Assembly: GCF_900113005.1 (NCBI RefSeq) | Contig: NZ_FONW01000003.1 | Coordinates: forward strand, 248,001 to 312,000 | Reading direction: 5' to 3' | DNA length: 64,000 bases | Origin: Sunxiuqinia elliptica | GTDB taxonomy: Bacteria > Bacteroidota > Bacteroidia > Bacteroidales > Prolixibacteraceae | Shown: positions 1 through 64,000 of the stretch, piece by piece | Layout: every line of letters begins with the position of its first letter | How positions within the stretch are numbered: the first letter of the stretch is position 1 | Position numbers and translations under genes: made by a program | Notes under the pieces: generated by a model | Seen by the model: only the letters and a program-made list of their open reading frames with translations | Told to the model about the DNA's origin: nothing | Databases searched by the model: none

Positions 1-1677
1 GTTTTGATGAAGCTGCACCAGTTGAAAACCATCGGAGTTATAATTACTAAAAACCAAACCTCCACCAATAGACGCAGGATAATCAGCTCCAAAGGGTACC
101 GAGCTTAGCTGTTTCGTTAGCTTGCTATTAAGATCTAGCTGGTAAATATTATCGATTCCAGAAAAAGAGCCTGTAAAGTACAACTTGTCATCAGCAAAAT
201 AAGGATTGCGTATTTCATGAAAATGTCCATCCATAAGCACTTTTGAGTGTCCGGTCATTACGTCCAATGAAGTCAGCTTCTTTCCTTCTGAGGATTGTGT
301 TACAAAGAATAAAGAGTTGCCAGAATCATCCCAACAAGGTGTAAGTAGATAAGGATTGCCTGGCAATTTGAATTGCTGAAGCAGTTGGCCATTTTGCAAA
401 TCAAAAATTGACAAAGAATAATGATTCGAATGATCCACTTCAATTGCAGCAAATTGCTTAAATGACGGGCTGATCGTAGGACTAAACAGCTTATTCTCAT
501 GCTCAAAAACCTGCTTCTCATTGGTTTCGCTGTTGTAAACCACAATCACTGATCGATCAGCATGCGTCCATCTTATATCTGGCCGGCGTTCAGACCAAAT
601 CAATTGATTTCCTCTTCCAGAAAACGACTCTTTGAAAATAGCACCGGGAGTCGTAACCAATTCTTCTGATTTAGAAGTCAGTCTGACAATTCGAGAAAGA
701 TCAACCCGACTTTCTTTTAACGCAATCCAAGTGGAGTCATTCAGTGCGTAAGCCTGTGTGTATCTCGTAAAAAACGGCTGTCTAGCAGTAATTTCTTTCA
801 CTTTATAAATCTTGATATCAGCCACTTCCCGACTCCATTCTTTTTGATAATCATTAAACAAACTACGATATAACCCGGCTTGGTTCATCCCTGTTTCTCG
901 TTTCAAAACACGATCAACCGGTGTAATGGATAAGGGACGCTTGGCAATCTCGCTAATAACATTTTCCCAAACTTGCGACCCAAATTTTTGGCGAGTACCT
1001 CCCACCATCCAATAGCCAAACTTATACCGGTTCGGTACAAAATCTTTATAGGATCCCAAAGAAGCTTTATTAAAAGAATATGCTCCTTTCTCCAAAAGCT
1101 GCGCTTTGTTTTCCATCAAAAAAGAAGGCAATCGTCCGCGTCCTGCTTTTGAAAGTGCAGTTTCTGTAACCACCGCATCTCCTTCAATAAACCAAAATGG
1201 TAAATAAGCTCCAACAGCTACCGCAGCTGCCTGCTCTCCAAATAATATTGGCAGAATGTCAGGTAATTCTTGTTGAATTTTGTCCATTTGCACCACATGT
1301 CGAAATTCATGAATTGCCAGCTGTTCCAACCAGTCCTGTGCATAAATGGCTTGATGCGGAGTTGTAAACAACTCAACTCGTTTGGGAGACCAAGCCACCA
1401 AACCATTTGACTTCACAGTGTGTGTATGCAGAATGATCGAAATTTTCCGAGGTTCGTGCTTTAAACTTTTCGAGCCATAAGCATATACTTTCTCAAAAAC
1501 AAAAGCTACCTGTTGAGCTTTCTCTTCGTAGTCTTCTGGATAAATAAGCTGAAAGTGCTTTGTATTTATTTGACGCCACCGGATTGATGCGGGTTCCTGT
1601 CCTGTTGAAAAATACTGCGAATACCCCGTCGTTAGCGAAAAAAAAGCTAGCACAAAGCTGATGACGAACCTCTTCAT
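1..1677 (-). CDS. Secreted HEFRH metallopeptidase with TolB-like beta-propeller, 3' end cut by window edge
   Basis: This frame stays open for 559 codons from an ATG at 1677 to the left window edge, so the C-terminus is missing. The N-terminus (about residues 1-20, ending GYSQ) looks like a Sec signal peptide. Residues 123-127 read HEFRH, a gluzincin HExxH zinc motif. About 38 residues later comes WFIEGDAVVTE, where Glu165 fits the third zinc ligand. From about residue 270 the sequence has repeated blade-like segments of the TolB/WD40-like type. This arrangement is seen in large secreted Bacteroidota proteins with a peptidase_MA-like domain followed by a propeller. The substrate is unknown. 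Periplasmic or surface location is inferred from the signal peptide. I am fairly sure of the reading frame and zinc motif, less so of the family. Confidence 0.8.
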   Translation of the reverse strand, partial: MKRFVISFVLAFFSLTTGYSQYFSTGQEPASIRWRQINTKHFQLIYPEDYEEKAQQVAFVFEKVYAYGSKSLKHEPRKISIILHTHTVKSNGLVAWSPKRVELFTTPHQAIYAQDWLEQLAIHEFRHVVQMDKIQQELPDILPILFGEQAAAVAVGAYLPFWFIEGDAVVTETALSKAGRGRLPSFLMENKAQLLEKGAYSFNKASLGSYKDFVPNRYKFGYWMVGGTRQKFGSQVWENVISEIAKRPLSITPVDRVLKRETGMNQAGLYRSLFNDYQKEWSREVADIKIYKVKEITARQPFFTRYTQAYALNDSTWIALKESRVDLSRIVRLTSKSEELVTTPGAIFKESFSGRGNQLIWSERRPDIRWTHADRSVIVVYNSETNEKQVFEHENKLFSPTISPSFKQFAAIEVDHSNHYSLSIFDLQNGQLLQQFKLPGNPYLLTPCWDDSGNSLFFVTQSSEGKKLTSLDVMTGHSKVLMDGHFHEIRNPYFADDKLYFTGSFSGIDNIYQLDLNSKLTKQLSSVPFGADYPASIGGGLVFSNYNSDGFQLVQLHQN

Positions 1678-1884
1678 TTGTTCGATTTTTTATTGTGAAA
1701 TAGCTAGTCATTCGATCTAATGACTTCTGAAAATTCCGATTGAGTCTTTTCTAGTGAAGGCATGACAAAAAAGGCAATTGTTCCAACTAGAATTTAGCGC
1801 ATGCGAGTTTTCGTTTAGTGTGATTCAGACAGACAGACCTGCTACTCCTTATAAATAATTATTTTTAGTCAGGTGAATATAACC

Positions 1885-1911
1885 AAAAAAAGCCGGAGCA
1901 ATTACTCCGGC
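1885..1911 (-). terminator. Rho-independent terminator
   Basis: The arms GCCGGAG (1892-1898) and CTCCGGC (1905-1911) enclose a 6-nt loop. On the minus strand they are followed by seven T (1891-1885). It lies just after the stop of the minus-strand membrane protein gene. Confidence 0.85.
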
Positions 1912-1934
1912 CTGATCTATTTTTTAGTAACGAT

Positions 1935-2627
1935 TTAATCAATTAGCATATTTTCCTGCTTGTTAATTGCTCCCTGATACAAGGATGCAAAAGAAGCATG
2001 AACCCAGATCAATGCCGGAAAGACTCCCACAATCAACAATGCAAAACCAATGATTACAATGAAAAATGAGAGAATTCCCATTCCAAAGATGGTCCAGCCA
2101 ATGCCTTTTGACAATTTCCAGCTTTGCTCAATGGCCTGAATCGCATCCAAATTTTTATCCATTACGAGGTAAGGCACAAACACTAATCGGCAAGCAATGA
2201 CAATCCCTGGAATAAGAAAAAACATCAGGCCCATCACGACGAGGGCTGATTTCAGTAAATTTGCAAGAATGATATTCAGGTAGTTACTAAAGCCCTCAAT
2301 TAATTTTCGAAGTTCAATTTCTTTTTCCCGAACAGCATCCAGATAAATCAATTTAGAGCTATATGTAAACACGGGAACCAATAAGAGATAGTAAGCTGTT
2401 CCAAACAAAATCAGGAAAATGGCTCCCATGGTTGTAAAAAAGGCACCAAATCCATTACCAAAACCATCACTGCTCAGATTTACATTAGCCCCTCCCGGGC
2501 CATTGACCATACCAATAAGAATTACCACAACCAAAAGGTACAGAAAATTGCGCTTCATTACCTGCCAGCCATTGCTAAAGCTGCCTCCTAGAGTGGGATG
2601 TAACCGAATGTAATTGATTAATTCCAT
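1935..2627 (-). CDS. Multi-pass membrane protein, DUF975/GDPD membrane-domain-like
   Basis: The product has 230 residues and about five or six hydrophobic segments. The segments near LLVVVILIGMVNG, FFTTMGAIFLILFGTAYYLL and ALVVMGLMFFLIPGIVIAC are clear. The later part (VPYLVMDKNLDAIQAIEQSWKLSKG, then two more membrane helices) resembles the helical membrane domain found in DUF975/YciC-type proteins and in the membrane part of some glycerophosphodiester phosphodiesterases. Function is unknown. I chose the ATG at 2627 (MELINYIRLH) over one 81 bases upstream because the extra 27 residues are charged and would extend into the palindromic intergenic region. It is divergent from a LuxR-type regulator gene and followed by its own terminator. 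Confidence 0.75.
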   Translation of the reverse strand: MELINYIRLHPTLGGSFSNGWQVMKRNFLYLLVVVILIGMVNGPGGANVNLSSDGFGNGFGAFFTTMGAIFLILFGTAYYLLLVPVFTYSSKLIYLDAVREKEIELRKLIEGFSNYLNIILANLLKSALVVMGLMFFLIPGIVIACRLVFVPYLVMDKNLDAIQAIEQSWKLSKGIGWTIFGMGILSFFIVIIGFALLIVGVFPALIWVHASFASLYQGAINKQENMLID

Positions 2628-2687
2628 GACGACTCGTTTTTTGATTCTGAATTCAAACCTAGGATATTCTATTAAAAATTCCTTCCT

Positions 2688-2722
2688 ACCATAGTAGTGT
2701 TTTGTCAAAATCCTACTATGGT
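2688..2722. promoter_or_regulatory. 35-bp imperfect dyad, probable operator of divergent promoters
   Basis: The arms ACCATAGTAG (2688-2697) and CTACTATGGT (2713-2722) are perfect reverse complements. Inside them TTTTG (2700-2704) and CAAAA (2706-2710) also pair. It lies between the divergent membrane-protein gene and the LuxR-type regulator gene and shares CCTAC half-sites with the palindrome at 2753-2768. Operator function is inferred. Confidence 0.6.
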
Positions 2723-2752
2723 TTGGTTCAAAAATTATTATTCAGCAGACTT

Positions 2753-2768
2753 TCCTACTTTGGTAGGA
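2753..2768. promoter_or_regulatory. Palindrome, second probable operator
   Basis: TCCTAC (2753-2758) and GTAGGA (2763-2768) form a perfect palindrome around TTTG, 38 bp before the start of the LuxR-type regulator gene. The half-site matches those in the 2688-2722 dyad, which suggests one protein binds both. Confidence 0.55.
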
Positions 2769-2805
2769 TCTTCATTTACGTGCTTTTTATTAATTTGGCT
2801 ACACC

Positions 2806-3741
2806 ATGCAAAATGCGCTATTTATACTCTGTTTTATCACCTCAGTCGGACTTTCTGTTTTTGGATTGATGACGGCTTATCGTTTAAAAAATAAGGAAAA
2901 CCAACCCTATGCCTCCTCCTTATTCTATTATATTATCTTCCTTGTTGCTTTTGGATTTTACAGTATCTGGAGCTATCTAGGTTTTCAATTTTTACTTAAT
3001 CATGTTATCCAATCGCATGATACCTTATTGAATATTGTTGGAATTTTTCCATTTATGGGTTTTCCATTAATCATTGTTGGCTGGTACCTATTCATTCAGT
3101 TTTGTGTTGAAATGGCCGGCTATAAGCTAAAAGGCTATGTAAGCTTTCTCTATTTCTCTGTTTGTATTCTTTCTTTTCTTTTTCTAGGGAATCATTTTAA
3201 AAACCAATTGTTACAAAACGAGCTATACCAACTCGATTTCGTCTTTAAAAGCATTGGTATTTTACATCTGTTGCTGGTTCTTTCAGGTGTACTTTTACTC
3301 TTACGGAACCGGAAACACACGCTATTGAAAAATTCGATCTATACCCTACCGCTTGTCCTATTTGTTCCTGCGCTATTTGCTTCTACTTCCTTGTTGATGA
3401 GCTCTTCGCACTGGATTGCTGTTCTATTTTTTATTTTGTTTTACTTCAGCCACCTCGCTCTAGCTCCGGGAGTTATCTACTTCACATTAAATGCTGATGA
3501 GTGTCAAAACACGGATACGTTCACACAGTTTTGCTCAAAGTATGAAATCTCGAAGCGCGAAGCCGAAATTATCCAGGAAATATGCTTGGGAAAGACGAAT
3601 CAGGCGATTGCTGATCAGCTATTCATCACGGTACAAACGGTAAAGGATCATGCACATCGGATCTACTCAAAAACTGGAGTAAGAAACCGGGTACAGCTAA
3701 CAAATTTGGTGCGGGAAACAACAAAATCAGAGCCTGTCTAA
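2806..3741 (+). CDS. Membrane-anchored LuxR-type transcriptional regulator
   Basis: The 311-residue product has about seven hydrophobic segments in the first 235 residues, then a LuxR/FixJ-type helix-turn-helix (about 244-304). The motif reads KREAEIIQEICLGKTNQAIADQL followed by TVKDHAHRIYSKTGV, which is the usual GerE core. No receiver domain is present, so the membrane part is the likely sensor; its signal is unknown. Regulators with this build, an N-terminal 7-TM region and a GerE domain, are common in Bacteroidota. The gene is divergent from a membrane protein gene, with palindromes between them, so self-regulation and control of the neighbour are likely. Confidence 0.85.
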   Translation: MQNALFILCFITSVGLSVFGLMTAYRLKNKENQPYASSLFYYIIFLVAFGFYSIWSYLGFQFLLNHVIQSHDTLLNIVGIFPFMGFPLIIVGWYLFIQFCVEMAGYKLKGYVSFLYFSVCILSFLFLGNHFKNQLLQNELYQLDFVFKSIGILHLLLVLSGVLLLLRNRKHTLLKNSIYTLPLVLFVPALFASTSLLMSSSHWIAVLFFILFYFSHLALAPGVIYFTLNADECQNTDTFTQFCSKYEISKREAEIIQEICLGKTNQAIADQLFITVQTVKDHAHRIYSKTGVRNRVQLTNLVRETTKSEPV

Positions 3742-3934
3742 CAAACCCTGATTTCGACCTTGGAGCTATGAGAAATAATTATCTCTGTTAATGGAAACAA
3801 TCGTTCATTCTAAAATGTTGAATGTTTTTTTGTTAAGTTTTATTAAAAAGCTGTTGTCACTTCCGATTCCATCATTTTTAGCAACGTGTTTAGCGCTAAG
3901 AATGTTAAATTTGGGAACCTAAATTGAAATTGTT

Positions 3935-6004
3935 TTGGAGATTTTTTTAAATTCATCATATCCTTTTCTAATATTCCTTGCATCCCTAGCCATAGCAGGG
4001 ATGCTGAGCTACTTACTCTATTGGAAATTCCAACAGGATTCTCCTTTATCCATCATTCAAGTACGCCTCTTGGCTGGCTTGCGATTTCTTTCGGTGTTTT
4101 TAATTGCTGTTTTGTTATTAAAGCTTGCTGTTCAACATATAAAACACCAAACTCAGCAACCAGAGCTCATCATCGGGGTGGACAATTCTGCCTCACTTAC
4201 AGATTTTAATCAGGAGGTAAATCAAACAGTTGCATCACTTCAAGAGGAATTAAAAAGCTTCACCCCAAAGATTCTGTATTTCGAAGAACCTTTTCAAAAT
4301 ACAGATTCAATCTCTTTTAATGGTAAGCGTTCAGACTACAGTGGCTTTATCGAAAAAGTTACGAATAAATACGGAACCGCTGATATTGGAGCACTTGTCC
4401 TTTTGGGAGATGGGATTTTTAATGCAGGAATTGATCCGGTGTATGCATCCGAAAAGCTTAACTTTCCAATTTACACCATTGGTCTGGGAGATACCTTAGC
4501 CCATACCGATGCTGCTATTCAAAATGTATCGGTCAACTCGACTGCTTTTTTAGATACCAATTTCCCAGTTGAAATCGATTTGAATTTTACTCAAGCAGCC
4601 GGAGAAATTGTGACTCTAGTTATTAAAAAAGGGGACAAAACCCTTTATTCACGAGCTATTCGCATACTTTCGGAGAACTATTTCTTCACCGAAAGCGTCC
4701 TTTTAAAACCCGAAAATACAGGCATTGCTCATTACACGATTCAGATAGATGAAATAGGTGGAGAGCAAAACCTGGCCAATAATAATTACGAATTTTCAGT
4801 AAATGTTATCTCCGACAAACAGAAAATTCTGCTATTGGCACACGGGGCTCATCCCGATTTAGGGGCCATTAGCAGTGCCTTGTCTCCAATTACAAAATAC
4901 GAAACAGAGCTAATTACAGGATACCCCTCCGAAGGGTTGGATTTTTCGGAGTATGATTTAGTTATTGTTCACCAATTGCCGGATAATGATCCTCGCTCAA
5001 TCAACTTGCTAGAGCAGCTGACGAAAAGTCGGCGCCCTTGCCTATTTATACTTGGGAAAAACAGTGTTGTTTCGCGTTTTAATAACCTCAAAACAGGTAT
5101 TGAGATCCGGACAAACAATAGTTTTGAACAAACAACACCCACAATCAATACGCAGTTTAGCCACTTTAAACTTGATTTTGAGTCGCTAAAAGCCCTCCAA
5201 GGCTTTCCTCCACTGCTGTCTCCTTTCGGCAACGTTCAGGCTGATTCGTGGGTTGAACCATTAGCTAGTCAAACCATTCAGAATGTGGAAACAAGCAGGC
5301 CCTTAATTGCTTTTGGAAAAAAGGAAGGTCGCAAGCTAGGCTTTATTCTAGGAGAAGGAATCTGGCGTTGGCGTATCCACAGCTACCTGAATGATCGTTC
5401 GCATCACTTATTTGATGACCTCATTCAAAAAACAGTCAATTACCTCATTTTAAAGCTGAATGAAAATAACTTCAACCTTTATTGGGAAAACGAATACCTG
5501 GAAGATCAACCGGTGACCATTCAGGCAGAGTTATTCAACGAAAGCTTTGAATTGGTTAATGAGTCGGATGTTGAAATTGACTTGAACGACCAAAATGGCA
5601 AAAACTACCATGCGATGTTTGATAAGTCTGGCGACAAATACATGCTGAATTTGGGCATTCTTCCCCCTGGAGAATATGCATTCAAAGCACAAACACAACT
5701 GGGAACAAGTGAGTACACCGAAGAAGGTCATTTTGTTGTGAGTAAAATCCAGCAGGAACTGACAAATACGCAGGCCGATTTTCAAGTACTGAATCAAATT
5801 GCTGCAAAAACAGGAGGAAGCTTTATTTTACCCAATGAAGTAGAAAGCCTAATTGAAAAGTTGAATGCAACCAATCAACTGAGTACTCGAAAACTAGAAC
5901 AGCAAGTTTACCAAGAGCTTTTATCGATGAAATGGGTATTTTTCATCATCCTGTTTTTGCTTGCTTTGGAATGGTTTTTGAGAAAATACTGGGGAATATA
6001 CTAA
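3935..6004 (+). CDS. vWA-domain membrane protein
   Basis: The 689-residue product has two N-terminal membrane helices (about 8-30 and 43-62), a von Willebrand A-like domain whose MIDAS motif reads GVDNSASL, and a C-terminal membrane helix (KWVFFIILFLLALEWFLRKY). LLGDGIFNAG and YTIGLGDT fit the later vWA strands. This layout resembles BatA/BatB-type and glutamine-amidotransferase-like vWA proteins of Bacteroidota, which act at the inner membrane; the precise role is unknown. The start is TTG at 3935: an in-frame stop lies at 3920, and the first ATG would remove most of the first helix. No BatA/MoxR genes are adjacent, so an aerotolerance-operon role is not supported. Confidence 0.8.
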   Translation: MEIFLNSSYPFLIFLASLAIAGMLSYLLYWKFQQDSPLSIIQVRLLAGLRFLSVFLIAVLLLKLAVQHIKHQTQQPELIIGVDNSASLTDFNQEVNQTVASLQEELKSFTPKILYFEEPFQNTDSISFNGKRSDYSGFIEKVTNKYGTADIGALVLLGDGIFNAGIDPVYASEKLNFPIYTIGLGDTLAHTDAAIQNVSVNSTAFLDTNFPVEIDLNFTQAAGEIVTLVIKKGDKTLYSRAIRILSENYFFTESVLLKPENTGIAHYTIQIDEIGGEQNLANNNYEFSVNVISDKQKILLLAHGAHPDLGAISSALSPITKYETELITGYPSEGLDFSEYDLVIVHQLPDNDPRSINLLEQLTKSRRPCLFILGKNSVVSRFNNLKTGIEIRTNNSFEQTTPTINTQFSHFKLDFESLKALQGFPPLLSPFGNVQADSWVEPLASQTIQNVETSRPLIAFGKKEGRKLGFILGEGIWRWRIHSYLNDRSHHLFDDLIQKTVNYLILKLNENNFNLYWENEYLEDQPVTIQAELFNESFELVNESDVEIDLNDQNGKNYHAMFDKSGDKYMLNLGILPPGEYAFKAQTQLGTSEYTEEGHFVVSKIQQELTNTQADFQVLNQIAAKTGGSFILPNEVESLIEKLNATNQLSTRKLEQQVYQELLSMKWVFFIILFLLALEWFLRKYWGIY

Positions 6005-6098
6005 AAGGTAATCATCGTAAGTTTTAACACATTGGAAGTAACCCAAATAAAATATGCTGATTACAACATCAAGATATCGTTTAAATAAAATTAAAAAC

Positions 6099-7148
6099 AT
6101 GAGGATCAATCGGTTCAACAAGATCGTTAGCTTACTTTCATTGGTCATGCTATTTACTTCATGTGCCTCCAGTTATAAAACAATGTATATTGAAGTAGCT
6201 AAGCCTACTGAACATTTACTGGACAATGATATTGTCAGCCTTACGCTGATGAATCGGGCAATGACTGATGAGTTTAAAGAGTTTCCGGCCGATAGCTTGC
6301 AGATGTACTTCTATCGCCAGGGATTTAACGTAAATGCAGCTGTTTTGGACAGCTCTGCTGCTGATACAACTATAAAAGTAGCAGCCGAATTACTTTTTGA
6401 GTCCGGACGCTACGATGTAGTTATTCCCGAAGAACGTAATATTCCTCATCCAAGCAATTATCAATACGTTCCGAAACCACTTGACTGGGATTATGTGTCA
6501 GAGATATGCGAACGCTACAATACAGATGCCCTATTGGTTATGGAACGCTACATCAATGTACTGATGACCAACTTCATTCAGGTTCCTTTTTCTGATTTAT
6601 ATGAAGCCACAATTGACTCAAAGTATGACGCCATCTTTCGTATTTATGATCCCAGAAAACGGGAAATTGTCAAACAAATCATGATTAGCGATACCATCTT
6701 TTGGAATGAAGCCGAGTATTCTCAAAAGAAACTGTTTGTTGAGAAGATGGTTCCGGTGAAACAGGCAATAAACCAAACAGGAATTCAAGTTGCCTTGGAA
6801 TTAGAATCAAAGCTGGCACCGCAATGGCAAACTGAGTCTCGTGGCTATTTTGCTCTAAAGGATGCCGACGAAGCCCTTATTCAAAATGGAATTACAGAGA
6901 ATAATTGGCAAGCAATATACAAACACTGGGAGCAACTCTTAAATGCTAATAAAAGTCCTGGAAAGCGTAGCAAAATTCAATACAATCTGGCTGTTGCCAG
7001 CGAAATCATGGGAGATATTGACCACGCAGCAGAATGGGCAACAAAATCATACCGCACGCAATATCGTAAACAGACCGAAGACTACCTGTATCAGCTGAAA
7101 AAACGGAAAAAACTGCTTAGCCAATTTGAACAGTTCTCAGCGGAATAA
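6099..7148 (+). CDS. DUF6340-type lipoprotein
   Basis: The 349-residue product starts MRINRFNK and has a lipoprotein signal ending LFTSC, so it is probably anchored to an outer or inner membrane leaflet. A longer start 45 bases upstream would place about 15 polar residues before the signal and is less likely. The middle (NTDALLVMERY, AIFRIYDPRKREIVKQ) matches DUF6340 proteins of Bacteroidota as I remember them. The C-terminus (WEQLLNANKSPGKRSKIQYNLAVASEIMGD) looks like a tetratricopeptide-type helical repeat. Function is unknown. It follows the vWA gene by 94 bp on the same strand. Confidence 0.75.
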   Translation: MRINRFNKIVSLLSLVMLFTSCASSYKTMYIEVAKPTEHLLDNDIVSLTLMNRAMTDEFKEFPADSLQMYFYRQGFNVNAAVLDSSAADTTIKVAAELLFESGRYDVVIPEERNIPHPSNYQYVPKPLDWDYVSEICERYNTDALLVMERYINVLMTNFIQVPFSDLYEATIDSKYDAIFRIYDPRKREIVKQIMISDTIFWNEAEYSQKKLFVEKMVPVKQAINQTGIQVALELESKLAPQWQTESRGYFALKDADEALIQNGITENNWQAIYKHWEQLLNANKSPGKRSKIQYNLAVASEIMGDIDHAAEWATKSYRTQYRKQTEDYLYQLKKRKKLLSQFEQFSAE

Positions 7149-7349
7149 TCGGAAAAGCTAGTGCAACATGGCGAAAAGCGAATGGGAAAACAATAAGTAT
7201 TAAGTGTTGGTCATCGCTAGCCTTTCCTTAGAGGTTTTAAAGCCTTGAAACTAGCCGTTTTTTTAGGCATACTACGGAGCTTTAATCTAACCTGTTCTAC
7301 TTCATCTTAATAATGAAACGAATCCTACAGTCCCTCAATCTGTATAAAC

Positions 7350-7396
7350 AAACAAGGTGATTACCGCCAGTTTTAATGGAGATAATCACCTTGTTT
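7350..7396 (-). terminator. Stem-loop terminator after lgt
   Basis: Arms AAACAAGGTGATTA (7350-7363) and TAATCACCTTGTTT (7383-7396) form a perfect 14-bp stem with a 19-nt loop. It follows the lgt stop codon on the minus strand and may also stop readthrough from the plus-strand lipoprotein gene. Confidence 0.7.
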
Positions 7397-7416
7397 TATG
7401 GAATGATTTTAAATCG

Positions 7417-8226
7417 CTAATTTTTATAGACCACAGGTGCTCTTTTAAGAGCTCGGATAATCAAGAAAAGACCACCCAACACAAATGGCACACTAAGCCA
7501 TTGTCCCATATTTAAGGCCATTCCAGCCTCAAAAGCTTCCTGATCCTCTTTTATAAATTCAATCAAGAAACGAGATAGGAACACCATAACAAAGAAAACG
7601 CCAACAATAAATCCTTCGCGATTTCTCAGATCGGTCTTCCAGTAGGTATAAAGCATAATCGCATAGGTCAACAAGTACGAAAGTGCTTCATAAATTTGGG
7701 TTGGATGCTTGGCAACTGTTTCTCCATTTCGTTCAAAGATAAATCCCCAAGGCAAATCAGTTTGAATTCCATAAATCTCAGAGTTCATCAGGTTACCCGT
7801 CCGAATCAATGCAGCAACCAAAGCAGTAGGAACGACAACGCGATCGAGCACCCAAAGGACTGAACGTTTAGAGACTTTACGGCTCCACCAGATAAGGGCA
7901 ATGAAAATACCAATTGCACCTCCATGGCTGGCTAATCCGCCATGCCAAACCTTCAAAATCTCACCTGGGTGTTGCGAATAATAATCCCACCCATAAAAGA
8001 ATACGTGTCCAAGTCTGGCCCCTACGATCGTTGCGACAATTAAATAAATGAATAAGCTCTCAAGCCATTCCGGATTGATTTTTTCAAACTTAAACATTCG
8101 TTCTCCCTGGTAATATCCACCTAAAAAACCAAAGGCAAAAAGCAGTCCGTACCAACGAATCGACAATGGTCCAAGGCTAAATATCTCGGGATCTATATTC
8201 CAATGAATAAAAGTTAAAAATTCCAT
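7417..8226 (-). CDS. lgt: Prolipoprotein diacylglyceryl transferase
   Basis: Lgt transfers diacylglycerol from phosphatidylglycerol to the lipobox cysteine of prolipoproteins at the inner membrane. The 269-residue product has the usual length, seven hydrophobic segments, and the family signature around GGLASHGGAIGIFIA. Other conserved pieces are RTGNLMNSEIYG and HPTQIYEAL. It lies directly after secA on the same strand (12 bp apart), which pairs export and lipoprotein maturation in one transcript. Many predicted lipoproteins in this window would be its substrates. Confidence 0.95.
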   Translation of the reverse strand: MEFLTFIHWNIDPEIFSLGPLSIRWYGLLFAFGFLGGYYQGERMFKFEKINPEWLESLFIYLIVATIVGARLGHVFFYGWDYYSQHPGEILKVWHGGLASHGGAIGIFIALIWWSRKVSKRSVLWVLDRVVVPTALVAALIRTGNLMNSEIYGIQTDLPWGFIFERNGETVAKHPTQIYEALSYLLTYAIMLYTYWKTDLRNREGFIVGVFFVMVFLSRFLIEFIKEDQEAFEAGMALNMGQWLSVPFVLGGLFLIIRALKRAPVVYKN

Positions 8227-8238
8227 GAAGCAGGTGTT

Positions 8239-11200
8239 TTATTCGGCATTCTTTCCGTGACAACTCTTGTATTTCTTTCCACTACCACATGGACAAGGAT
8301 CATTCCGTCCGACTTTCTTCTCAACCCTTACAGGCTGCACTCGTTGTGGCTCTTTGGCTGCTTGTGCTCTATTGCCCCCAGAACTTACTTCAGGACTCTC
8401 TGATTTTTGGGTTGAATATTTACTCATATCCGTCCGTTTCCGGGCTTCAGCTTCACGCACCTCATTCGGATCAGAAATTGGAATATGCCCTTTCATTAAA
8501 GTGGATACAACATCTTTATTCACCTTTTGCACCATCACCTTGAATAGGTTGAACGATTCAAACTTATAAATCAACAATGGATCTTTCTGCTCGTAAGTAG
8601 CGTTTTGTACCGATTGTTTCAAGTCATCCATCTCACGTAGTTGCTCTTTCCAAGCTTCATCAATTGTAGAAAGAACGACTTGCTTTTGGTAAGACTTCAC
8701 CAACTCTTTTCCTTGATTATTATAGGCTTTTTCCAAATTGGTAATAATCTGGAAGATTCGCTTTCCATCAGAAATTGGAACAACAATATTTTGATAGATA
8801 TGAGACTTACTCTCATAAACATCTTTAATTACCGGGTAAGCTTGTTTTGAAATTGTTTCAACTTTCCGGGTAAATGTTTTGATCATTGCCTGGTAAATCT
8901 GTTCTATAATCTCCTCTGGCTTCATTTTGATGAAGTCATCAGCTGAAACTGGAGATTCGATGGATACCAAACGAACCAATTCCAAATTAAAGTCTTCGAA
9001 CTGATCACTACCATAGTACTCATTCACCAAGTTCTCCAATGAATCATACATCATGTTCAGCAAATCAACCTCAAGTCGTTCTCCAAACAAGGCATGGTGG
9101 CGTTTTTTATAGATAACTTCACGTTGTGAGTTCATCACATCATCGTACTCAAGCAAACGCTTACGAATACCGAAGTTGTTTTCTTCAACTTTCCGCTGCG
9201 CACGTTCAATTGATTTCGTAATCATAGAGTGCTGAATAACTTCACCTTCATCCAAACCCAAACGGTCCATAATTCCGGTGATCCGATCTGAGTTGAACAA
9301 ACGCATCAAATCATCTTCCAATGAAACGAAGAACTGAGAGCTACCCGGGTCTCCCTGACGTCCGGAACGTCCACGAAGCTGACGGTCAACACGACGAGAA
9401 TCGTGACGCTCGGTACCAATAATGGCCAAACCACCACGCTCTTTAACTTCTTTAGATAACTTAATGTCGGTACCACGACCAGCCATGTTCGTTGCGATAG
9501 TCACCATCCCTGAAGCACCGGCGTCAGCCACAATGTCTGCTTCTCGAGCGTGCAACTTCGCGTTCAATACATTATGCTTGATTCCCCGGATCTTTAACAT
9601 CCGGCTTAGTAATTCCGAAATTTCAACCGAAGTAGTACCAACCAACACTGGTCGTCCGGCCTTGTGCAATTCCACAATTTCCAGAATTACAGCATTGTAC
9701 TTTTCACGTTTTGTTTTATAAACCAAGTCTTCCCGGTCATCCCGAACGATTGGACGGTTTGTTGGGATAACCACAACCTCCAACTCGTAGATGTCCCAGA
9801 ATTCTCCTGCTTCTGTCTCGGCAGTTCCAGTCATACCACTTAATTTATGGTACATCCGGAAATAGTTCTGCAAGGTAACTGTTGCAAAAGTCTGTGTTGC
9901 GGCTTCAACTTTCACTCGTTCTTTAGCTTCAATCGCCTGGTGCAAACCATCCGAATAACGACGGCCTTCCATAATACGACCAGTCTGCTCATCAACAATC
10001 TTCACCTTGTTATCGATCACCACATATTCGATGTCCTTTTCGAACATGGCATAGGCTTTCAACAATTGGTTAATGGTATGAACCCGTTCTGATTTTACGG
10101 CATAACTTTGCAACAATTCGTCTTTCTTCTCTAATTGCTCGTCACGAGATAACTCCGTGCTATTCTCAATTTCAGCAATCATACCGCCCATATCAGGCAA
10201 TACAAAGAATTCCGGATCATCAACATCTGCAGAAATCAGGTCAATACCTTTATCAGTAAGCTCAACAGAGTTTTGTTTTTCTTCTATAATAAAGTAGAGC
10301 GGATCAGTTACAATATGCATGTTTTTGCTGTTATCCTGCATATAGTAATTTTCCGTCTTTTGCATGGCTGCCTTAATTCCCTCTTCACTCAGGAATTTAA
10401 TAATGGCTTTGGTTTTCGGAAGCCCTTTATGAGCTCGTAGCAATAACAAAGCTCCTTCTTCCCGCTCCTCTTTCGTAGGGTTCTCTTTTGTTAGCAGGCG
10501 TTTTGCATCAGTCAAACACTGAGTAACAAAATTCTTTTGCGCCGAAACTAACTTCTCTACTTTAGGCTTCAGTTCATCAAACTTCTGGTTATCTCCTTTA
10601 GGCACTGGCCCAGAAATAATCAAAGGCGTACGAGCATCATCAATCAATACCGAGTCAACCTCATCCACAATCGCATAGTGATGTTTGCGTTGCACCAAAT
10701 CTTGTGGATTGATCGCCATATTGTCACGCAGGTAATCGAAACCAAACTCATTATTGGTACCATAGGTAATATCCGAATTATAGGCTTTACGGCGGGCATC
10801 GGAGTTTGGACGGTGCTTATCAATACAGTCAACACTCATTCCATGAAACTCAAAAATTGGCCCCATCCATTCGGAGTCACGTTTTGATAGGTAATCATTC
10901 ACAGTTACAACATGAACACCACGACCAGCCAAAGCATTTAAAAAGACCGGCAAAGTCGCCACAAGGGTTTTACCTTCACCAGTTGCCATTTCGGCAATTT
11001 TTCCCTGGTGAAGCACAACCCCACCAATTAACTGTACATCGTAGTGAACCATCGCCCAAGTCACTTCCGCTCCCCCGGCAATCCACTTGTTATACCAAAC
11101 AGCCTGCTCACCATCAATCTCGATACTATCTCTTCCCGCTGCAAGTTCCCGATCAAAGTCAGTTGCTTTAACCACCAAACGCTCGTTCTCAGTAAAGCGA

Positions 11201-11559
11201 CGAGCTGTATCTTTCACCACAGCAAATGCTGCCGGCAATATTTCATTCAGAACAACTTCAATCTTTTCATTGATTTGCTCCTCAATCTTGTCAACTTGTT
11301 GGTAAATTTTCTCACTCTCCTGGATGTCAACTTCTTCAACCTTAGCTTTCAAGGCTGCAATTTCATCCAAATCAGCTTGAATCCGATCTTGAATCACTTG
11401 TTTTAAACGAGCTGATTCCCCTCTAAGCTCATCAATTGAAAGCTTAGAGATTCGTTCGTATTCTTTTTTGATTTCTTCAACAATTGGGGTGATTTCCCGG
11501 ATGTCTCGATCTGATTTGTTGCCCAGGAATTTTCCCAGAATCTTCGTTACAAAAGCCAT
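8239..11559 (-). CDS. secA: Preprotein translocase ATPase SecA
   Basis: SecA drives proteins through SecYEG using ATP. The 1106-residue product has Walker A in [11 protein letters not shown], the DEVDS helicase motif, GTDIKL and [13 protein letters not shown] of the second motor domain, and a C-terminal zinc-binding SEC-C motif ([18 protein letters not shown]). It is longer than E. coli SecA because of insertions typical of Bacteroidota. I chose the ATG at 11559 ([13 protein letters not shown]), the normal SecA N-terminus; an in-frame ATG 90 bases upstream would lie upstream of the apparent -7 promoter box at 11597-11604. Probably cotranscribed with lgt. Confidence 0.97.
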
Positions 11560-11596
11560 TATATCAAGTTTCTTATTATTACCTATTAAACGCACA

Positions 11597-11604
11597 CAAA
11601 AGTA
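11597..11604 (-). promoter_or_regulatory. Probable -7 promoter box of secA
   Basis: On the minus strand the sequence reads TACTTTTG, matching the Bacteroidota -7 consensus TAnnTTTG. It would start transcription about 30 nt before the secA ATG at 11559. No good -33 TTG is seen at the usual distance, so confidence is moderate. Confidence 0.4.
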
Positions 11605-11659
11605 GTTATTATGCTTAAGTTTACTTGTGTGTGGGCGTATTTTTTTCAATAATAATCAT

Positions 11660-11715
11660 GCCAATCCAGATTTACACACAAATTACGCCAATATAACAGT
11701 TCATGCTGGATTGGC
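11660..11715. repeat. Inverted repeat upstream of secA
   Basis: GCCAATCCAG (11660-11669) and CTGGATTGGC (11706-11715) are perfect reverse complements 36 nt apart. There is no T-run, so it is not an ordinary terminator. It lies upstream of the probable secA promoter. Role unknown. Confidence 0.5.
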
Positions 11716-11904
11716 CTGCCAATACAACCGAAAAGGCATTTTAAACAAGCCTTTATAGCATTGCGACTTCTTGCAATCTAGTACTTATCAAATTTGGATC
11801 AAGTGATTCGGCATATCTTTATATAGCCCCAGTTTCTCAGTGCACCAACCGTTTAATAATAAACTGACGATTGCCCGATGAGCTTAATCTCGTTTTATTT
11901 TAAC

Positions 11905-11912
11905 TAGTTTTG
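11905..11912 (+). promoter_or_regulatory. Probable -7 promoter box of zinc-ribbon protein gene
   Basis: TAGTTTTG fits TAnnTTTG and lies 20 bp before the ATG at 11933, implying a very short leader. No clear -33 element is seen. Confidence 0.35.
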
Positions 11913-11932
11913 CTAAAATAAAGAAGAATAGG

Positions 11933-12115
11933 ATGAAGGATTTTTCAACACAATGTTTTGTTTGTCAAGAAGAAGTCGATTCAAAAACAGCTCTCAAAAA
12001 CCAGGCATTAAACCTACCTGTTTGCGAGAAATGCAAAGGCACAAAGGCAGAAGAAGTTAAAGAAAAGGAATTGACGGAAGGGCTGGCTGACGGATTTGTA
12101 TGTGGCTGCATATAA
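11933..12115 (+). CDS. Small CxxC-CxxC zinc-ribbon-like protein
   Basis: The 60-residue product has CFVC (8-11) and CEKC (31-34), a pair of CxxC knuckles 19 residues apart as in zinc ribbons. It ends in an acidic helix-like stretch and CGCI. I do not recognise the family. A perfect -7 box lies just upstream and a stem-loop follows, which supports a real transcript. It stands alone between the divergent secA and a convergent secreted-protein gene. Zinc binding is inferred from cysteine spacing only. Confidence 0.6.
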   Translation: MKDFSTQCFVCQEEVDSKTALKNQALNLPVCEKCKGTKAEEVKEKELTEGLADGFVCGCI

Positions 12116-12143
12116 AAAAGGCTGCTTCTGGGGGGAAGCAGCC
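12114..12143 (-). terminator. Stem-loop terminator between convergent genes
   Basis: GGCTGCTTC (12120-12128) pairs with GAAGCAGCC (12135-12143) around a 6-nt loop. On the minus strand a run of six T follows, so it mainly ends the secreted-protein gene at 12177-12647. Confidence 0.8.
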
Positions 12144-12176
12144 TCTCGAATTGATTCTGTTTAATTACTAAAATTA

Positions 12177-12647
12177 CTAATTTAACAGGTGTTTATAACT
12201 TGGATTTACTAAGTTCGGAAGATAAGCAGCGATCAAATTCAGAGCATCCTCTTCAGAAAGCTCATTAGGGCTCAGAATTTTCTGTCTGGCAAGCTCTGAT
12301 TCATTTATTACTTGATTCGTCATTACCTCTGGCAATTTGCTGTATTCAGCTCTTACGCGTTTTGCTCCAAATCCTTTTTTGCAGCAAACATAAGCAACTT
12401 CAAAGTGCTCGGCACGAACGACATAATGCTTAGAACGTTTATTCTGATGTAAACTGATTACAATTGGTGACTCAGTTTCATCATAAGAAAGCACCCATGC
12501 TTTATCAACGTCTCCTGATAATTCCTGGTTGCTTACTGGAACAATTTGATAATCATTAAATGTTTTATCAGCTCCGGTGGCTTGTACGGCAAAAGTTGCC
12601 AAACACAATAAGACAATTGAGATTCCTGTAAAGATTCTGTTTTTCAT
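12177..12647 (-). CDS. Secreted hypothetical protein
   Basis: The 156-residue product has a Sec signal peptide (about residues 1-26, ending AVQATGA) without a lipobox cysteine. The mature part contains YVCCKKGFGAKRV and a helical C-terminus with the stretch LSEEDALNLIAAYL. I do not recognise the family. It is followed by its own terminator and is a single-gene unit. Periplasmic location is inferred from the signal peptide. Confidence 0.7.
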   Translation of the reverse strand: MKNRIFTGISIVLLCLATFAVQATGADKTFNDYQIVPVSNQELSGDVDKAWVLSYDETESPIVISLHQNKRSKHYVVRAEHFEVAYVCCKKGFGAKRVRAEYSKLPEVMTNQVINESELARQKILSPNELSEEDALNLIAAYLPNLVNPSYKHLLN

Positions 12648-12882
12648 GACTGTTTGGATTTAATCGTTTCTATTAAATTGTTTCTGTTTTCTAATCTGAG
12701 TAAAAGATACTCAACTGTTGTTTTCTGATTGTTTACTTAATAGACGGTGCTAAATCCAAAAAATTACACCTCAAAGTCGTTATTTGCCCCATGTTTCGAC
12801 GAACAACCAATTTTAACAGACGAACGCCTCGAAACCGTCAACAAAAACTAAACCGCTTTTTGTAATACGTGATGTAATCAAA

Positions 12883-14022
12883 CTATTTTGTTTGAATATA
12901 CTGTTCCAATCGATCCATTCCTTCGCGTATATTCGCTAATGAATTTGCGTAAGAAAAGCGCAGAAATCCTTCTCCCCCTGGGCCAAAATCAATCCCTGGA
13001 GTTACGCCAAGGTGCACCTTCTCTAAAATATCAAAAGCAAGACGATAGGAATCAGTTCCGAGGTGTGTGGCATCGACAAACACATAGAAAGCTCCCGTTG
13101 GCTCAACAGGAATTCGAAATCCTAGTTCTTTTAATCGTTGGATTAAATACAAACGCCGTTCGTTATAAACTGCTTTCATCTGTTGAACATCTGCTCCGGC
13201 CGATTTTAAGGCGGCAATTCCTGCTCGTTGAGCAACAGAACTGGCACAAATAAATAAGTTCTGCTGTAATTTTTGAATTGGCCGAATGAACTGTTTGGGG
13301 GCAATTAGGTATCCCAACCTCATCCCAGTCATGGCATATAACTTTGAAAAACCGTTTAACACAAATACTTGGTCTGAAAATTCCAGCATACTGTGAGCAT
13401 CCTCTTCGTATGTTAGGCCGTGATAAATTTCATCCGAAATTACAGGGACTCCAAGCTTGGCCAAGTCTCTCATCGTATCGGCTGTTAGTAAGTTCCCTGT
13501 TGGATTCATCGGACTATTGATTAAAACAGCCTTCGTTTTAGTCGAAATTCGTTTCTGAATAGATTCAGCATGCAACTGAAAACCATCCTGTTCGCTAACA
13601 GGCACCCGAACGGCCTTAGCGCCAATGTAATGTATAAAATTAGGATAGCAGGCATATGACGGGTCCGATAGGATCACTTCATCATCTTGCTCGCATAAAA
13701 CAGAAAGTGCCAACAAGATAGCCGGAGAGCTTCCAGAAGTTATCACAATCTGATCCGGATCGATTTCTACTTGATAGTTTTCACGATAAAAACGGGAGAT
13801 TTCATCACGTAACTCCGGATCGCCAAGACTATGAGTATAATGAGTTCTACTGTCGGCAATCGCCTGCTGACAAGCTTCAGCCACTATTGGAGGCATGGAA
13901 AAATCAGGTTCTCCAACTTCTAGATGAATGACATGTTTTCCGGCTTTCTCTAGCTCAGCCGCTCTTTCAAGCACCTCCATTACAATGAAAGGTGAAATAT
14001 CTTTTACCCGCGATGCAGTCAT
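12883..14022 (-). CDS. PLP-dependent class I/II aminotransferase
   Basis: The 379-residue product is a fold-type I aminotransferase. The motif SPMNPTGNL, the PLP-binding aspartate in VISDEIYHGLTY and the Schiff-base lysine in LNGFSKLYAMTGMRLGYL are all present, as is the C-terminal arginine motif FLRFSYANS that binds the substrate carboxylate. It resembles aspartate/aromatic-type aminotransferases (AspC/PatA group). The amino donor cannot be fixed from sequence alone. It stands alone, with 182 bp of apparently non-coding sequence upstream. Confidence 0.9.
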   Translation of the reverse strand: MTASRVKDISPFIVMEVLERAAELEKAGKHVIHLEVGEPDFSMPPIVAEACQQAIADSRTHYTHSLGDPELRDEISRFYRENYQVEIDPDQIVITSGSSPAILLALSVLCEQDDEVILSDPSYACYPNFIHYIGAKAVRVPVSEQDGFQLHAESIQKRISTKTKAVLINSPMNPTGNLLTADTMRDLAKLGVPVISDEIYHGLTYEEDAHSMLEFSDQVFVLNGFSKLYAMTGMRLGYLIAPKQFIRPIQKLQQNLFICASSVAQRAGIAALKSAGADVQQMKAVYNERRLYLIQRLKELGFRIPVEPTGAFYVFVDATHLGTDSYRLAFDILEKVHLGVTPGIDFGPGGEGFLRFSYANSLANIREGMDRLEQYIQTK

Positions 14023-14204
14023 TGTGATTTTTGACCTCGAAATTACAGAAGATATCAGATTCTACAAGCTTGAGAGAACAAAATAAGCGCTATTTTTTTG
14101 AGCAAAGATTCAAAATAATAACACAGTTCGAGCTATAATTATCAGATAGAAAAGATTAAAAACAGGCTAGTAGTAATAACAACAAAGTCCTTACTGAACC
14201 TTAA

Positions 14205-14735
14205 TTACGGAATAAAAGGATGGTGGTCGTTGCTAATGCTGAAGCTTCCACTCAGTTTAACTTTCTTGGAGATATTGTACTGTAGAAACATGGAAGCACC
14301 ACGAATACTCATGTCCTTCAAAGATGGATTTGCTGGCATATTATCAAAAATGGTACTTCCAGCAAAACTATTTCCTCCGACCACAAGTCGGTCGTTTAAG
14401 TTGTAGTGAGCTTGGTTAGTTACTGATAATGAACCTAACCACGGATTAAAGACAGGCGCTTGATTGGTGAGACTTAATGTTTTAAAACCGGCGTAAGAAT
14501 TATAATCAATCACCCACTCAGGTTGTAAGTCAAATTTCATTGGAACCGACAAGTTTGGCTCAGTTTCAATTCCTCCGAAGGTTGAATTCGGCAAAAAATT
14601 GAATAACTCGCGGTATATAAAATCGTACTCTGGGTTGATAACTTTACTCACTTTAACTGAATCAGTTTGGGCATACCCCAGAAAACTGATCAATACCAAA
14701 GCACAAACCAAGAAAGCAGATTTTATCGTTTTCAT
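14205..14735 (-). CDS. Secreted envelope protein, beta-barrel-like
   Basis: The 176-residue product has a signal peptide ending LGYAQ. The rest is rich in alternating polar and hydrophobic strands (GFKTLSLTNQAP, LGSLSVTNQAHYNL, VGGNSFAGS, LSGSFSISNDHH), as in small outer-membrane or periplasmic beta proteins. No catalytic motif is seen and I do not recognise the family. It lies upstream of, and on the same strand as, a PorT-like barrel gene, with 151 bp less than that gene's far end separating the two units; cotranscription is uncertain. Confidence 0.65.
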   Translation of the reverse strand: MKTIKSAFLVCALVLISFLGYAQTDSVKVSKVINPEYDFIYRELFNFLPNSTFGGIETEPNLSVPMKFDLQPEWVIDYNSYAGFKTLSLTNQAPVFNPWLGSLSVTNQAHYNLNDRLVVGGNSFAGSTIFDNMPANPSLKDMSIRGASMFLQYNISKKVKLSGSFSISNDHHPFIP

Positions 14736-14886
14736 GTCGAGTCTCTTTTTTATAAAAGCATTTACTTAAAAGACCAAATATTTTCGTTTAAAAGAGTGAA
14801 GGCAGGTTGCAGCCCAATTTGTGTAGACCTCCCCTAACCTTCAAATTATTTCAAACTTAATCAATTGGAATTATTTCCCAAATGAT

Positions 14887-15471
14887 TTAAAGCAACTTAA
14901 TACCTAAACTAACAACAAAACTTTTGCTTTTCACATCATTGTCGAGCAACGGCCCAGAATACAAGTCTCCGCTGCTATTTTCCATACGAACATCAAGTGT
15001 CAAAAATAAGAAGTCAGCTCCGACACCATATTGCCAACCAAAGAAACTGTCTTTTACATCATTCGAATCAAAAAACTCATTATTGAGTTCCTTATCCGTA
15101 AAGAATGACATCAATGGACCGGCATTTGCTCTTACTTTCAATGGCCCTTTATCAATAACGTTAACCCCTAATAATATAGGAACGTCAACGGTTTTTAAAT
15201 CGAAAGAATGGATGGTGTGAGAAGCCCCAGATTCAAAATCCACCGTTCCACCTTTTGAACTAAAATAGGCCTCGGGTTGCAAGTAAAGCCTTCCTAAGTT
15301 TAAGCGGACAAATGCTCCAACATGGTAATTGTCCACGCTACCCTCACCACCAATATCAGCAGTCAGTTTTGAATTACTGTATCCTCCCTTTAAGCCTAAA
15401 TTAATTGGCGACTGCGCCATCGAAGGTAAAGCAAACACAGCTAGAAGTAAGAAAATTGTAATTTTTTTCAT
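14887..15471 (-). CDS. PorT-like outer-membrane beta-barrel protein
   Basis: The 194-residue product has a signal peptide ending PSMAQ, followed by an outer-membrane barrel of the OMP_b-brl_2/PorT type. The opening strand INLGLKGGYSNSKL and the phrase YHVGAFVRLNLGRLYLQPEAYFSSKGG are typical. The C-terminus (SFVVSLGIKLL) is amphipathic. These small eight-stranded barrels are abundant in Bacteroidota and mostly lack a known function. Confidence 0.85.
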   Translation of the reverse strand: MKKITIFLLLAVFALPSMAQSPINLGLKGGYSNSKLTADIGGEGSVDNYHVGAFVRLNLGRLYLQPEAYFSSKGGTVDFESGASHTIHSFDLKTVDVPILLGVNVIDKGPLKVRANAGPLMSFFTDKELNNEFFDSNDVKDSFFGWQYGVGADFLFLTLDVRMENSSGDLYSGPLLDNDVKSKSFVVSLGIKLL

Positions 15472-15550
15472 GGCATTTTTAAAATTAATGATTCTAGAAG
15501 TTAACGTTTATTTACGTCAATAATTGCCAAACTTTGCCATAAAAAACAAA

Positions 15551-15589
15551 GTATGCCTGCTAAAAATACGACATTTTGAGCAGGCATAC
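15551..15589 (-). terminator. Stem-loop terminator after thioredoxin-fold gene
   Basis: GTATGCCTGCT (15551-15561) and AGCAGGCATAC (15579-15589) form a perfect 11-bp stem. On the minus strand it is followed by TTTGTTTTTT. Confidence 0.85.
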
Positions 15590-15627
15590 CATAGCACATT
15601 CAATTTCTTTTAGTTAAGCAACTTAAT

Positions 15628-16212
15628 TTAATAAACCAGATCACATGCTTCTGGAGGCATCCAATGTCGGTCTTTTCCTTCCCACTTCACATTACAACCA
15701 ATGGGATTGGTCATTGGAACGGTTGTCATCTTCCCAGCGGTGAGCTCATATAATGTTCGTTCCAAATCATTCACCTTAACCTGCGATGCATCCCGTGGAT
15801 AATCGACCCCGCGTCCGGTGTACACCAAACGACGATCTTGGTCAAATATAAAAAAGTGCGGTGTTCGCAATGCCCCATAAGCCAAGGCAACCTCCTGACT
15901 CTCATCCCGGAGGTAAATCCAAGGAAAGCGATTCCTATTCATTCGCTGCACCATGTGGTCAAAATCATCTTCCTGGTACGTATTTTCACTATTGGAGTTA
16001 ATTCCAACAAAGCGGACTCCATCCTTTTCAAATTTTTCAGCTGCTGCTCTTGTCAACTCATCACTCCCAACCACATATGGGCAATGGTTACAAGTGAAGA
16101 AAATAACCAGAAACCGAGCTTGCTCAAAATCTTTAAGCGAATAGTTTTTTCCATCCGTAGCAGGTAAATCAAAATCGATCGCCTGCGCTCCTATCTCAAG
16201 TGTAAAACTCAT
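15628..16212 (-). CDS. Thioredoxin-fold AhpC/TSA-like protein
   Basis: The 194-residue cytoplasmic protein has an AhpC/TSA-type thioredoxin fold. The redox motif reads TCNHCPYV with cysteines at 41 and 44, and the later cis-proline region reads [12 protein letters not shown]. This CNHC form is the one in widespread bacterial thioredoxin family proteins of about 190 residues, whose substrate is not defined. There is no signal peptide. It forms a single-gene unit ended by a strong terminator. Confidence 0.85.
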
Positions 16213-16468
16213 AATTCCCGTTGTTTTTCAGGTTACTAACTATTCAAGTAACAAGCAAAGGCTATAACTTGTTGGAAACATTATACGTTATACTTCTAAG
16301 AGTAGTTTTATTTCAACATGAATGAAGAGTAAACAATCACCAGAAAACAGTTAAAAAACAAGTTTTACCACTTGGAAAATAGAATTTTTTTTTTCTAGTT
16401 TACAAAACCAATACCTCAAGGTATTTTTTAGAAACTAAGTTATTAATTATTAGATCTGTAAAATTAAA

Positions 16469-16660
16469 ATGAAATCGAAAAACAGCTCCAGCAAGAAGCA
16501 AAAGCATTCCGATTTTGAGGACATGGATTTTAGGAGCAAATCACCAAAAAGTGTAAAAAAAGAACGAAGCTCAAAACGGCGACTGTCTATTTATGATGAA
16601 TTTGATGATGATGTTGATTTTAATGATTTTAACTCAAACGACGACTTATACGAAAAATAA
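16469..16660 (+). CDS. Small charged hypothetical protein
   Basis: The 63-residue product has a very basic, serine/lysine-rich first half (many SK and KK pairs) and an acidic second half (FDDDVDFNDFNSNDD). The sequence is low complexity and probably disordered. An ATG preceded by an AT-rich leader, and a lone position between convergent and divergent genes, fit a short real gene, but the composition bias means chance cannot be excluded. I do not recognise it. Confidence 0.45.
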   Translation: MKSKNSSSKKQKHSDFEDMDFRSKSPKSVKKERSSKRRLSIYDEFDDDVDFNDFNSNDDLYEK

Positions 16661-16689
16661 GCACTAAAAACAGATCATAATCCACTTTT

Positions 16690-17643
16690 TTAATTGATTA
16701 CATTCAGGCTTTCTCTATTCAGAAAAGCTTGCAGATTATTGACCGCAATGTCCATTAAACGCTGGCGAGCTTCTATAGTGGCCCAAGCAATATGTGGCGT
16801 TAGATAGCAATTTTGAGCTGTCAACAGTGGATGATCGGCAGCAGGAGGCTCATCCGAAAGGACATCCAAGCCTGCTGCTGCTAAATGTCCTTCATTCAAC
16901 GCATCAGCCAAGTCTTGTTCATTGATCAGCGGACCGCGCCCCGTATTGATTAGCACAGCTCCTTTTTTCATCAAAGCCAGTTTTTCCTGACCAATAAACT
17001 CATAGTTTGCTTCAGTTAAAGGACAATTTAAGCTCACCACGTCCGACTCTTTCAAAAGTTCATCCAGCTCGCACTGCTTAAAGTCTTCCGAGATATCTTT
17101 CAAAATCGATCGATTTTGAAAGAGGATTTTCATGCCAAAAGCATGTCCTATTTCAGCCACTTTTTGTCCAATTTTACCAAAACCAATAATCCCTAATGTC
17201 TTACCGCTAAGTTCAAATAGAGGCGTTCTAAAAAAAGAAAAATCGGCCGAGTTAACCCATTCTCCTCCATGCACGGCCTCCGAATGAAACTGAACTTGAT
17301 TTACAATATTTAGCAAATGAGCAAAAACCATTTGAGCAACCGAATCTGTGCTATATGCAGGAATATTGGTGACTACAACTCCTGCTTTTCGTGTAGCCTC
17401 CAAATCAATCACATTGTAACCAGTTGCCAGTACTCCAACATACTTCATCGCAGGACAAGCCTTTAATACCGCATCATCAATCACCACCTTGTTGGTTAAA
17501 ACAATTTCGGCATCACCGATACGTTCAACGGTTAAACTAGCTGGTGTGCGATCGTAAATTTCGCAATCACCAATTGCTTTTAATGCATCCCAACTTAAAT
17601 CACCTGGATTTAAGGTATAGCCATCCAATACAACTATTTTCAC
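16690..17643 (-). CDS. D-2-hydroxyacid dehydrogenase (glycerate dehydrogenase-like)
   Basis: The 317-residue product is a D-isomer-specific 2-hydroxyacid dehydrogenase. The NAD motif reads TLGIIGFGKIGQKVAEIGHAFG. The catalytic arginine lies in INTGRGPLI, the glutamate in GLDVLSDEPP and the histidine in TPHIAWAT, so the active site is intact. Sequence features are closest to hydroxypyruvate/glycerate dehydrogenases (HprA type), but the substrate is inferred. Single gene on the minus strand. Confidence 0.88.
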   Translation of the reverse strand: MKIVVLDGYTLNPGDLSWDALKAIGDCEIYDRTPASLTVERIGDAEIVLTNKVVIDDAVLKACPAMKYVGVLATGYNVIDLEATRKAGVVVTNIPAYSTDSVAQMVFAHLLNIVNQVQFHSEAVHGGEWVNSADFSFFRTPLFELSGKTLGIIGFGKIGQKVAEIGHAFGMKILFQNRSILKDISEDFKQCELDELLKESDVVSLNCPLTEANYEFIGQEKLALMKKGAVLINTGRGPLINEQDLADALNEGHLAAAGLDVLSDEPPAADHPLLTAQNCYLTPHIAWATIEARQRLMDIAVNNLQAFLNRESLNVIN

Positions 17644-17845
17644 AGTACTCTATTTTTAAGGTTATTTGAATTTTCAAAAACATGAAGGTAGCCAAATTCA
17701 GACAAAAACCGAACTCAACAGATTTGCATCAATATGCACACTTGCCTATTTGTTAACCAATCGGTTTTAAAGGCATTTAAATTGAAGGTTCTTCCCCAAA
17801 AACGAAGCTTAAAGCATTAACCTAGCCGACCGTTTTTTACAAAAA

Positions 17846-17877
17846 AAGCTGCTCCTCAAAAATTCGAGAAGCAGCTT
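17846..17877 (-). terminator. Terminator after odhB
   Basis: AAGCTGCT (17846-17853) pairs with AGCAGCTT (17870-17877), extended by three more pairs after one mismatch. Seven A precede it, giving a T-run on the minus strand. Confidence 0.8.
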
Positions 17878-17899
17878 GAGTTATAGCATTGAAAACTAA

Positions 17900-19165
17900 T
17901 TACAAATCCAATAATAGTTCCTCCGGATTGATACCTGCGTTAAGCATGCGTTCCGGATTCTCAACCAGTTCCTTAACTTTCACCAAGAAGCCGACTGAGT
18001 CTTTACCATCGATGATACGGTGATCGTATGAAAGTGACACATACATCATTGGGCGAATCTCCACCTTGCCATTCACAGCCACCGGACGTTCAACAATATT
18101 GTGCATTCCCAAAATAGCAGATTGTGGCGGGTTAATAATTGGAGTGGAAAGCAGTGATCCAAAAGTCCCTCCATTGGTAATGGTGAAAGTACCTCCCGTT
18201 AACTCTTCTACCGAAATTTTTTTGTTCCTTGCCTTCTCGGCCAAGTCTTTCAAGTCCTTTTCAATTTGAGGAACAGATTTGCTTTCTGTATTTCGAATGA
18301 TTGGCACCATCAGGCCTTTTGGTGTTTGAACGGCAATCCCGACATCGACAAAGTCAGGGCTAACAATCTCTTCGCCATCCAGCATCGAATTAATGGCCGG
18401 GTGAAATTTCATGGCTGTAGCCGCTGCTTTCGTAAAAAAGCCCATAAAGCCTAATTTAAATCCATGCTGATCGATAAACCGACCTTGGTGCTTTTTACGC
18501 AACTCCATAATCCGGCTCATATCCACCTCATTGAAAGTTGTTAGCATGGCCGTTTCGTTTTTAACCGCCACCAATCGCTGGCTCAACTTTCGTCTCAAAG
18601 AACTCATTTTCTCACGATTTTCCTCTCGCGAAAAGCTTCCTTCTTCTACACCAGTGGGTGCCGATTTTGGTAAGCTCATAACAGCTTCTACTTCTTTTTT
18701 CGAAATCCGCTTGATGCCCTCCAGAATATCATCCACCGAAAGGTTATTTTCCTCCATCATCTTGCGAGCAACCGAGGTAATTTTAACATGCGACTGGTCA
18801 TCCTGTGCTTTTCCAGTCACTTCGGCTCTAGGTTGCTTTGCTTCAACAACTTCTTTTGCCGGAGCCTTCGCTGCTTTCTCAGCTTCAGGTTTAGCTTCTT
18901 CTTTTGGCTTTGCAGTCTCCTCCGGTTGCACCGAAGTATCAATTGTACAGGCTACTGAACCAACTTCAAGCGTACCACCTTCCTGGGCTTTAAAACTCAC
19001 TTTTCCAGCCTCATCAGCAACCAATGTCAAGGTTGCTTTATCAGACTCTATTTCTGCGATCTCATCGTCTTTCTCAACAACAGATCCATCTTCGACCAAC
19101 CACCTGCCAAGTTCAACTTCAGTGATTGACTCACCGGGTGTTGGTACTTTTATTTCAATGATCAT
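17900..19165 (-). CDS. odhB: 2-oxoglutarate dehydrogenase E2, dihydrolipoyl succinyltransferase
   Basis: This is the core subunit of the 2-oxoglutarate dehydrogenase complex in the TCA cycle. The 421-residue product has an N-terminal lipoyl domain with lipoyl-lysine Lys43 in ESDKATLTL, an Ala/Glu/Lys/Pro-rich linker, a peripheral-subunit-binding domain (about 125-163, [19 protein letters not shown]), and a catalytic domain with His382 and Asp386 in [12 protein letters not shown]. It follows sucA by 7 bp in one operon ended by a terminator. No lpd (E3) gene is in the window. The lipoate ligase at 48-49 kb could supply its cofactor. Confidence 0.96.
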
Positions 19166-19172
19166 GATTTTT

Positions 19173-21905
19173 TTATGCTTTAGCTAATTCTTGTTCTCTA
19201 AAAACTTGTTCCAAAATTTTATTTAGGCGAAGATTATGTTGTTTCATTAAACCTCCAGCCGGGCTACCACTTTCGGAACGGGATGCAACCTCAAAAGGAA
19301 TATGACTTAACTTCCGATTGATGAATGGCCAAGCTCCCATATTTGCAGGTTCATCCTGTGCCCAAATAATCCGATCGGCTTTATCATACTTCTTCAATAA
19401 GCTTTCGATCTGATCAACTGGTAATGGATAGAGCTGCTCGACTCGTACAATTGCGGTCGATTCATCTCCCATATCGACTCGTTTCTTTGCCAAATCATAA
19501 TATAAACGACCGGAAGTAAACACAACCTGCTTCACATTCTCAGCTTTCGGCATATGATCATCAATAACTGGCTGAAAATGCCCTTTACTTAGCTCTTCCA
19601 AGGTACAACTAACCATTGGATGGCGCAATAAACTCTTTGGTGTAAAAATGATCAATGGCACCCTAACTTGCCACTTGAGGTGGCGTCGCAATAAGTGAAA
19701 CATGTTATCGGGCGTTGTAGGTACCACGATTTGCATGTTGTTACTTGCTGCCTGAGCTAAAAAGCGCTCAATCCGCGCACTGGAGTGCTCTGGTCCTTGG
19801 CCTTCATACCCGTGCGGCAAATACAGGACAAGATTATTCATCAAGCCCCATTTCTCGTGTGCCGATGTAATGTATTGGTCAATAATAACCTGAGCAACAT
19901 TGCTAAAATCGCCGAATTGTGCTTCCCAAACAGTTAAGGCATTGGGCTGTGCCAAAGCGTAACCATACTCAAAGCCCATTACACCGTATTCGGACAATAA
20001 GGAGTTATAAATATGGAATGGAGCCTGTTTTTCAGCGACATGCTTCAATGGGAAATACTTGTCATCGCCATCCTCAAATACGAAGGCGGCATGTCGATGT
20101 GCAAAAGTGCCTCGTTCGCAGTCTTGACCGCTGATTCGTACCGGATGTCCTTCTGCAACCAAAGTTCCATAAGCCAGCAACTCCGCCATTCCCCAATCCA
20201 GTCGATTGTCCCGAATCATTTGTCGGCGATCAGCCAATATGCGATTCACCTTATTAAAGAACTTGCGTCCTTCAGGTACCGAGTTGATCTTACCCGCTAG
20301 TTCAACCAGCTTTTCACGCCCAACGCCAGTTGGTATCGCCTCAAAAAATTCTTTCTTGGGTGCATGATCAAATTCTTTGTACTCATTAACCAGAAATTGC
20401 TTGATCTTCAACTTTTCAATCTTTTCCGATTCTTTGTACTTATCACTCATTAATTGATCAAACCCTTTGATCTCATCTTTCACATCTCGGGCAGTCATAA
20501 TCCCCTGCTCAATCAGCTTTTCCGCATAAATATCCCGAGGATTTTTGTGCGCAGAAATTGCTTTATAAAGCTGAGGTTGAGTAAAACGAGGTTCATCGCC
20601 TTCGTTATGCCCATATTTCCGATAACACAAAATATCAATAAACACATCGGTATTGAATTTTTGGCGGAATTCCATCGCCAACTTTATCGTGTAAATCAAC
20701 GCTTCAACATCATCGCCGTTTACGTGAAAAACCGGAGAACGGGTCACTTTGGCCACATCAGTACAGTAGGTACTTGACCGAGCATCCAGGTAGTTTGTCG
20801 TAAATCCAACCTGGTTGTTAATGACCAAGTGAATTGTTCCTCCCGTTTTATAGCCTTTCAGCTGCGACATCTGAATTACCTCATAAACGACTCCTTGGGC
20901 AGCAATAGCGGCATCGCCATGAATAACAATTGGCGCCAGCTTGTCATAGTCTCCATCATAAAGTGAATTGATTCTCGAGCGAGCCATTCCCTCTACCAAA
21001 GGAGCAACGGCTTCCAGGTGAGATGGATTTGGCATCAGGCTCAATTTCACCTTTTTGCCGTAATCTGAAGTCACTTCATTTTCAAACCCTAAGTGATATT
21101 TAACATCGCCCAAAGAAATATCTTCTTCATACTCCGTTCCATAAAATTCTTTGAAAATGTATTCGTACGGCTTATTCATGATGTTGGCCAAGATATTCAG
21201 TCGTCCACGGTGAGCCATTCCTACAATGAACTCTTTAATTCCAAGCTCAGCTCCTTGCTCAATAACAGCATCCAAAGCAGGAATTAACGCTTCAGCTCCT
21301 TCCAAAGAAAAACGCTTTTGCCCTACAAATTTTTTATGAATAAAGCTCTCAAAGCCCACAGCCAATTTTAAGTGATAGAAGATGTGCTTCTTCATTTCAG
21401 GAGTAAATTCCTGCGAATTCTTAGAACTCTCCATCTTCTGTTGCAGCCAAGTGATCACCTCTGGGTGACGCATAAATACATATTCAACGCCAATGGCATC
21501 GCAATATGTAGCTTCCAGATGAGCAATGATGTCTTTCAGTTTAGCCGGTCCAATTCCAATATTGTTTCCGGCCTGAAAGACTTTCTCCAGGTCGCTTTGC
21601 TCCAATCCAAAATTTTCAATAGCCAAAGTTGGAGAGTAAGTCCGCCGTGAACGGACCGGATTGGTTTTTGTGAACAAATGTCCCCTTTGGCGATAACCAT
21701 GAATTAGGTTAAGTATTGCAAACTCTTTATCAATCTGATCACTTCCCTGGAATTTGCCTGAACTATAATTTGTTCTGGCAAGCTCAAACCCCTTAAAGAA
21801 GTTTTTCCAGCTTTCGTCAACGCTCTCAGGATCTTTCAAATAATCCTGGTAAAGCTCTTCTACAGCAGCAATCTCTTGATTGCCTACTTGCGAAAATGTA
21901 TCCAT
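19173..21905 (-). CDS. sucA: 2-oxoglutarate dehydrogenase E1
   Basis: This thiamine-diphosphate enzyme decarboxylates 2-oxoglutarate and passes the succinyl group to OdhB. The 910-residue product has the usual family length. Recognisable parts are the N-terminal [32 protein letters not shown], the [12 protein letters not shown] motif, the ThDP-site region [15 protein letters not shown], and [15 protein letters not shown]. The last part, [17 protein letters not shown], is typical of the family. First gene of the sucA-odhB operon; the start is the ATG at 21905. Confidence 0.97.
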
Positions 21906-22252
21906 ATGTTGATTATTCGGTTGTTAAGGTCTTGTAAAAATAACTTTTGTACATTAACAATCCATCTATTTCTAATGTTTATAAGGTTTTCATGTTTTGA
22001 AAGAAGATTTACGATCACCAATTTTTTTATCTCTCCAATCAACCTTTTAAAAAATGATTCAGTCTACTGAGCCAGGAGCAATTAGGCCATTTTTTTGTAT
22101 CTTCGAATGGCTCAAAAAGAAAAAAAGTTACCATTAATTGAGCATAAATAAATTTCATAAGTTTATATTCGAACTGAACGAATTAAACCTTTTAGGCAAA
22201 TTATCCCTTATACATTTCGAAAGCGAATTCATTAATATCCAATTATAATCTC
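21906..22252. other. Intergenic region between divergent sucA and hydrolase genes
   Basis: This 347-bp AT-rich stretch separates divergent starts and must hold both promoters. I found no confident -33/-7 pair, hairpin or small gene in it. Confidence 0.5.
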
Positions 22253-23245
22253 ATGAAGAAGACACGCTCTTTCTTAGCTATTTTGATCGCTTTATTGGCA
22301 ATCATTTATATGCTTGGTCCGAAACCGCCAAAACCGGTTCTTAATCCTGATTTAAATAATCTTGGATTTTCGAAAAGTGAAATTGAAACTGTTCTTGCAG
22401 AAAGAGAAAAGAGGCTTCCCGTCAAGCCAGGAAATGAATCCCGAGTGATCTGGGAAAACGACAGTTTGAAACAACAAACGGAATACTGCTTGCTTTATTT
22501 GCACGGCTTTTCGGCTTCTGGTGTTGAAGGTGCTCCAACGCATGAAAACTTTGCCAAATACTTTCAAATGAATGCCTACATTCCTCGCATAGCTTCACAT
22601 GGGCTAGATGTTCCAGAGCCGTTACTGGATATGACTCCAGATCATTTATATGAGTCAGCAAAAGAAGCCTTGCAAATCGCTCACCTTTTAGGGCGAAAAG
22701 TAATTATCATGAGTACTTCAACCGGAGGAACTCTTTCACTAAAGCTGGCTGCCGACTTTCCAGAGCTGGTCGATGGCTTGCTGCTGCTTTCTCCCAATAT
22801 TCGCATCAATAACCCTGGAGCATTTTTGTTGGCCAAACCTTGGGGCTTGCAAATAAGCCGGATGGTTACGGGAGACAAATACCGCTATGTAAACGATAAC
22901 CCGGAAGATGAGGAATGCAAGTACTGGAATTGTTATTACCGAATGGAAGCGACAGTGTATTTACAACAGCTGGTGGAAGCCACCATGCATAAAAAAACTT
23001 ATGAACGCGTAAAAGCCCCTGTGTTTCTGGCCTACTACTACGAGGATGAAGAACATCAAGACGGAGTTGTTCGCGTTGATGCCATGCTGAAAATGTTTGA
23101 TCAACTAGGGATACCAACGAAGCAAAAACAGGCCTTTAATGCTGGTGTCCATGTTATTGGTTATGGGGTGACGTCAAAAGCGCAACCAGAAGTTGAGCAA
23201 GCTTGTATTGATTTTGCCCAACAGGTTATTGGACTATCACAATAA
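22253..23245 (+). CDS. Membrane-anchored alpha/beta hydrolase
   Basis: The 330-residue product has an N-terminal membrane anchor or uncleaved signal (LAILIALLAIIYMLG) and an alpha/beta-hydrolase fold. The oxyanion region reads LLYLHGFSASG. The nucleophile elbow reads STSTGG, with Ser156 as the likely nucleophile, so the first position of the usual GxSxG is Ser154. The likely catalytic His is in FNAGVHVIGYG near the C-terminus. The substrate is unknown; esterases and lysophospholipases have this fold. Single gene ended by a strong stem-loop. Confidence 0.82.
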   Translation: MKKTRSFLAILIALLAIIYMLGPKPPKPVLNPDLNNLGFSKSEIETVLAEREKRLPVKPGNESRVIWENDSLKQQTEYCLLYLHGFSASGVEGAPTHENFAKYFQMNAYIPRIASHGLDVPEPLLDMTPDHLYESAKEALQIAHLLGRKVIIMSTSTGGTLSLKLAADFPELVDGLLLLSPNIRINNPGAFLLAKPWGLQISRMVTGDKYRYVNDNPEDEECKYWNCYYRMEATVYLQQLVEATMHKKTYERVKAPVFLAYYYEDEEHQDGVVRVDAMLKMFDQLGIPTKQKQAFNAGVHVIGYGVTSKAQPEVEQACIDFAQQVIGLSQ

Positions 23246-23293
23246 TTTTTGTAGTCCTACCGCTTTACTTTCTACCACAAATATTAGGATATA

Positions 23294-23337
23294 AAAAATC
23301 CCGTCTGTGACACGAATTTGTCGCAGACGGGATTTTT
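23294..23337. terminator. Bidirectional terminator
   Basis: AAAAATCCCGTCTG (23294-23307) and CAGACGGGATTTTT (23324-23337) form a 14-bp stem with A/T flanks on both sides. It separates the convergent hydrolase and rimO genes. Confidence 0.9.
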
Positions 23338-23355
23338 CAGTTTTCAATAGTTCGT

Positions 23356-24648
23356 TTATAAGTGTCCGATAAGATCAAATTCCGTTGATTCGGTAATCTT
23401 AACCGGATAGAAATTTCCAATCTCAATTCGGTCATCTTTCGAGACCAATACTTCTCCGTCCACTTCCGGGCTGTCGTATTCAGTTCTTCCCACAAAGTAA
23501 TCAGCCTCTTCCCGATCGATCAGTACTTTCAGCGTTTGGCCAATCTTTTTCGTATTCAATTGCTCCGAAATATTTTGTTGAATTTCCATCAGCTCCGAAG
23601 CCCTGCTTTGTTTAACTTCTTCAGGAATATTGTCCTCATACATTTTGAATGCATAGGTATCGTCCTCATTGGAGTATGCAAATACGCCCATTCTGTCGAA
23701 CTGCTGTTCTTTAACAAATGCTTTCAGCTCTTCAAAATCTTCCTCAGTTTCGCCAGGATGGCCAACAAGGAAAGTCGTTCGCAAGGCAACTCCAGGTACT
23801 TCTTCCCTAATTTTGTTGATCAATTGAACCGTCTCTTTCCTGCCAATTTTTCGTCTCATCTGCCCCAACATATGATCAGTAATGTGCTGCAATGGCAAGT
23901 CCAGGTAATTGGCAACATTGTCTCGTTCGCGCATTACCTTTAATAAGTCCATTGGGAATTTTGAAGGATAGGCATAGTGCAAACGAATCCATTCCAAACC
24001 TTCAATATCAGCCAAGCGATCGACCAACTCAGCCAGCTTGCTCTCACCATAGCGATCAATGCCATAGTAGGACAAATCCTGAGCAATAATCAGTAACTCT
24101 TTGGTTCCACCTTCAACCAGCATTTTTGCTTCTTCCAACAAGCTTTCCATGCTTCTTGATTTATGGATACCTGTAAATTGAGGAATTGCACAGAAAGAAC
24201 AATGACGATTACAGCCTTCACTAATTTTTAAATAAGAAAAATGCCCCGGTGTGGTTTTCACACGATAGTACATCTTCTGCTCAAAAAAGTCAGCATTTAA
24301 ATCTTTAATGATTTCCTTATAATCAAACTTACCGTAAAATTTATCAACCTCAGGAATTTCTTTTTGTAGATCTTCTTTGTAACGAGCTGATAAACATCCC
24401 ATCACCAAAAGCTTATCCAACTTTCCGCTTTTTCGGTCTTCAACATGGCTTAAAATCGAATTGATCGACTCTTCTTTTGCATCCAGAATAAACCCACAGG
24501 TGTTTAAAATAACGATGTTAGCATCATCTTCTTCGCTGTCATGAACAACTTTAAATCCATTTAAATCAAGTTGATTGAGTAGCATTTCAGAATCTACCAG
24601 GTTTTTCGAACATCCCAGGGTAGTTATATTGACTTTTCCTCGTTTCAT
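23356..24648 (-). CDS. rimO: Ribosomal protein S12 methylthiotransferase RimO
   Basis: RimO adds a methylthio group to the conserved aspartate of ribosomal protein S12. The 430-residue product has the N-terminal UPF0004 domain (TLGCSKNLVDSE, LNTCGFILDAKEESI), the radical-SAM cluster motif CNRHCSFCAIP, and a C-terminal TRAM domain (TLKVLIDREEADYFVGRTEYDSPEVDGEV). The phrase GCSKNLVDSE distinguishes RimO from MiaB. It lies downstream of ftsY on the same strand, separated by a terminator. Confidence 0.95.
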   Translation of the reverse strand: MKRGKVNITTLGCSKNLVDSEMLLNQLDLNGFKVVHDSEEDDANIVILNTCGFILDAKEESINSILSHVEDRKSGKLDKLLVMGCLSARYKEDLQKEIPEVDKFYGKFDYKEIIKDLNADFFEQKMYYRVKTTPGHFSYLKISEGCNRHCSFCAIPQFTGIHKSRSMESLLEEAKMLVEGGTKELLIIAQDLSYYGIDRYGESKLAELVDRLADIEGLEWIRLHYAYPSKFPMDLLKVMRERDNVANYLDLPLQHITDHMLGQMRRKIGRKETVQLINKIREEVPGVALRTTFLVGHPGETEEDFEELKAFVKEQQFDRMGVFAYSNEDDTYAFKMYEDNIPEEVKQSRASELMEIQQNISEQLNTKKIGQTLKVLIDREEADYFVGRTEYDSPEVDGEVLVSKDDRIEIGNFYPVKITESTEFDLIGHL

Positions 24649-24753
24649 AATTTCATATTAAAATCTTCGCACTTTACAACAAACAAAGCCGCAGGTAGTT
24701 TTCAATTTTTTCATTTGAGCTAAAGGCCCCCAGCCGGCTTTTGATAACGCTAT

Positions 24754-24783
24754 AAAAAACAGATCCCGAAACAAGTTCGGGAT
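24754..24783 (-). terminator. Terminator after ftsY
   Basis: ATCCCGAA (24763-24770) and TTCGGGAT (24776-24783) form an 8-bp stem with a 5-nt loop. On the minus strand TCTG and six T follow. Confidence 0.85.
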
Positions 24784-24812
24784 GCCATTAATCTATATTA
24801 GGTCTATTTTCT

Positions 24813-25763
24813 TTATGAGAATAGCGACTCAACAAATTCTTTTCTTCGGAATAATTGCAAGTCTTCCATCTTTTCTCCGATTCCGATGTATTTGACCGGT
24901 ATCTTAAATTGATCAGAAATACCAATAACGACACCGCCTTTGGCTGTTCCATCAAGCTTTGTAAGCGCCAATGCTGACACTTCTGTCGCCTTGGTAAACT
25001 GCTTAGCCTGCTCAAAGGCATTTTGCCCTGTTGATCCATCTAAAATCAACAGCACCTCATGAGGAGCATCTGGAACAATCTTACGCATCACATTTTTGAT
25101 CTTGGTAAGCTCGTTCATTAAGTTGACTTTATTGTGCAAACGACCTGCGGTATCAATAATAGCCACGTCGGCTCCCTGTGCTTTAGCTGATGCTAAGGTA
25201 TCGTAGGCCACTGAAGCTGGATCTGATCCCATGCTTTGCTTCACAAGCGGAACATCAACACGTTCAGCCCAAATTTCAAGCTGATCAATTGCTGCAGCCC
25301 GGAACGTATCGGCAGCTCCCAAAACCACTTTTTTACCCGCTTTCTTAAAATTGTGAGCCAATTTCCCGATCGTGGTTGTTTTTCCAACACCATTCACTCC
25401 AACCACCATAATTACATATGGGGTATCACTTGCTGGAAGGTCAAAATCAGCTTCTTCGCCGGAGTTATTTTCTTCAAGTAGAGCAGCTATCTCCTCTTTC
25501 AATAAGTTGTTGAGTTCATCAACTCCAAAGTACTTGTCTTTTGAAACACGAGCTTCGATTCGCTCAATAACTTTTAGGGTAGTATCAACTCCAACATCCG
25601 ACGTAATCAATACTTCCTCCAGATTGTCAAGAACTTCGTCGTCAACTTTAGATTTACCAATAATGGCTCGCCCAAGCTTTTTGAAAACGCTTTCTTTTGT
25701 TTTTGAGAGTCCTTGATCAAGGCTTTCTTTTTTCGACTTCGTAAATGATCCAAATAGGCCCAT
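24813..25763 (-). CDS. ftsY: Signal recognition particle receptor FtsY
   Basis: FtsY is the SRP receptor GTPase that docks ribosome-nascent chains at the inner membrane. The 316-residue product has the N domain (helical, residues 1-100) and the G domain with GVNGVGKTTTIGKLA (P-loop), DTFRAAAIDQLEIWAERV, DTAGRLHNKVNLM and TKLDGTAKGG. The acidic A domain of enterobacterial FtsY is absent, as is usual in this phylum. Single gene, ended by its own terminator. Confidence 0.96.
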   Translation of the reverse strand: MGLFGSFTKSKKESLDQGLSKTKESVFKKLGRAIIGKSKVDDEVLDNLEEVLITSDVGVDTTLKVIERIEARVSKDKYFGVDELNNLLKEEIAALLEENNSGEEADFDLPASDTPYVIMVVGVNGVGKTTTIGKLAHNFKKAGKKVVLGAADTFRAAAIDQLEIWAERVDVPLVKQSMGSDPASVAYDTLASAKAQGADVAIIDTAGRLHNKVNLMNELTKIKNVMRKIVPDAPHEVLLILDGSTGQNAFEQAKQFTKATEVSALALTKLDGTAKGGVVIGISDQFKIPVKYIGIGEKMEDLQLFRRKEFVESLFS

Positions 25764-25857
25764 AGTTTTCTGATTTTGAGTGGCGCAATTTACAAAAATT
25801 GAATGATATAATTTAATTTAAATAAGAAGGGCTAATAAAGAGTTAACATAGCCGAAT

Positions 25858-26634
25858 TTAACCTTCGCGTAATTTCCTGATTTCCTCTTTCATTTCGCTC
25901 AAAACGGTAGATATGTGCGCCGTTCCTGGGAACTCTGGCAAAGGAAGCTCAAAACTCAACACGCCTTTTGCTCGCCATAATTCCAATACCGAACTGATTG
26001 GAATTCGGTAAGCTTCATACTCTGGGTTATCCGACTTCAACAACAGCTCATTATTTTCCTTTATATATACCCGTTTATATACTAAACCTTCGTCACGGGT
26101 AATTAATACGTAGGTTTGTCCTTCTTTCAACTCATCAAGATCAACCAGGTATTCGCAAAAAACATAAGCCCCAGGAGCTACTGGCAACATGCTATCCCCA
26201 TTTAGCTGAAAAACCCGGTAAGTCCGGTTACGCGAAAGCTCAGGTATTGGCATATAGAAATGAGGTAATTCGCCAACATATTCTGGATCAGCATAGCCAC
26301 TCAAATAGCCAGCCGCAGCTTTCACCGGAACAATGGGAATACGTTCCTCATTATCGGGAGTAACAACAACCGACAATATTTGTCCCGGTCCATTTGATTT
26401 GGGCAGTAAAGAAGAAGGCATTTTTTCCAAATTGGTACCAATTAGCTCATCCAAACTTAACTTAAAAAGCTGAGCTAACTGTTGCATAACCTGAATTTTA
26501 GGCGTAGCCCTCCCCTCTTCATACGAACCAATTAAAGCTCGCTTAACGGCTAGTTGATCTGCCAACCGTTGCTGGGTAAGCTGATGCTTCCTACGCAAGT
26601 ATTTGATATTCTGAGCTAAATAATTCATCAACAC
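25858..26634 (-). CDS. XRE/S24 LexA-like repressor
   Basis: The 258-residue product has an N-terminal XRE helix-turn-helix (about 8-66, LTQQRLADQLAVKRALIGSYEEGRATP) and a C-terminal S24/LexA-like domain. The S24 serine is Ser148 in NGDSMLP and the lysine is Lys187 in VYKRVY. An Ala108-Gly109 pair lies 40 residues before the serine, as in self-cleaving repressors. So RecA-stimulated self-cleavage is possible but not shown. The start could be the Met at residue 3. It is divergent from a DNA-repair-linked radical-SAM gene with a palindrome between them, which suggests it represses both. Confidence 0.85.
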   Translation of the reverse strand: MLMNYLAQNIKYLRRKHQLTQQRLADQLAVKRALIGSYEEGRATPKIQVMQQLAQLFKLSLDELIGTNLEKMPSSLLPKSNGPGQILSVVVTPDNEERIPIVPVKAAAGYLSGYADPEYVGELPHFYMPIPELSRNRTYRVFQLNGDSMLPVAPGAYVFCEYLVDLDELKEGQTYVLITRDEGLVYKRVYIKENNELLLKSDNPEYEAYRIPISSVLELWRAKGVLSFELPLPEFPGTAHISTVLSEMKEEIRKLREG

Positions 26635-26660
26635 AAATTAATCTAAAAATATTAGCAAAA

Positions 26661-26675
26661 ACTAATTTTATTAGT
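26661..26675. promoter_or_regulatory. Probable operator of LexA-like repressor
   Basis: ACTAAT (26661-26666) TTT ATTAGT (26670-26675) is a perfect palindrome, and a further ATTAG half-site lies at 26651-26655. It sits between the two divergent start codons and abuts the -7 box of the radical-SAM gene. Binding by the adjacent repressor is inferred. Confidence 0.6.
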
Positions 26676-26682
26676 ATTTTTG
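26675..26682 (+). promoter_or_regulatory. Probable -7 promoter box of radical-SAM operon
   Basis: TATTTTTG matches TAnnTTTG exactly and overlaps the last base of the ATTAGT palindrome arm, so a bound repressor would block it. The -33 region (TTAGC near 26652) is a poor match. Confidence 0.5.
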
Positions 26683-26725
26683 ACTTGTCATTTTCATTCT
26701 TAAAACGCCGTAAAGATAGAAGCTA

Positions 26726-28033
26726 ATGCATGAAAAGGTTCAGAAAAAACTAAAAATTTTAGCAGATGCTGCAAAATATGATGTTTCCTGTTCCTCTAGC
26801 GGAAACAGCCGAAGCAATAGTCGCGGAGGCATAGGGAATGCCGTTGCTGCAGGAATTTGCCATAGTTTTACAGACGATGGGCGCTGCATTAGCTTATTTA
26901 AGATATTGATGACCAACCATTGCATCTACGATTGCGCCTATTGCATCAACCGGAGAACGAATGATCGGGCACGTGCCACATTTACTGTTCAGGAAATTGT
27001 TGATTTGACGATCAATTTTTACCGGAGAAACTATATTGAAGGACTCTTCCTTAGCTCCGGGGTCATCAAAAATCCGGACTACACCATGGAGCGCCTGATG
27101 CTTGTTGCGAAGAAGCTTAGGCTCGAAGAACGATTCAATGGTTACATCCACATGAAAGCTATTCCCGGAGCCAGCCAAGAGTTAATCCAAAACGCAGGTT
27201 ATTATGTCGACCGAATGAGCGTAAATATCGAGATCCCAACAGAACAGCAACTCGAAAAGCTGGCTCCGGAGAAAAACTACCCAAGCATTATCAGGCCAAT
27301 GAACCAGATCAGCGAGGGTATTTTGGCGTACAAAGAAGAACGAAGAAAGTACCGGCGCGTTCGCAAATTTACGCCTGCAGGACAAAGCACCCAATTGATT
27401 GTTGGCGCAAGCCCGGAGAGCGATCGACAAATTCTCCAGCTTTCATCCAATTTTTATCACCAACAGCAACTTAAGCGGGTTTACTATTCGGGATACCTCC
27501 CTGTTAACACCTATGATCAACGTCTCCCGGCCATTCAATCACCTCCTCTGGTTCGGGAAAATCGCCTGTACCAAAGCGATTGGTTGATGCGTTTCTATGA
27601 GTTTTCAGCTGATGAGATTCTAACTTCAGATCAACCATTTCTGGATTTGGATGTCGACCCAAAACTGGCCTATGCCCTTCGCAACCTGCATTTATTCCCA
27701 ATCGACATCAACCGAGCAGATTATCACATGCTTTTGCGCGTTCCCGGCATTGGTGTACAGTCTGCAAAAATGATTGTTGACGCTCGTCGGTTCAGACGTC
27801 TGACCAGCTATCATTTAAAGAAGATTGGCGTGGTTTTGAAACGTGCTCAGTATTTTATCACCTGTAACGAACTGGCTCCTCGAATGACTGACTGGGAGCC
27901 ACAGCGACTCAAAAGCCACATTGTTGCTGCTAGCCAAATGAAACGACGCAAAGCCGGAGATACGCAGTTGATGCTATTTCATCCCACAATGAACAGTCCG
28001 GCTATCCCAAAGCAACTTCATTCTAAAAATTAG
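26726..28033 (+). CDS. Putative DNA modification/repair radical SAM protein (UDG-linked)
   Basis: The 435-residue product is a radical-SAM protein whose cluster motif reads CIYDCAYC (CxxxCxxC), followed by INRRTNDRARATF. The C-terminus holds a helix-hairpin-helix DNA-binding motif (LLRVPGIGVQSAKMIVDARR). It matches, as I remember it, the family named for linkage to a uracil-DNA-glycosylase-like protein (TIGR03916). The biochemical activity of this family is not established. The next gene, 5 bp downstream, is its usual partner. A LexA-like repressor is divergent from it, which fits a damage-inducible unit. Confidence 0.88.
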   Translation: MHEKVQKKLKILADAAKYDVSCSSSGNSRSNSRGGIGNAVAAGICHSFTDDGRCISLFKILMTNHCIYDCAYCINRRTNDRARATFTVQEIVDLTINFYRRNYIEGLFLSSGVIKNPDYTMERLMLVAKKLRLEERFNGYIHMKAIPGASQELIQNAGYYVDRMSVNIEIPTEQQLEKLAPEKNYPSIIRPMNQISEGILAYKEERRKYRRVRKFTPAGQSTQLIVGASPESDRQILQLSSNFYHQQQLKRVYYSGYLPVNTYDQRLPAIQSPPLVRENRLYQSDWLMRFYEFSADEILTSDQPFLDLDVDPKLAYALRNLHLFPIDINRADYHMLLRVPGIGVQSAKMIVDARRFRRLTSYHLKKIGVVLKRAQYFITCNELAPRMTDWEPQRLKSHIVAASQMKRRKAGDTQLMLFHPTMNSPAIPKQLHSKN

Positions 28034-28038
28034 CTCTG

Positions 28039-28818
28039 ATGGCTTACCTGATTTATGATGGCAGCTTTGAAGGGTTTTTAAGCGTGGTGTTTCAATGCTA
28101 CCAACAAAAGCTTAGCCCAACGAATATTTGCAAAGAAAGTGATTTTCAGGAGGTATTATTCGCCCAAAAGCAAACTATTCCAAGCAACCCGAAACAGGCT
28201 CAACGCGTTTGGAAAGCGCTTCAAAAAAAGCTCCATCGGCGCAACCAGGAACTTCCTCTTCGAGCCTTTTTATCAGAACATCCAGGCATTGAGATGATGC
28301 TTTATCGCTTTATTCGGCGAGTATTTGATACTAGTTTTAGTATTGAAACAGACTATGGTGATTCGGATGTTCTGCAGCTCAAAAAGCTGGAAAGAAAGGT
28401 ACTGAAAGAAACCGCCCGCTTACTTCAGTTTGTTCGCTTTCAGGAAACAAGCGATGGTATTTACTTTGCACCAATTGAGCCGGAGTTTGATGTTTTACCC
28501 TTTACCCTTCATCATTTCAAAGACCGGTTTGCGGATCAACAATGGTTGATTTATGACCTTCGCCGCGATTATGGCTTTTACTACAACCTAAAGACAGTGG
28601 ATGAAGTTACGCTAAGCGAGAAAGCTTTTTCGACCATTGATGGTAAAGTAAACACCAACTTACTAGAAGAAAAGGAAGTGCATTATCAAAAGCTTTGGAA
28701 GAACTATTTTGACAGCATCAACATAAAAGAACGGAAAAACCTAAAGGTACAACGGCAATACATGCCACAACGCTACTGGAAATTTCTGCCCGAAAAATCA
28801 CCTAGAATAAAGGACTAA
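28039..28818 (+). CDS. DUF4130-type DNA metabolism protein (TIGR03915-like)
   Basis: The 259-residue product begins MAYLIYDGSFEGFLSVVFQCY, which is the typical start of the partner family of the UDG-linked radical-SAM protein (TIGR03915/DUF4130). The C-terminal part contains FTLHHFKDRFADQQWLIYDLRRDYGFYYN and the closing MPQRYWKFLPEK. In some bacteria this domain is fused to a uracil-DNA-glycosylase domain; here it is not, as the protein stops after DUF4130. It starts 5 bp after the radical-SAM gene, so the two are cotranscribed. Confidence 0.85.
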   Translation: MAYLIYDGSFEGFLSVVFQCYQQKLSPTNICKESDFQEVLFAQKQTIPSNPKQAQRVWKALQKKLHRRNQELPLRAFLSEHPGIEMMLYRFIRRVFDTSFSIETDYGDSDVLQLKKLERKVLKETARLLQFVRFQETSDGIYFAPIEPEFDVLPFTLHHFKDRFADQQWLIYDLRRDYGFYYNLKTVDEVTLSEKAFSTIDGKVNTNLLEEKEVHYQKLWKNYFDSINIKERKNLKVQRQYMPQRYWKFLPEKSPRIKD

Positions 28819-28871
28819 ACCTTTCTAATGTACTCTAATAAATTACAAGCGACCAATATCTACCAAACAAA

Positions 28872-28899
28872 AAAGCTCCTATCCAAGGATAGAAGCTTT
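28872..28899 (-). terminator. Terminator of rpmB-rpmG-DUF4295 operon
   Basis: AAAGCT-x-CTATCC (28872-28884) pairs with GGATAG-x-AGCTTT (28887-28899), with one internal mismatch and a 2-nt loop. A-rich sequence on the left gives a T-rich tail on the minus strand. Confidence 0.75.
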
Positions 28900-28921
28900 C
28901 ATGTTAAGCAAACAAATATCT

Positions 28922-29074
28922 TTACTTTTTAAAATAGTCTTTAACCATTTCGTTAGGAACGATATCTTCCTGAAATGTGTAAGCTCCGGTTTTTTCTGAT
29001 TTTACCATTTTAATTACTTTGGCATAACCTTTACCGGCTCCTTTTTGTAGTGATGCAACTGCTTTCTTAGCCAT
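28922..29074 (-). CDS. DUF4295 small basic protein in ribosomal operon
   Basis: The 50-residue product reads MAKKAVASLQKGAGKGYAKV at the start and ends VPNEMVKDYFKK. It is the short lysine-rich DUF4295 protein found in Bacteroidota beside the L33 gene. A ribosome-associated role is inferred from position and charge; no function has been shown to my knowledge. It starts 9 bp after the rpmG stop and is the last gene before the terminator. Its short length makes it easy to miss. Confidence 0.88.
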   Translation of the reverse strand: MAKKAVASLQKGAGKGYAKVIKMVKSEKTGAYTFQEDIVPNEMVKDYFKK

Positions 29075-29083
29075 ATCTCAATA

Positions 29084-29266
29084 TTATTTAATTTCGCGGT
29101 GTACAGTTACCTTTTTCAAAATTGGGTTGTATTTTTTCAACTCCAAACGATCAGGTGTATTTTTCCTATTCTTAGTTGTAATATAGCGTGATGTTCCAGG
29201 AACACCACTATCTTTATGCTCAGTGCATTCTAGAATAACCTGAACTCTATTACCTTTTTTAGCCAT
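29084..29266 (-). CDS. rpmG: 50S ribosomal protein L33
   Basis: The 60-residue product has the L33 core ([35 protein letters not shown]). The zinc-binding CxxC pairs of some L33 forms are absent; only one Cys is present, so this is the zinc-free type. It lies 11 bp downstream of rpmB in the same operon, the normal bacterial order. Confidence 0.95.
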
Positions 29267-29277
29267 TTTCTACGCTT

Positions 29278-29520
29278 TTAAATATTCGTTACGAATCCTT
29301 TTTCCTTAGCTTCTTTCAAGGCATTAGTCAATCCTTTTTTATTGATCGTACGAATACCTGCTGCAGAAACTGTTAACGAAATCCAACGATCTTCCTCTGG
29401 AAGATAGAATTTCTTCTTGAACAAATTCGGGTAAAACCGACGCTTAGTTCTTCTTTTGGAGTGTGAAACATTGTTTCCCACCACTACTTTTTTTCCGGTA
29501 ACTTGACAAATTTTTGACAT
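29278..29520 (-). CDS. rpmB: 50S ribosomal protein L28
   Basis: The 80-residue product has the L28 signature: [21 protein letters not shown], then [14 protein letters not shown] and [18 protein letters not shown]. It is the first gene of the rpmB-rpmG-DUF4295 operon, with a promoter match upstream. Confidence 0.96.
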
Positions 29521-29564
29521 TGTCTTATTTTTTATTCAGAATCACACATTTTTCAAACAGTTCG

Positions 29565-29595
29565 CAAAATAAGCGCTTTTTCTTGAAAATATCAA
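29565..29595 (-). promoter_or_regulatory. Probable promoter of rpmB operon
   Basis: On the minus strand TTG (29595-29593) is followed after 20 nt by TTATTTTG (29572-29565), one mismatch from TAnnTTTG. The predicted start would give a leader of roughly 35-40 nt. Confidence 0.45.
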
Positions 29596-29818
29596 ATTGT
29601 TTCAAAACTTTTTCGCACTTTTTTCAACAACTAATTGTTTAAAAATCAAAAAGTTTTTCTCTCATCTGAATCTGACAGCTATTTTTATATGCCCTTCAAA
29701 CTCAGCCGCTCTAAAAAAAGCATGTTTTTTTGCAATAATAAAATGAACATATTCTCGTTATACTGGTTGTTAGTGATAGTGTTTTAAAATTATTCAAAAA
29801 CTTTTAAATAAAAGCAAT

Positions 29819-30463
29819 ATGGAAGAACAAATTAATCAAATGCCGCGTATTGGCGACCTTGCTCCAGACTTTGAAGCAAACACCACTTACGGGCCAATCA
29901 AATTCTCAGAGTTTAACAAAGGTAGCTGGGTAATTCTATTCTCTCACCCAGCTGATTTCACACCTGTTTGTACAACCGAAATGAGCGGTTTTGCTCTTCA
30001 AAGTGAGGAGTTCAAAGCTTTAAATACCAAATTAATGGGTTTGAGTATCGATAGTATTCACTCTCATGTAGCTTGGGTAAATAATGTTAAAAAGAACAGT
30101 GGGGTTCTTTTCAATTTCCCAATTGTTGCTGATATCGACATGAAAGTGTCAAAACTATATGGCATGCTACAACCCAATGAAAGCGAAACGGCAGCTGTTC
30201 GGGCAGTATTTATCATTGACCCAACCGGAAAAGTTCGCTTAATTATGTATTATCCGTTGAACGTTGGACGCAATATGGATGAAATTGTACGTGCCTTAAA
30301 AGCACTACAGGTTTCAGATAAACACAATGTTGCTTTGCCTCTAAACTGGGTTCCGGGCGAGAAGGTGATTGTTCCTCCTCCAAAAACTGTTGAAGAAATG
30401 GAAGAACGCGAAAAGTCAGATTATGAAATGATGGATTTCTACCTGGCGAAAAAAGATCTGTAA
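29819..30463 (+). CDS. 1-Cys peroxiredoxin (Prx6-type)
   Basis: The 214-residue product reduces peroxides in the cytoplasm. The peroxidatic Cys51 lies in HPADFTPVCTTE, and the length and C-terminal extension (LPLNWVPGEKVIVPPP) fit the Prx6 group. No clear resolving cysteine is seen. It has a monocistronic look, with the next gene 102 bp away. Confidence 0.93.
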   Translation: MEEQINQMPRIGDLAPDFEANTTYGPIKFSEFNKGSWVILFSHPADFTPVCTTEMSGFALQSEEFKALNTKLMGLSIDSIHSHVAWVNNVKKNSGVLFNFPIVADIDMKVSKLYGMLQPNESETAAVRAVFIIDPTGKVRLIMYYPLNVGRNMDEIVRALKALQVSDKHNVALPLNWVPGEKVIVPPPKTVEEMEEREKSDYEMMDFYLAKKDL

Positions 30464-30564
30464 TCGAGAAAATCTTTATAATTGTTAACAGGAGGTGCAT
30501 TTTTGTACCTCCTGTTTCATTTTATAGAAAAGACCCTTATTTTAGTCCAGTATAAATCGAATAA

Positions 30565-31383
30565 ATGCGAACCGACCAACCAACATATTATCCTACCATT
30601 TTGGGAGCTGCCCATTTGGTCATCCTGTATATTTTCATTCAAACCGTAGTGGATTTCCCGCTCGCCGTTTGGGACTATTATCATGGGACCGAATACCTTG
30701 GTAACCCCATAAAGAAGATTGTGTTATCATTGGGCTCCATCCTATTCATTTTATACTTCGCCTACCGAAAGGCAAAAACAACAATCAGCCAACTATTTCC
30801 GGCAAAACGCTTTAATCCTCTCATTTTTATTCCAATCCTGACGTTTTTGGCTGCTGCCCATGTTTTTCTGGGAGAGATCAATCAAAAAGTTGATGAACTG
30901 ATCCCTCCTCCACCATGGTTTTGGGAATTGTTTGAACGAATTTTTCAAAATGACTACGGATTTTTGGGGGCCTTTTTGAAGGTGGCAGTTATTGCACCTA
31001 TCGTCGAAGAGCTCATTTTTAGGGGAGTGATTATGCACGGTTTTATGCGTAACTACCCGAAAGTGATTGCCATTTTTGTCTCGGCACTATTCTTTGCTTT
31101 ATTCCATTTAAATCCATGGCAATTCCCGGCGACTTTCTTACTGGGACTTTTGCTCGGTTGGGTTATGGTCATTACCCGAAATATTTTTGCCTGCATTATT
31201 GGGCACTCCATCAATAACCTGCTGGTTTTACTTTCAATTGAGTATTGGGAAGAACTCAGCCAGTTCTCCTTTTACCTGCTTGAGAAAACTGACCAGCTAC
31301 AAATTAGTTACCTGGTTGCTGGTTTCAGCGTGGTACTCATTGCCCTGCTGGCTCTTTTCTCAACTAAAAAACAAACCTCTTAG
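30565..31383 (+). CDS. CPBP-family intramembrane metalloprotease
   Basis: The 272-residue multi-pass membrane protein has the CPBP/Abi motifs: EELIFRG (motif 1) and FHLNPWQFP (motif 2 histidine), then GHSINN (motif 3). The family includes CAAX-processing enzymes and bacteriocin-immunity proteins; the substrate here is unknown. The stop lies 14 bp before the DUF456 gene, so the two are probably cotranscribed. Confidence 0.88.
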   Translation: MRTDQPTYYPTILGAAHLVILYIFIQTVVDFPLAVWDYYHGTEYLGNPIKKIVLSLGSILFILYFAYRKAKTTISQLFPAKRFNPLIFIPILTFLAAAHVFLGEINQKVDELIPPPPWFWELFERIFQNDYGFLGAFLKVAVIAPIVEELIFRGVIMHGFMRNYPKVIAIFVSALFFALFHLNPWQFPATFLLGLLLGWVMVITRNIFACIIGHSINNLLVLLSIEYWEELSQFSFYLLEKTDQLQISYLVAGFSVVLIALLALFSTKKQTS

Positions 31384-31397
31384 CACCTCTCTTTCAT

Positions 31398-31874
31398 ATG
31401 GACTATGTATTAATTGCTTTCGGCATCCTATTTATTATCAGTGGTATTTTAGGAGGAGTTCTCCCTGTACTTCCAGGCCCTCCCCTAAGTTATGTGGGAT
31501 TAATCCTGCTTCACCTTACTGAACGTTACCAATTTTCAACCAATTTCTTAGTGATTTGGGGAATCATTACGGTCGTTGTCTATTTGCTCGACTACTTTAT
31601 CCCGGTATGGGGCACTAAGAAGTTTGGAGGCAGTAAACGGGGCGTTTGGGGAAGTATTATTGGCCTGCTTGTCGGCATGTTCCTCTTCCCTCCTTTTGGC
31701 ATTATCGTAGGCCCTTTTGCCGGTGCTGTACTTGGCGAATTGAGTGGAGGGAAACAATCCAAAGAAGCTCTACGCTCTGGATTTGGTTCGTTTGTTGGCT
31801 TTTTAGTGGGCACGCTGCTAAAGCTGATTGCCTCTGGAATGATGGCTTGGTATTTCTTTGTTGAAATGATCTAG
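31398..31874 (+). CDS. DUF456 membrane protein
   Basis: The 158-residue product has about four membrane helices and the glycine-rich DUF456 core (GSIIGLLVGMFLFPPFGIIVG, PFAGAVLGEL). The start ISGILGGVLPVLPGPPLSYVG is typical. Function is unknown. It is second in a two-gene unit with the CPBP protease and is followed by a bidirectional terminator. Confidence 0.88.
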   Translation: MDYVLIAFGILFIISGILGGVLPVLPGPPLSYVGLILLHLTERYQFSTNFLVIWGIITVVVYLLDYFIPVWGTKKFGGSKRGVWGSIIGLLVGMFLFPPFGIIVGPFAGAVLGELSGGKQSKEALRSGFGSFVGFLVGTLLKLIASGMMAWYFFVEMI

Positions 31875-31903
31875 ATACGCTGACAAAATCACCTACATAA
31901 AGC

Positions 31904-31943
31904 AAAGCCCATCAAACATCTTCATAGATCTTTGATGGGCTTT
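31904..31943. terminator. Bidirectional terminator
   Basis: AAAGCCCATCAAA (31904-31916) and TTTGATGGGCTTT (31931-31943) form a perfect 13-bp stem. It separates the convergent DUF456 and ribB genes. Confidence 0.85.
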
Positions 31944-31979
31944 GTTGTCTTTACTAGCTCCCTTCCATACGTTGATCAC

Positions 31980-32651
31980 TTAGGATAAGGCAGCTTCTTT
32001 TTGGAGCTTGTTTTCAGCAACCAGCTTACGATATTGGTAGATATCCTCAATAGTCGCAACGGTCATATCATGCTTTTGAGCAAAATCAATCACTTCAGGC
32101 AAACGCGCCATGGTACCATCCACATTGGTTAGTTCACACAAAATAGCGGTATCACCCAAGCCTGCTAATCGTACTAAGTCCACACTCCCTTCGGTATGTC
32201 CCCGACGCTCAAAAACGCCATTATTTTTGGCTCTCAAAGGAAACACATGCCCTGGATGCGATAAATCATCTGCTTTTGCATGATCAGCAATGGCTGTTTG
32301 AATTGTCGTTATCCGGTCTTGAGCTGAAACTCCCGTAGTAACACCTTCTTTCGCTTCAATCGAAATTGTAAAAGCCGTTTGATTTTTGCTGGTATTGGTT
32401 TCGACCATTGGCCGTAAGCCAAGTGTTTGGCATTTTTCTTCGGTCAGACACAAACATACGATTCCGCTACATTCGCGAATCATCAGGGCCATATCTTTTG
32501 CTGTCATTGTCTTGGCAGGAAAAATGATGTCTCCTTCATTTTCGCGGTCTTCATCATCGACCAGCAAAATACCTTTTCCTTCTTGTAGTTTTTGAATTGC
32601 CCGTTCAACCCGCTCCTGGCTGGTTGCCCCAAATGCATTTAACGTGATCAT
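31980..32651 (-). CDS. ribB: 3,4-dihydroxy-2-butanone 4-phosphate synthase
   Basis: RibB converts ribulose 5-phosphate to the four-carbon precursor of riboflavin. The 223-residue product has the acid-rich [15 protein letters not shown] motif, [12 protein letters not shown], and the [10 protein letters not shown] and [16 protein letters not shown] segments of the active site. It lacks the RibA (GTP cyclohydrolase II) domain found fused in many bacteria. It is controlled by an FMN riboswitch 110 bp upstream. Confidence 0.95.
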
Positions 32652-32761
32652 TTTTACTCCTCCTTTTTGTTGTAAATCTCAAAAATCTTCGGAGCATTGC
32701 AATCACCACGGCCCTATTGTACAAAGCCAATTGCACAGGCAGTCGATTGGTTATTGATTCT

Positions 32762-32876
32762 TCTCTCATCCAGACTTTAACTGTCGGTTTTGGAGTTTCA
32801 CCAAATCAATCCTCTATCAGAGGAGTCGCGGACTTTTACCGCCGGTAGGGACTTGCACCCTGCCCCGAAGAATATC
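32762..32876 (-). promoter_or_regulatory. FMN riboswitch (RFN element)
   Basis: The minus strand carries the RFN conserved parts in order: TTCGGGGCAGGGTG, CCTACCGGCGGT, AGTCCGCGA, TTTGGTGAAACTCC, ACCGACAG and AGTCTGGATGAGAG. The element lies between a promoter and ribB, so flavin mononucleotide is expected to shut ribB off. I see no clear terminator hairpin after it, so control may act on translation. Confidence 0.95.
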
Positions 32877-32880
32877 GGGG

Positions 32881-32911
32881 CAAAATTAGCTGTTTCCTAT
32901 TTCTCAATCAA
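32881..32911 (-). promoter_or_regulatory. Promoter of FMN-riboswitch/ribB transcript
   Basis: On the minus strand TTG (32911-32909), 20 nt, then TAATTTTG (32888-32881) matches the Bacteroidota promoter consensus exactly. Transcription would start at the 5' edge of the riboswitch. Confidence 0.7.
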
Positions 32912-32981
32912 GTTAAAAGCCATTGATTTTTGACGAAGTATAAGTTTTCTCGTTGTACTTTTCTAATTGCTATCACATAAA

Positions 32982-33020
32982 AAGAGGCCGTCTCAACTTT
33001 AAATTTTGAGACGGCCTCTT
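32982..33020 (-). terminator. Terminator after codB
   Basis: AAGAGGCCGTCTCAA (32982-32996) and TTGAGACGGCCTCTT (33006-33020) form a perfect 15-bp stem. On the minus strand it is followed by TTTATG, a moderate tail. Confidence 0.85.
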
Positions 33021-33057
33021 CAGTTTGAAAGATAACTTGACCAAGCGTCAAGTCATT

Positions 33058-34299
33058 TTATAGTGTTTCAGTCTTTAAAATGACTTTCTCAATAATCACA
33101 TAAACAACGATTGAGCTAACCACGCTATTGACTGGCGCAATACCCGGCAAATAAGTTGCAGCTAAAACACCAAAGCCCCATGCAACTACTGCTGACCAAC
33201 GAAATTTGCTGATCTTCTTTTCTGCAAAAGCAATGTATTTTGATTTATGAACCAAGAAATAATCGGCGATTAATACCCCGCCAATAGAAGGGAGCATTGA
33301 GTTCAAGACATTCAGGAATCCAACAAAGTTGTTGTACAAATAAAGCGCCAGCAGGGTTCCAATTATCCCATTAACAATCACCATAATCTTTTTAGGCAAA
33401 CGGGTGATATTTGAAAAACCAAGTCCTGATGCATAAAGCGCATTATCGTTGGTTGTCCAAATGTTCAAGCCCAGAATAATCATCGCCCAAACAATCATGC
33501 CCTGATTCATCAAAACATCACTAATATCGGATTGCTGATAAAAGGCAGAACCAACAGCACCGAAAAAGAACATTAACGAATTACCTAAGAAAAAGGCAAT
33601 CAGTGTGGTTGATAGAGCAATCTTGCTACTTTTTGAGAATCGGGTAAAATCGGGCGTTAAAGTTCCCCCGCTGATAAATGAAGCAACACAAATCCCAATG
33701 GCAGAATACAGTGTCATTGGGTTTTCGGGAACGATATCGAACCAAACCGATGTGCCTCCAAAATCATTGAAAGCCTTTCCAACCGACATCAAGCCAAGCA
33801 CCGTAATGGAAGGAACTGCAATAGAACTAAGTACCGTAAGTGCCTTGATCCCAAACCAAGCCGTTGCTGTCATAATTAAACCCGACACGATAACCAGCAA
33901 ATAGATATTCAATCCTGTGACTTTTTGCACCGGAATAGCAAACATAGCAACTCCAACACCAAACCAGCCAACTTGAGTTATCCCTAATAAGAAAGAAGGA
34001 AGAATAGATCCTCTTTCGCCAAAAGAATAACGAGCTAATAAGTGTGTTGATAAACCTGTTCGTGATGCAATTAAAGCGAGTAAACCAGTATAAATTCCAA
34101 GAATCAGGTTTCCGGCCAAAATTGCCGTAATAAACTTTGATGCGGTTAAGCCTGCTCCAAGCTTTCCTCCTGCCCACATACTGGCTGAAAAGAAAGTAAA
34201 TCCAAGCATAACCAAAAGCATTGCCCAAAATCCTTTTTTACTTTTCGCGTCAACTGCCGATAACGAAAAATCGTGATCGTAGTGTGATGGTGATTCCAT
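33058..34299 (-). CDS. codB: Cytosine permease CodB
   Basis: The 413-residue product is an inner-membrane transporter of the NCS1 family with about 12 helices. It follows E. coli CodB closely: MLGFTFFSASMWAGGKLG, TQVGWFGVGVAMFAIPV, GLNIWTTNDNALYASGLGF and NNFVGFLNVLNS. It would import cytosine by coupling to a cation gradient. No cytosine deaminase (codA) gene is beside it; instead it follows a phosphoribosyltransferase-like gene by 24 bp, so the pair probably salvages a pyrimidine base. Confidence 0.93.
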   Translation of the reverse strand: MESPSHYDHDFSLSAVDAKSKKGFWAMLLVMLGFTFFSASMWAGGKLGAGLTASKFITAILAGNLILGIYTGLLALIASRTGLSTHLLARYSFGERGSILPSFLLGITQVGWFGVGVAMFAIPVQKVTGLNIYLLVIVSGLIMTATAWFGIKALTVLSSIAVPSITVLGLMSVGKAFNDFGGTSVWFDIVPENPMTLYSAIGICVASFISGGTLTPDFTRFSKSSKIALSTTLIAFFLGNSLMFFFGAVGSAFYQQSDISDVLMNQGMIVWAMIILGLNIWTTNDNALYASGLGFSNITRLPKKIMVIVNGIIGTLLALYLYNNFVGFLNVLNSMLPSIGGVLIADYFLVHKSKYIAFAEKKISKFRWSAVVAWGFGVLAATYLPGIAPVNSVVSSIVVYVIIEKVILKTETL

Positions 34300-34323
34300 A
34301 GTTAGTCTTTAATATGAATGATT

Positions 34324-35319
34324 TTAAGAATTTGCAATGCTTTTTATTTTGGCCAAATGCTTGGAAGCTAATTCCTCCAAATCGACTTTACCAAACTGGC
34401 TGCAATCAAGCATCGGAGCACGCTCTCCAACCTGTTGTTCGAAGGTTCTTCCCCGACGAGCCATGGTATAAATCTGCTCCCAATATTCAATCACATCTTC
34501 CAAGTATTCGGGGAGCCAGAATGCCCGCGAACCGGCGTCGTAGATCACACAACGTTCCATCGGAAATGTCGGATTTTCGTATTGGCTTTTGATAAATTCT
34601 GGAGCCATCACAGCTTCGCGCTTTACCAAGTCGGTTCCGGTAAGCTTGATGGTTAAAGGAGATGAAACAGTGGGCACCGTAAAACGCCCTTCAATATAGC
34701 ATAAAGTGGTTGATTGATAGCCTTCAAATTTCTCGCGACAAAGAGCATCCAGGTTTTCCAGAATTTCTTCGGTCCGTTTTCCGCCAAACGTAAAAAACAG
34801 GATCGATTCGATCTTGGTATTATTCATCTCGGCTTGTTTCACCAATGCTTCCAAACCAAACTCCAAGCTGGTGCCAGTAGCTACCACATCGCCAATAACA
34901 ATTTGAGCTGAATGGGGCATATACACTTTCTGGTAATCGCTTTCAATGATGTGCCACTCTTCTGAATCCGGATTGATACGGGCCCGTTGTGCACTAATAA
35001 ATGAGGAACCATGCAAATTCCAATCAAATACATCCGCAATTGCTTCACGTAAGCCAAAGTTCAGGCCACCTCTTAAAATATTAAAGACAATGGTTTTCCG
35101 TTCTTCCAAATTAATGACCTGCTCTTCCTGTAAACTCTTCATCACATTTGAACAAGCCGTCCGCAATTTGCGGGTGTAATTCACCCCCATCACAGTGGTA
35201 TCGTTGCATATAGCACGCGTTTCTTCGCTTGAAATTACCAACCGGTTGACACTCGTCTTCCCCTCCTCTTCAATTTTATAAATTGAACAGTTATTTCTCT
35301 TTGAAATTCTATTCAGCAT
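34324..35319 (-). CDS. Phosphoribosyltransferase-like protein paired with codB
   Basis: The product of about 331 residues has a PRPP-binding loop, IVIGDVVATGTSLEFG, and an earlier FNILRGGLNFGL like the PRTase hood. It is much longer than UPRT or OPRT (about 210 residues); the C-terminal region (MARRGRTFEQQVGERAPMLDC) is unfamiliar. I chose the Met at 35319 (MLNRISKR), but an ATG 39 bases upstream is also possible. Its place directly before codB suggests it turns an imported pyrimidine base into a nucleotide. The exact base and activity are unknown. Confidence 0.75.
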   Translation of the reverse strand: MLNRISKRNNCSIYKIEEEGKTSVNRLVISSEETRAICNDTTVMGVNYTRKLRTACSNVMKSLQEEQVINLEERKTIVFNILRGGLNFGLREAIADVFDWNLHGSSFISAQRARINPDSEEWHIIESDYQKVYMPHSAQIVIGDVVATGTSLEFGLEALVKQAEMNNTKIESILFFTFGGKRTEEILENLDALCREKFEGYQSTTLCYIEGRFTVPTVSSPLTIKLTGTDLVKREAVMAPEFIKSQYENPTFPMERCVIYDAGSRAFWLPEYLEDVIEYWEQIYTMARRGRTFEQQVGERAPMLDCSQFGKVDLEELASKHLAKIKSIANS

Positions 35320-35419
35320 TTCTCTACTACGTTTAAAAAAAATTAATTGGGAAAACAAGAGGCCAGGATAGCCTCCGAGCGTGTCCCAGATATTTTAGAA
35401 TACTCCAAATTCTGGACGA

Positions 35420-35449
35420 CAAAAATGCTTTTTTTAATCGAAAAGTCAA
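35420..35449 (-). promoter_or_regulatory. Possible promoter of PRTase-codB operon
   Basis: Minus-strand TTG (35449-35447), 19 nt, then CATTTTTG (35427-35420), one mismatch from TAnnTTTG. Predicted leader of about 50-90 nt depending on the start codon. Confidence 0.35.
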
Positions 35450-35648
35450 AAATAATTTTTCAAAAATCGGTATGATAAAAAGCATACGAAGCAATAAGCT
35501 CCTTTAGCTGAATTTCTTTGGATCGAAAGAACCTTTGTTCATCGAGCCATGAACCGTGAAAAATGGAGGGAGTCCTACGATAAAGCCAAAGTAAAAACAC
35601 AAGTATACTGGGGAAACTCCATTCATTTATAGCAATGATAAAATAAAA

Positions 35649-35683
35649 CTATCCCACGACTTAATTAAAAGATCATGGGATAG
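35649..35683 (-). terminator. Terminator at the end of the GH18 locus
   Basis: CTATCCCA (35649-35656) pairs with TGGGATAG (35676-35683), with partial pairing continuing inward. The minus-strand tail TTTTATTTTATC is T-rich. It ends the sigma-to-GH18 gene set. Confidence 0.7.
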
Positions 35684-35760
35684 CGCTTATGAATTGGGGA
35701 AAAAGGTTTCTAATGATTGAGCTGTTTCATTCTAATAATTCGTTCATGAGATACGCTCGG

Positions 35761-37023
35761 TTAGTCGATTAAAATATCATTTACTGACTTCAAAAGACTT
35801 TTCTCGTTCGCTGCATCTAAATCATGCATAATTTCCCAAATAAGGATTCCTTGAAGATCATTTTCTTTCACATACTGAGCTTTTTGGCTTATTGTGGCTT
35901 GTCCATTGTAAAAAATGGTTCCTACATTATCTACGGAATAAGCATTTGCTTCCTGCCCAATAATATCCTTATAGGCGATACCTTCGGCAATCCCTCCAAC
36001 TTCTTCTTTGGCGAACTTATACCCGTAAAATGGGATGCCTGCAACAAGTTTATTGTTCGGCAACGATTTCTCATTCTTCCATATCGTTATGTACTTCTTA
36101 AAATCGTCAAGGCTGGAATGTTGTCCATATGGCGATTCAGGCCATGTTCCTCTGTAGTCATACAACATCAGACCAACCCAATCGAGGTACTGATACATTT
36201 CGACAGTGTAATTATGCATATAGTATTCAGACGTTCCGAAAGGCATGGCCAGAATTTGATTTTCATTAAGTCCTGCTCTGATTTCTTTTAGCAGAATAAG
36301 CAGACCTTCCTTTTTCAGCGGGTCGGTCAAACTGGCCGTTCCGCCTTCCCATGCTTCAAAATCAATATCAACACCATCTATATGGTATGTTTTTGCTACG
36401 GACAATATATTTGCAATCAGCTTGTTCCGACTTGTTTCATTCATGATGCAGTCGCCAAAAGGATGATTCCCTCCGCCACCAATGGCAACCATAACATAAA
36501 CACCATGGCTATGTGCTTTTTGAATTACACCTGGTAACAGTTTAAGCAATGCATCATTGGTGATGCTGCCATCAGCAGAAACAGTTAGAAATGAACATAC
36601 CAAATGGGTTAATTTTTTCAGCTGCCCATCGCTGGGTAATTGAGCATTGGCATGATAGATAGGCCAATAGCCAATTTTCTTATACTTGTTTGTATTCAGG
36701 GCATAGACGTTATAAGTTAAGGTTTCTTTAACCGTTCCTGCCTCTGAAAGTGTTAGTTCAATTTCAGTGAGGCCCAGGTCTTTCTTCCCGGGCGAAAAGG
36801 CAAACGATTTTTCACTACCGACTTCGTGTCCATTAATGGTCCACTTATAGTTCAGTTCTTTATTATTAGAACTAACCTCTGGACTCAAAACAATGCGCTC
36901 CTCTACCCGTACCAGGTATTCTTTCTGATCTTCATTGATGGTTAATTTGGTCGGATTGTCTTTTTTGCATCCCGAATTGAATACCAGTAAGATAAAGAGC
37001 GCTATGATATTATTTTTGATCAT
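35761..37023 (-). CDS. GH18 glycosidase lipoprotein (endo-GlcNAcase/chitinase-like)
   Basis: The 420-residue product has a lipoprotein signal with Cys19 (LLVFNSGC), an N-terminal Ig-like beta domain (about 25-108), and a GH18 barrel. The catalytic motif DGVDIDFE occupies residues 216-223, with Glu223 as proton donor. MLYDYRGTW and the closing WEIMHD are further GH18 marks. GH18 enzymes cut beta-1,4 links next to GlcNAc in chitin or the chitobiose core of N-glycans. It is the last gene of the SusC/SusD locus. Surface exposure is likely but unproven; the precise substrate is unknown. Confidence 0.92.
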   Translation of the reverse strand: MIKNNIIALFILLVFNSGCKKDNPTKLTINEDQKEYLVRVEERIVLSPEVSSNNKELNYKWTINGHEVGSEKSFAFSPGKKDLGLTEIELTLSEAGTVKETLTYNVYALNTNKYKKIGYWPIYHANAQLPSDGQLKKLTHLVCSFLTVSADGSITNDALLKLLPGVIQKAHSHGVYVMVAIGGGGNHPFGDCIMNETSRNKLIANILSVAKTYHIDGVDIDFEAWEGGTASLTDPLKKEGLLILLKEIRAGLNENQILAMPFGTSEYYMHNYTVEMYQYLDWVGLMLYDYRGTWPESPYGQHSSLDDFKKYITIWKNEKSLPNNKLVAGIPFYGYKFAKEEVGGIAEGIAYKDIIGQEANAYSVDNVGTIFYNGQATISQKAQYVKENDLQGILIWEIMHDLDAANEKSLLKSVNDILID

Positions 37024-37040
37024 ATCTAAAGATTAAGAAA

Positions 37041-37080
37041 CCAGCTCTGTATGTCAGTCAGACCATCGATACAAAGCTGG
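37041..37080 (-). promoter_or_regulatory. Intercistronic stem-loop
   Basis: CCAGCT-x-TGTAT (37041-37052) pairs with ATACA-x-AGCTGG (37069-37080), an 11-bp stem with one mismatch and a 16-nt loop. It lies in the 74-bp gap between the pseudo-GH18 and GH18 genes and has only a weak T tail, so partial termination or mRNA stabilisation are both possible. Confidence 0.5.
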
Positions 37081-37097
37081 CTGAAGACTAAACAGAG

Positions 37098-38465
37098 TTA
37101 TTGATTATTTAAAACTTGGTATAGTTTTTTAGTCAATGATTTTTCATCATGCGTATCTTGTTCTACACTGTAAACTGCAACACCACCCCACTGATTGGTA
37201 ATGACAGCATTGGCTTTCTCCTCGGCACTAATCAAACTGTCAAAGAAAATTCCACTTGCCTCATCAATATAACCAGAGCTGTAGTCGCCATGATTCTTTG
37301 TTGAGACTTCGGCCCCTGAATGTGCATTCACAATGTTTTTGTAACTCACATGAGAAGTGTATAATGAGGCATTAGACCAGCCAACAGCAGTTCCGTCAGT
37401 CGGCCAGTCGTAGCGAACGCCATAGGCAGAAATACCAAGAACAAGCTTTTCTTTCGGAACACCATAGCCTAACCATTTATTTGCTCCACTGGTAAATGTT
37501 GCATCATATCGGGCATGGTGATGAGAAACAATATCATCAAACCCATAAGCCACGAGGTTGAACCAATCGACCTCACTGATGGTAGCCCAGGATTGTATGA
37601 CATTATCGTTCCACACCGGAAATGCATTCATCGAAAGTAACATTTTACCACCTCCGTCTTTATCGGGCAAAGCTTCATGCAATTTTGCAACGAATGCTTT
37701 TACTTTTAGCGCCTGCTCTTCGGTAATCATTGGGTTGGTTAGGTTACAATCGATATTTACTCCGTAATACTTATTGTTCTCCAATTCAGCTACAATGTTG
37801 GCTATTAGTTCATCTTCCTTTGTTTCTATTGCCTGAATGAAGTTCGCATTTCCCCAAGGGCCTCTACCGGTAACGGGGTCGATATTGTCGGATACAGAAA
37901 GCAGGACGTAAACGCCCTCTTTTTTAGCTGTTTCGATAAGGTTTGAAAGATTGATTTTTCCCAAACTGGGAGCTTCCACTGCTCCTGAAGCATCCACCAC
38001 AGCCGAGGAAACAATTAAATGTGTTAGGTTAGCCCAATCAATATCCTTATCGGTTGCATCAGAGGCTATAAAACCAACAACTTTATGTTGGTATTCTTTG
38101 GGAAGGAAGAAGTCTACACGAAGTGACAAGGTCATCGTATATTCACGCGTAATCTCTCCCCGTTTGACAACCAGTTTCAAGACGTCATCTTCTCTCTTCT
38201 CAGGTCGTTGATAAGTAAAACTGGGTTGATTTGTTGCTTCTTCCACTAAGGTGCCGTTCAGATACCAGCTGATATCAGTTCCTTGAACCGGGGAGATCAT
38301 TGGGTCTATTTTAAGCTCTTCGTTTACCGGAACAATACCAGCTGTTAACCAGTTGTAAACGAACAATTCAGATGAGCTAAACTCGGGGTTGGAAAAATTC
38401 TCTTTTTCACAACTCAAGGTAAACAGAGTTGCTATAATTATTAGTAGTGTGCTTATCTTTTTCAT
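37098..38465 (-). CDS. GH18-fold lipoprotein without catalytic residues, probable glycan-binding protein
   Basis: The 455-residue product has a lipobox ending at Cys19, an N-terminal Ig-like domain and a GH18-like barrel (VVGFIASDATDKDIDWANLTHLIVS, YVLLSVSDN). Where an active GH18 reads DxxDxDxE this protein reads YGVNIDCN, so the catalytic Glu is Asn241 and another motif Asp is Asn237. It is therefore unlikely to be hydrolytic. It sits between susD and the active GH18 gene, the place where surface glycan-binding proteins usually lie in such loci. Binding of the locus substrate is inferred. Confidence 0.85.
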   Translation of the reverse strand: MKKISTLLIIIATLFTLSCEKENFSNPEFSSSELFVYNWLTAGIVPVNEELKIDPMISPVQGTDISWYLNGTLVEEATNQPSFTYQRPEKREDDVLKLVVKRGEITREYTMTLSLRVDFFLPKEYQHKVVGFIASDATDKDIDWANLTHLIVSSAVVDASGAVEAPSLGKINLSNLIETAKKEGVYVLLSVSDNIDPVTGRGPWGNANFIQAIETKEDELIANIVAELENNKYYGVNIDCNLTNPMITEEQALKVKAFVAKLHEALPDKDGGGKMLLSMNAFPVWNDNVIQSWATISEVDWFNLVAYGFDDIVSHHHARYDATFTSGANKWLGYGVPKEKLVLGISAYGVRYDWPTDGTAVGWSNASLYTSHVSYKNIVNAHSGAEVSTKNHGDYSSGYIDEASGIFFDSLISAEEKANAVITNQWGGVAVYSVEQDTHDEKSLTKKLYQVLNNQ

Positions 38466-38484
38466 GTTATTGATCTTTTAAAGA

Positions 38485-40104
38485 TTATTCTTTATCCCAC
38501 CATACTCTATTTTCCCAGGAATCTATTCCGTTGGGGAATCTTTTCACAGCTTCTTCCCAGTTAGCATGATTCACAGATTGCTCCTCAATGGGATAGATTA
38601 GCCTGCGAGGGATAATCGTTGATTCGTTTGCTGTATTTTGAATAAACTTTAACTTGGGATAACCGCTTCGTCTCCAGTTTGCAAAAGACTCTGGCCCGTT
38701 TAGCAGGTTATTCACCCACAACTGGCTGTTTATTTGCTCCAAAGCCGTTTCGTTATCTGCGCTCAACGTGTAGCCTGATACAAAATCAGAAATTGCGGTT
38801 TCTGAAGGGGATTCGCATTCATAAATACTTATCAGTCGGTTGATTGATGCTTGCAGTCCATTTTTAAAGTGCTCATCAGCATTCCCACTTAAGTAGCCCC
38901 TTGTGATGGCTTCAGCAATTAAAAATTCAACCTCAGCATAGGTAAAGTGCGTATAGGGAGCTTCCAATCGCCTAAATTCTTCAGCAAGTTGTAAAGGAGC
39001 ATTGATGTTGGTCATTTCGTAGGATTCACCATCTTTTGTAAGAACAAATGGATTTAATGAAAAATCATACGAAGGCCCCATTTTCATGCCCATGATAGAA
39101 TCGATGGCTAATGCCTCGTCCGTTAGATCAACGAGCTTACTGATATCGCCGTATCTTAAAATCTGCTTACTGTACACTCTTCCAAGCATTAAGAGTTTTG
39201 GGTCATTGATGGCTTCCATATAGTTAACCATAGGAGCTGTGAGATAGGCTGACTCAGATCCGACGTTAAACACCTGAGATAAGCCATTTCCTCTTAAATC
39301 AAGATAGCTACCATGGTGAAAGCTGACTTCAGCGTGCTTCAAAACAACATCATCAGAGATCGAAGTCATTACCCCTCCGGTTGCTGCAACAGCTTTTTGA
39401 GCTTCCGATTTTGACAATTCCGGATCAGCTTTCCATACTCTTAAGGCAAGGCGCAAGCGCAAGGAGTTCGCAAATTTTTGCCACTGTGTTATGTCTCCGT
39501 CAAAAAATAAATCTCCTGTAATTACATCCTTATCAGCCGAAAGTGTATTTGTCGCTAAGTCCAACTCCTGAAAAAAGTCGTTATAGATATCCTCCTGCTT
39601 GTCGTAGCGAGCAGCATATATTCCTTTGTAGTAGGCTTGTCCGGCATCAAAATAAGGAATGTCTCCCCACAAGTCAGTAAGTCGGTGAAAAATAAAGACT
39701 TTCATGATTCGGGCTATTGCATTGATGTTTATTTTGCTTTCGTCCCCTTCTGTATTGCCAATAATATCGACACATTCTTTAATTTCCCGAGGATACTCAG
39801 CGCGCCACAAGCCATCCATGTAACTGTCATTTTTGATGTAATATCCTCCGTGGCTAAACGACCAGGATCCCGTGATGCTTTGAGAAAAGCCCATGGTATA
39901 AATTGCATTGGTGCGCCATTGCTCGTATCGGCTACCCGATAAAGAAGCTTGGATATAAGTCAATTGGTTTCCCGGATTAACGCTTTGCGAGTTAACAGCA
40001 TCCGGATTTTGATTTAACTTATCAAAGTCATTACATGAGGTAAGTAGCATCACCATTGAAAATAGGCTTACCGTAATGAATTTTATAGGATTTATTTTAT
40101 TCAT
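38485..40104 (-). CDS. SusD/RagB-family nutrient-binding lipoprotein
   Basis: The 539-residue product has a lipobox ending at Cys24 (MLLTSCNDFDKLNQNPD). It belongs to the SusD-like_2 subgroup, to which NDFDKLNQNPDAV and SFANWRRSGYP are typical. It works at the cell surface as the lid of the adjacent SusC transporter and delivers oligosaccharide to it. It lies 17 bp downstream of susC. Confidence 0.93.
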   Translation of the reverse strand: MNKINPIKFITVSLFSMVMLLTSCNDFDKLNQNPDAVNSQSVNPGNQLTYIQASLSGSRYEQWRTNAIYTMGFSQSITGSWSFSHGGYYIKNDSYMDGLWRAEYPREIKECVDIIGNTEGDESKININAIARIMKVFIFHRLTDLWGDIPYFDAGQAYYKGIYAARYDKQEDIYNDFFQELDLATNTLSADKDVITGDLFFDGDITQWQKFANSLRLRLALRVWKADPELSKSEAQKAVAATGGVMTSISDDVVLKHAEVSFHHGSYLDLRGNGLSQVFNVGSESAYLTAPMVNYMEAINDPKLLMLGRVYSKQILRYGDISKLVDLTDEALAIDSIMGMKMGPSYDFSLNPFVLTKDGESYEMTNINAPLQLAEEFRRLEAPYTHFTYAEVEFLIAEAITRGYLSGNADEHFKNGLQASINRLISIYECESPSETAISDFVSGYTLSADNETALEQINSQLWVNNLLNGPESFANWRRSGYPKLKFIQNTANESTIIPRRLIYPIEEQSVNHANWEEAVKRFPNGIDSWENRVWWDKE

Positions 40105-40121
40105 CTTTCAATGTTTTAATA

Positions 40122-43100
40122 TTAGAATTTAAGGTTCAGCATAAAACCGATATTACGCCTTGCTGGAAGTGATCCATATTCGAATCCAACTCCATTTCCA
40201 TTGTTGTATTTGGATTCAGGATCAACCCCTCCCGGAACTTTTGAATACAACACCCACAGGTTACGACCAATCAAAGAAACCGTCATATCCAGTTTATTGT
40301 CAAACCAAGCAGAAGGAATTGAATAAGTTAGGGCAAGCTCTCTTAGCTTGATGTAGCTTGCATCATAAATAAATGGTTCTGGAGAGCCATCCTGAAACCG
40401 GCTCCAATAGACTTGAGGATTAACATAGATGTCATTTTTCACAGCAGTGTATTCAACATTTTGATCTACCTGATTGGCTATTTTCTCAACACCATTATCC
40501 GTGTATTTAAGAATGACACCATCGCCTAAGTAACCTCCGGTCGCTGTCCATTCTTCTTCTGTTGCACCGGCTGCTCTTCGCTCCTCTTCTGAACGATACC
40601 AACCTTCGCGTCCCTCAAGGCTCGCAGTGGAGGCTCCATTGATGTAAGCCGATTGATTGGTCATTGAGAATAGTTCGGCTCCCCACTTGACATCAAACAA
40701 CATTTTGAATGTCAGGTTTTTATAATTAAAGCTTGAGTTTAAGCTTCCTAGCCAGTCGTATACTCCATTGCCAAGCACTTCCAGCTCAGTTCCAAATATT
40801 GGGTATCCATTACTGTTAAATACTTTTTGACCATTGTGTCTTAGCTGCTTCTTCCCTACGATTGTTCCGTACCCTTGATTTTCAATGGCCCTTATTTCAG
40901 CTCCGGCCCATCGGGCTGTAGATAAAGTCAGCGTATTAACATCTTTGTGAAGCTTTTTAATCAGGTTTTCGTTTTTGGCGAAAGTGGCGGTTAAGTTCCA
41001 CGAAAAGTCGGTTGTTTTTATTGGAGTTCCATTGATGCTAATTTCAATTCCCCGGTTTTGTACTTCTCCAGCATTGATCACCGCATAGTTATAGCCGGAT
41101 GTTGCAGCCAATGGAAGATTCATAATTTGGTTAGACGTTTTTTGATTATAGTAGGAAGCATCCAGGTTTAACCTGTTTTCAAAAACTGCGATATTAACCC
41201 CGAATTCGATCGCATCAGTAGATGTAGGCTTCAGGTTTCTGTTAGGTACTCCGTCAGAGGTTATTCTCATCAAGTTTTGTCCATTAATAGCTATTGGGTA
41301 GTTGCTGTAGGTTTTATCTAACACATAAGGATCGGTGTCGCCACCTACCTGTGCCCAGGATCCTCGTACCTTAAGAAAATCGATGGTGGATGAGCTCATC
41401 AGTTCCGAAAAAATAACACTTCCTGATACAGAGGGATACATGTAAGACCTGCTGGAAGCTGGAAGAGTTGACGACCAGTCATTCCGAAGGCTGGCATCTA
41501 AATACAACCAGGATTTATAGGAAAACCGAGCCACTCCATACAACGAGTTAACTTCCTTTTTGGGGTGAGAAACTACAGGAATTCGGTCTTTGAAATCGTT
41601 GATTGATACGATTGCTCCGGTATTGGCGTTTGTTGCACTGATTACTTCAGTTGTATTGTTGTATAACCTGATGTTACCTCCAATATTCCCTGATACTCGG
41701 ACATCTTTGTTGATCTGCTTGTCAAAATTCAAGAGCAATTGGTGATTTGTTTCCTGGGTAATAATCCGGCTTTGAGTTAAAGCACCAGTAAGCAATCGAG
41801 GAGTTGTTTTGGGAGCATAGTTTTGGTATTCAAAACTATATAAATCTGTCCCTGACAAGAAATCAACATTCAACCAGTCAGTAAGGGCATAGTTTAGATG
41901 AGCAAAACCTGTTACCCGGTCTTTGGTCGATTCATTCTTCATTCGGTTGATTACCCAATACGGATTAATGCGATATTCATTGCCGTTCCAATCAACATAG
42001 TTTCCCGCCGCATCCTGGTAATTTTCTTTAAGCATCGATTGGTCCACATTGGGAGCAAGTCCCAGAATGGTGTTGCCGATGTTACTTGGAGAATCCGCCA
42101 GCTCGGGCCTGTTTTCAACCTTCGACGTAAAGTAGGTTATTTTGGCATCAGCCTTGAATTTTGGGGTGAAGTTCCACGAACCTCTAAAGTTGAAGTTATT
42201 TCTTTGCAAACCGCTATGAGGCACGATGTCTGCCACATCGGTTCTTCCGTACGACAAGCGGAAAGTCCCTTTATCATTACCTCCATTAAGAGAAACGGTG
42301 TTTTGGGAAGAAAGACCAGTTCTGAAAAAATCTTCGATGTTGTGACCGTCATTGGCTAGTCCATATGAATATCGTTTTCCATCGAAACCAAGAACTTGCA
42401 GGTCAGGATTTAACTTGCCTCCCCACGAGATTTGAGCTGTTCCCCGGGCTTGAGAAAGGTCAAGTGGAGGGAGTCCATTTCGTCCCTGTCCATATTCCGT
42501 TTGTCGGTCTTCAAACTTGTTTAACAGTTCAAGGTTTGTTTGGGACGATATTTCCACGCCAATGCGAGAGTTTTTAGCTCCTTGCTTGGTGGTAATCATC
42601 AGCACTCCATTTGTTGCCCGGCTCCCGTATAAAGCCGAAGCTGCAGGCCCTTTTAGTACCGAGACACTTTCAACATCATCTGGGTTTAAACTGGAAATTC
42701 CATCTCCAAGATCCGGCCCTGAGGCATACTGTCCCGATCCGGCCGAGCCTAATGTTCCATTATCAATCGGAACGCCATCGACAACAACCAGAGGTTGGTT
42801 ATTTCCTGATAAATCAGATATTCCCCTTAACACAATTCGTGACGAAGCTCCTGGTCCCCCACTAACTGAGCTGATATCCAAACCTGCTACTTTCCCCTGT
42901 AAAGCAGATATAACATTGATTGTTTTGTTATTCGCAATATCATCGCTTTTAACTTCGGTAACTGCGTAGCCCAGCGCTTTTTTCTCTCTTTTTATACCAA
43001 GAGCCGTAACGACAACTTCTTCAACACCAAAGTTTTCTTCTTTTAGAACAACCGAAATTTGTGTCCGATCTCCAAGCGCGACTTCCTCGGATTGCATCCC

Positions 43101-43670
43101 AACAAAAGAGAAGACCAAAACCTGAGTTTCAGCCGGAACCTTTAACGAGTAATTACCATCAAAATCTGTGGTGATTCCAATCGTTGTTCCTTTTACAACA
43201 ATCGACACTCCGGGAAGGGGCTCTCCTTTCGAATCGGTTACGGTACCTTCAATTGTTTTTGTTTCTGCTTGATCCGCTAGAAGTGGGAGTACTGTATCCC
43301 CTGCTTCTCTTGGAACCAAAATGATGACCTTGTCGCGTATTTTATAGGTCATATTGGTGCCTTGCAGGCAATTATCAAGAATTTGCTCTACTGTAAACTC
43401 TGTAAAATGACAATTAATTGTTCCCAGTTCTTCGATGTCATCAACATTGTAAACAAAGGTGAACTCGCTCTGACTTTTGATGTCTTTAAAGAGTTCGGTT
43501 ATGCTAGCATCTTCTAGGTTGACATTGAACCTTGTGTTCTGCGAAAATGTACTTGCCGATACCTGAAGTAAACTGCATAAAATAATTACAAAAGATAATC
43601 GCATAATTAGCAAAAGTCTTCGAAGCGGCCATTGAATAGCGCCACTTCCATTCATCCATTTTTTTTTCAT
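40122..43670 (-). CDS. SusC/RagA-family TonB-linked outer-membrane transporter with STN domain
   Basis: The 1182-residue product has a signal peptide (LLQVSAS), an STN domain (about 48-118), a carboxypeptidase-regulatory-like domain (IEGTVTDSKGEPLPGVSIVVKGT), the SusC hallmark VVVTALGIKREKKALGYAVTEV, a plug and a long beta-barrel ending GFMLNLKF. The STN domain shows that it also signals to the FecR/ECF sigma pair encoded directly upstream. It imports glycan fragments with the SusD partner. Confidence 0.95.
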   Translation of the reverse strand: MKKKWMNGSGAIQWPLRRLLLIMRLSFVIILCSLLQVSASTFSQNTRFNVNLEDASITELFKDIKSQSEFTFVYNVDDIEELGTINCHFTEFTVEQILDNCLQGTNMTYKIRDKVIILVPREAGDTVLPLLADQAETKTIEGTVTDSKGEPLPGVSIVVKGTTIGITTDFDGNYSLKVPAETQVLVFSFVGMQSEEVALGDRTQISVVLKEENFGVEEVVVTALGIKREKKALGYAVTEVKSDDIANNKTINVISALQGKVAGLDISSVSGGPGASSRIVLRGISDLSGNNQPLVVVDGVPIDNGTLGSAGSGQYASGPDLGDGISSLNPDDVESVSVLKGPAASALYGSRATNGVLMITTKQGAKNSRIGVEISSQTNLELLNKFEDRQTEYGQGRNGLPPLDLSQARGTAQISWGGKLNPDLQVLGFDGKRYSYGLANDGHNIEDFFRTGLSSQNTVSLNGGNDKGTFRLSYGRTDVADIVPHSGLQRNNFNFRGSWNFTPKFKADAKITYFTSKVENRPELADSPSNIGNTILGLAPNVDQSMLKENYQDAAGNYVDWNGNEYRINPYWVINRMKNESTKDRVTGFAHLNYALTDWLNVDFLSGTDLYSFEYQNYAPKTTPRLLTGALTQSRIITQETNHQLLLNFDKQINKDVRVSGNIGGNIRLYNNTTEVISATNANTGAIVSINDFKDRIPVVSHPKKEVNSLYGVARFSYKSWLYLDASLRNDWSSTLPASSRSYMYPSVSGSVIFSELMSSSTIDFLKVRGSWAQVGGDTDPYVLDKTYSNYPIAINGQNLMRITSDGVPNRNLKPTSTDAIEFGVNIAVFENRLNLDASYYNQKTSNQIMNLPLAATSGYNYAVINAGEVQNRGIEISINGTPIKTTDFSWNLTATFAKNENLIKKLHKDVNTLTLSTARWAGAEIRAIENQGYGTIVGKKQLRHNGQKVFNSNGYPIFGTELEVLGNGVYDWLGSLNSSFNYKNLTFKMLFDVKWGAELFSMTNQSAYINGASTASLEGREGWYRSEEERRAAGATEEEWTATGGYLGDGVILKYTDNGVEKIANQVDQNVEYTAVKNDIYVNPQVYWSRFQDGSPEPFIYDASYIKLRELALTYSIPSAWFDNKLDMTVSLIGRNLWVLYSKVPGGVDPESKYNNGNGVGFEYGSLPARRNIGFMLNLKF

Positions 43671-43767
43671 AAATTTGACATGTTTTGGTTAATACTTATA
43701 ATCCGGTGAAGAAGGATTGTATTGACTCGATCAAAGCGGGAAATGGGGGAACATTTTCCGCTTACTT

Positions 43768-44943
43768 CTAGTTAACTATTATCGTATTCTCAACAATATT
43801 AAAATCTGCTTTTTTAGTTAGTTCCAGGATATCCAGTACTTGGCTCAAGTTTTCGTACCGCTCAACATCAACCGAGAATCTTAGCTGACGGCTTGCTGGT
43901 TTTTTGAATTCCACATCAATGTCATACCATCGACTCAGATCTTTAAAAATTTCTTCCAAGGTGTTGTCTTCAAACAATATGCGTCCATTCTTCCAAGCGA
44001 TGTATTTATTGACATCCACATTTTTTATTGCGATACCAGTGGCCGACAAAGAGGCTTGCTGATTTGGCAATAAGTTGGAACTTTGATCTGAATCAAGCTG
44101 TTTTATTGATACTTTTCCGGTAATCAGCGTGGTGGTAAGTTCCGGTTCATCCGAATAGGCACGAATGTTAAAGGAGGTCCCAAGCACATTGATCGCCATC
44201 TTTGATGTATGCACAATAAAAGGACTGTTCTTATTCTTCTTTACGTCAAAAAACGCTTCTCCATTTTGGAGATAAACCTCTCGTACATTCGACGCAAAAG
44301 CAACAGGGTATTTAATTGAAGTCTCAGAGTTTAACCACACTTTGGTACTATCGGAAAGGATTAACAGGTATTCTCCACCGCGTGGAATTTGAATTTCGTT
44401 GTACTGTATTTCTTCATGCTTTTGTGGAGTTTCCTGTGAGCTGTACAAAATTTCTTTGGGGCCATTTTGAACAACGATACCATCCAAATCTGCGATCAAA
44501 TCCTTTTTTACTTCCAGGTCAACCACACTCCCATCAGCAAGTTTTAGTATGGCCTTACTTGATCCCGGGCCAATTTCACTGACCACAGTTGCTATAGGCG
44601 TTTCTTTTACTTCCCGATTTTGCTGAATGATTAGCCAGCTGGCAATAACAAAGGGAATTAGAATTGCAGCATACTTGAAAGCATTCCGATAAAGCTTTCT
44701 TACTTTCGTTTGTTTCGCTACTCGTTCAAACTCCCTGAAGGCCTTTTGTTGATCAAATTGCACCAAATCATCCAGCTTCCTGGGAATCTTCGTTTCATCC
44801 ATCAAATCATCATACAAGGCATGATTTCCCTCACTTTCGTTGACCCAGTCATTAAGGGTTTCTTGCTCATGCTCTGTTAAAGCTCTTTCTCGCTTAATTA
44901 GCAAAAGCTTTACAATCTTATCTATTTGCTTAAATCGATCCAT
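43768..44943 (-). CDS. FecR-family anti-sigma factor
   Basis: The 391-residue product has a short cytoplasmic N-terminus, one membrane helix (AAILIPFVIASWLIIQQ), a periplasmic FecR domain (GEYLLILSDSTKVWLNSETSIKYPVAF; GEAFFDVKKNKNSPFIVHT) and a C-terminal DUF4974/STN-like domain. It should hold the upstream ECF sigma factor until the SusC STN domain signals substrate binding. Confidence 0.93.
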   Translation of the reverse strand: MDRFKQIDKIVKLLLIKRERALTEHEQETLNDWVNESEGNHALYDDLMDETKIPRKLDDLVQFDQQKAFREFERVAKQTKVRKLYRNAFKYAAILIPFVIASWLIIQQNREVKETPIATVVSEIGPGSSKAILKLADGSVVDLEVKKDLIADLDGIVVQNGPKEILYSSQETPQKHEEIQYNEIQIPRGGEYLLILSDSTKVWLNSETSIKYPVAFASNVREVYLQNGEAFFDVKKNKNSPFIVHTSKMAINVLGTSFNIRAYSDEPELTTTLITGKVSIKQLDSDQSSNLLPNQQASLSATGIAIKNVDVNKYIAWKNGRILFEDNTLEEIFKDLSRWYDIDVEFKKPASRQLRFSVDVERYENLSQVLDILELTKKADFNIVENTIIVN

Positions 44944-45048
44944 TGTTTACAACACTTATTACTATAACACGGATATGAAAAACAGGGGTGACGGTTATGA
45001 AATATTTTTTCGAAAAGATTTGAATTTGCAAAAGAAAGCATGCTGGCT

Positions 45049-45630
45049 TTATTTCATCATTTTGATTAGGAACAGCAAAACGGACCAACTCAATTCTTTA
45101 CGCAACACGCTGTATGCCCGAAGTTTTAGCGACTTGACCGTGTTGATTGAGATGTCCAGTTCTTCAGCGATTTCTTTATTGGAGAAACCTTCAAGGCTTA
45201 ATAAAATGATTCTTTTTCTTTCAGGCGAAAGCTTTTCTATGGCAACATGAATTTGACGATAAAACTCTTCTTCAATCAATAGTTGCTCAATCGATTTATC
45301 CTCCAGAACTATAGTCTGGATCTCTTTATCGGATGAAAAATCAATATCTGACAATTTTGAATTATCACGAATGCTATTCAGACAGGCATTTTTGACGGAG
45401 AAATACAAATATGATTTAAGCGCTCTGGTCGAATTAAACTTCGAGTCGCTTCGCCATAGTCGGATGAAGACATCCTGAACAATATCTTCGACAAGGTCGT
45501 TCTGCTTGAAAAAACTGGAAGCGAAGCTGCACAATGAGGGGTAAAAATTAGCATACAAATACTTGTAGCCATCAATTCGTTTTTGGTTAATTAGTTCTAA
45601 TATATTAGCGCCCTTTTCCATCAAGTACAA
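45049..45630 (-). CDS. ECF-type RNA polymerase sigma factor
   Basis: The 193-residue product has sigma region 2 (DLVEDIVQDVFIRLWR) and region 4 (LSLEGFSNKEIAEELDISINTVKSLKLRAYSVLRKEL), as in the Bacteroidota Sigma70 ECF family paired with FecR. It would direct transcription of the susC-susD-GH18 genes. The Met at residue 4 is a possible alternative start. It is 105 bp upstream of the FecR gene. Confidence 0.93.
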   Translation of the reverse strand: MYLMEKGANILELINQKRIDGYKYLYANFYPSLCSFASSFFKQNDLVEDIVQDVFIRLWRSDSKFNSTRALKSYLYFSVKNACLNSIRDNSKLSDIDFSSDKEIQTIVLEDKSIEQLLIEEEFYRQIHVAIEKLSPERKRIILLSLEGFSNKEIAEELDISINTVKSLKLRAYSVLRKELSWSVLLFLIKMMK

Positions 45631-46141
45631 ATATAGATATCTTAACAGTAAAAAAACAGAAACTTAACAATAAGCTATTCTTCCATTCAAAAAGGTTTGA
45701 TTAGGTCCTGCCTTTCGAACCTTTCATTTCAATAGAGCAAAACATTTCGGATAAAGAATCAATGTGGGAATTAGGCTTTACTATTCACATTCAGTTACAC
45801 GAAGTAGCTGAAAGCCTATCGTGTAAGAATTTCTTAGGCCAGAATTGAATTCTCCCTTAGCTTCATGTCCGGTTTCGGCAAACAACATTTCGTACATCAA
45901 TAACCAGCTTATTCCTCTCCGAACATTTGATTAAGCACTTTGCTTTGGCTATTTTTAGCCACTGTTGCTATTTACAGCAAATTCTGATACTGCCACCATA
46001 GCCAGTTTAAGCAAGTCATCCCTGTTTTTGTACTACGCATTCTCTTTTGAGGAGGTGTTTGAGTGCATATGGAATAAGCTTAAAACGTCTAATGAATCAG
46101 TATCAGAAACTAAGTATGAAGAATAAAATAGAACTAGTATC
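45631..46141. other. Gene-free region
   Basis: In 511 bp between divergent genes I see no coding frame with support. An 8-bp inverted repeat TTACACGA/TCGTGTAA (45795-45802, 45819-45826) is the only structure noticed. Confidence 0.4.
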
Positions 46142-47062
46142 ATGTTTAAGAAACTTGTGGCAATTGAACCGGTTAGTTTAATTCCATCTGCAGAGAAAGC
46201 GTTAAATCAGTATGCAAAAGAAGTGGTCATGCACCAGGATATTCCTTCGGATGATGATGAAATAATCAAGCGGATAGGTAATGCTGACGCGGTATTGCTG
46301 AGCTATACGTCATCCATTAACCAGACGGTACTGGAGCAATGCTCCGAAGTAAAATACATTGGCATGTGCTGCTCGCTTTATTCTCCTGAGAGTGCCAATG
46401 TCGATATTAAATACGCCAACGAAAAAGGGATCACCGTTACCGGCATTCGCGATTATGGCGACGAAGGCGTGGTAGAATATGTGGTGAGTGAGCTTGTTCG
46501 CTGCCTGCACGGTTTTGGAACCAATCCCGATGGAAGCTCGGCAAAACCTTGGGATGGCATGGCTCGGGAAATTACCGGCCTTAAAGTTGGAATTGTGGGT
46601 TTAGGAAAATCGGGAGGTATGATTGCAGACGCGCTCCATTTCTTTGGTGCCGACATCACCTACTTTGCCCGAAGCAAAAAAGAAGAAGCTGAAAAGAAGG
46701 GCTATCGCTTTCTGCCGTTGAATGAATTACTCTCGCAAAGCGAAGTGGTATTTTGCTGTTTAAACAAAAATACCATTCTGCTTCACGAAAATGAGTTTAC
46801 CCAACTGGGCAACCGGAAGATTCTATTCAACACCGGACTTTCTCCTGCCTGGGATGAAGCTCCTTTTGCCCGCTGGATTGATGCTGACAATCGTTGCTAT
46901 TGCGATACCCTCGGAGCTTTGGGAGATGAAAAGTTCCTGGCTCATCCGAATGTGCGTTGCATGCAGGTGTCAACTGGCCGTACCCGCCAGGCCTTTGTGC
47001 GCCTGAGCGAAAAAGTATTGGCCAACTTATCAGAATACGATGGGCAAACTGATATTGCGTAG
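46142..47062 (+). CDS. D-2-hydroxyacid dehydrogenase-fold protein with degenerate active site
   Basis: The 306-residue product has the NAD-binding core of the D-2-hydroxyacid dehydrogenases (GLKVGIVGLGKSGGMIADALHFFGAD, Gly153/155/158). However the motif that normally reads N-x-A-R-G, supplying the catalytic Arg, is FNTGLSP, and the usual catalytic His near the end is not evident (CMQVSTGRT). So either the chemistry differs or it is not a 2-hydroxyacid dehydrogenase. Its 3' end overlaps the convergent aspartate-dehydrogenase-like gene by 33 bp. Confidence 0.8.
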   Translation: MFKKLVAIEPVSLIPSAEKALNQYAKEVVMHQDIPSDDDEIIKRIGNADAVLLSYTSSINQTVLEQCSEVKYIGMCCSLYSPESANVDIKYANEKGITVTGIRDYGDEGVVEYVVSELVRCLHGFGTNPDGSSAKPWDGMAREITGLKVGIVGLGKSGGMIADALHFFGADITYFARSKKEEAEKKGYRFLPLNELLSQSEVVFCCLNKNTILLHENEFTQLGNRKILFNTGLSPAWDEAPFARWIDADNRCYCDTLGALGDEKFLAHPNVRCMQVSTGRTRQAFVRLSEKVLANLSEYDGQTDIA

Positions 47063-47830
47063 CGTATTAACCACCGACCAGCCTGCAATTTGGGCTGTTT
47101 GACTATACACATCGATCACTGCATGAACCTGTTCATTCCGGACTTCAATGCGGTGATCGTCGCCAACAAAGTCTGGGGTTGATGTTACCGACACCTGAAT
47201 GTCTTCGGGCCCCACTGAAGCCAGCGAAGCAGCTACTGCAACATTCACCTTGGTTGGGAAAAGTGCAATGGCCTCCTGGGCATTTCCTTCAAACACTTTT
47301 CGCTTTTCAGTTTGCAAAGCTTCGTCATACACTGAAGTTCCCTTCAGAGAATTTGGCCCCTTCTCGGTGTCAAACGATACCCTTGTTTTGCCCATCAGCG
47401 AAGCGGTACGCAACACATCAAAGCCACCTGTTGCTCCTGATACGATATGCACACGTTGGCTGTTTTCCCGTGCCGTTTGCTCCACGTCCTGATAAAACGC
47501 ACGATTGGCTAAAGCTCCAATGGACAAAACCACCAGCGATGTGCCATTTTTCAATGCCGGTAAAGCCAACTCTCTCAAGGCTGCTGGCGATGCTGATTCT
47601 ACCAGGTAATCGGGCTTCAGTGCCAACAGTTCATCCAGCGAAGAACAAACTTGACAAGTATAATCAGAATCAGCTTTCTCTATTTTATTGGCAATTGCTT
47701 CGGCTTTCTCTTTCGTGCGAGACAGCACTCCAACAAGCTGGTAGTCGGGCAAAATCCCATTGATTAGAGCATCTGCAACAATCTCGGCCAGCTTTCCACA
47801 GCCTACAATAACAAGTCTTTTTGTATTCAT
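47030..47830 (-). CDS. L-aspartate dehydrogenase-like protein (DUF108)
   Basis: The 266-residue product has an N-terminal Rossmann motif (VIVGCGKLAEIVADAL) and the DUF108 core (LVVLSIGALAN, VSGATGGFDVLRTA, VNVAVAASLASVGPEDIQV). AspDH-type enzymes of this family oxidise L-aspartate to iminoaspartate with NAD(P), feeding NAD synthesis. nadA and nadC are not nearby, so the role here is open. It overlaps its convergent neighbour at the 3' end. Confidence 0.85.
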   Translation of the reverse strand: MNTKRLVIVGCGKLAEIVADALINGILPDYQLVGVLSRTKEKAEAIANKIEKADSDYTCQVCSSLDELLALKPDYLVESASPAALRELALPALKNGTSLVVLSIGALANRAFYQDVEQTARENSQRVHIVSGATGGFDVLRTASLMGKTRVSFDTEKGPNSLKGTSVYDEALQTEKRKVFEGNAQEAIALFPTKVNVAVAASLASVGPEDIQVSVTSTPDFVGDDHRIEVRNEQVHAVIDVYSQTAQIAGWSVVNTLRNISLPIVF

Positions 47831-47997
47831 AGTAATTGGTAATCTATTATGTCATTTTTTGCAGTAAAAATCATCGAATTGAAGAAAAGCAAAGGTATCA
47901 AAAGTTTATTGAATAAGGCGAATAGCAAGTCTTACACCTTCTTCCATGATGTTTCTTCTAGTTAAAAAACGATAAAATAGTGTTGTTTAGCTAAAAG

Positions 47998-48022
47998 AAA
48001 AAAGCGCTGCTTAAATCAGCAC
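47998..48022 (-). terminator. Weak terminator after lplA
   Basis: GCGCTG (48004-48009) pairs with CAGCAC (48017-48022) with one G-U pair, and a minus-strand run of six T follows. Confidence 0.45.
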
Positions 48023-48052
48023 CATTTCCCCCTAAGTATTGCCTGGAAAGTT

Positions 48053-49039
48053 TTACTGAAACAAGTCAATGAGTTCATCCAGGCTAACTTTCCCAAAATA
48101 GTCCGTTAAGTTAACCGATGACAGTACGCGCCGGATATGTTCTGTTTCGTGTAGTTGTCCAGCCAGCTGTTCTTCCAGCTCCTCAATGGGCTGTGAAGCA
48201 AAGAAATCTCCGAAGATCCGAGCTTGTCGAATCACCCCCTTCTTGACATCGAGGTGCAACTCAATAAATCCGGCAGGAACCTTAATCGCTTTCTTGAAAT
48301 TATAAGCAGGCGAACCTCCAAAGTTCCAATCCCAGGTACTGTATTTTTCTTGAGCCAGCTGCTCTATTTCAGCGACCTCCTGGGGATTAAGTTCATGAAT
48401 GCGGCTAGGTTCCGCATTTTCGCGAATGATTTGATCGATCAGCAATTGCTTGAACTTATCGATCGTTATTCCTCCCGGGAAATAGTCAATCAAATTGGTT
48501 ACACGAGCACGGGCCGACTTCACGGCTTTGTCCTTAAACTTGAGCGGATTAATTTTCAGGGCTTCGCTCAAAACCTGCATTTCCGAGTTCAAAAGGATGG
48601 TGCCATGCTGAATCATCTTGCCATTACGGGCCAGCTTGGCATTTCCGCTAAACTTCTTACCATCCACCAGTAAGTCGTTGCGGCCTTCCAATTTAGCCGG
48701 TACATCCAATCCATTCAGCAGGTCAACCACGGGCTGTGTGAACTTTGAGAAATCCGAAAAATCCTCGTCTCCCAGTGGCGTATGGAACGAAAAATTCAGG
48801 TTTCCCAAATCATGGTAAACCGCTCCTCCTCCCGTAAGTCGTCGAACTACCTTAATTTGGTTCTCGGTGACATAGTCGAGATTGATCTCTGCCAAGGTAT
48901 TCTGAAACCTTCCTACAATAATGGATGGTGCATTGATGTACAGCAAAAACAGCTCCTCCTTAGGGTACTTGTTCAGCAGGTATTCTTCAGTAGCAATATT
49001 GAAATAAGCGTTGTTCGATGGCGAGTCAATAATCAGCAT
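48053..49039 (-). CDS. lplA: Lipoate-protein ligase A
   Basis: The 328-residue product attaches free lipoate to lipoyl domains, using ATP. The N-terminus NAYFNIATEEYLL, the RRLTGGGAVYHDLGNLNFSF motif that binds lipoyl-AMP, and the lysine motif GNAKLARNGKMIQHGTILL are present, and the C-terminal accessory domain is also there. It would serve the E2 lipoyl domain of the odhB product in this window. Confidence 0.93.
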   Translation of the reverse strand: MLIIDSPSNNAYFNIATEEYLLNKYPKEELFLLYINAPSIIVGRFQNTLAEINLDYVTENQIKVVRRLTGGGAVYHDLGNLNFSFHTPLGDEDFSDFSKFTQPVVDLLNGLDVPAKLEGRNDLLVDGKKFSGNAKLARNGKMIQHGTILLNSEMQVLSEALKINPLKFKDKAVKSARARVTNLIDYFPGGITIDKFKQLLIDQIIRENAEPSRIHELNPQEVAEIEQLAQEKYSTWDWNFGGSPAYNFKKAIKVPAGFIELHLDVKKGVIRQARIFGDFFASQPIEELEEQLAGQLHETEHIRRVLSSVNLTDYFGKVSLDELIDLFQ

Positions 49040-49119
49040 GGTTCTTTTTTTTTGCCAAAAATAGCAGTTTTTAAAGGATAAACACTCAATAACAGCGAAG
49101 GAATAACTTGGTTTAATTT

Positions 49120-49332
49120 CTATTCATAGGGCGATCCCCCTCAGCTCGTTGGGCTTTTAAGATTACATTCATTCAAATGCTCCTCCTTCATCTCGCACCA
49201 AAGGTGCGTTTACATAAAGGCAGAACCTCGCCCTATTGCCAGAGCACCCGCCAGACCTACAGACCTATAGGGTCGTGGACTCAATGGGCACTCCGTGTTC
49301 ATAAATCGATACCCCATCTTCATGCGATGAAT
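49120..49332. repeat. REP-like repeat, copy 1
   Basis: This diverged copy carries the cluster hallmarks in order: CGTTGGGCTTTTA, a central palindrome CGCACCAAAGGTGCG (49194-49208), CCCGCCAGACCTACAG, and a CTATAGGGTCGTG end resembling GGGCGTGAG of the other copies. Edges are approximate. Confidence 0.65.
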
Positions 49333-49510
49333 CCGTTGGGCTTTTATATTGCACTCATTCAATTTACTGTCCTTTTTTCCGCACCAAAGGTGCATTCGCA
49401 AACAGGACAGGGCAACGCCCTGTGGTCAGAGTATTCGCCAGACCAGTAGCCCTGAAAGGGCGTGAGCCTAATGGATACTCCATATTCATTGGTCAATCTC
49501 CTAGGTCAAC
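49333..49510. repeat. REP-like repeat, copy 2
   Basis: Starts with the same 68 bp that open copy 4 (49333-49400 equals 49807-49874), including palindrome GCACCAAAGGTGC (49381-49393). Continues with GACAGGGC and CGCCCTGT, then GCCCTGAAAGGGCGTGAG, another near-palindrome. The right edge is approximate. Confidence 0.75.
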
Positions 49511-49620
49511 GCGATCAGCTCGTTGGGCTTTTTAAAGTTATACAATATTTAGACAAATCCCTTTTCCACCCGCACCAAAGGTGCATCCACAAACAGGCCA
49601 GGGAAACGCTATCTTGTCTG
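49511..49620. repeat. REP-like repeat, copy 3, truncated
   Basis: Contains CTCGTTGGGCTTTT and GCACCAAAGGTGC (49572-49584) and breaks off near 49620, where a transposase fragment begins. Confidence 0.65.
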
Positions 49621-49702
49621 GGATGTCTTTATCAATTAGCTTCTCGCGTTGTTTAGTGCTGAAGGTGATGTTTAGATACACTTTGGATAATGATTGTGGC
49701 AT
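49621..49702 (-). pseudogene. 5' remnant of IS200-type/RAYT Y1 transposase gene
   Basis: From an ATG at 49702 the minus strand encodes MPQSLSKVYLNITFSTK and then QREKLIDKDIP before running into repeat copy 3 near 49620. This is the characteristic N-terminus of IS200/IS605-type Y1 transposases (including REP-associated ones). The HUH motif and catalytic tyrosine are lost, so it is inactive. It is the likely source or mobiliser of the surrounding repeats. Confidence 0.75.
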
Positions 49703-49734
49703 AGTTTACTCGTTTTGGTGAGACAATCGCTGTT

Positions 49735-49806
49735 GCCCTTTCAGGGCGTTATTTCATAGTGTAACCTATATTCATAGGGCGGATGCCCTATGCTCATGCT
49801 ATAAGC
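49735..49806. repeat. REP-like end, upstream flank of transposase remnant
   Basis: Contains GCCCTTTCAGGGC (49735-49747), which is the reverse complement form of the GCCCTGAAAGGGC end of copy 2, followed by TATTCATAGGGCGGATGCCC. It flanks the transposase start, as expected for an element bounded by REP units. Confidence 0.6.
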
Positions 49807-49943
49807 CCGTTGGGCTTTTATATTGCACTCATTCAATTTACTGTCCTTTTTTCCGCACCAAAGGTGCATTCGCATTAGGACAGGGCATCACCCTGTTGTA
49901 TGAGTACCCGCCAATCCTACAGCCCTGAAGGGGCGTGAGCCTA
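49807..49943. repeat. REP-like repeat, copy 4
   Basis: First 68 bp are identical to copy 2, with palindrome GCACCAAAGGTGC at 49855-49867. It ends in GCCCTGAAGGGGCGTGAGCCTA, whose last three bases are the stop codon of the neighbouring minus-strand gene. Confidence 0.75.
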
Positions 49944-50162
49944 ACCTGTATAAGTTCCGAGCAAAATAATAATGACAATTAAGGCGATCAGTGCCGGCCA
50001 GGCGTACGGGTTGCCGAAATTGAAGGTCCATCCCATCCAACGGCTGTATTTGGGAACAATCAGTCGCGGATCTTTGCGGTTAACGTAAAAAGGACCTTTC
50101 CAGTTGTTGAGATCCCGACTCATCGCATCCAGTAGTTCTTTTTCCAACTTCCTTCTTTTCAT
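49941..50162 (-). CDS. DUF5808 small membrane protein
   Basis: The 73-residue product contains NNWKGPFYVNRKDPRLIVPKYSRWMGWTFNFGNPYAW, the core of DUF5808 (shown here in pieces: DPRLIVPK and GWTFNFGNP), followed by one membrane helix (ALIALIVIIILLG). Function is unknown. Its stop codon is made from the edge of REP-like copy 4 and another REP remnant lies upstream of its start. Confidence 0.75.
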   Translation of the reverse strand: MKRRKLEKELLDAMSRDLNNWKGPFYVNRKDPRLIVPKYSRWMGWTFNFGNPYAWPALIALIVIIILLGTYTG

Positions 50163-50190
50163 TCGTTCATTGATTTAATGATTAGCTTCT

Positions 50191-50203
50191 GCCCTTTCCG
50201 GGC
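50191..50203. repeat. REP remnant upstream of DUF5808 gene
   Basis: GCCCTTTCCGGGC resembles GCCCTTTCAGGGC at 49735-49747, so this is probably the far edge of the same repeat cluster. Confidence 0.5.
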
Positions 50204-50266
50204 CTAATTGGTTTTTAGTTTACACACAAGTTGCGGGTTATTCTTAGGTTTCTGTTGAGCTTTATT

Positions 50267-51106
50267 TTATAGTTTTCGGTTAATTTCCTTCCCACAATGC
50301 GGACATGCATCTTCGCTTGCCTCCTTCTTATCGATCTTATTCATAAAGCCAGCACTAATGATGCCTGTGGGAAGTGCTACAATACCAATTCCCAAGATCG
50401 CAATCAATGAACTAATTACTTTTCCAACGGCAGTAATTGGATAAACATCTCCATACCCGACTGTTGTTAATGTAGCAATGGCCCACCAAAATGTAGCAAA
50501 AATATTTGGGAACTTATCTGGCTGTATCTTGCTTTCAACATCATACATTAAAAAAGATGAAATCAGTAATATCAGAACAGAGACAAAGCCCGTTACAGCT
50601 AGTTCTGATCTTTTTTCTTTCACTACTGACCAAATTAAATTCAAAGAGCTATTGTAGCGGTTTAACTTCATCAATCGGAAAAAACGCATTAACCTAAAAA
50701 GACGAAGAAACCTCATATCCACCGCAATAAGGAATGGTAAATAGAATGGTAGAATTGCCACCAAATCAATCATTCCATAGCCAGAAAATACAAACTTAAA
50801 AATTGATTTTACCTGACTGGAACTAGGATGTGTCAGGTCAGCTACATACAACCGCATCAGGTACTCAATGGTGAAAATGATTATTGAGATTAGCTCAAAT
50901 ATTCTTAAGAAACCCCCTGCCTTTATTCTAATCTCTGGAACTGTTCCTATAGCTAATGCAACGACATTGAGTATAATGAGGAGCATAATCCCATAATCAA
51001 AAACTAGGTTGTATTTTGATCCATGAGCTCCCTTGTTAACAACACGATAGATTTTTTCCTTTAGCATCGCTTCTTTAGTCAGGTTTTGACCAATAAATCT
51101 ACCCAA
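50267..51106 (-). CDS. Voltage-gated potassium channel
   Basis: The 279-residue product has six membrane helices. S4 is marked by MRFLRLFRLMRFFRL (131-145), with Arg at every third residue, and the pore selectivity filter is TTVGYGD (214-220). This is a single-subunit Kv-type channel, forming tetramers in the inner membrane. The C-terminal tail has ACPHCGKEI, half of a zinc ribbon, an uncommon end for this family. Single gene. Confidence 0.92.
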   Translation of the reverse strand: MGRFIGQNLTKEAMLKEKIYRVVNKGAHGSKYNLVFDYGIMLLIILNVVALAIGTVPEIRIKAGGFLRIFELISIIIFTIEYLMRLYVADLTHPSSSQVKSIFKFVFSGYGMIDLVAILPFYLPFLIAVDMRFLRLFRLMRFFRLMKLNRYNSSLNLIWSVVKEKRSELAVTGFVSVLILLISSFLMYDVESKIQPDKFPNIFATFWWAIATLTTVGYGDVYPITAVGKVISSLIAILGIGIVALPTGIISAGFMNKIDKKEASEDACPHCGKEINRKL

Positions 51107-51192
51107 ATCCCTTGAATAAAATTTCTGTTAAGTGGTTTTTCTATTCGTCAGTTATTAACACTAGTTCATTGTTCGAGAGGCAAAATCGCTTG

Positions 51193-51375
51193 GTTGGGTC
51201 ATCGACTTTGTTGGTTGGCATGTCAACTTCTTCGGTAAGGGCATCAACTTCGTTTTGGAGGGGACTGACCTCTCTGGTAAACACGTTTACCTCTCTGGTA
51301 GGGTCATTTACCTTTCTGGTAAGCACGTTTACCTCTCTGGTAAGGTCATTTACCTCTCTGGTAGACTCATTTACC
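51193..51375. repeat. 21-bp minisatellite
   Basis: Eight full units of 21 bp start at 51193, 51214, 51235, 51256, 51277, 51298, 51319 and 51340, with a partial ninth to 51375. The last units alternate between a CACGTTTACCTCTCTG and a TCATTTACCTCTCTG form, a 42-bp higher order. On the minus strand (ATG at 51377, stop at 51141) they encode heptads like LTREVNV, with V and L at coiled-coil positions. The plus strand is also open. Whether either is expressed is unknown. Confidence 0.85.
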
Positions 51376-51559
51376 AACTAAACTTGCCTAAAAAGGTCGT
51401 TTTTAAGCATAAAAGAGCAAAAAGCAGCAAAAACAGATCATTTTGGGACTTAACCAGGCATTTTCCTGAGGCTACCCTCCATTTTTGCACGAATACACCA
51501 TCTAAAGATCAACCAATCAACGAATAATCACCCCATAACAATATGTTCGATAACATTAA

Positions 51560-51581
51560 AAAGACCTACCAAATGGTCTTT
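51560..51581. terminator. Small stem-loop upstream of coiled-coil gene
   Basis: AAAGACC (51560-51566) and GGTCTTT (51575-51581) form a 7-bp stem with T-rich flanks on both strands. It could be a weak bidirectional terminator. Confidence 0.4.
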
Positions 51582-51651
51582 CATTTTAAGTTCAATCGCT
51601 GTAATTTGTATCATAATTATTGGTTTGATAAAATCTCTAAAACAAATAATC

Positions 51652-52341
51652 ATGTCAACAAATTTTAATTTTAGCTTTGGGACACTAACTCAGCGTGCGG
51701 ATCGAATTGACAGTTTACTGCAACGCGATTCCGCTGAGTTTGAACACATGGGCTACGATGACAGCTATCGGAATCGCTTAAAAGCAGATGTCGAAGTCTT
51801 TCGTCAGTTACCATCTGACGACTACTGGTTGGGCCAACAGATGCTCAAAACAGAAGACAAGAAAAGATTTCAACAAAGTCTGGAAGATCAACTGATTAAC
51901 CTGCGCTTTCGGGCTAAGATGGCCTTAGGCGAACAATCGGTTGAATATCGGGCGCTTCGGTTTGGTAAAATACAAACAATGAAGGAGCAAGACCTCATTA
52001 TTTTTGCCAACCATGTGAGTACCACCTGTCGTGAAATGCTGGAAAAACTGGCCCAGCGTAACATCACCGAATCCATGCTCGAGGATTTGGATGTAACCAC
52101 CCAGCAACTGGATGATGCCATTGACGAACAAAAGAAAATGATTTCGACCCGCGAAGCCAAGTCGTTTGAGCGTGAAGAGAAGGCCAACGCCATTTACACA
52201 CAGATTGCTGAAATATGCGAGGTCGGCAAAAAGATTTGGGAAGAAAAGAACGAGGCCTATTACAACGACTATGTGATTTACGGATCGAAAGAAGCTGTTA
52301 CTGAAGAAGAAGAAACTCAAGCCGAAGAATCGGCAGAATAG
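51652..52341 (+). CDS. Coiled-coil hypothetical protein
   Basis: The 229-residue product, from the ATG at 51652 (MSTNFNFSFGTL), is mostly charged and helical, with long heptad-like stretches (TTQQLDDAIDEQKKMISTREAK) and an acidic tail rich in Glu. No signal peptide, membrane helix or catalytic motif is seen. The alternative start 27 bp upstream adds a few basic residues. I do not recognise the family. It ends in a good terminator. Confidence 0.7.
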   Translation: MSTNFNFSFGTLTQRADRIDSLLQRDSAEFEHMGYDDSYRNRLKADVEVFRQLPSDDYWLGQQMLKTEDKKRFQQSLEDQLINLRFRAKMALGEQSVEYRALRFGKIQTMKEQDLIIFANHVSTTCREMLEKLAQRNITESMLEDLDVTTQQLDDAIDEQKKMISTREAKSFEREEKANAIYTQIAEICEVGKKIWEEKNEAYYNDYVIYGSKEAVTEEEETQAEESAE

Positions 52342-52365
52342 CTCGGGTTGAGATAACTCATGCTA

Positions 52366-52393
52366 AAAAGCTCCGGAAACGGGGCTTTTTTTT
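52366..52393 (+). terminator. Rho-independent terminator
   Basis: AGCTCCG (52369-52375) pairs with CGGGGCT (52380-52386) around a GAAA tetraloop, followed by eight T. Confidence 0.88.
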
Positions 52394-52806
52394 ATGCCCC
52401 GGAATTGGTTCAACGCAAATACTCTCCTCCTTTTTATTGCGAACAAAAAATTAAAAAAGCGAAATGCCGCAACAATTTTTTCTCAATTTATTCAGGAAAA
52501 AGCCCTAATTTAATAGGAGTTCAAATGAATGACATGGATGGCTTGGTTCTTTTTTGCTTGTTGCGCTTTTTAACTTTCTGAAAAACAGGAAAATACAAAA
52601 ACACGATTATATGCAAACGGGATCATCGGAAGAAGGTATTTCCGACCTGTCGAATAAAAGCCAACCGCGAGAAGCACTAAGCTTACATTCAACGAACAAA
52701 AAGTTGAGATTGCATAAACGGCCAACAAGCGATAGTTAATTGCAACGGTAACCTGCCTATGAGATTAGCTGCTATTGGTGCTAATAAAAACCCTTAATCA
52801 ATCGGT
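52394..52806. other. Gene-free region before ftsH
   Basis: This 413-bp stretch has only short frames with no family or promoter support. It probably holds the ftsH promoter, which I could not locate with confidence. Confidence 0.4.
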
Positions 52807-54708
52807 ATGAACAAAAAAACGAAATTCTCACTATCCTACTTTCTGAGTATTTTCCTGGTCATGATTTTAGTGGAGGCCATCTTCTTTTCTGGCTCAACAA
52901 CCAAAGAGATTCCTTACAGTACGTTTATTGCCGACGTTAAGAGCGGTAAAATTGAAAATGCCTTTATCACCCAGGATAAAATCTATGGCAACTACCTACC
53001 GGAAGGACAAACAACAAGTACGATCAAAGACGAAGAGGCGATTCAAACAGAGGGTAAGCCGGCTCCCTGGCGTTTCGACTATAAAAAGCGAAAAGAAGAG
53101 CTTAGTCGACAGTTTTATGTTATAAAAATTGAAGATCCCAACTTGGTGGCAACACTTGAGCTGGGCAAGGTGAATTTTAAGGGAATCATTGAAAACAATT
53201 GGTTGGCTAACTTCTTTGCTAATTGGATATTGCCCTTTATCATCATTTCCATCATTTGGGGATTTGTGATGCGACGCATGAGCAACTCATCGAAGATGGG
53301 AGGCCAATTTTTGAATGTTGGTGAAAAGAAAGCCAAAATCTATCCGGCAGATACCCAACACCTCACCCACTTTAAAGATGTGGCCGGATGCGATGAAGCC
53401 AAGCAAGAGCTGGCCGAGGTTGTTGACTTTCTGAAAAATCCCGAAAAATATACCAATCTGGGGGCTAAGATTCCCAAGGGCATTTTGTTGGTGGGACCTC
53501 CAGGAACCGGTAAAACCCTACTGGCTAAGGCTGTTGCAGGCGAAGCTGGCGTTTTGTTTTATGCCATGTCGGGCTCCGACTTTGTTGAGATGTTTGTAGG
53601 TGTAGGTGCCGCAAGGGTTCGCGACCTATTTACCGAGGCCAAGGCCAAAGCTCCATGCATTATTTTCATTGATGAGATTGATGCCATTGGTAAAGCACGC
53701 TCATCAAATGGTATGGGGGGAAATGATGAGCGGGAAAATACACTCAACCAGCTGTTGGTTGAAATGAATGGTTTTGAAGATGACTCAGCCGTCATTGTGC
53801 TGGCAGCCACCAACCGCCCCGAAACACTGGACAAAGCGTTGCTACGTCCTGGCCGTTTCGACCGGCAGGTAACCGTGGATCGTCCCGACTTGGAAGGCCG
53901 ACAAATGATTTTGAACGTCCATGTGAAAAAGATCAAACTGGCGAAAGACGTTGAGTTAAGAGAAATTGCAGCTCAAACAGCCGGTTTTGTAGGGGCCGAC
54001 CTGGCCAACCTGTGTAACGAAGCGGCCTTATTCGCCGCTCGGGGAAACAAACAGGAAGTACACCACAAAGACTTTCTGGATGCTTTTGAGCGAGTTATTG
54101 CAGGCCTGGAAAAGAAATCAACCATCATCAATGTTAACGAAAAGAAGGTGGTAGCTTACCATGAGTCGGGGCACGCAATTGTTGGCTACTACACCAAAGG
54201 GGCCGATCCGGTACGAAAGATATCCATCGTCCCCCGGGGTTCGGGAGCTTTAGGCTATGTGTTGCAAGCACCGTCGGAGCAGCGTTTCCTAATGGGACAA
54301 AACGAGCTGATTGGCAAAATAAAAGGGTTACTGGGAGGTCGTGCTGCTGAAGACCTCGTGTTTGGAGAGGTCTCTACAGGTGCATCCAACGACCTTGAAA
54401 AGGTGTCATCCATTGTTAAAGCCATGTTTGTTGAATACGGAATGAGCAAGAATGCCCCTAACCTTTCATTGAAAATGCCGGGACAGAATAGCTACCTGGG
54501 AGTTACTGACAATGTCTATCCCATGTCGGAAGAACTGAGAAAAAGCCTGGATCAGGAGGCCAAAGAACTGGTAGCCCAGTGTTATACAGAAACCAAGCAG
54601 TTTTTGGAAGCGCATCGCGAACAGCTCAATAAACTGGCCGGTATTCTGCTCGATAAAGAAGTCTTGGATGAACAGGATGTTGTCCGTATTTTGGGGAAGA
54701 AGGCGTAA
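52807..54708 (+). CDS. ftsH: ATP-dependent zinc metalloprotease FtsH
   Basis: FtsH degrades misassembled membrane and regulatory proteins at the inner membrane. The 633-residue product has two N-terminal membrane helices, an AAA domain with [23 protein letters not shown] and the second region of homology ([10 protein letters not shown]), and a protease domain with the zinc motif HESGHAIVG. The family's usual length is 640-650 residues. Start at [10 protein letters not shown]. It is convergent with cls, 17 bp apart. Confidence 0.95.
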
Positions 54709-54725
54709 AAGCGGGCATTCTCAAA

Positions 54726-56171
54726 CTACATCAATGACGAAAACAAACGCATCAATCGCTCAAACAACTTGATGTAGACAGGACGGCGTTGCCAGTTGGC
54801 AAGTGTCACCTGTTCCGAATTATCCAGGTCCTCCTCAAAGCTACTCGCCAGGCTTGCCGCAATTTCATGATCGTAAGCAAGAGCATTGATCTCGAAGTTC
54901 AGGTCGAAACTGCGGTGGTCCAGGTTGGTTGTTCCCACAAAAGACAGGTACTTATCGCATACAATGGTTTTGGCATGAACAAAACCTTTATTGTATCGGT
55001 AAATTTCGACACCGGCTTCCAGCAATTCCTCGTAATATGAGCTGGAAGCAGCATTAACGAAGATTGAATCGGATACGCCAGGTACCAATAGGCGAATCCT
55101 CACACCGCTAAAGGCTGCAATTTTTAGCATGTCAAGCAAGGACTTGTCCGGAATAAAATAGGGAGTTGTCAATAACACCTCTTTCCGCGACAAAGCGATG
55201 GCTTGAACCATCGTGTATAAGATACTTGAATGATCGGAATCGGGACCGGCTGCCACCATTTGGACGAGTTTATCGCCCTTCAATTCTGATGGTATAATAA
55301 CGGGGAAATAGGCCGGGGAAAATTCGATTTTTTGCTTGGAACAGAAATTCCAATCCGTCAGGAAAACATACTGAAGATGCATCACAGCCTGACCCGTTAT
55401 CTTCAGGTGAGTATCCCTCCAGTATAGCTGATTATTGCCGGAGTTAATGTACCGATCAGATACATTGATTCCGCCAACATAGCCACAAACTCCATCTACA
55501 ATGACAATCTTCCGGTGATTGCGATAATTCATCCGATTGGCAAACCAAATGGAGCGTATCTTATAAAAAGGAAAGGCTTGCACACCCGCAGCTTGCAAGC
55601 GTTTTATAAATAATTTCCGAATGCTTGAGCTTCCAAAGTCATCATAAATAAACCGAACCTCGACTCCTTCCCGGGCTTTATCCATTAAAATATCAGCAAT
55701 CTCAGTTCCAATCGAATCATCTTCGTAAATATAATACTCAATGTGAATGTGATGCTTAGCCGACTTTAGACTACGAATCAGCTCGGGAAACTTGTTTTCC
55801 CCATTGATGAGTGGGACCAACTCATTCTTCAAACTCGACAGGTTTTCCGCTGCTATATGTGTTGCCAGCGGGTAATAGTAGTCAATTTCATTTTGCTTGC
55901 GAGCCAATACCTCCTTCGAAAACTCATGAATTTGCCTTTCAAACTCAGGGAAAGCGGCTTTATCAAACTTGAGCTTTTTATTGTACAGCGACCGTTTACG
56001 GTAATTTACCCCAACGGAAAGGTAAAATAAAATTCCTCCCACAGGCACAAAAAGCACTAAGAAAATATAGGCTAAAGTTTTACTGGGGGTGTATGTGTTG
56101 ATCAAAATCTCAACACATACTCCCAGTACTATAAGGTAATAGGCAATGATTAAAATATCTAAACTTTCCAC
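54726..56171 (-). CDS. cls: Cardiolipin synthase
   Basis: The 481-residue product makes cardiolipin at the inner membrane. It has two N-terminal membrane helices of the PLDc_N type and two phospholipase-D HKD motifs, NHRKIVIVDG and HAKTIVCDKYLSFVGTTNLDHRS. The length agrees with ClsA. No terminator is visible between it and ftsH. Confidence 0.93.
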   Translation of the reverse strand: MESLDILIIAYYLIVLGVCVEILINTYTPSKTLAYIFLVLFVPVGGILFYLSVGVNYRKRSLYNKKLKFDKAAFPEFERQIHEFSKEVLARKQNEIDYYYPLATHIAAENLSSLKNELVPLINGENKFPELIRSLKSAKHHIHIEYYIYEDDSIGTEIADILMDKAREGVEVRFIYDDFGSSSIRKLFIKRLQAAGVQAFPFYKIRSIWFANRMNYRNHRKIVIVDGVCGYVGGINVSDRYINSGNNQLYWRDTHLKITGQAVMHLQYVFLTDWNFCSKQKIEFSPAYFPVIIPSELKGDKLVQMVAAGPDSDHSSILYTMVQAIALSRKEVLLTTPYFIPDKSLLDMLKIAAFSGVRIRLLVPGVSDSIFVNAASSSYYEELLEAGVEIYRYNKGFVHAKTIVCDKYLSFVGTTNLDHRSFDLNFEINALAYDHEIAASLASSFEEDLDNSEQVTLANWQRRPVYIKLFERLMRLFSSLM

Positions 56172-56316
56172 AAGGCTTCTTTCAACGATGAATCATAGCA
56201 AAATACAACATTGCTTCGATAAAGATCGGTAAAAAAACAAAAAATTGTTCTGCTCTAGTGAACTGTTTAACGATTCATCATTTCAGGTATAGCGTTAACA
56301 CAAACCTACACCTGAT

Positions 56317-57354
56317 TTAACACGAGTCCGTCTTTCTAAGCTCAAATGCATCCGCCAGCAACTGGTAAGAACGCAGCCGTGCTTCGTGATTCGAGCTTAA
56401 GGTGTGTACCATAATCTCGTCCGTTTCATACGCTTCACCGATCTGCATCAACCAATCGCGCACCTGATCCGGCGTTCCAATCAAAACACGTGGCGGTTGT
56501 TGTGGATCAGTCAGCATTTCCGGTTCGCGAAGTCCGCCAAGCAGGCGAATGGCCGTATCTTCATCCTTCAACAAGCTCTGAATATCGCCCGAACTGCGCA
56601 GGCGACGCTCAAACAACTGAAAAGGAGCCGACAAGCGGTTGGCCTCTTCTGCCGTTTCAGCTACAAACACATTGAGTGCCAACATTAACGTTGGTTTTTG
56701 CAAGCCTGAAGCCTGTTTTGCCGGAGTAAACTGCTGATGATAGATCTGCGAAATACCGTAGGACTGCATGGGGTTGATGAAACCCGAAAAGGCATAGCGC
56801 AAACCCAGTTTCGCAGCGGCCATAGCGCTCCACGAACTTGAGCCCAGCAGCCAAAAGTTCGGGCTACTCCCGTTGTTGTACGATTGAATTTGAGCAAACG
56901 GACTATCGGCTTCAAAACTGTTGTTCATCCATTGCACCAACTCCTGAAGTTGCTCCGCTGAGTCGTCCGCACTCGGACGATACACGGACCGACGTCGCTG
57001 CAAGGCCAAATCGCTCACCGGGCCAGTGGTTGCCCGGCCAATTCCCATGTCAATGCGCCCGGGAAACAAGTCCTCCAAAGTATTGAACACCTCAGCCACT
57101 TTAAAGGGGCTGTAATGATTCAACAGCACCGCTCCCGAGCCAACCTTAAGCTGGCTGGTTTGTGACGCAACAAGCGGAATCAGCACTTCCGGACTTCTTC
57201 CGGCTGCTGCGCCGGTGGCATGGTGCTCAGCCATCCAAAAGCGGGTGTATCCCCATTCATCCACCTTCTTTGCCGTGTCCAACGTATTCATTAAGGCCTG
57301 TTGCCGATCGCCTGATCGTGGAACAACAGATAAATCCAATACTGAAAGCTTCAT
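56317..57354 (-). CDS. LLM-class flavin-dependent oxidoreductase
   Basis: The 345-residue product is a luciferase-like monooxygenase of group 1: MKLSVLDLSVVPRSG, FWMAEHH, VLLNHYSPFKVAEVFNTLEDLFPGRIDMGIGRA. Substrates of this group are mostly unknown. I chose the Met at 57354, because an earlier Met at 57372 would overlap the end of the nitroreductase gene. The gene is the last of a minus-strand set with the nitroreductase gene. Confidence 0.88.
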   Translation of the reverse strand: MKLSVLDLSVVPRSGDRQQALMNTLDTAKKVDEWGYTRFWMAEHHATGAAAGRSPEVLIPLVASQTSQLKVGSGAVLLNHYSPFKVAEVFNTLEDLFPGRIDMGIGRATTGPVSDLALQRRRSVYRPSADDSAEQLQELVQWMNNSFEADSPFAQIQSYNNGSSPNFWLLGSSSWSAMAAAKLGLRYAFSGFINPMQSYGISQIYHQQFTPAKQASGLQKPTLMLALNVFVAETAEEANRLSAPFQLFERRLRSSGDIQSLLKDEDTAIRLLGGLREPEMLTDPQQPPRVLIGTPDQVRDWLMQIGEAYETDEIMVHTLSSNHEARLRSYQLLADAFELRKTDSC

Positions 57355-57364
57355 GTTTAGCTCC

Positions 57365-58006
57365 TTAATCAATAACTGTTACCAATTCCGTTAGCGGTTT
57401 TCTCACCTTCACCAGGTTAACCAGCCAATCTTTTTCTACATCGCGATAGCCAAGCGGCAACATAAGCGTGCTTCGCAAGCCTTTTTCGCGCAAGCCCAGC
57501 AGTTCATCCAAGGCTGCCGGATCAAAACCTTCCATCGGCGTGTGGTCAACCTGTTCGTAGCTAGCCTGGGTAATGGCAGCCATAAAGGCAATGTACGTTT
57601 GACGAGCCGTGTGCGTAAAATGCTGCTCTTCGGTCTGCTGTCCGTACATATTCAGCAAAAATTGGCGATAGTTTTCCCAGCCTTCATTGCGCATTCCACG
57701 AACCTCATTCGTCAGGTCAAACATATGGTTGATACGCTCTGGTGTATAGCTGTCCCAAGCGGCAAAAACCAACAGGTGTGAGCCCGAGGTAATTTGAGGC
57801 TGATCAAAGGCAATGGCCCGAATCTTCTGTTTCATTTCCTCATTGGTGATCACCAGTATTTCAAAGGGTTGTAATCCGCTGGAAGTTGGCGCCAACCGAG
57901 CGGCTTCCAAAATGCGTTCGATTTTATCTTCTGCTACTTTCTCCCCGTTCATGGCTTTGGTTGCATAACGAGTACTTAATTGGTCTAAAAAATCTGTATT
58001 CTTCAT
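57365..58006 (-). CDS. NfsB-like nitroreductase
   Basis: The 213-residue product is an FMN-dependent NAD(P)H oxidoreductase. The N-terminal RYATKAMNGEKVAEDKIERILEAARLAPTSSGLQP is the usual flavin-binding start, and GLREKGLRSTLMLPLGYRDVEKDW fits the end. Such enzymes reduce nitro compounds or quinones. It lies 10 bp upstream of the LLM gene start and about 90 bp downstream of an HchA-type gene, on the same strand. Confidence 0.9.
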   Translation of the reverse strand: MKNTDFLDQLSTRYATKAMNGEKVAEDKIERILEAARLAPTSSGLQPFEILVITNEEMKQKIRAIAFDQPQITSGSHLLVFAAWDSYTPERINHMFDLTNEVRGMRNEGWENYRQFLLNMYGQQTEEQHFTHTARQTYIAFMAAITQASYEQVDHTPMEGFDPAALDELLGLREKGLRSTLMLPLGYRDVEKDWLVNLVKVRKPLTELVTVID

Positions 58007-58096
58007 CGTTTTATTTATTGCGATTGTTTCTAACTATTTCGTGCTACAGCAAGAGATTCAAACGCTATCAGCACGCTTTTTTTATTTTAAAATGAA

Positions 58097-58972
58097 TTAC
58101 TTCGAATGAATTTCCTGAAGGAATACTTCAGCTGTCAGTTTTCCCAGCTTATTCGCAGCCATCGGGCTATCGCCAGTCAGCAGCTTCCGATCCTGACAGA
58201 CTTTTCCGCTAGCCGTACTATTGACAATCTTCATCCCTCGCTCCTTCAATTTTTCGCCAAACAACCAGGGCATTTTCCCCGGCAAGTAACCTAAAGCAGG
58301 CAACAGCTTATCCATCGAATCAGGGAACGCTGCCAATTGGTAGCCCTTTAGGGGAAAGTTTCCCTGCGGTTCCTGCATGCTGGCTGCCAGCAAGGCCGCC
58401 GGACCATGGCAAATGGAGACTAAGTATTTATCTTCTGCCAAAGCCCACTCAATGACACGTTTTACATCTGTGTTTTGTGGCAATCCCAAAATAGCTCCAT
58501 GTCCTCCGGGAATAAATACGCCCAGGTAGGGCGAATCTTCGAACAAGCCAGACTCAACTACATCACGCAAATCAAGCGGACGAGCCAATTGGGCCTTGTT
58601 TTGCCGATAGATACGCATCACATCCTCATCTTCTTCGGGCATCGCCCAGTGTTCCAACTGCAACGGCTTTCCCGTTGGCGTCGCCAAGTCGAAACCAAAG
58701 CCAGCTTGCTCCCAGTGCAACAAAGGGACAAATAATTCAACCGGATGATTTCCGGTTTCAAACTGCTTCCCGTTCTGCATGGACAGAAGCCCCTCTTCTG
58801 TTCCGATCACCAGTATCTTCCGATTTTGATCCTCATTCCGGTTTTTATACCTCACCGGTTTATAATCCGTCGTACGCTTAACCGACAGCTTCATGACTAA
58901 GCTGGATGGCGCGTAACGGTTAACTCCGCGGCTTGTCGGAGCTGTTCCTAATAGTTTTCGAATTGTTTTCAT
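58097..58972 (-). CDS. hchA: HchA-type glyoxalase III / chaperone
   Basis: The 291-residue product is of the DJ-1/PfpI superfamily and close to E. coli Hsp31 (HchA, 283 residues). The catalytic cysteine is in SICHGPAALLA and the preceding FIPGGHGAILGLPQN is typical. HchA converts methylglyoxal to lactate without a cofactor and may have a chaperone role. Located upstream of the nitroreductase and LLM genes. Confidence 0.88.
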   Translation of the reverse strand: MKTIRKLLGTAPTSRGVNRYAPSSLVMKLSVKRTTDYKPVRYKNRNEDQNRKILVIGTEEGLLSMQNGKQFETGNHPVELFVPLLHWEQAGFGFDLATPTGKPLQLEHWAMPEEDEDVMRIYRQNKAQLARPLDLRDVVESGLFEDSPYLGVFIPGGHGAILGLPQNTDVKRVIEWALAEDKYLVSICHGPAALLAASMQEPQGNFPLKGYQLAAFPDSMDKLLPALGYLPGKMPWLFGEKLKERGMKIVNSTASGKVCQDRKLLTGDSPMAANKLGKLTAEVFLQEIHSK

Positions 58973-59202
58973 TGCTTAACGAATTAATTGAACTTTCATT
59001 GACCCAACAAAAATACCGCATTGGTTGGGCATCCTGTTACTCCTGAAAGACCACTTGCTACTCCTAAAAGCTCAAATGAAGTGAATAAACCAGCCTATAT
59101 CCTGAAGTATTCCTCCTCGCTGAAAGGGACAAGATCATCGAATATCCCTTGTTTAAAAAGAAGTTTAACAATGATGACCCGCTAAAGTTGATTAAGCTTG
59201 TG

Positions 59203-60162
59203 CTAGGGTTCAACCTGACTTGGCAGAATGCCAAAATGATTCTTAAACGCTTTAGAAAACTGACTCAAGTTAGCATAGCCTAAGATGAAACCGGTCTCCG
59301 AAACCGTGTAGGTCCCTTTGGTTAGAATTTCCATCGCCTTGGCCATTTTGTTTTGCAGGTGGTATTGATACGGCGAAGTGCCAAACACCTCTTTAAACAG
59401 CCGCTTGAACTTTGTCAGGCTCATGCCGGCTTGCTCCGAAAGTCGCTCCAACGACACTTCCGTAATCGGGTTGGCATCAATCGACTCACGCACTTTCATC
59501 AGTTGCTCCAAATCCTTGTGATGAATGTTTGCCTTTGGCGGGGTGTTTAAACGTCTTCGCTTCAACTTCACAAACAGGTAATCCAAAATTTGGAGAATGA
59601 CAGAAATTGAAGTTAAACGATCCGAATGCCGCAAGTCGATCGACTTAATCAGGTCTGAAAAACGGTAATCCAGGTTTTCGGAGATGTAAATGGGGCTGTT
59701 ACATTCAAAGAAATTGCACATCCCCGATTCATCGACCAATACATTCTCATCCAACCATGTGTGGGTGAACAGTAAATTGAAAATCCGAACTGATTCATGC
59801 GCTTTTACGATCGTTTGCGATTTTGTCGTTGCCGAAGTCAGCAACACATTCATGTTATCAAAGCCCAAGGTGAAGTTATGCTCTTTCGATTTATGCTGTA
59901 TTTGTGAGTTTGACAGGTAAAAATCAACCAGAAACAATTCGTTTTTCTGATGAGGAATTCGGTGTAACTCCAGATCTTCATTCAATTTAAAATCCATCTG
60001 CTGTGCCCATAAGCCCTCTTGCACCTTAAGGTAAGTTGATTGGCCATCGCCCATCTTCGGATCCAAGGTAATCTGATTCTCCTGAATAACCGAAGGAAGT
60101 TTCTGAGCTAAAAGCTCATACCACTCTTTGGGATCTGATAACTGATAATATATATTTCTCAT
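59203..60162 (-). CDS. AraC-family transcriptional regulator
   Basis: The 319-residue product has an uncharacterised N-terminal sensing domain and a C-terminal AraC DNA-binding domain with two helix-turn-helix motifs (LERLSEQAGMSLTKFKRLFKEVFG and VSETGFILGYANLSQFSKAFKNHFGILPSQ). It lies upstream of the hchA-nitroreductase-LLM set on the same strand, so it is a plausible activator of those genes; the effector is unknown. Confidence 0.88.
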   Translation of the reverse strand: MRNIYYQLSDPKEWYELLAQKLPSVIQENQITLDPKMGDGQSTYLKVQEGLWAQQMDFKLNEDLELHRIPHQKNELFLVDFYLSNSQIQHKSKEHNFTLGFDNMNVLLTSATTKSQTIVKAHESVRIFNLLFTHTWLDENVLVDESGMCNFFECNSPIYISENLDYRFSDLIKSIDLRHSDRLTSISVILQILDYLFVKLKRRRLNTPPKANIHHKDLEQLMKVRESIDANPITEVSLERLSEQAGMSLTKFKRLFKEVFGTSPYQYHLQNKMAKAMEILTKGTYTVSETGFILGYANLSQFSKAFKNHFGILPSQVEP

Positions 60163-60346
60163 TAATCGTCTCTTTCAATCTAATTATATGCACCCTATCC
60201 AACTCCACTCAAAGCTATAAAAGCAAATCAAACCGCACGGCAAACCAAGAATGGGTGCTTTTATATTTTCCAGAGACTATAACAACGCAAACGCCTCTCG
60301 GGTTCTCCAACTGTATGCCAACGGCTGTTACGCTGTTTCTGAGGAG

Positions 60347-60377
60347 CTTGTAATACAAGACATTTTTTGTATTTTTG
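60347..60377 (+). promoter_or_regulatory. Promoter with overlapping palindrome, metal-handling operon
   Basis: TTG (60348-60350), 19 nt, TATTTTTG (60370-60377) is an exact Bacteroidota promoter, 48 bp before the HYC_CC_PP start codon. The perfect palindrome CTTGTAATACAAG (60347-60359) covers the -33 box, and a third TTGTA half-site (60367-60371) sits before the -7 box. A repressor or MerR-type activator site is inferred. Confidence 0.65.
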
Positions 60378-60424
60378 GCAAACATAAAACACCAGTTCTT
60401 GTTATAGAAACTGAACGATTTTGT

Positions 60425-60811
60425 ATGAAAAAACTGCTATCCATACTATTCTCCATATTCTATTTGACGCTAACCATTGGTTTAGTAGTCAATATGCATT
60501 ATTGCCAGGGAGAATTAGCTTCGGTGCAGTTGTACGAAGAAGAAGCCAGTTGTTGTTGTTCGGATCAAGCCTCGATAACGAGCTGTTGTGATGACCACAC
60601 GCAACTTTTAAAACTTGATATTGAGCCTACGCTTACCCCGAGCCATCGGCTAAATACGCAAGTTTGGGAAATCGACTTATTGCCTTCTGAAACGGCAAAC
60701 CAAACCTTGGATGAACTCCCCTTCAATGGTTCTATTTGGTCAACAGACACTCGACCACCTTTGGAGGAGCCTTCCTGGCTGCTCTTTTGTTCCCTAATTT
60801 TCTACGGGTAG
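60425..60811 (+). CDS. HYC_CC_PP family protein
   Basis: The 128-residue product starts at 60425 (MKKLLSILFSIFYLTLTIG), with an N-terminal hydrophobic segment. It then has HYCQGELASV, a CCC cluster and CCDDH, the His-Tyr-Cys and Cys-Cys pattern that names this Bacteroidota family. Metal binding is plausible from the cysteines and histidines but not proven. An earlier in-frame Met at 60251 lies upstream of the promoter and is not used. First gene of a set with an HMA protein and a TonB-dependent receptor. Confidence 0.82.
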   Translation: MKKLLSILFSIFYLTLTIGLVVNMHYCQGELASVQLYEEEASCCCSDQASITSCCDDHTQLLKLDIEPTLTPSHRLNTQVWEIDLLPSETANQTLDELPFNGSIWSTDTRPPLEEPSWLLFCSLIFYG

Positions 60812-61010
60812 CTCGTGATAAAATACGATACCGCTTCAGCCTTTACAGGAGGCTGTACTCCTTCAAATAAATAGTTTACAAACAACTTGGGCAAAAGATT
60901 TAATAAACTTGGCTTTGCCTTTTTTCATTTATGCAGATTGCTTAAGTGACGAGAAGCATATAAAAGAAGCCACAAGTTTACTTCTTGCTTCAGGTTTAAA
61001 ATCAAAACAA

Positions 61011-61373
61011 ATGAAATCGACCATAAAAACATCATTATTGATGGTTGCCCTACTTATATCTTTCTCGCTACACGCTAGCGCGACGACTGAGAAAAAGGTA
61101 GCAACTGCAGAGTTTAAAGTATCAGGCGTCTGTAAAATGTGTGAGAAACGCATTGAAGATGCAGCTTTAATAAAAGGCGTAAAACTCGCTGACTGGGATA
61201 AAGAAAAACAAAAAATAAAGGTCATTTATCGTCCCGACAAAACCGATGAATTAACTATTCAGAAAGCCATTGCCAAAGTGGGACACGACACCGAAAAAGT
61301 AAAAGCAAGCGATAAAGCTTATCAGAAGTTGCATAACTGCTGTAAATATCGCGAAGGACAAGAGATTCATTAA
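61011..61373 (+). CDS. Secreted heavy-metal-associated (HMA) domain protein
   Basis: The 120-residue product has a signal peptide (LLMVALLISFSLHASA) and an HMA fold with CKMC in VSGVCKMCEKRIEDAA, the metal-binding loop (GxCxxC). The C-terminal LHNCCKYR adds another Cys pair. A periplasmic copper or similar metal carrier is inferred. It lies between the HYC_CC_PP gene and a TonB-dependent receptor gene, whose start follows the stop by 11 bp. Confidence 0.88.
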   Translation: MKSTIKTSLLMVALLISFSLHASATTEKKVATAEFKVSGVCKMCEKRIEDAALIKGVKLADWDKEKQKIKVIYRPDKTDELTIQKAIAKVGHDTEKVKASDKAYQKLHNCCKYREGQEIH

Positions 61374-61384
61374 ATGACATAAAC

Positions 61385-63628
61385 ATGATGCAGATAAAAT
61401 GGATGATTCTTCTGCTACTTGTGACACCTTGCTTAAGCTGGGGACAAGCTGCTCCCAATTGGGTAAATGGACAGGTAGTGGAGAATGGTGAAGACGGAAA
61501 AAGTGAACCTCTCGTAGGTGTGAATGTCTATTGGGCTGGCACAACAATAGGAACCAGTTCTGACGAGCAGGGGCGCTTCCAGCTGGAACGAAACCAGCAA
61601 ACGAATCAGTTGGTATTTAGCTATGTTGGCTACAGAAATGATACACTAGAGGTAAATTCGGGAGCATTGCCCAAAGTTGTGCTTAGTGCCTCCGTTGAAC
61701 TGGCCGATATTGAGGTCGTGAAACGACAAAAGACTACAACTGTTTCCATGCTTAACTCAATCAAAGTTGAGCAAGTTGGAGAAAAAGAGCTGCTAAAAGC
61801 TGCTTGTTGTAACCTCAGCGAGAGCTTTGAGACCAATCCCAGCATTGATGTTTCGTTTACCGATGCCGTAACCGGAACACGCCAAATTCAGATGTTAGGA
61901 CTCGCGGGCCCTTACGTCCAAATGACCCGTGAGAATATCCCGGACATAAGGGGGTTATCCTCTCTCTATGGCTTGCTGTTTATTCCTGGTACTTGGATTG
62001 AAAGTATCCAGCTAAACAAAGGTACCGGATCGGTTGCCAATGGCTACGAGAGTATCGCAGGACAAATCAACGTGGAGCTACGTAAACCAGAAGAGGCTGA
62101 ACGCTTGTATTTAAACCTGTTTGCCAATACCGAAAGTCGCCTTGAAGCCAACCTGAACCTGGCTCACCGCTTCAAAAACGGGAAGTGGTCAACGGCCTTA
62201 TTGCTGCATGGCAAAGACAACTCCAGCAAACTGGATCATAACCACGATGGTTTTATGGATATGCCCATCGGCGACACCTATACCCTTCTGAACCGATGGA
62301 AGTATTTTGGGGATGATGGATTGCGGTTTCAAGCCGGAGTGAAAGGAACAACCATGAACAACCAAGGAGGGCAAATCAACTTTCGTCCGGAAGATGCCTT
62401 GACCACCAACGCTTGGGGAATGGACCTGCAAATTCGCAGGCTGGAAGGCTGGACAAAACTGGGAAAGGTTTTTGAAGATTTTCCATGGCGATCAGTTGGC
62501 TTACAATTAGCGGGAAATACGCATAAGCAAGACAGCTACTTTGGCCTAAACAGTTACAATGCCAAACAGGAATCAGGCTATGCCAACTTCGTCTATCAAA
62601 GTATTTTAAGTAATACCCGGCATGAGTTTAAAACTGGAATCTCGTTTCAATACGATCATTATAATGAGCAGCTAAATGATACCACCTTCAACCGCGAAGA
62701 AGCCGTTCCTGGAGCCTATTTTGAATACACCTATCTCCCATCCGAAAAATTGTCTTTGGTTGCTGGGCTAAGAGCCGATTATCACAATTTGTTCGGAGCC
62801 TTTATAACCCCACGCTTGCACCTTCGTTATGCTCCATTTGAGCAAACAGTCATTCGTTTGGCCGCAGGTCGCGGGCAACGCACCGCAAGCATTATTTCGG
62901 AGAACAGTGGCGTACTGGCAAGCTCTCGTCAGCTCATTATTCAGGGACAGGACAATGGTAATCCCTACGGCTTTGGGCCGGAAGTCGCTTGGAACCTGGG
63001 GCTTAACCTTACCCAAAAATTTCTGCTGGATTATCGTGAAGGAAGTGTCAGCTTTGACTTTTACCGAACGGATTTCAGCAAACAGGTTATTCTTGATTTA
63101 GAACAAAGCCCTCAGCAAGCCTTGTTTTACGAGCTGAATGGCGACTCTTATTCAAACAGTTTTCAAGCTCAATTTGACTATGAAGTACTAACACGCCTCG
63201 ATGCTCGTCTGGCTTACCGTTGGTACGATGTCAAAACAACTTATGGCGATCAACTGCTTCAAAAACCTTTGCAAGCAGCACACCGGGCTTTCCTTAACTT
63301 AGGCTACGAATCGCATAGCCATTGGAAGTTCGACTACACCTTGAATTGGCAGGGTAAAAAGCGAATTCCATCAACAAGCTCGAATCCTGAACAGTACCAG
63401 TTAGAGGACTATTCGCCGGATTTTTTCCTGATGAATGCTCAGATTAGCAAGACCTGGAATGAACGTTTTGAACTATACGTTGGCATGGAAAACTTAGCCA
63501 ACTATAAACAGCCCAACCCTATTTTGGCAAGCGATCAACCCTTCAGCCCTTATTTTGATAGTTCACTCGTCTGGGGACCAATCTTTGGACGAAAGACTTA
63601 TTTTGGACTACGATATAAACTTCAATAA
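61385..63628 (+). CDS. TonB-dependent receptor, probably metal-related
   Basis: The 747-residue product has a signal peptide (ending LSWGQ), a carboxypeptidase-regulatory-like domain (VNGQVVENGEDG, EPLVGVNVYWAGTTIGTSSDEQG), a TonB plug (VSFTDAVTGTRQIQMLGLAGPYVQM, IESIQLNKGTGSVANGYESIAGQINVEL) and a beta-barrel. A Cys-Cys pair (KAACCNLSESFE) lies at the plug start. It is shorter than SusC and has no SusD partner, so it is a small-molecule or metal-complex transporter. Operon context with HYC and HMA suggests a copper-type substrate. Confidence 0.9.
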   Translation: MMQIKWMILLLLVTPCLSWGQAAPNWVNGQVVENGEDGKSEPLVGVNVYWAGTTIGTSSDEQGRFQLERNQQTNQLVFSYVGYRNDTLEVNSGALPKVVLSASVELADIEVVKRQKTTTVSMLNSIKVEQVGEKELLKAACCNLSESFETNPSIDVSFTDAVTGTRQIQMLGLAGPYVQMTRENIPDIRGLSSLYGLLFIPGTWIESIQLNKGTGSVANGYESIAGQINVELRKPEEAERLYLNLFANTESRLEANLNLAHRFKNGKWSTALLLHGKDNSSKLDHNHDGFMDMPIGDTYTLLNRWKYFGDDGLRFQAGVKGTTMNNQGGQINFRPEDALTTNAWGMDLQIRRLEGWTKLGKVFEDFPWRSVGLQLAGNTHKQDSYFGLNSYNAKQESGYANFVYQSILSNTRHEFKTGISFQYDHYNEQLNDTTFNREEAVPGAYFEYTYLPSEKLSLVAGLRADYHNLFGAFITPRLHLRYAPFEQTVIRLAAGRGQRTASIISENSGVLASSRQLIIQGQDNGNPYGFGPEVAWNLGLNLTQKFLLDYREGSVSFDFYRTDFSKQVILDLEQSPQQALFYELNGDSYSNSFQAQFDYEVLTRLDARLAYRWYDVKTTYGDQLLQKPLQAAHRAFLNLGYESHSHWKFDYTLNWQGKKRIPSTSSNPEQYQLEDYSPDFFLMNAQISKTWNERFELYVGMENLANYKQPNPILASDQPFSPYFDSSLVWGPIFGRKTYFGLRYKLQ

Positions 63629-63635
63629 TCCCAGA

Positions 63636-63668
63636 GGATGCCAGCCGTTTTAGCTGGCATCCTTTTTT
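63636..63668 (+). terminator. Rho-independent terminator of metal operon
   Basis: GGATGCCAGC (63636-63645) and GCTGGCATCC (63653-63662) form a 10-bp stem, followed by six T. Confidence 0.92.
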
Positions 63669-63877
63669 CTTTTAAACCAGCACTTTTCATACTCGCACCT
63701 CCACTTAAGCTGGCACTGACGAGCGGAACTGAAATCCCCTCCATGATTTTCATTTTTGGGAGTTATTAACAAGATAAACAGGTCTGGAATAAAAGGCTTT
63801 TAATAGGATTCTCTTGCTGGTTTGTTAAAAACTCCATAGAACAAATTTCAGCTAAATGGCTTAAACTTGTTATCGAT

Positions 63878-64000
63878 TATTGGTTTCCCCGCCAACCACC
63901 GTTGACTGGGAATAAAAAGGGAATCCTGTGAAAATCAGGAGCTGTCCCCGCAGCTGTAAGTCCTTACGATGTTTCTGATGTTCTTTTGCCACTGTCCGCC
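63878..64000 (+). promoter_or_regulatory. Cobalamin riboswitch, cut by window edge
   Basis: The sequence contains the conserved core AAAAGGGAATCCTGTGAAAA with the following ATCAGGAGCTGTCCCCGCAGCTGTAAGT (shown in pieces), the B12-box region common to adenosylcobalamin riboswitches, preceded by a GGTTTCCCCGCC start. The 3' part and the controlled gene lie beyond 64000; BtuB-like receptors or B12 genes are usual targets. Confidence 0.9.

Follow-up and report, generated by a model that had tools for sequence, protein, structure and literature searches.

In the textbook SOS response, one repressor controls many genes. A locus of Sunxiuqinia elliptica (Prolixibacteraceae), in which a LexA-like regulator gene stands back to back with a radical-SAM/DUF4130 pair, raises the question of whether a repair operon can have a damage-responsive repressor of its own. 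The locus lies in a 64-kb stretch of genomic DNA (64,000 nucleotides; hereafter the window), and its features are collected in the table. From the sequence evidence presented here, we consider it quite probable that the locus works as a self-contained damage switch, in which a LexA-type repressor acting on three operators would gate both its own gene and the repair operon.

Judging from the accessible text of a 2021 study of non-canonical Bacteroidetes LexA proteins (PMC8565304), the core of this proposal is already known, and what is new is the lineage. There, CTAA-N5-TTAG was established by gel shift and mutation as the operator of such a LexA in another species, COG4277-COG1573 operons were already predicted as LexA targets, and in other species mitomycin C induced two such regulators, together with the targets tested except recA of S. 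agarivorans. The proteins of this CTAA group resemble the Sunxiuqinia repressor in their HTH_3 and S24 domains, Ala-Gly pair, Ser/Lys residues and extra C-terminal helix, as well as in carrying CTAA-N5-TTAG in their own promoter and having the COG4277 operon as a predicted target. Our assignment to the CTAA group relies on these domains, residues and the own-promoter operator, the tree comprising members of the family Prolixibacteraceae only. The same text reports both non-canonical groups to be absent from Bacteroidales, whereas the Sunxiuqinia case falls in Prolixibacteraceae, a family of the NCBI order Marinilabiliales; it also differs from the published group, as described there, in the divergent pairing of the repressor with its target.

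The initial annotation had taken the regulator for a LexA-like S24 repressor, and the Pfam domains agree. The self-cleavage-type residues it had pointed out, an Ala-Gly pair and a Ser/Lys dyad, are indeed present, but their numbering (108-109, 148 and 187) has to be revised to Ala106-Gly107, Ser146 and Lys185, which follows from the ATG at 26628; this is most likely the start, because the GTG at 26634 falls inside the presumed -7 box of the repressor gene. Among 95 distinct LexA-like ORFs collected from the family, the Ala-Gly pair is kept in all 95 and the dyad in 94, the remaining row being incomplete. The AlphaFold model of the repressor (pLDDT 84.6) resembles the C-terminal domains of LexA proteins (target TM about 0.7); its N-terminus resembles a P22 c2-type HTH (3jxb, target TM 0.86). 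E. coli LexA thus shares the C-terminal S24 fold and residues but has a winged HTH, whereas the N-terminal domain of the Sunxiuqinia repressor is of the phage-repressor HTH kind. Since the Ala-Gly pair lies within a helix (residues 102-111) and the pTM is only 0.58, the model lends no support to a cleavage geometry.

The divergent radical-SAM and DUF4130 genes were likewise recognised by TIGR03916, TIGR03915 and Pfam profiles. The radical-SAM protein scores 665 bits against TIGR03916 (cut-off 343.5), matches Radical_SAM in Pfam, and reaches 26.7 bits with HHH_3, slightly below the cut-off of 27; its partner scores 273 bits against TIGR03915 and matches DUF4130 with an E-value of 1.4e-53. The two adjoining ORFs, 5 bases apart, pass the curated cut-offs. 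In genes, order and DNA-repair annotation they correspond to the radical-SAM/UDG-linked repair operon (TIGR03916 plus TIGR03915; COG4277-COG1573), from which the Sunxiuqinia operon differs in lacking a UDG domain. The UDG link proposed earlier for the pair accordingly fails in this lineage: each of the 68 complete DUF4130 ORFs encodes 253-261 aa, and Pfam scans of 25 members matched DUF4130 in every one and a UDG domain in none. The genome carries two UDG-family genes at other places; the stretches examined around them contain no strict operator. A degenerate DHH/RecJ-like fold for DUF4130 remains a weak lead: in Foldseek, DHH-type phosphoesterases filled the top rows, of which the best had an E of 1.6e-3 (TM 0.39) and none reached E <= 0.001, and both the comparison of the DUF4130 profile with the two DHH proteins of the genome (probability 0.2%) and Pfam, in which DUF4130 is the only family common to all 25 members, speak against it. 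Sequence searches of the PDB returned no convincing relatives (best E 0.072 for the radical-SAM protein and 0.29 for DUF4130). A link to anti-phage defence was also rejected, as the only PADLOC hits were to the HTH part of the regulator, with none to the radical-SAM or DUF4130 protein.

Table. Coordinates of genes, promoter boxes and predicted operators, numbered from the first letter of the window
Feature	Positions	Strand	Description
LexA-type repressor gene	25858..26628	-	256 aa, ATG start, HTH_3 and Peptidase_S24 (Pfam)
Presumed -7 box, repressor gene	26634..26641	-	TTAATTTG, one mismatch to TAnnTTTG
Operator 1 (predicted)	26643..26655	.	CTAAAAATATTAG, CTAA-N5-TTAG
Operator 2 (predicted)	26662..26674	.	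CTAATTTTATTAG, palindrome of the initial annotation; distance 0 to the radical-SAM -7 box
-7 box, radical-SAM operon	26675..26682	+	TATTTTTG, exact TAnnTTTG
Radical-SAM TIGR03916 gene	26726..28033	+	435 aa, CX3CX2C, C-terminal helix-hairpin-helix
Operator 3 (predicted)	26750..26762	.	CTAAAAATTTTAG, in the radical-SAM ORF, codons 9-13
DUF4130 / TIGR03915 gene	28039..28818	+	259 aa, no UDG domain

The -7 box of Bacteroidota-type promoters has the consensus TAnnTTTG. A palindrome had been described as lying against a perfect box of this kind before the radical-SAM gene, and this holds: the last base of ACTAATTTTATTAGT (26661-26675), which occurs as a single exact copy in the 5.09-Mb genome, is the first base of the box TATTTTTG. 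The palindrome is not alone, however, for three CTAA-N5-TTAG sites lie within 120 bp. Three sites in 64 kb are by themselves not unusual, being reached in 14 of 100 shuffles; the genome holds 51 such sites, and all three of the window fall within one 120-bp interval, for which the Poisson chance of at least three sites is about 3e-10. S. indica conserves the 19-bp spacing between operators 1 and 2, and has an exact box, TAGATTTG, at the position matching the presumed -7 box of the repressor gene. Before the gene pairs of relatives, the palindrome proved to be present in 19 of the 20 loci with a close regulator; CTAA-N5-TTAG also ranks first there in a de novo palindrome search (shuffle mean 0.45 loci), and in 12 of the 19 it abuts the -7 box directly (distance 0). 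The palindrome is therefore very probably the operator of the adjacent LexA-like repressor, set before the repair pair. Four loci whose examined stretch contains no lexA still have it upstream, and so, at 100 bp or less, do 9 of the 20 Bacteroidia loci taken from outside the family (shuffle mean 0.076, maximum 2), none of the 20 having a LexA-like ORF within about 1.5 kb on either side. GGA-N5-TCC precedes the radical-SAM gene in 2 of 20 Bacteroidia loci, both times more than 350 bp upstream. A second candidate target in the same genome, L033, in which an identical 13-mer lies 51 bp upstream of a gene for a secreted, presumably SnoaL-like protein, was discarded as not conserved, the strict motif being absent before all three readable orthologues in the genus (L273, L275 and L276).

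The seat beside the radical-SAM operon is not always held by this repressor. In 24 relatives it is occupied by a LexA paralogue of the UmuC-linked clade, and in all 24 the operator is a different one, TGATA-N7-TATCA, so that two separate regulator clades, in a tree of family members only, have taken the same seat. Neither operator type is found upstream in 30 of 78 radical-SAM loci, and in 35 of 79 no LexA neighbour was detectable within the stretch examined, some of these loci being cut at a contig end. In genus g2, the radical-SAM gene is retained in 19 of 19 loci with neither operator upstream.

Three predicted operators at this locus instead of one, with one of them intragenic, is a new arrangement relative to the CTAA-group wiring described in the accessible text of PMC8565304. 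The intragenic site recurs in 22 of the 23 loci with a CTAA operator upstream, in which the Leu9 codon is CTA in 23 and the Leu12 codon TTA in 22. It encodes a conserved peptide (LKILA or LNILA), and could thus be an artefact of codon usage or protein sequence rather than an operator; moreover, it occurs in 4 of the 30 loci with no upstream operator. Two of these, L062 and L070, belong to genera that use the operator (the upstream region of L070 being cut), and the other two, L120 and L159, are among the 19 g2 loci, indicating that a codon-9 site can exist without an upstream operator. Against this stands the codon evidence, which makes an artefact highly improbable: among 25 other fully conserved Leu columns the best retains one codon in only 12/23 or 11/21, CTA accounts for 10% of the remaining Leu codons of the gene, and in the TGATAA group the Leu9 and Leu12 columns are less uniform (same codon in 15/25 and 19/25). 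By this measure, the predicted operator 3 is under synonymous constraint.

The repressor itself looks dedicated to the radical-SAM/DUF4130 operon, with no general SOS control, where "private" refers to the genes and sites covered, namely recA, dinB and the genomic sites read by eye. A global SOS regulator would act on many genes through degenerate operators, the radical-SAM operon being one target among them, and the accessible text of PMC8565304 does describe large regulons under the same motif family in Hymenobacteraceae, Sphingobacteriaceae and Chitinophagaceae. One-mismatch CTAA sites are also found at -226 of the Sunxiuqinia recA (1/15 recA in all) and before 6/15 dinB, four of the latter being identical copies of CTAATATATTAAG at -113 to -116 in g6 genomes. 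Yet the strict motif precedes recA in 0/15 genomes and dinB in 0/15, a further difference from the published CTAA group as the accessible text presents it, and the S. elliptica dinB has no site even when one mismatch is allowed. We therefore speak of a LexA-type repressor and not of an SOS master regulator. No SOS gene was recognised by eye behind the 47 other sites (of 51) in its genome, in which PF00717 and the Y-family polymerase each match once, and the commonest promoter palindromes (recA 8/15, dinB 6/15; counted without a shuffle control) are mostly A/T-only patterns; global control is thus unlikely. A different doubt concerns the signal: the S24 domain might sense something other than damage or cleave poorly, the operon answering redox, phage or a metabolite. 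In the accessible text of PMC8565304 cleavage is not demonstrated for such regulators, its authors themselves noting the lack of non-cleavable mutant data, and the Ala-Gly pair is helical in our model. The mitomycin C induction reported in the same text, the near-invariant cleavage residues of the family and the recognised partners of LexA paralogues, which are DNA-damage genes, render this reading very unlikely.

In the damage switch that we favour, the repressor would bind up to three CTAA-N5-TTAG operators, the first by the presumed -7 box of its gene, the second abutting that of the operon and the third in the early radical-SAM codons, and would in the bound state shut both divergent promoters, as motif identity and conservation suggest. 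By analogy with the family, DNA damage and the resulting RecA filaments would stimulate self-cleavage at Ala106-Gly107 through Ser146/Lys185, and both divergent genes would be released. Damaged or modified DNA may then be the substrate of the radical-SAM enzyme, which ends in a helix-hairpin-helix, and of its DUF4130 partner. Predicted LexA-type control by two separate clades, with no UDG involved, ties the pair more closely to DNA damage than before.

Further LexA paralogues in the family face umuC, imuA or dinB, which suggests that the SOS response is divided into private modules. Tentatively, and as a possibility a little short of an even chance, the SOS response of Prolixibacteraceae may consist of mutually orthogonal modules, each operon (radical-SAM/DUF4130, umuC, imuA-imuB, dinB) having its own LexA paralogue, recognition helix and palindrome, with recA outside. 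Since the radical-SAM seat is held by two LexA clades with operators of their own, the selected unit would be the damage-gated operon and not a particular repressor. Apparently private modules, with matched changes of repressor and operator at a fixed seat, offer a test of SOS regulon fragmentation and of how repressor-operator specificity evolves. A literature search for LexA paralogues of Bacteroidota turned up no papers. In the accessible text of PMC8565304, a LexA paralogue of Elizabethkingia anophelis (TTAC-N5-GTAA) similarly has an opposite-facing partner, a diverged dyad of its own and an N5 spacer, but adjoins an error-prone polymerase, whereas the partner in Sunxiuqinia is the radical-SAM/DUF4130 operon.

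The repressor, the divergent radical-SAM/DUF4130 gene pair and the palindrome between them, as described in the initial annotation, are correctly observed. The palindrome matches the published CTAA-N5-TTAG operator, as given in the accessible text of PMC8565304, and the core arrangement, LexA-type control of a radical-SAM/DUF4130 operon, is already published in kind. What is apparently new here is the three-operator design, a seemingly private wiring and a swap of the repressor. In the available text of PMC3765255, DUF4130 is predicted to be an enzyme related to mutagenesis and is linked with SplB-like radical-SAM proteins and uracil-DNA glycosylases (UDGs); beyond these two papers, nothing was found in the literature on TIGR03915, TIGR03916, DUF4130 or COG4277.

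Features of the repressor and radical-SAM/DUF4130 locus (positions in the window)
Feature	Position	Strand	Remark
HTH_3/S24 (LexA-type) repressor	25858-26628	minus	divergent from the radical-SAM gene
Operator 1	26643-26655		CTAA-N5-TTAG
Operator 2	26662-26674		CTAA-N5-TTAG; palindrome of the initial annotation
Radical-SAM gene (TIGR03916)	26726-28033	plus	followed by the DUF4130 gene after a 5-base gap
Operator 3	26750-26762		CTAA-N5-TTAG; within the radical-SAM ORF
DUF4130 gene (TIGR03915)	28039-28818	plus	

Sunxiuqinia belongs to the Bacteroidota, order Marinilabiliales, family Prolixibacteraceae, and the S. elliptica genome is 5.09 Mb in size. The divergent genes are flanked on one side by ftsY and on the other by small ORFs that, judged by eye, we take to encode ribosomal proteins. 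At this locus the regulator is 73% identical to that of Sunxiuqinia indica, 62% to that of Gaoshiqia and 50% to that of Puteibacter, the nearest named relatives. The genome holds 51 copies of CTAA-N5-TTAG, compared with 201 of a backward-read control pattern, and the motif is thus rare. Three sites per 64 kb are ordinary, being reached in 14 of 100 shuffles; three inside 120 bp, as at this locus, are not. The spacing is 19 bp from operator 1 to operator 2 and 88 bp from operator 2 to operator 3, and the same three operators are found in S. indica with spacings of 19 and 87 bp.

TIGR03916 scored above the cut-off in 79 of 140 genomes of the family, and all 79 loci were inspected. An S24 regulator faces the operon in 44, of which 20 are close (sharing more than 50% identity with whichever of six query regulators is nearest) and 24 distant (37-43%); in the remaining 35 the stretch inspected, ended in some cases by the contig (e.g. 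loci L070 and L123), contained no S24 regulator. Counting palindromes de novo against shuffles, with no motif presupposed, recovered CTAA-N5-TTAG before the same gene pair in 19 of the 20 close loci (shuffle mean 0.45; 17 of 20 when the stretch was shorter), the operator motif being conserved among relatives of S. elliptica. The distant loci yielded GATA-N7-TATC in 24 of 24 (shuffle mean 0.2), extending to TGATA-N7-TATCA in all 24, with the inner pair that gives TGATAA-N5-TTATCA (ATAA-N5-TTAT) present in 22. In four distant loci that were read (L056, L075, L085 and L097), a second, imperfect TGATA-N7-TATCA copy begins 23-24 bp upstream. The placement of the palindrome against a -7 box also held up: operator 2 adjoins an exact TAnnTTTG box, and among the 19 loci that have a CTAA operator between the genes, 12 show such a box at distance 0. 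Towards lexA, just two of these 19 have an exact box within 10 bp of an operator, and none was found near the operator on either side in the 24 TGATAA loci. In four genomes (G072, G119, G123 and G124) the radical-SAM gene still has its upstream CTAA operator with no lexA in the stretch inspected, which speaks for a site serving the operon as well as autoregulation; the close-type regulator is about 2.3 kb away on the same contig in G072 and on different contigs in G123 and G124, and G119 gave weak regulator matches only.

The operator within the coding sequence was analyzed in 78 loci with a readable radical-SAM start (L123 was left out). Of the 23 with an upstream CTAA operator, 22 also carry a site at radical-SAM codons 9-13, compared with none of 25 loci with a TGATAA-type site and four of 30 with neither. 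The peptide encoded there varies (LKILA in 14, LNILA in 7, LIILA and LSILA in one each), and the codons are nearly constant, Leu9 being CTA in 23 of 23 and Leu12 TTA in 22 of 23. The rows are related and not independent, so that other leucine columns of the same rows serve as the control: among 25 other fully conserved leucine columns, counting those with at least 21 rows, a single codon was kept at best in 12 of 23 and 11 of 21. The codon constancy of Leu9 and Leu12 is taken to mean that the DNA site itself is under selection. Lying downstream, such an operator might form a loop with the other operators or block elongation. No description of an intragenic or a TGATAA operator was found in the literature consulted, including the accessible text of PMC8565304, whose tables may contain such sites.

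Outside the family, the radical-SAM gene was found at E <= 1e-50 in 21 of 247 Bacteroidia genomes, S. elliptica included. The other 20 loci have no LexA-like ORF within the roughly 1.5 kb inspected on each side; CTAA-N5-TTAG occurs within 100 bp upstream in nine (mean 0.076 and maximum 2 in 2000 shuffles), and L252 has the codon-9 site only. These putative upstream operators agree with the published prediction of COG4277 operons as LexA targets.

Whether the CTAA repressor controls a wider regulon was judged from recA, dinB and eye-read sites of the S. elliptica genome, which has one S24 match and one Y-family polymerase match. In 15 genomes picked from both operator groups, no recA promoter (L193-L207) and no dinB promoter contained an exact CTAA-N5-TTAG site, so that recA may lie outside CTAA-repressor control. 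Counting against private wiring, one-mismatch CTAA sites occur at -226 of S. elliptica recA and before dinB in six of the 15. One such site, CTAATATATTAAG, is identical at -113 to -116 of dinB in four of five genomes examined of genus g6 (L164, L166, L170 and L174), a genus in which the radical-SAM operon has the other, non-CTAA kind of repressor. Sites of another paralogue's type were seen with one mismatch at recA of G104 and with two at S. elliptica dinB. Of the 48 other CTAA-N5-TTAG sites in the S. elliptica genome, 47 were looked at: 39 fall within script-called ORFs of at least 70 codons and eight are intergenic. The genes behind them that could be named by eye, presumably mnmG, threonine dehydratase and similar, include no SOS gene. 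A secreted-protein gene preceded at 51 bp by an identical site (CTAATTTTATTAG, L033:2001-2013) was rejected as a conserved target, the site being absent in the three readable genus orthologues. Within this scope, the wiring appears private to the operon; the accessible text of PMC8565304 notes that regulons are small near clades lacking the regulator.

The modelled repressor (pLDDT 84.6, pTM 0.58) matches the C-terminal domains of LexA proteins (target TM ~0.7) and a P22 c2-type HTH, and has an extra terminal helix, as does the LexA described in the accessible text of PMC8565304. Its cleavage region is modelled as a helix, and the model thus speaks neither for nor against a cleavable state. 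The DUF4130 model (pLDDT 82.6) gave no solid fold match; a weak likeness to DHH phosphoesterases (best E 1.6e-3, TM 0.39) was unsupported by sequence comparison.

We gathered 95 distinct LexA-like ORFs from the radical-SAM loci, search-returned loci and 40 extra chosen regions. The self-cleavage residues proposed for the repressor recur throughout, with the Ala-Gly bond in 95 of 95 and the Ser and Lys in 94, the remaining row being incomplete; in the alignment rows displayed, recognition helices vary by regulator class. By comparison, the divergent partner is radical SAM in 44, umuC of two kinds in 15 and 6, imuA (named from N-terminal likeness and its position beside imuB) in 6 and dinB in 2; no partner was recognised for 22. 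The imuA loci (L233-L238) carry GTTA-N7-TAAC in 6 of 6, in a TTGTTA-N7-TAACAA-like form, and the first-kind umuC loci TGAT-N9-ATCA in 10 of 15; no firm palindrome emerged from the second-kind umuC or the dinB loci. The two dinB-linked regulators (L151 and L152) come from two genomes of a single genus, g18, and these two sequences yielded no settled operator.

When 69 of these ORFs were placed in a tree (near-copies and short rows removed; midpoint root for drawing only), the distant radical-SAM regulators grouped with UmuC-linked ones (98/93), separate from the close ones (100/100). Genus g12 is mixed: the close repressor occurs with CTAA in G097 and G100, the distant repressor of G099 goes with a TGATAA-type site, and G098 has a TGATAA-type site with a distant-clade regulator on a different contig. 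From the two states within one genus and the split in the tree, we infer that the repressor facing the radical-SAM gene has been exchanged together with its operator at least once.
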